The notes beneath the pieces are model-generated. The model saw only the letters and a program-made list of their open reading frames with translations. It searched no databases and was not told the origin of the DNA. From Methanofastidiosum sp. (GTDB lineage: Archaea > Methanobacteriota_B > Thermococci > Methanofastidiosales > Methanofastidiosaceae): 13,027 nucleotides of DNA. Position 1 is the first letter of the stretch, and each line of letters opens with the position of its first letter. Where the stretch lies: contig DUKX01000161.1 of NCBI GenBank assembly GCA_013329085.1, positions 1,515-14,541 of the forward strand. Reading direction: 5' to 3'. Of the stretch, positions 1-13,027 are shown in pieces. The position numbers were made by a program, and so were the translations under genes.

Positions 1-1787
1 CCTATCTCCTCAATTGATTTCATGTACAACTGAATAATATCCTCAACATCTTCGACCATAACTTTATTCGATAATCTCATCCTGGCTCTTGCCTCTGATA
101 GCCTTATCAAGGATTCAAGTTGCCTTGCGGTGATCGGAATAGGAGTATTTTTTTCTTCACCCTTCTTCCTTATACTCACATAAAACTCTAAAAGCCTGTT
201 TTTTGCTTCGTCTGTTAAAGTTATTTCCTTAATGGTCTTCTTTGAATAGATAGCATATTTCCTTATATCCTCAGTTTCCAATAACGGCATTATTGAATCT
301 TTTTCATTCGAATGAAGTTTTAATATGTGCTCTGCAATTTTTTTATCCTCGCTTTCCTTAGGTTTATCTGTCAATATGAAAATCAAGTCGAATCTTGAAA
401 GGAGAGTGGGTAAAAGGTCTATCTGTTCCCCAAGCGGCTTATAGCTATCGAATCTTCCCCTCTTTGGATTTGCAGCTGCAAGTATAGAAGCCCTTGCGTT
501 TAAAGTTGCAATAATGCCTGCTTTAGCAATTGAAATAGTTTGCTGTTCCATAGCCTCGTGAATCGATGAACGGTCTTCATTAGACATTTTATCAATTTCA
601 TCAATACAGGCAATACCATTGTCCGCAATAACAAGGGCGCCCGCTTCAAGGGCAAAGCTGCCTGTGCCTTCATCCCTTATCACGGCAGCAGTAAGCCCGG
701 CAGCAGAAGTTCCTTTACCGCTTGTATAAATTGATCTTGGTGCAACAAGATTAATATATTTAAGAATCTGTGATTTGGCAACTCCAGGGTCACCAACAAG
801 GAGTATATGTGAATCTCCCCTTATTCTTGTCTTATCATGGAGGACTCTTGCCTCACTTGAGAACATTTGCAATGCAACAGCATACTTTACATGCTGATTT
901 CCAAAAATTGAAGGGGCAATAGAATTTGTTATATTTTCACAAATTTTAGGATCAGAAGCTAGCTCCAATATTTTTTCTTCGTCTTCCTCAGATAGTTCCA
1001 AGTCTTGGATATCCTTTTCCTTTATCTCAATGCTGTTTACTTCTATAGATTTATTGAAGGTCGTTTTCTTGCCCCCGCTCTTAGGCCAATGTTCCTGAAC
1101 GGTTTTTAAAATACCAACTATATTTACCACATTTCCGGCCTGAGCAGTATCAACTATATCGTCCTTGATTATGCAATCCATAATCCATGGCAGTCGGCCT
1201 CCTTTTAATTTTTCGGGCTTCTCTTGAATCTTAATATTTTGCCAATCAACAAATTTCGAATAAGCCTTTACCAGCTTGAAGGGGCCGTTTCTCCCACAAG
1301 CTGGATTTGAACAAGTGACAGGAGTTTTAAAAGTCGGCGAATCTTGCATAATAGTAAGATACTCTCCACACCTCTCACAACTAAACATAGCCTCAATTAC
1401 TTCAGGTTTAACTTCTGTAGTTCTCCTTACAACACCTTCAACTTGGATAAATTTATTGATGTGTACTGCCCTTATGTCTCTGATATCAATCTTCTCAGTT
1501 GAAGGCAAATTAACAAATCTGGCCGTTAGCCTTCTATCAGTTTCAGCACCATACACTTCCTTTAAAGCTACACTTGGGCCCGATAAGATTTGTTCAGGTT
1601 CCTTCAAAAGTTGCTCGGAGAGATCAAAATCAAAATCAATAATATCATCAAAATTGATATAAAGGGAGCTCTTTCCTTCCATCTTCATTTTGTCTATTAG
1701 CTTTTTGTACTTTGGCTCACTTACATCAGGATAAGCTTCATAGAACTCCTTGAATCTATCAACAACTTCTTCGTGGCTATATTTCAT
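1..1787 (-). CDS. mcm: Replicative DNA helicase MCM (3' end outside window)
   Basis: ATP-driven hexameric helicase that unwinds DNA ahead of the replication fork, working with GINS and Cdc45/RecJ-like protein (family knowledge). The visible 595 codons start at the ATG 1785-1787. In order they show the N-terminal domain with a zinc-binding set C137/C140...C159/C164, the AAA+ Walker A GDPGVAKS (332-339), Walker B CIDEID (394-399), sensor 1 AAAN (437-440) and arginine finger LLSRFD (R465). No intein interrupts the P-loop or the other ATPase motifs, which are frequent intein sites in archaeal MCMs. Family members are usually about 650-700 residues, so I infer that roughly the last 80-100 residues, including the winged helix, lie beyond the left edge. 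The ATG overlaps the end of gins23 by 11 bases, with GGGAG about eight bases upstream, so the two genes are probably translated from one mRNA. Confidence 0.97.
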   Translation of the reverse strand, partial: MKYSHEEVVDRFKEFYEAYPDVSEPKYKKLIDKMKMEGKSSLYINFDDIIDFDFDLSEQLLKEPEQILSGPSVALKEVYGAETDRRLTARFVNLPSTEKIDIRDIRAVHINKFIQVEGVVRRTTEVKPEVIEAMFSCERCGEYLTIMQDSPTFKTPVTCSNPACGRNGPFKLVKAYSKFVDWQNIKIQEKPEKLKGGRLPWIMDCIIKDDIVDTAQAGNVVNIVGILKTVQEHWPKSGGKKTTFNKSIEVNSIEIKEKDIQDLELSEEDEEKILELASDPKICENITNSIAPSIFGNQHVKYAVALQMFSSEARVLHDKTRIRGDSHILLVGDPGVAKSQILKYINLVAPRSIYTSGKGTSAAGLTAAVIRDEGTGSFALEAGALVIADNGIACIDEIDKMSNEDRSSIHEAMEQQTISIAKAGIIATLNARASILAAANPKRGRFDSYKPLGEQIDLLPTLLSRFDLIFILTDKPKESEDKKIAEHILKLHSNEKDSIMPLLETEDIRKYAIYSKKTIKEITLTDEAKNRLLEFYVSIRKKGEEKNTPIPITARQLESLIRLSEARARMRLSNKVMVEDVEDIIQLYMKSIEEI

Positions 1788-2268
1788 GTTTTTCTCCCTT
1801 TATGATGTCCTCGTTAAATCTTATCCAATTTGATATCTCTTCCCCGATAAGTGAAATGAAAATTAACTCTGATTCATGAACTTCAATTTTTTGATTTTCA
1901 ATTAACAGCGCTTTTAAAATCTTTTCAGCCCTAAATCTTAGGAAGTTTCTTAATGCAGTTGCACTATCGCTATATGCCTTTTTATCCATTTCTGATATAT
2001 TGCTCCGCTCTCTTAGGTATCGTTGAGATATACGTGCAAAGGCATAAAAGTTGTCATCAAGTTCTAACATTTTTTCTGTGGAGTTCTCTTCCTTTAACAT
2101 TTTCCTGTAATTGACAGAGTTTAAAGGTATTATGTCAGCTAATCCTTCATTTATTAAAACTTCAACTTCTAAGAAATGAAGTTCATAATCCCTTCCTTCT
2201 TCGTAGGCCTTGCTAGATAGACTAAAGTTTTTTTTTGCTTTAAAAGGGATAATATTTTGTTCTGACAT
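1777..2268 (-). CDS. gins23: GINS complex subunit, BA-type (Gins23)
   Basis: Replisome subunit that pairs with Gins15/51 and links MCM to Cdc45/RecJ-like protein and primase in the CMG-like helicase (family knowledge). The 163-residue protein has a short beta-rich B-type domain first (about 1-50, with the typical EGRDYEL and NEGLADIIPL segments), then a helical A domain (about 65-157) ending in a conserved-looking EEISNWIRF stretch. B-before-A order is the Gins23 arrangement; Gins15/51 has the reverse. It lies directly upstream of mcm with an 11-base overlap, the same order as in Thermococcales and Sulfolobales. Overall sequence similarity within GINS is low, so the call rests on domain order, length and the mcm neighbour. 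The ATG is preceded by only a weak purine stretch (AAGAGAA), consistent with a very short leader. Confidence 0.85.
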   Translation of the reverse strand: MSEQNIIPFKAKKNFSLSSKAYEEGRDYELHFLEVEVLINEGLADIIPLNSVNYRKMLKEENSTEKMLELDDNFYAFARISQRYLRERSNISEMDKKAYSDSATALRNFLRFRAEKILKALLIENQKIEVHESELIFISLIGEEISNWIRFNEDIIKGEKHEI

Positions 2269-2295
2269 ATGTTCTCTTAATTTCTGACAGTAAGG

Positions 2296-2308
2296 TTTTT
2301 TAAAAGCT
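2296..2308 (-). promoter_or_regulatory. Candidate TATA box for gins23-mcm
   Basis: On the minus strand this reads GCTTTTAAAAAAC, a plausible archaeal TATA element. Its spacing puts a start site near 2275-2280, giving a leader of about ten bases before the gins23 ATG at 2268. Position and composition only. Confidence 0.35.
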
Positions 2309-2333
2309 TTATCTAAATCTGCCTTAAGTGATA

Positions 2334-2348
2334 CGATAAAAATATATA
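2334..2348 (+). promoter_or_regulatory. TATA box/BRE for the paaK operon
   Basis: CGATAAAAATATATA is a good archaeal BRE-TATA match. Transcription would start about 25 bases downstream (around 2368-2372). That lies after the upstream ATG at 2357 and before the ATG at 2396, so the promoter itself supports the downstream start of the ligase gene. It is divergent from the gins23-mcm promoter in the same 127-base gap. Confidence 0.5.
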
Positions 2349-2395
2349 CTCAAATTATGAGGTCTTGTTCAGTTATAATTTTTTGGAGGGATTCA

Positions 2396-3676
2396 ATGCA
2401 AAAAAAGATTGATGAGATAAGAAAATCCCAAGGAAAACTCCTTGTTAAAAATGTTAAATATTCATGGGATAATCTCCCTTACTACAAACAAAAAATGAAA
2501 GAAGCCGGGATAAAACCTGACGATATCAAAGGACTGGATGATATATCTAAACTCCCTTTTCTATCAAAAGCAGATCTAAGACATCATTATCCTTATGGCT
2601 TGATAGCAACACCTCTTGATAATGTTGTTAGATTCCATTCATCTTCAGGCACGACTGGTATTCCAACGGTAGTGCCATATACGAAGAGGGATATAGAATT
2701 ATGGGCTGAGCTAAATAAGAGATGCCTTGAAACAGTTGGTGCAACCCATAAAGATTTAGTTCAAGTTAGTTATGGATATGGGCTATTCACAGGGGGTTTG
2801 GGGCTTCATTATGGTGCGGAGAGATTGGGAGCTGCAGTAATCCCTACAAGCAGTGGAAATACTATGAAACAGATTAAGATACTAAAGGACATGAAAACAA
2901 CTACACTTGCCTGTACACCATCTTATGCGTTGATGCTTTCAGAAGTTATCAAAGGCACCGGCATGAAACTCGATGAGCTATCTTTGAAAAGAGGAGTATT
3001 TGGTGCAGAGCCCTGGTCCGAAAATATGAGGAAAAGGATAGAAAAAGATCTTGGCCTTGAAGCATTTGATATATATGGCCTTACTGAGCTTTGTGGACCT
3101 GGTGTAGGTATTGAGTGTCCTGAGCATAACGGGCTTCACACATGGTCTGACCACTTTATTGTCGAGACAATTGATAATGATGGGAATAAGACAGATGTGG
3201 ATGGCGAGGGAAAAGGCGAGCTAGTTTTCACAACCTTGCAAAGAGAGGCAATGCCAGTCATGAGATATAGAACAAAAGATCTATCTTGGATAACATGGGA
3301 GGAATGTGCTTGTGGGCTCTTGCATCCTAGAATTGGAAGGATTACCGGAAGAAGTGACGACATGTTAATAGTCAGAGGTGTCAATGTCTTCCCAAGCCAG
3401 ATAGAAGAAGTTTTAATGGAACTAAAAGGCGTTGGCGACCATTACCAGATCATAGTCGATAGGGACATTTTAGATAAACTCATGATAAAAGTTGAAGTCA
3501 CAAACGAAATTTTCTCAGACAGCATATCAGAACTTATAACACTTGAAAAAGAAATCAAGAAACGACTCTTTGAAATGTTGAGCCTAACCGTTGATGTTGA
3601 GCTTGTTGAACCTGGCCAGATACCAAGACCTGAGGGGAAAGCAAAAAGAGTAATTGATTTAAGGAAGGATATGTAG
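2396..3676 (+). CDS. paaK: Phenylacetate-CoA ligase family, AMP-forming
   Basis: Adenylate-forming ligase that activates an arylacetate (phenylacetate, indoleacetate or similar) with ATP and CoA in the cytoplasm. Motifs, numbered from the chosen start (426 residues): A3 loop HSSSGTTGIP (81-90), A5 IYGLTE (226-231), YRTKD (291-295), A8 hinge GRSDDM (318-323) with RGVNVFPSQIEE after it, and the C-terminal EGKAKR with a catalytic-type lysine (K415). C241/H244 and C304/C306 (CPEH, CACG) look like the metal site seen in PaaK-family structures. The ATG at 2396 is preferred over one at 2357: it has GGAGGG at 2385-2390 with ideal spacing, and the upstream 13 residues are not family-like and would start before the predicted transcription start. 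First gene of an operon with an ACT protein and DUF2148. In anaerobic archaea such ligases commonly work with indolepyruvate:ferredoxin oxidoreductase; none is in view. Exact substrate unknown. Confidence 0.92.
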   Translation: MQKKIDEIRKSQGKLLVKNVKYSWDNLPYYKQKMKEAGIKPDDIKGLDDISKLPFLSKADLRHHYPYGLIATPLDNVVRFHSSSGTTGIPTVVPYTKRDIELWAELNKRCLETVGATHKDLVQVSYGYGLFTGGLGLHYGAERLGAAVIPTSSGNTMKQIKILKDMKTTTLACTPSYALMLSEVIKGTGMKLDELSLKRGVFGAEPWSENMRKRIEKDLGLEAFDIYGLTELCGPGVGIECPEHNGLHTWSDHFIVETIDNDGNKTDVDGEGKGELVFTTLQREAMPVMRYRTKDLSWITWEECACGLLHPRIGRITGRSDDMLIVRGVNVFPSQIEEVLMELKGVGDHYQIIVDRDILDKLMIKVEVTNEIFSDSISELITLEKEIKKRLFEMLSLTVDVELVEPGQIPRPEGKAKRVIDLRKDM

Positions 3677-3684
3677 GTGTTGAA

Positions 3685-4098
3685 ATGGTAGAACAGATAA
3701 GTGTTTTTATTGACAATAGACCTGGGAGGCTTGCAGAGCTCTGTAATATTATTGGGAAAAACGATGTAGATATCAGGGCTTTACAGCTAGTTGAGGCAGG
3801 AGAATTTGGTCTTGTAAGAATGATAACAGACAATAATGAGAAAGCAACTAAGCTCTTGAAAGATGCTGGAATGTCCTTTAGAAAGGGAGAAGTTCTAGGA
3901 GTGCTTATGGAAGACAAACCTGGGTCTATGGGACTAATAGCCACTCTGCTAAGTGAGGCTTCAATTAACATTGAATACGCTTATGCATTTATAACTAAGA
4001 TAGAAAAAAAGGCCATATTGATACTAAAAGTAAGTGATCTAAAGAAATCAATAGACGTTTTGAAATCTAATGGTATAAGTATACTTGAGAATTTTTAG
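3685..4098 (+). CDS. Tandem ACT-domain protein
   Basis: A stand-alone small-molecule-binding protein of 137 residues made of two ACT domains (about 3-69 and 70-137). Each begins with a beta strand followed by the typical loop-helix motif, NRPGRL at 11-16 and DKPGSM at 77-82. No catalytic or DNA-binding domain is present. ACT pairs usually bind amino acids, and archaeal paaK-linked members probably sense an aromatic amino or aryl acid (inference from context). It starts eight bases after the paaK stop, and its stop is nine bases before the next start, so the three genes are almost certainly cotranscribed. Ligand and output are unknown; it could regulate the ligase allosterically by direct contact. 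Confidence 0.88.
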   Translation: MVEQISVFIDNRPGRLAELCNIIGKNDVDIRALQLVEAGEFGLVRMITDNNEKATKLLKDAGMSFRKGEVLGVLMEDKPGSMGLIATLLSEASINIEYAYAFITKIEKKAILILKVSDLKKSIDVLKSNGISILENF

Positions 4099-4107
4099 GG
4101 CGTGAAT

Positions 4108-4641
4108 ATGTCAGCAGAAATAAATGAAAGTATAAAGGCCGCCGCTGGGCTTATTGAAATAGCAGCAGTTACGGCGCCCAAAGGCAAAGGAGTAGACGAT
4201 ATAGTAACAAAAACAATCTTCAAAGGTACTAAGGATCACAGAGAGTTAGTTGAAAAAATGAAAGTATATGGAGAAAAAAAAGGCCTAAAATTTTTTCAGA
4301 GAGATTCAAAGAATGTATTAGAATCGGATGCAATAGTTCTTATCGGTGCAAGTGCAAATCAGCCTCTTGGCCTAAATTGTGGAATGTGTGGGTATAACTG
4401 CAGCACAATCCCTGAAAAGAAAAAAATAAATGATTATTTTGCACCTGTATGCGCGTTTGCTCTGGTAGACCTTGGTATAGCACTCGGCAGTGCATCAAAG
4501 ACTGCTCAGATCTTAAATCTTGATAATAGAATAATGTATTCAATCGGCGCAACAGCAATGGAGATGAAACTCATTGAAGGCGATGTAGCCATGGGGATAC
4601 CACTGTCTGTTTCAAGCAAGAGCATTTACTTTGATAGGTAA
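4108..4641 (+). CDS. DUF2148 ferredoxin-domain protein
   Basis: Predicted cytoplasmic iron-sulfur protein of 177 residues, family DUF2148 (COG4739), common in anaerobic archaea and bacteria and of unknown function. The cluster ligands are likely C91, C94 and C98 (CGMCGYNC) plus C115 (APVC). The C-terminal half, including SIGATAMEM and the GIPLSVSSKS tail, is typical of the family. A GTG at 4102 is in frame, but the AGGG at 4097-4100 is only one base from it and seven bases from the ATG at 4108, so I use the ATG. Third gene of the paaK-ACT operon, which suggests a redox or sulfur/iron-sensing role alongside aryl-acid activation (inference). It ends one base short of the convergent gene's stop codon. 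Confidence 0.88.
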   Translation: MSAEINESIKAAAGLIEIAAVTAPKGKGVDDIVTKTIFKGTKDHRELVEKMKVYGEKKGLKFFQRDSKNVLESDAIVLIGASANQPLGLNCGMCGYNCSTIPEKKKINDYFAPVCAFALVDLGIALGSASKTAQILNLDNRIMYSIGATAMEMKLIEGDVAMGIPLSVSSKSIYFDR

Positions 4642-4642
4642 T

Positions 4643-4903
4643 CTATCTAATAAATTTTTTCATTATTAAAGGAAGTCCGACCTTCATAATTCCTTCAATA
4701 GCGGGACAACTTTTTCCAGTTTCTACCTTTTCAATCAGGAAATCATCTATTTGTGATAAAATAACGCCGATCCCAAAAGCGGTAAGAAGGACTGGTACTG
4801 GATGCTTTTCAATGACCCCTAACAGATCTTCCTCAGAACCCATTCTAATCTTTATTTCTTTTAATAATCTTTCAATGTCTTGCCTTTCTATCCTTTCTTC
4901 CAT
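4643..4903 (-). CDS. Small one-helix membrane protein of a YqjDE-like cassette
   Basis: Unrecognised protein of 86 residues. It starts with a charged helix (MEERIERQDIERLLKEIKIR), followed by one hydrophobic segment (about 35-55, PVPVLLTAFGIGVILS) and a second, weaker one near the C-terminus (GIMKVGLPLIM). The layout resembles the HP...GFGxGxxLG membrane anchor of YqjD/DUF883 proteins, with the charged end cytoplasmic. The start at 4903 has GGAGG eight bases upstream; an ATG 15 bases earlier (4918) contains that site and has none of its own. The gene begins inside the end of the preceding holin-like gene (32-base overlap), so the cassette is translationally coupled. Function unknown. Confidence 0.72.
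   Translation of the reverse strand: MEERIERQDIERLLKEIKIRMGSEEDLLGVIEKHPVPVLLTAFGIGVILSQIDDFLIEKVETGKSCPAIEGIMKVGLPLIMKKFIR
4655..4660 (+). terminator. Possible T-run terminator of the paaK operon
   Basis: Six consecutive T residues begin 13 bases after the DUF2148 stop codon, as expected for archaeal U-run termination. They lie inside the final codons of the convergent gene, so the two transcripts would overlap slightly. No hairpin is seen. Confidence 0.3.
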
Positions 4904-5207
4904 AAGTATATCCTCCATATCCTAATATCGCCCCTACAATAACTAGTATCATCCCAACAATCAAAAAGGCCATCATATAGCTACCAAGAACATTTTTCAA
5001 GAAGAATACTAGCGAAATAAAAAGAGCTACCACGCCTGAAAAAGCGAGTATCGCAGAACCAACTGCCAAGAAAAGAGTTTTTGTGAGTCTATTCATGGGC
5101 TCTTTTATTACTTCGCCAATAGCATCAGAGGCGCCCTGCTTTACGTAGGCCCCAATATACTTCACTAGTAATTCAATGAGCTTGTTTAGAGGCACTGTTT
5201 CTATCAT
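4872..5207 (-). CDS. Holin-like (YqjE-type, PF07332-like) membrane protein
   Basis: Protein of 111 residues: an N-terminal amphipathic stretch (about 1-40), two adjacent hydrophobic helices (about 43-69, LFLAVGSAILAFSGVVALF, and 78-100, MMAFLIVGMILVIVGAILGYG), then a basic tail (GRKDRKARH). Size and two-helix hairpin match the Phage_holin_3_6/YqjE group, which despite its name is mostly chromosomal and not lytic. E. coli yqjE sits next to yqjD, and here the upstream neighbour is a YqjD/ElaB-like protein eight bases away. The 3' end overlaps the next gene by 32 bases. Likely an envelope or stress protein; no lysis gene is nearby. The family call comes from architecture and context, so moderate. 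Confidence 0.72.
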   Translation of the reverse strand: MIETVPLNKLIELLVKYIGAYVKQGASDAIGEVIKEPMNRLTKTLFLAVGSAILAFSGVVALFISLVFFLKNVLGSYMMAFLIVGMILVIVGAILGYGGYTYGRKDRKARH

Positions 5208-5215
5208 TGTCCCAC

Positions 5216-5545
5216 TTACTTTCTCATTAGTTTGCCTAGAAGGTATCCAAATCCTAAAGCTGCGAATACGCTCATAATTGGATATTTTCTGATAAATATT
5301 TCTGTTTCCTGGAGGGCTCTTTCAGATTCTTTCACTACATAGTCAACTTCTTCTTTATGTTTCTCTTCAAAATCTTTTAGTTTTATCCCTGCCTCGTCTC
5401 CCAATTCTCTGATCCTTGATTTACTTTCATTGAGCTTGTACTTTCCTTCTTCTAAAAGCCTCTTTCCTTCATCTACCATCTTTTTTCCCATTTCAATATC
5501 TTTTTCTATTTCCTTCTGAATATCTTCAACTTTTACTTCTTTCAA
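5216..5545 (-). CDS. YqjD/ElaB-like (DUF883-type) membrane-anchored coiled coil
   Basis: Protein of 109 residues: a long, highly charged heptad-like helix (about 1-85, rich in K and E) and one C-terminal anchor, RKYPIMSVFAALGFGYLLG (86-104), followed by KLMRK. This is the layout of E. coli YqjD/ElaB, tail-anchored proteins reported to bind ribosomes at the inner membrane in stationary phase. The coiled coil would face the cytoplasm. The start is a TTG at 5543-5545, chosen because GGTGAT, the exact anti-Shine-Dalgarno complement, lies three bases before it and no ATG fits. First gene of a three-gene operon with a TATA-like element about 30 bases upstream. The ribosome role is not shown here; only the architecture is seen. 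Confidence 0.75.
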   Translation of the reverse strand: MKEVKVEDIQKEIEKDIEMGKKMVDEGKRLLEEGKYKLNESKSRIRELGDEAGIKLKDFEEKHKEEVDYVVKESERALQETEIFIRKYPIMSVFAALGFGYLLGKLMRK

Positions 5546-5575
5546 ATAATCACCAAATCTATAGTGTTTCTAATG

Positions 5576-5585
5576 TTTATAAAAT
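5576..5585 (-). promoter_or_regulatory. Candidate TATA box for the YqjD-like operon
   Basis: Minus-strand AATTTTATAAA at the right distance to start transcription near 5550-5556, five to ten bases before the TTG start and including or abutting the GGTGAT ribosome site. The rest of the 84-base gap to the ABC operon (5546-5629) shows only A/T-rich sequence. Confidence 0.35.
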
Positions 5586-5629
5586 TATTCTATATTTTTT
5601 CTAGGATTAGTATAATTTGAAACTAATTT

Positions 5630-6709
5630 TTATAGTCTTATATTTTCATCTTTGGCTATTCCTTTTAGGGCAATAAGCAGTGAAACTAATGCAAGCCCTA
5701 AATAAATGGCCATGTACTTTCCAATTTCCAATAAATCAATAGAAGGGTTAGAGGCTATCTTAATCAAGGGGATAATTGGAGAGTAGCTCAGCGCCTCTTT
5801 TAATATGGGATTCTCTAAAGGTATTGGCACGAACATAATGAGGGTCACAACCATCATAAAAAGGGTAAGGAAAAGGTTTGACTCTGTAATATTTGAGGAA
5901 ATATTTGAAAAGACTATAGAAATTGAAAATAAGAGCAGCATGATTATTGAAAGGAATACCAATAAGAGTGGTATATTGAAAATTGAGATCCCTCTGGCGC
6001 TTAAAACTAGTATCCATATTACTATCTGGACAATTGAGATTGCAAAAGTTGGCAGTATCTTACCAAGGATTATTTCTATTCTTTTTAACGGAGATGCGAG
6101 CAATATTTCAAAGGTCTTTCTTTCCTTTTCCCCAACTATCGAATCAGACAGTATATTCATAGAGAGAAATATCGGGAGAAGCAGTATAAGCGGGATTAAA
6201 AGCGTCTGCATTATCTCAACAAAGAATAGGTCAGCTAGATTATATGTATAGTTTTTAGGATATATGTCGATAATCATCGGATTTAAGACCTCATCAGGGA
6301 GCTCTCCCTTTAATTTTGCCTTTAGATAGGCTCTTTTAATTGGCTCTGATAGATTTTCAAAGTTTAGGGGATTTTTTAGCAGCACCCTGACAGAATTATC
6401 GCCTTGAGCCCAAATAACACCATCGATATTTCTGGGGAGCGCCCCACTAAATTCTGGATTTTCTAAAGCAACGCTTTTTATTGACTCATCATTTAAGTAG
6501 TTAGGAAATCCTTCCACCTCAGAATAAACAAAAAATGTGCCCTGACTGTTTGGGTCATCAACATAAGTCTGTATATAGGCGTAGGATGTTCCAATCAGTA
6601 CTATACCAATTACTATGAACAGTTGTAGCAAAAATGCAAGTATGTAAACCTTTTCCCTCAATATGTCCTTGAACTCCTTTCCTGCAAGATATATTACTTC
6701 TTTTCTCAT
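5630..6709 (-). CDS. ABC-2 transporter permease (NatB-like)
   Basis: Membrane subunit of an ABC exporter, 359 residues. One N-terminal helix (about 22-42) is followed by a soluble extracytoplasmic domain (about 43-160), then five or so helices (166-188, 212-236, 245-268, 277-296, 330-348). The cytoplasmic loop between the first two of these carries the family signature GEKERKTFEILLASPLKR (193-210), the coupling region that contacts the ATPase. Its ATG overlaps the upstream permease stop as ATGA, with GGGGGG just before it. The two permeases presumably form a heterodimer with the ATPase (inference). Substrate unknown; NatAB relatives export sodium or act in envelope or antimicrobial stress. 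It differs from its partner in lacking the C-terminal protease domain. Confidence 0.9.
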   Translation of the reverse strand: MRKEVIYLAGKEFKDILREKVYILAFLLQLFIVIGIVLIGTSYAYIQTYVDDPNSQGTFFVYSEVEGFPNYLNDESIKSVALENPEFSGALPRNIDGVIWAQGDNSVRVLLKNPLNFENLSEPIKRAYLKAKLKGELPDEVLNPMIIDIYPKNYTYNLADLFFVEIMQTLLIPLILLLPIFLSMNILSDSIVGEKERKTFEILLASPLKRIEIILGKILPTFAISIVQIVIWILVLSARGISIFNIPLLLVFLSIIMLLLFSISIVFSNISSNITESNLFLTLFMMVVTLIMFVPIPLENPILKEALSYSPIIPLIKIASNPSIDLLEIGKYMAIYLGLALVSLLIALKGIAKDENIRL

Positions 6710-8460
6710 AGCGCCCCCCTGAGTATGGTAATATTATAGATAAAGTGAATCAGGATACCTGCAAGAAATGCAGGTACCAGATACTTTCTCTCACTAATTC
6801 CTATCCCAATAACTCCCGTTGAAACAATATGTATGCCCCCTGAAAGAAACGTTCTCGTAACAAACACCCTAAGAGCATGATCTGGGAACAGATTAAGTGC
6901 AAAGGCTGTGAAGATAATATCCTCAAGAAGGGCAAATCCAAGGCCAGATGTCATGCCGGCAAGCATCCCTTCATGCCATTTCAAAGGAAAATACTTTTTA
7001 GCTGAGAAAATACCAATGCTTTTTGATAACTCTTCTATAGTTGCCCATATGAACAGTATGGCAAATATCGATTCTGTGAAATAGAGGGCGATAATCCCGA
7101 AGAATATCTCAAAGATTATTGATATAAAAATGGCAATAAATCCAAAAATAAGGGCTATTAAGTAAGGGCTAAAAACTATGTTTTTTAATCTTAGTTTACC
7201 CGCAAATTCAAAGACAAGGTCTTGTATGCTGGGTCTAGGGCCAAAATAAAACTCGTCTTTTTTGTAAAGAACTGTTGACAAATAAATCAGAATAATGGAA
7301 AAGCTAAGGGAAGGCAATATAGAAATGGCCGCTTCTTTCAACGAGTATGTGCCATTTTCAATTGCTATAACAAGAGACAGTGGAGATATAGCTGCGGCCT
7401 CCTTTAGACCTGCAACGTAGAGTGTGGATGTACCGAACAGCAAGAAAAATAGGAGGATAAAAGTTACTGTGACAATTAAGGCTGAATCCTTGTAGTTCTT
7501 TGAATAGACGCCAATTAGTCCAGTTATACTGAGAAGCAGTATTGCCGTTATTGTAAGTGGCAGGATAATTAGAGGATTTGTTACTCTTCCAAAATAGTAG
7601 AGGGCCACCACCCAGAATAAAAGCTGGAACAATATTATCGCTAGGATAGAAATAAATTTTGAATAGAATATTCCTTCTCTTTTCATGGGAAGTGCCAAAA
7701 GCATTTCCCCAGTCCTCCTCTCTTTTTCTGATATAAGTAAGTCAATTAGCATCCCCCCGCTTAAAAACAGGGGCAAAAGAAGAACTAGAAGGACTATATA
7801 TCCCCCCTGCTCATCTTCAAAAGATTTTCTTGTTCTTTCTATCTGTTCCTCGAAATTAGCAGGTCTATCCAGGATGTTTGTTACATTTTCTGTTGTCTGC
7901 TCTTGCGTAGTTTGATTTTGAGAGGGCGTGTTGTTATCCAGAGGGGATTGAGAAACAAGTTCTATATTAGGCTCTACAATTGATAAATCCCTGATTCTGG
8001 CCTCTATAGCTCCATCCCTAAAACCAAGCAGTATTGTGTTTATCTCCGAATAGGCAGAAACGCCCTTTGGGTTCTGATTATTTATGTATACTTCAACTTT
8101 TGAGGATCTATAGCTTCTTATTTTATCTTCAAACTCCTTTTCTATAACTAAAAAGGCTGAAATCCTGCCATTTCTCAATAATTCGAGCCCTTCTTTTTCT
8201 TCCACCCATACAATATCAAATCTTTTATTTTCTGAAATAATGTCTGTCAAGGAGTTCTTTTCTGAGGAGATCCCTATTGGGAGATAACCTTTACCACCTA
8301 TAGAGAGATTGAAGAATCCTCCTTCTTCTAAAGCCTTGACATAGCTACCAAAAAGAGGGATTATAAGAAGGATTACAAGAAGCTGTAAGGTAAAAGCTAT
8401 TTTGAATTTTCTATTTTTAAATAGCCTTCTAAGCTCCCATTTTACCATTTGCTCAATCAT
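6706..8460 (-). CDS. ABC-2 permease fused to PrsW-type intramembrane protease
   Basis: Protein of 584 residues in two parts. Residues 1-400 are a NatB-like ABC-2 permease: helix at 20-40, extracytoplasmic domain 41-218 with an N/Q/T-rich linker (174-195) holding three N-X-T sequons, then helices with the coupling signature SEKERRTGEMLLALPMKR (244-261). A cytoplasmic linker (about 400-430) leads to a second multi-helix domain (432-580) with the PrsW glutamic-protease pattern: EELSK (476-480), GFALLED (508-514, E513), a histidine after an arginine helix (R536, H544), and HFIYN (572-576). These match EExxK, FxxxE, H and HxxxD/N of PrsW, a site-1 protease for anti-sigma factors in Bacillus. EExxK rather than EExxxR argues against CPBP. 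Overlaps the ATPase gene by eight bases and the next permease by four. The fusion implies proteolysis tied to transport; the substrate is unknown. Confidence 0.87.
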   Translation of the reverse strand: MIEQMVKWELRRLFKNRKFKIAFTLQLLVILLIIPLFGSYVKALEEGGFFNLSIGGKGYLPIGISSEKNSLTDIISENKRFDIVWVEEKEGLELLRNGRISAFLVIEKEFEDKIRSYRSSKVEVYINNQNPKGVSAYSEINTILLGFRDGAIEARIRDLSIVEPNIELVSQSPLDNNTPSQNQTTQEQTTENVTNILDRPANFEEQIERTRKSFEDEQGGYIVLLVLLLPLFLSGGMLIDLLISEKERRTGEMLLALPMKREGIFYSKFISILAIILFQLLFWVVALYYFGRVTNPLIILPLTITAILLLSITGLIGVYSKNYKDSALIVTVTFILLFFLLFGTSTLYVAGLKEAAAISPLSLVIAIENGTYSLKEAAISILPSLSFSIILIYLSTVLYKKDEFYFGPRPSIQDLVFEFAGKLRLKNIVFSPYLIALIFGFIAIFISIIFEIFFGIIALYFTESIFAILFIWATIEELSKSIGIFSAKKYFPLKWHEGMLAGMTSGLGFALLEDIIFTAFALNLFPDHALRVFVTRTFLSGGIHIVSTGVIGIGISERKYLVPAFLAGILIHFIYNITILRGAL

Positions 8461-9355
8461 TTTTACTACCGACTAGCTCAATAAAGACCTCTTCAAGAGA
8501 GGGCGTTAAATCTTCAAAATAGATGACATCTTCCCTTAGAACATAGTTAAGATCTTCATAATCCCTGGCCTTAATAACAAGATAATTCTCTCCCCTTTCC
8601 TCTACTTTAAGATTTTTATCGAGAGAGATCCTATCAAGAATATCCTTTTTCATATTTTTTAGGCCAATCTTAAACGTTTTTTCCTTGATGTAAATTTTCT
8701 TGAGATTTTCAATGGTATCGTAGGCCTTTATTTTTCCTTTATCAATGATAGCTATTTTATCACACAGCTGCTCTGCTTCATACATATAATGGGTGCATAG
8801 AATAATTGTTTTATCCTTCTTTAGCGTTTTTATAAAATCCCTGATCTTTCTAGAAGTGAGCGGGTCTAATCCCATCGTAGGCTCATCAAAAACAATTATT
8901 TTGGGGTCATGGATCAAGGCCCTTGAAATTGCAAGCCTCTGTCTCATACCCTTGGAAAATGAGGAAACCTTCCAATCCTTCCTATCAGATAGCCCGACTA
9001 GGGTTAATAGCTCATCTATCCTTTGATTAATTTTTTCCTTGGGAACGCCGTATAATAATCCAAAGTATTCTAGAAGCTCACCGGCCTTTGGCCGCTCATA
9101 TAAATTAGGCTCTTCAGGGAGGTAGCCTATAATCTTTTTGATTTCTGTCGGATGTTTTTGGAGATCCATTCCATCAATTATTATCTGCCCTTTTGACGGT
9201 TTTAAAATTCCACAAAGAAGCCTGATTAAAGTCGTCTTCCCAGCACCGTTTGGGCCAACTATGCCTATGGTTGTCCCATCCTCTATTTTAATAGTGGCAT
9301 TGTCCAAAGCCTTGTGGTCACCAAAGAATTTGGAAACATCAAGAAACTCTATCAT
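8453..9355 (-). CDS. ABC transporter ATP-binding protein (NatA-like)
   Basis: Cytoplasmic ATPase of the exporter, 300 residues. Walker A GPNGAGKTT (34-42), acidic Q-loop GYLPEE (77-82, with E in place of Q as often in this branch), signature FSKGMRQR (133-140, replacing LSGGQ), Walker B IIVFDEPT (153-160) and switch histidine H189. After the nucleotide-binding domain a DrrA/NatA-type C-terminal extension (about 220-300) ends in PSLEEVFIELVG, typical of ABC-2 export ATPases. First gene of a three-gene operon; its 3' end overlaps the fusion permease by eight bases. There is no Shine-Dalgarno before the ATG, and the likely TATA box places the transcript start within a few bases of it, so this mRNA is probably leaderless. 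Substrate not predictable from sequence. Confidence 0.95.
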   Translation of the reverse strand: MIEFLDVSKFFGDHKALDNATIKIEDGTTIGIVGPNGAGKTTLIRLLCGILKPSKGQIIIDGMDLQKHPTEIKKIIGYLPEEPNLYERPKAGELLEYFGLLYGVPKEKINQRIDELLTLVGLSDRKDWKVSSFSKGMRQRLAISRALIHDPKIIVFDEPTMGLDPLTSRKIRDFIKTLKKDKTIILCTHYMYEAEQLCDKIAIIDKGKIKAYDTIENLKKIYIKEKTFKIGLKNMKKDILDRISLDKNLKVEERGENYLVIKARDYEDLNYVLREDVIYFEDLTPSLEEVFIELVGSKND

Positions 9356-9378
9356 TAAAAAAGAATAGGGAACTGTTT

Positions 9379-9390
9379 CTATTTAAACGT
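9379..9390 (-). promoter_or_regulatory. Candidate TATA box for the ABC operon (leaderless)
   Basis: Minus-strand ACGTTTAAATAG lies about 26-30 bases before the ATPase ATG. Standard archaeal spacing puts the start of transcription at or just before the ATG, which fits the absence of a ribosome-binding site. Confidence 0.4.
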
Positions 9391-9433
9391 CTTTGCTTTT
9401 AATTAAGGAATTCTCAATATTTTTAGTTATAGT

Positions 9434-9446
9434 TTATTTTTTAAAT
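9434..9446 (+). promoter_or_regulatory. Candidate TATA box for the adenosyltransferase gene
   Basis: ATTTTTTAAATG (plus strand) would start transcription around 9466-9472, close to the ATG at 9474. There is no Shine-Dalgarno before that ATG, so a leaderless or near-leaderless mRNA is likely. A TATATA at 9461-9466 is too close to serve. Confidence 0.3.
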
Positions 9447-9473
9447 GGGTAGGTGTAAGATATATAGAGTGTT

Positions 9474-9992
9474 ATGAAGGGATTAATCCAAGTTTATACT
9501 GGCAATGGCAAAGGAAAGAGCACCGCTGCCTTTGGCCTTGCTTTAAGGGCTTCAGGGCGTGGGCTAAAAACCATAATAATACAGTTCATGAAGCAGGGGA
9601 ATACGTATGGGGAGCATTTTGCCATAGCGAAAATAGAGAACATCGAAATAGTATCATTTGGTAAACCAAAATTTGTCAACTTTAAAAATCCAAGTAAAGA
9701 GGACATTGAACTTGTAAACGAAGCATTTGAATTTTCCAAAAAAACGATCAATAGCGGAAAATATGATATTGTGATCCTTGATGAAATAAACATTGCCTTG
9801 AATTTTAAATTATTGGAGATAGAAAAGGTAATTGATCTCTTAAAGAATAGACCTGAAAATCTTGAGGTCGTACTGACTGGGAGATTGGCACCTCAAGAGT
9901 TAATTGATCTTGCTGACCTAGTCTCAGAGATAGTAGAGATAAAACACCCCTACCAGAAAGGCATTGGTGCAAGGGAAGGTATTGAGTATTAG
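9474..9992 (+). CDS. cobO: Cob(I)alamin/corrinoid adenosyltransferase, CobA/CobO type
   Basis: Transfers the adenosyl group of ATP to the cobalt of reduced corrinoids, making adenosylcobalamin or adenosylcobinamide in the cytoplasm. The 172 residues show an N-terminal P-loop GNGKGKST (10-17), acidic Walker B ILDEIN (101-106), VVLTGR (132-137) and the family C-terminus HPYQKGIGAREGIEY. Length is normal for a short archaeal member. It is divergent from the ABC operon, with no other intact cobalamin gene in the window. The sequence just downstream may hold the start of a dead cobinamide kinase gene, the next salvage step. A run of five T at 9994-9998 directly after the stop could end the transcript. 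Confidence 0.93.
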   Translation: MKGLIQVYTGNGKGKSTAAFGLALRASGRGLKTIIIQFMKQGNTYGEHFAIAKIENIEIVSFGKPKFVNFKNPSKEDIELVNEAFEFSKKTINSGKYDIVILDEINIALNFKLLEIEKVIDLLKNRPENLEVVLTGRLAPQELIDLADLVSEIVEIKHPYQKGIGAREGIEY

Positions 9993-10007
9993 ATTTTTAT
10001 AATCAAT

Positions 10008-10052
10008 ATGAAAAGCTTATTTGTGGGAGAAGCTAGAAATGGTAAAAGTTGA
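10008..10052 (+). pseudogene. Possible 5' stub of a cobinamide kinase (CobU-like)
   Basis: Fifteen bases after the adenosyltransferase stop, an ATG opens a 14-codon frame reading MKSLFVGEARNGKS, then TGA. Hydrophobic strand plus GxxxxGKS is exactly how CobU/CobP adenosylcobinamide kinases begin (compare GGARSGKS), and that enzyme acts next after adenosylation in salvage. No homologous continuation is visible after the stop, so if real it is a truncated remnant. So short a match could be chance; no Shine-Dalgarno precedes it. Confidence 0.3.
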
Positions 10053-10063
10053 ATTGATACTTT

Positions 10064-10069
10064 AAAAAA
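10064..10069 (-). terminator. T-run terminator after the DUF2283 gene
   Basis: On the minus strand a run of six T follows the DUF2283 stop codon by seven bases, a plausible archaeal intrinsic terminator for the toxin-antitoxin-like pair. No hairpin is seen. Confidence 0.35.
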
Positions 10070-10076
10070 TAACAAC

Positions 10077-10301
10077 TTAATGAGTGCTTCTCTTCTTAAT
10101 TCCAATTAAAGTCATGCCAACGATATCATCATTTTCTTCATTATATCTAAGAATTACTCCATTTCCTAAGTCTTCACTAATCGCCTTTGACGGTTTACCA
10201 AAACTGACATATAAAACGTCAACTTCTTCATCGTAATCAAATTCAACGTCACTATAAATTTTCTTAATACCTTCAATCATACTTATTTTTTGGCTTCCCA
10301 T
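10077..10301 (-). CDS. DUF2283 protein, probable antitoxin
   Basis: Small soluble protein of 74 residues matching DUF2283: FDYDEEVDVLYVSFG (21-35), then GNGVILRYNEE (46-56) and DIVGMTLIGI (59-68), an all-beta-rich core of about 50 residues. DUF2283 genes are frequently paired with small RelE/BECR-like toxins and are thought to act as the antitoxin (association, not proven for this one). The gene starts inside the 3' end of the upstream toxin-like gene (19-base overlap). The ATG at 10301 is chosen because a GGGGGAG stretch lies about ten bases upstream; an internal ATG at 10280 lacks a site. The N-terminal 20 residues extend beyond the usual domain start. Confidence 0.8.
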   Translation of the reverse strand: MGSQKISMIEGIKKIYSDVEFDYDEEVDVLYVSFGKPSKAISEDLGNGVILRYNEENDDIVGMTLIGIKKRSTH

Positions 10302-10492
10302 ATAATCTCTCTCCCCCTCAACTTTTTTGTAATATACGCAGTTATTATAAAGCCATTCTTCTCCTCTCTATATGGAACTACTAGATATTTATCATTAATC
10401 TTTTTTACAGATATAGATTCGCCAAAATCTCCCTTGAAGATTATATCTGGCGCAGCAATTGTATTTAGTACTCCCTCTAAAAGGAAAGCCAT
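10283..10492 (-). CDS. Small nuclease-like toxin partner of DUF2283, 5' end doubtful
   Basis: The ATG-initiated frame gives 69 residues with the pattern seen in small toxin proteins that travel with DUF2283: an ETIxxPDxI-like VLNTIAAPDII, then DKYLVVPYREEKNGFIITAY (34-53) and a KLRG-IIWEAKK end. I believe these belong to the BECR/RelE-like nuclease fold (phage Barnase-EndoU-ColicinE5-RelE type), from memory of the motif. The in-frame sequence upstream of the ATG (to about 10550) also looks genuine: it reads GNIIRLTEERWIHITSSHPE, the family's N-terminal signature. Yet no ATG, GTG or TTG occurs in that frame before the stop at 10592-10594. An ATG at 10575 lies in another frame, so a one-base frameshift near 10552-10556 probably broke the gene or reflects an assembly error. 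As annotated it may be a truncated, inactive toxin. Confidence 0.65.
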   Translation of the reverse strand: MAFLLEGVLNTIAAPDIIFKGDFGESISVKKINDKYLVVPYREEKNGFIITAYITKKLRGREIIWEAKK

Positions 10493-10720
10493 TTCCGGGT
10501 GGCTCGAAGTAATATGGATCCATCTTTCTTCAGTTAATCTAATTATATTGCCTTTACAGGTAGGGCTTCCTTCATATATTAATACTATATTTTACTATTA
10601 ATAAAAGTTATCACTTATATTTAGTAATATGACGCCTAATATTTTGTCTTTTTGTTCGTATCCCAAGGTGCACTTTAACCATATAATCATCTTGAAAATG
10701 CCACGTTGTTATGGCCCACA

Positions 10721-10739
10721 TTTAAAAATGCAAAAAATC
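10721..10739 (-). terminator. T-rich terminator after Rubisco
   Basis: Immediately after the Rubisco stop codon the minus strand reads two T-runs of six and five bases separated by GCA (10732-10737 and 10724-10728), followed by AAA. This suits U-run-dependent archaeal termination. The rest of the gap (10593-10720) shows no feature I can support. Confidence 0.4.
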
Positions 10740-12173
10740 CTACTTCTTCCCTTTTGAGAAGAACTCAATAGCTTCTTCCAATTCTTTGTGATTCTTAGCA
10801 TATTCTTTGATGTCAATTCCTTTTTGATATGCCTCGCATGCTTGGACCAATGATTTTGCCCCTGCTGTTGTTCCTTTAGGATGTGCATGGCAGCCCGCAC
10901 CCATTGTCGTAATAAAATCTATATTTCCCATCACATCAATAAATGGCTTCAGTAAAGTTGGATTTAGACCACCAGAGATAATTGGGCAGCATTTTTTCAT
11001 ACCTCTCCAACTATCATCTTCTAAAATAACATGGTGTGATGTATCCGCTTGAACAAGAGCTATCGCATCTTTATCATTTTCAGGTATTTTTGACCACTCC
11101 TGTTCAAAGAAATGCCCCTTAGCTTTAAACTGTAATATATTAAGTGCTGCAACTACATCTTCTTCTGGACTACCCTGCATTTTTCCAACGCCTGCAGTCC
11201 CCGTGTGAATTCCTGAGGCTCCGGCCAATCTTGCAAATTTGGATAGAACTAATACTGAAAATCCTATTGGATTTTCTAATCTAGTGTAAGCTCCATGGCC
11301 AGCTCTGTGAAAGTGTATAAAGACATCTGGATATTTCCTTCTTAAAGTTTGCACGGCTGTCCACCCAGCCATAATGCCGTCAATTAGGAATGCGTAACTT
11401 CCAGGTTCAAATCCAGTGTTTCTGATAAGTTCACATCTCTCAATCATTGTGTCAAAATCAGCAGCTGAAACATTAAACGAATGAACTTTTTTGTTTCCTG
11501 TTTCCTTAACTGCTTTGTCCATGGCCGCTTTAACGTTTATCACCATCTTGTCATAGGGGCAGAAATCCTGATTTGCTTGAGGCTCATCATTTTTAACGAA
11601 ATCGCCTCCCCCAACCCAGAAATCATAGGCTGCCTCTGCATATTCTGCTGAAGTTAGCCCCATCTTCGGTTTTATTATGGTACCAAGGATAGGTCTATCA
11701 TAGACATTCAGATATTTTCTCATATCGTCTAAAGTATAGCTTGGGCCATCATACTGCTCAAGCATTGCTGGAGGAAACCATACATCAAGCAATTTTAGTG
11801 CGCTTACTTCCTTCATCCCGAGGACATTCCCAACAAGGTATGTCAATATGTTCTGTACGTTTCCACCTCTGTCAAAAAGTCTCCAAGGGTATGCAAGCCA
11901 GACAAGGTTCTTATCCTGATCAATTTGGTAAACTAGAGCGTTCATCTCTTTTGAGAAGGGTGTTTCTGTTTTTACATTGAAATTCGTACCTGTGGAAGAT
12001 TCTGCTGCAACTTCTGCCGCAGCCTGCAGAATGTTTAAACTTCCCCCCGACACTAAATGAAATACGGCAAGGAGGTATTCCCCATTTTTAGGATTAGGCA
12101 GATTAAAATTCACATACCCAAGTTGATGTGGATTTAGTGATTTAATTAATTGTTCTTTGTTTATTTTTTCCAT
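10740..12173 (-). CDS. rbcL: Ribulose-1,5-bisphosphate carboxylase, form II/III
   Basis: Fixes CO2 onto ribulose-1,5-bisphosphate to give two 3-phosphoglycerates. In archaea it usually serves the AMP/nucleoside salvage route or a hexulose-phosphate cycle rather than a Calvin cycle (established for related enzymes). All catalytic elements are present: ESSTGTN (58-64), KPKMGL (168-173), the carbamylation motif GGDFVKNDE (188-197; K194, D196, E197), HFHRAGHG (287-294), GIHTGTAG (321-328), loop-6 GKMQG with K331, and SGG (400-402). An extra segment of about 30 residues between 350 and 390 (GHFFEQEW...EDDSW) matches the assembly domain of the Methanococcoides burtonii II/III enzyme, which the whole 477-residue protein resembles closely. 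It is not a form IV Rubisco-like protein. Encoded alone, with no phosphoribulokinase, AMP phosphorylase or ribose-bisphosphate isomerase in view, and flanked on both sides by toxin-antitoxin-like genes. Confidence 0.97.
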   Translation of the reverse strand: MEKINKEQLIKSLNPHQLGYVNFNLPNPKNGEYLLAVFHLVSGGSLNILQAAAEVAAESSTGTNFNVKTETPFSKEMNALVYQIDQDKNLVWLAYPWRLFDRGGNVQNILTYLVGNVLGMKEVSALKLLDVWFPPAMLEQYDGPSYTLDDMRKYLNVYDRPILGTIIKPKMGLTSAEYAEAAYDFWVGGGDFVKNDEPQANQDFCPYDKMVINVKAAMDKAVKETGNKKVHSFNVSAADFDTMIERCELIRNTGFEPGSYAFLIDGIMAGWTAVQTLRRKYPDVFIHFHRAGHGAYTRLENPIGFSVLVLSKFARLAGASGIHTGTAGVGKMQGSPEEDVVAALNILQFKAKGHFFEQEWSKIPENDKDAIALVQADTSHHVILEDDSWRGMKKCCPIISGGLNPTLLKPFIDVMGNIDFITTMGAGCHAHPKGTTAGAKSLVQACEAYQKGIDIKEYAKNHKELEEAIEFFSKGKK

Positions 12174-12194
12174 AATAATTACCTGTTTTCAATT

Positions 12195-12223
12195 ATTTAT
12201 AAAATTTCCCCATTATATAGGGG
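12195..12223 (-). promoter_or_regulatory. Rubisco promoter: two TATA candidates, one inside CCCC...GGGG
   Basis: Two elements compete on the minus strand. AAATTTTATAAAT (12195-12207) has a purine-rich BRE (GGGGAAA) and would give a leaderless start near 12175. TATATAAT (12212-12219) would start near 12190 and leave a short leader carrying AGGTAATT before the ATG at 12173. The second box is enclosed exactly by CCCC (12208-12211) and GGGG (12220-12223), a striking GC-bounded element in A/T-rich DNA that could be an operator in this divergent Rubisco/HEPN promoter region. Confidence 0.45.
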
Positions 12224-12292
12224 TGCTTGATAACACAATTATCTTTATTTACCCATAAGTTTTAATAACTTTATTTCTTAAGGAATAATGTC

Positions 12293-12676
12293 ATGAGGAG
12301 AGAGATTGAACTTTGGTGGCTTCAAGCAAAAAAGGATTTTTCAGTAGCTGAGATACTTTTTGAAAAGAACCAGTATTACATGGTTGCCTTTTTATGTCAG
12401 CAATCAATTGAGAAGGGATTGAAAGCGCTGCACTTAAAGAAAAACAAAAGACCTGCCGATTTTACTCATTCTTTAGTAACTCTTGGAAATGCGTGCAAGG
12501 TTCCGGATTCTCTTATGTTAATATTAAGGAATTCTACATTAGATTTTATTATGTCAAGGTACCCTGACGCTTCAGACGAACTACCCTATGAAATGTATGA
12601 CAAAATTATAGCATCTCAAAGAATTGATGGTGCAAAAGAGGTTTTGAAATGGATAGAAAAAGAGCTAGAGATATAG
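12293..12676 (+). CDS. HEPN domain protein (PF05168-type), partner of MNT
   Basis: All-helical protein of 127 residues with the HEPN pattern: WWLQAKKDFSVAE (8-20), FLCQQSIEKGLKAL (33-46), THSLVTL (58-64) and SRYPDASDE (88-96). HEPN proteins paired with minimal nucleotidyltransferases form toxin-antitoxin or regulatory systems. In HepT the toxin is an RNase with an RX4-6H motif in the C-terminal half. Here that half has RYPD and no histidine, and the only R-x5-H (R53/H59) falls in the DNA-binding-type HEPN loop. RNase activity is therefore uncertain, and it may be a regulatory member. AGGA eight bases before the ATG sets the start. The 3' end overlaps the MNT gene by 28 bases. Divergent from Rubisco across 119 bases. 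Confidence 0.9.
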   Translation: MRREIELWWLQAKKDFSVAEILFEKNQYYMVAFLCQQSIEKGLKALHLKKNKRPADFTHSLVTLGNACKVPDSLMLILRNSTLDFIMSRYPDASDELPYEMYDKIIASQRIDGAKEVLKWIEKELEI

Positions 12677-12960
12677 AAGATCTCGTAAAATTGATAAAAG
12701 AGGAGTATTCTCCTGAACTAGTACTCCTATTTGGTTCAAGAGCAAGAGGGGACAATCTTATCACAAGTGATTATGACCTTATTATTGTTAGCAATAAATT
12801 TACTGGCGTTCCTTTCTTAACTAGACTATTTTTGATGCAGGATTTGTGGGACGGTGAGAGACATCTAGATGCGTTTTGTTATACGCCTGAAGAATTTGAA
12901 AGAAAAAAACAGCAGATGGGAACTGTCCAGCAGGCTTCAATTGAAGGTATAGCTCTTTGA
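12649..12960 (+). CDS. Minimal nucleotidyltransferase (MNT) of HEPN-MNT pair
   Basis: Protein of 103 residues with a polymerase-beta-like nucleotidyltransferase core: FGSRARGDNLITSDYDLIIV (28-47), giving GS-x10-DxD with metal-binding D41 and D43, and a third acidic residue in HLDAF (D74). MntA antitoxins of this class add AMP to their HEPN toxin to silence it (established for HepT-MntA; inferred here). With all three acidic residues present, it should be catalytically competent. The ATG at 12649 has AGAGG seven bases upstream and lies inside the HEPN gene, so the two are coupled. The HEPN-first gene order is common. A run of six T at 12980-12985 could end the transcript. Confidence 0.9.
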   Translation: MDRKRARDIEDLVKLIKEEYSPELVLLFGSRARGDNLITSDYDLIIVSNKFTGVPFLTRLFLMQDLWDGERHLDAFCYTPEEFERKKQQMGTVQQASIEGIAL

Positions 12961-12979
12961 GTAATTTGATAAGGATTGA

Positions 12980-12985
12980 TTTTTT
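12980..12985 (+). terminator. Possible T-run terminator after HEPN-MNT
   Basis: Six T residues 20 bases after the MNT stop; no hairpin. The remaining bases to the right edge (12986-13027) show nothing I can support. Confidence 0.3.
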
Positions 12986-13027
12986 GAGATTTAATCGTTT
13001 ACACCTGCTTTGTTGCATAATTCCACT

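Follow-up and report, generated by a model that had tools for sequence, protein, structure and literature searches.

The question raised by this locus is what an exporter permease and an intramembrane protease might accomplish when they are encoded as one polypeptide. The window, by which we mean the whole stretch of 13,027 nucleotides analysed here from a methanogenic archaeon of the genus Methanofastidiosum, had been given a preliminary description in which one gene was said to join a NatB-like ABC-2 permease to a PrsW-type protease. Pfam places both domains in this single archaeal gene: PF12698 (ABC2_membrane_3) covers residues 25–392 (E = 3.4e-28) and PF13367 (PrsW-protease) covers residues 434–580, with 57.8 bits against a cut-off of 23.5 (E = 1.4e-15), rising to 61.9 bits for the excised protease domain. 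The permease part, which we take to be NatB-like, consists of one transmembrane helix, an extracytoplasmic domain (about residues 60–200) and five further transmembrane helices. The choice of PrsW over CPBP for the C-terminal domain also held: PF02517 (CPBP/Rce1) gave no Pfam match to the fused protein at E ≤ 1 and the motif is EExxK, not EExxxR, which rules out a CPBP identity. Sequence comparison with solved structures gave no match at E ≤ 1, and a tblastn search of plasmid records gave none. The features of the locus are collected in Table 1.

Table 1. Features of the fused gene and its surroundings, numbered from the first letter of the window.
Feature	Position	Strand	Details
Fused ABC-2 permease and PrsW-type protease	6706..8460	(-)	584 aa, reading frame open from ATG to stop
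ABC-2 permease part	7231..8460	(-)	residues 1-410
PrsW-type protease domain	6709..7185	(-)	residues 426-584, five helices
E476/E477/K480 codons	about 7021-7035	(-)	
E513 codon	6922-6924	(-)	
H544 codon	6829-6831	(-)	
H572 codon	6745-6747	(-)	
N576 codon	6733-6735	(-)	
ABC ATPase, DrrA-like	8453..9355	(-)	300 aa; PF00005, E 2.5e-33
Sister ABC-2 permease without protease	5630..6709	(-)	359 aa; PF12698, E 1.5e-21
Upstream element TTGAGAATTCCTTAAT with TATA-like TTTAAATA	9380..9417	(-)	ahead of the ATPase gene
16-base element TTGAGAATTCCTTAAT	9402-9417	(-)	0-2 differences in 8 aligned Methanofastidiosum genomes
TATA-like box TTTAAATA	9380-9387	(-)	identified by eye
Coiled-coil-like protein	5216..5545	(-)	109 aa, C-terminal hydrophobic stretch; synteny in Methanofastidiosum
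Small membrane protein, Holin-X-like	4872..5207	(-)	111 aa; PF07332, E 7.3e-10
Small protein of the downstream trio	4643..4918	(-)	91 aa; synteny in Methanofastidiosum

The residues previously singled out as candidate catalytic positions are found where they had been placed: E476/E477 in EELSK, E513 in GFALLE, H544, and H572 in HFIYN. We aligned 26 fusions, comprising the window protein, 21 of the 35 proteins from a protein search and four loci from a second family; the 14 proteins left out were near-identical, partial or unfused. Eleven positions are invariant in 26/26: E476, E477, K480, G506, G508, F509, E513, H544, H572, Y575 and N576. A second alignment set 11 fused domains beside 21 PF13367 matches from the phylum that stand alone, drawn from the order (5 of its 9) and from the class (16 of 20 stretches); in all 32 sequences E476, E477, K480, E513 and H544 are invariant, and the conservation of H572 is 90% or more. 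In the accessible text of PMC4602095, PrsW is distinguished by EExxK, by an extra transmembrane histidine absent from CAAX proteases, and by HxxxD in the last helix, where CAAX proteases have HxxxN. E476, E477 and K480 supply the EExxK motif of the window domain, and we count H544 as the extra histidine and H572 with N576 as the last-helix motif, all three present in 26/26 fusions; the final motif reads HxxxN rather than HxxxD, as it also does in the host's own stand-alone PrsW. Judged from these sequences, the C-terminal domain is apparently an intact PrsW-type intramembrane glutamic protease.

The second family marks the limit of profile detection. Its fusions are 36–38% identical to the window protein overall and 25–29% in the protease half, and PF13367 scores there do not exceed 27 bits: one excised domain reached 26.3 bits, neither of the two whole proteins scanned, out of four, had a PF13367 match at E ≤ 1, and none was obtained in one genome (G016), whose fused domain is too divergent for PF13367 at E 0.001, yet retains the motif residues intact.

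Selection was estimated as dN/dS among six species, with values that are rough because dS is near saturation. The protease part gave 0.064–0.123 in 14 of 15 species pairs, the remaining pair being saturated; the permease membrane part gave 0.020–0.068 in the 10 of 15 pairs with finite values, and the first helix with the extracytoplasmic domain gave 0.054–0.187 where finite. The low values for the protease part, though dS is high, indicate that the domain has been maintained. Its rate of evolution is nevertheless higher than that of the membrane part of the permease, which we count against a working protease–exporter.

Structure prediction is consistent with a folded domain of this superfamily. 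The protease domain alone was modelled by AF2 with a pLDDT of 92.4 and a pTM of 0.87, and structural comparison of this model ranks APH-1-like chains highest, at moderate Z; these chains belong to the PrsW/Rce1 superfamily. In the predicted secondary structure the motif residues lie mid-helix in four successive helices, a placement that concerns the helices and not atomic coordinates, and by eye the loops follow the positive-inside rule, provided that the permease C-terminus is cytoplasmic. The VIA rows for the whole-protein model were mostly ABC permeases. An APH-1 match would not by itself prove kinship with PrsW, since ABC-2 type membrane domains are said, in the accessible text of PMC6588880, to have APH-1 topology in common.

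The surrounding genes bear out the proposal that the fused permease belongs to an exporter with its own ATPase and a protease-free sister permease, both confirmed by Pfam, so that an ABC-2 permease and an ABC ATPase share one operon. The ATPase gene lies upstream and overlaps the fused gene by 8 bases; its best NCBIfam match is TIGR01188, at 266.4 bits under a cut-off of 312.45. The sister permease gene lies downstream with a 4-base overlap, and the two permeases share 35% identity over 143 residues. The order ATPase, fused permease, plain permease was found as a complete block in both families. In one genome (G010) the contig begins too near the fused gene for the ATPase to be visible, and in another (G013) nothing of the block is on the contig beyond the ATPase and the first part of the fused gene.

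The 16-base element ahead of the ATPase gene, which the eight aligned Methanofastidiosum genomes have together with a TATA-like box, is missing from the one genome (G006) that is without the operon, and its copy at the operon is the sole exact match in the host genome. A regulon governed by this element was rejected: with up to two mismatches, TTGAGAATTCCTTAAT had 17 matches in the host genome as compared with 26 for the reversed control, hence no excess, and both sites with one mismatch are without a TATA-like box, the inspection having covered these two sites and not the fourteen with two mismatches.

We then assessed the distribution of the fusion. The protein search returned 35 clusters, 31 of which combine PF13367 with an ABC-2 family in a single protein (four of these being the window's own protein or 99–100% identical to it); the other four are one partial protein and three unfused permeases. 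Close homologues belong to Candidatus Methanofastidiosum. Among the host genome and 60 relatives, 16 of 61 had matches, several to the permease part alone. The survey of genomes that had been suggested for the same fusion found it at full length in 10 of the 21 genomes of the order, seven of one genus and three of the second family, and one further second-family member (L041) carries it. Two genomes (G005 and G013) hold pieces of the fusion that stop at contig edges, and nine of the 21 are without it (G006, G009, G011, G012, G014, G015, G017, G019 and G020). An apparent frame break in G008, one of the seven genomes of the first genus, where two matches are separated by a gap, was dismissed, the gap being a scaffold gap filled with N. 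When 115 genomes of the phylum were scanned, the nine listed PF13367 matches in open frames longer than 315 aa were all this fusion. The genome-by-genome survey covered this phylum, with bacteria and other archaea outside it; when the protease region served as query to find fusions elsewhere, 32 proteins came back, all from the earlier protein search, by a word-based method of short reach.

This distribution bears on the possibility that neighbouring genes were accidentally joined in frame by an assembly or annotation artefact. The host assembly is indeed fragmented (1.57 Mb in 247 contigs, about 77% complete), but the same fusion occurs in the 31 of 35 clusters and 10 of 21 genomes just described; since it is found in seven genomes of one genus and three of a second family, it is not an assembly accident, and we regard such an artefact as practically negligible.

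A pre-fusion form was sought in a further family (f4, genome G012) and rejected: no match to the window permease lies beside either of its ATPases at E ≤ 1e-3. The ATPase on C2 shows 47% identity over 220 residues and the one on C26 shows 39%; on C26 a 272-aa frame also gave a single weak match to a permease (E = 2e-5), and it resembles an ordinary ABC-2 gene.

The preliminary description had also proposed a survey for conserved small membrane or secreted genes beside the fusion, and such genes exist in one genus. Three small genes follow the operon there, of which the 109-aa and 91-aa products have no Pfam family above cut-off; the trio may be related to E. coli YqjD-YqjE-YqjK, a Pfam match above cut-off existing for the middle one only. 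The Holin-X-like protein, the sole trio member searched in whole genomes, occurs in 9 of the 21 genomes of the order, all of one genus. In the second family, the plain permease gene is followed by one for a 365-aa protein, which we take to be DUF763, and the trio does not adjoin the operon. In G006 the trio is kept and directly adjoins the operon's upstream neighbour, the exporter genes being cleanly gone; the rest of that genome (68% complete) has no match to the fused protein, nor to the ATPase at E 1e-60. The three small genes are therefore not obligate partners, and no substrate candidate is linked to the exporter across both families: in the operon neighbourhoods, no gene for a substrate or precursor was found that accompanies the operon in each of the two.

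Taken together, we favour, with a probability of roughly 0.45, a three-gene ABC-2 exporter whose first permease carries a PrsW-type protease, such that intramembrane cleavage would be coupled to export or extraction. The observed basis is the domain make-up, the operon, its conservation, purifying selection, invariant residues of catalytic type and a confident domain model. What we count in favour of this reading is that these domains come with motifs invariant at 36–38% identity and common to stand-alone PrsW, in a conserved operon. Two permeases and two ATPase copies would form one transporter, and hence each complex would carry one protease domain, beside the translocation path. The PrsW domain would cut a protein or peptide that is embedded in the membrane or anchored to it, and the permease, driven by ATP, would then extract or export the cleaved fragment; candidate substrates are membrane peptides, foreign antimicrobial peptides or the remnants of signal peptides. 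By analogy, the complex may work as the bacterial Eep/RasP and EcsAB/PptAB pairs do, merged into one protein. Eep and RasP are of the M50 type, and Eep, a metalloprotease, is not known to be related to PrsW, so this precedent shares logic only. The processing and export of linear peptides in S. aureus is described as requiring both Eep, a membrane metalloprotease, and the ABC transporter EcsAB (in the accessible text of PMC7157817), and B. subtilis EcsAB is termed a regulator of the intramembrane peptidase RasP (in that of PMC7478892).

Against coupled cleavage and export we count the missing substrate or precursor gene shared by both families, and the second-family protease half, with its low identity and weak PF13367 scores. 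A more far-reaching version, in which this would be a self-contained archaeal machine with cleavage tied to the transport cycle and PrsW gated by ATP hydrolysis, producing signal peptides or clearing membrane peptides, we consider rather unlikely; if true, one of the two halves of an ABC exporter would contain an intramembrane glutamic protease.

Among the other readings, the transporter might instead detect membrane stress or an antimicrobial, its conformational cycle activating PrsW to cleave a membrane-bound regulator. This would suit the site-1 cut that B. subtilis PrsW makes in the anti-sigma factor RsiW, as well as the fusions of PrsW to signalling domains known in bacteria (both PMC3482391), and the conserved element ahead of a TATA-like box suggests regulated expression. 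No obvious membrane-anchored regulator adjoins the operon in either family, however, and the matches to the element do not rise above the reversed control. The sigma/anti-sigma pathway is moreover bacterial, and on balance we hold such a signalling role to be tentative and on the doubtful side. Alternatively, the PrsW-like bundle could be a non-proteolytic scaffold that holds or chaperones membrane substrates, as APH-1 does in gamma-secretase and TMEM147 in the translocon. Both of these are non-proteolytic scaffolds and the nearest structural matches of the domain model, which would speak against a protease; the protease hallmark residues are nevertheless invariant in all 26 fusions despite divergence to 36% identity, which makes a scaffold unlikely.

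A system dedicated to maturing and exporting one ribosomal peptide, bacteriocin-like or pheromone-like and encoded elsewhere in the genome, has in its favour that a protease and an ABC-2 exporter are a usual pair in ribosomal-peptide systems and that the Methanofastidiosum operon is followed by small conserved genes. Those genes are not beside the second-family operon and persist in G006 without the exporter, and no precursor-like frame was noticed among the genes adjoining the operon, leaving this reading quite improbable.

Among the closest known architectures is that of the NF041647 proteins, in which one polypeptide likewise begins with a NatB-like ABC-2 permease and continues into an intramembrane protease from the same superfamily. 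There the protease is of the PF02517 type with EExxxR, whereas here it matches PrsW and has EExxK and the extra histidine helix. NF041647 is the sole NCBIfam match of the fused protein, scoring 40.4 bits where the cut-off is 435, with its best stretch in the permease part; the cut-off was passed by 0 of 21 genomes of the order and 0 of 14 control genomes. A second, weak stretch (18.1 bits, E = 2.6e-4) places approximately residues 223–501 on profile positions 192–495, and because it runs across the junction, the two fusions may have a remote common origin. CPBP-type ABC fusions are already known and have their own NCBIfam model. Consistent with the suggestion that such a fusion is little described in archaea, the open-access literature searched yielded no description of a fusion between a PrsW domain and an ABC permease.

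B. subtilis PrsW shares with the window domain a PF13367 match above cut-off, EExxK, the extra transmembrane histidine and a final HxxxN/D motif; the window domain differs in being joined to an exporter subunit and in ending with HxxxN. Reported fusion partners of PrsW are toxin, PilZ, cyclic-nucleotide, FHA, Zn-ribbon, ceratoplatanin and DUF2324 domains, with an archaeal case in Pyrococcus PH0065, fused to DUF2324 (PMC3482391); the partners named in section 9 of that paper include no ABC permease. NatAB-type exporters (PF12698) have the same large extracytoplasmic domain after the first helix and a DrrA-like ATPase, but their permease is without the extra protease domain borne here. The roles of archaeal intramembrane proteases are little known: in the accessible part of PMC9263693, a Haloferax PrsW-like protein is listed with its function unknown.

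Eep/RasP with EcsAB/PptAB likewise place intramembrane proteolysis alongside an ABC exporter, a likeness that we treat as functional analogy only; these systems differ in being bacterial, in being encoded by separate genes and in using a metalloprotease. As separate proteins, bacterial intramembrane proteases and ABC exporters are interdependent in peptide processing and stress control, according to the accessible parts of PMC7157817 and PMC7478892. The fusion kept in two archaeal families makes such a protease–transporter partnership physical and its coupling testable in a single polypeptide.

A weak matching stretch to NF041647, the NCBIfam model for an ABC transporter permease subunit/CPBP intramembrane protease, was found in the fusion protein at about residues 223-501. 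The stretch crosses the permease-protease junction, a hint that ABC fusions of the PrsW type and those of the CPBP type may go back to one origin. CPBP-type domains were found in a third family of the order, within long open frames of 801 aa and 753 aa in two genomes. PMC6588880 describes, at the level of the families, a six-helix topology for both the ABC-2 membrane domain and the APH-1-like bundle. This topology may be common to both halves of the fusion, which may therefore unite two remotely similar membrane bundles.

Coordinates of the features discussed
Feature	Position	Strand	Remarks
Fusion	window 6706-8460	-	
Run of three small-protein genes	window 4643-5545	-	one coiled-coil-like product whose C-terminus is hydrophobic; one Holin-X-like (PF07332); one of 91 aa
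16-base element TTGAGAATTCCTTAAT	window 9402-9417	-	placed ahead of TATA-like box
Putative RuBisCO large-subunit-like gene	window 10740-12173	-	recognised from sequence by eye
HEPN (PF05168) + nucleotidyltransferase (PF01909) gene pair	window 12293-12960	+	
365-aa gene, second family	L029 2861-3958; L031 606-1703	same as plain permease	directly 3' of plain permease
CPBP-type domain, 801-aa frame	G014:C127:40787-41341		
CPBP-type domain, 753-aa frame	G011:C35:7220-7729		

In G006, a genome of the same order, all three exporter genes are cleanly missing (L060 7990-8162), with conserved neighbours on both sides, and the upstream 16-base element is gone along with them. This element is a possible regulator site. 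In the second family, the 365-aa gene following the plain permease is presumably DUF763.

Elsewhere in the window, the HEPN and nucleotidyltransferase genes have a toxin-antitoxin-like arrangement, and the host of the putative RuBisCO large-subunit-like gene is a methanogen-like archaeon.

The small-protein trio adjoins the exporter operon in Methanofastidiosum only, and it is retained in G006 without that operon. Its three genes may resemble bacterial YqjD-YqjE-YqjK.
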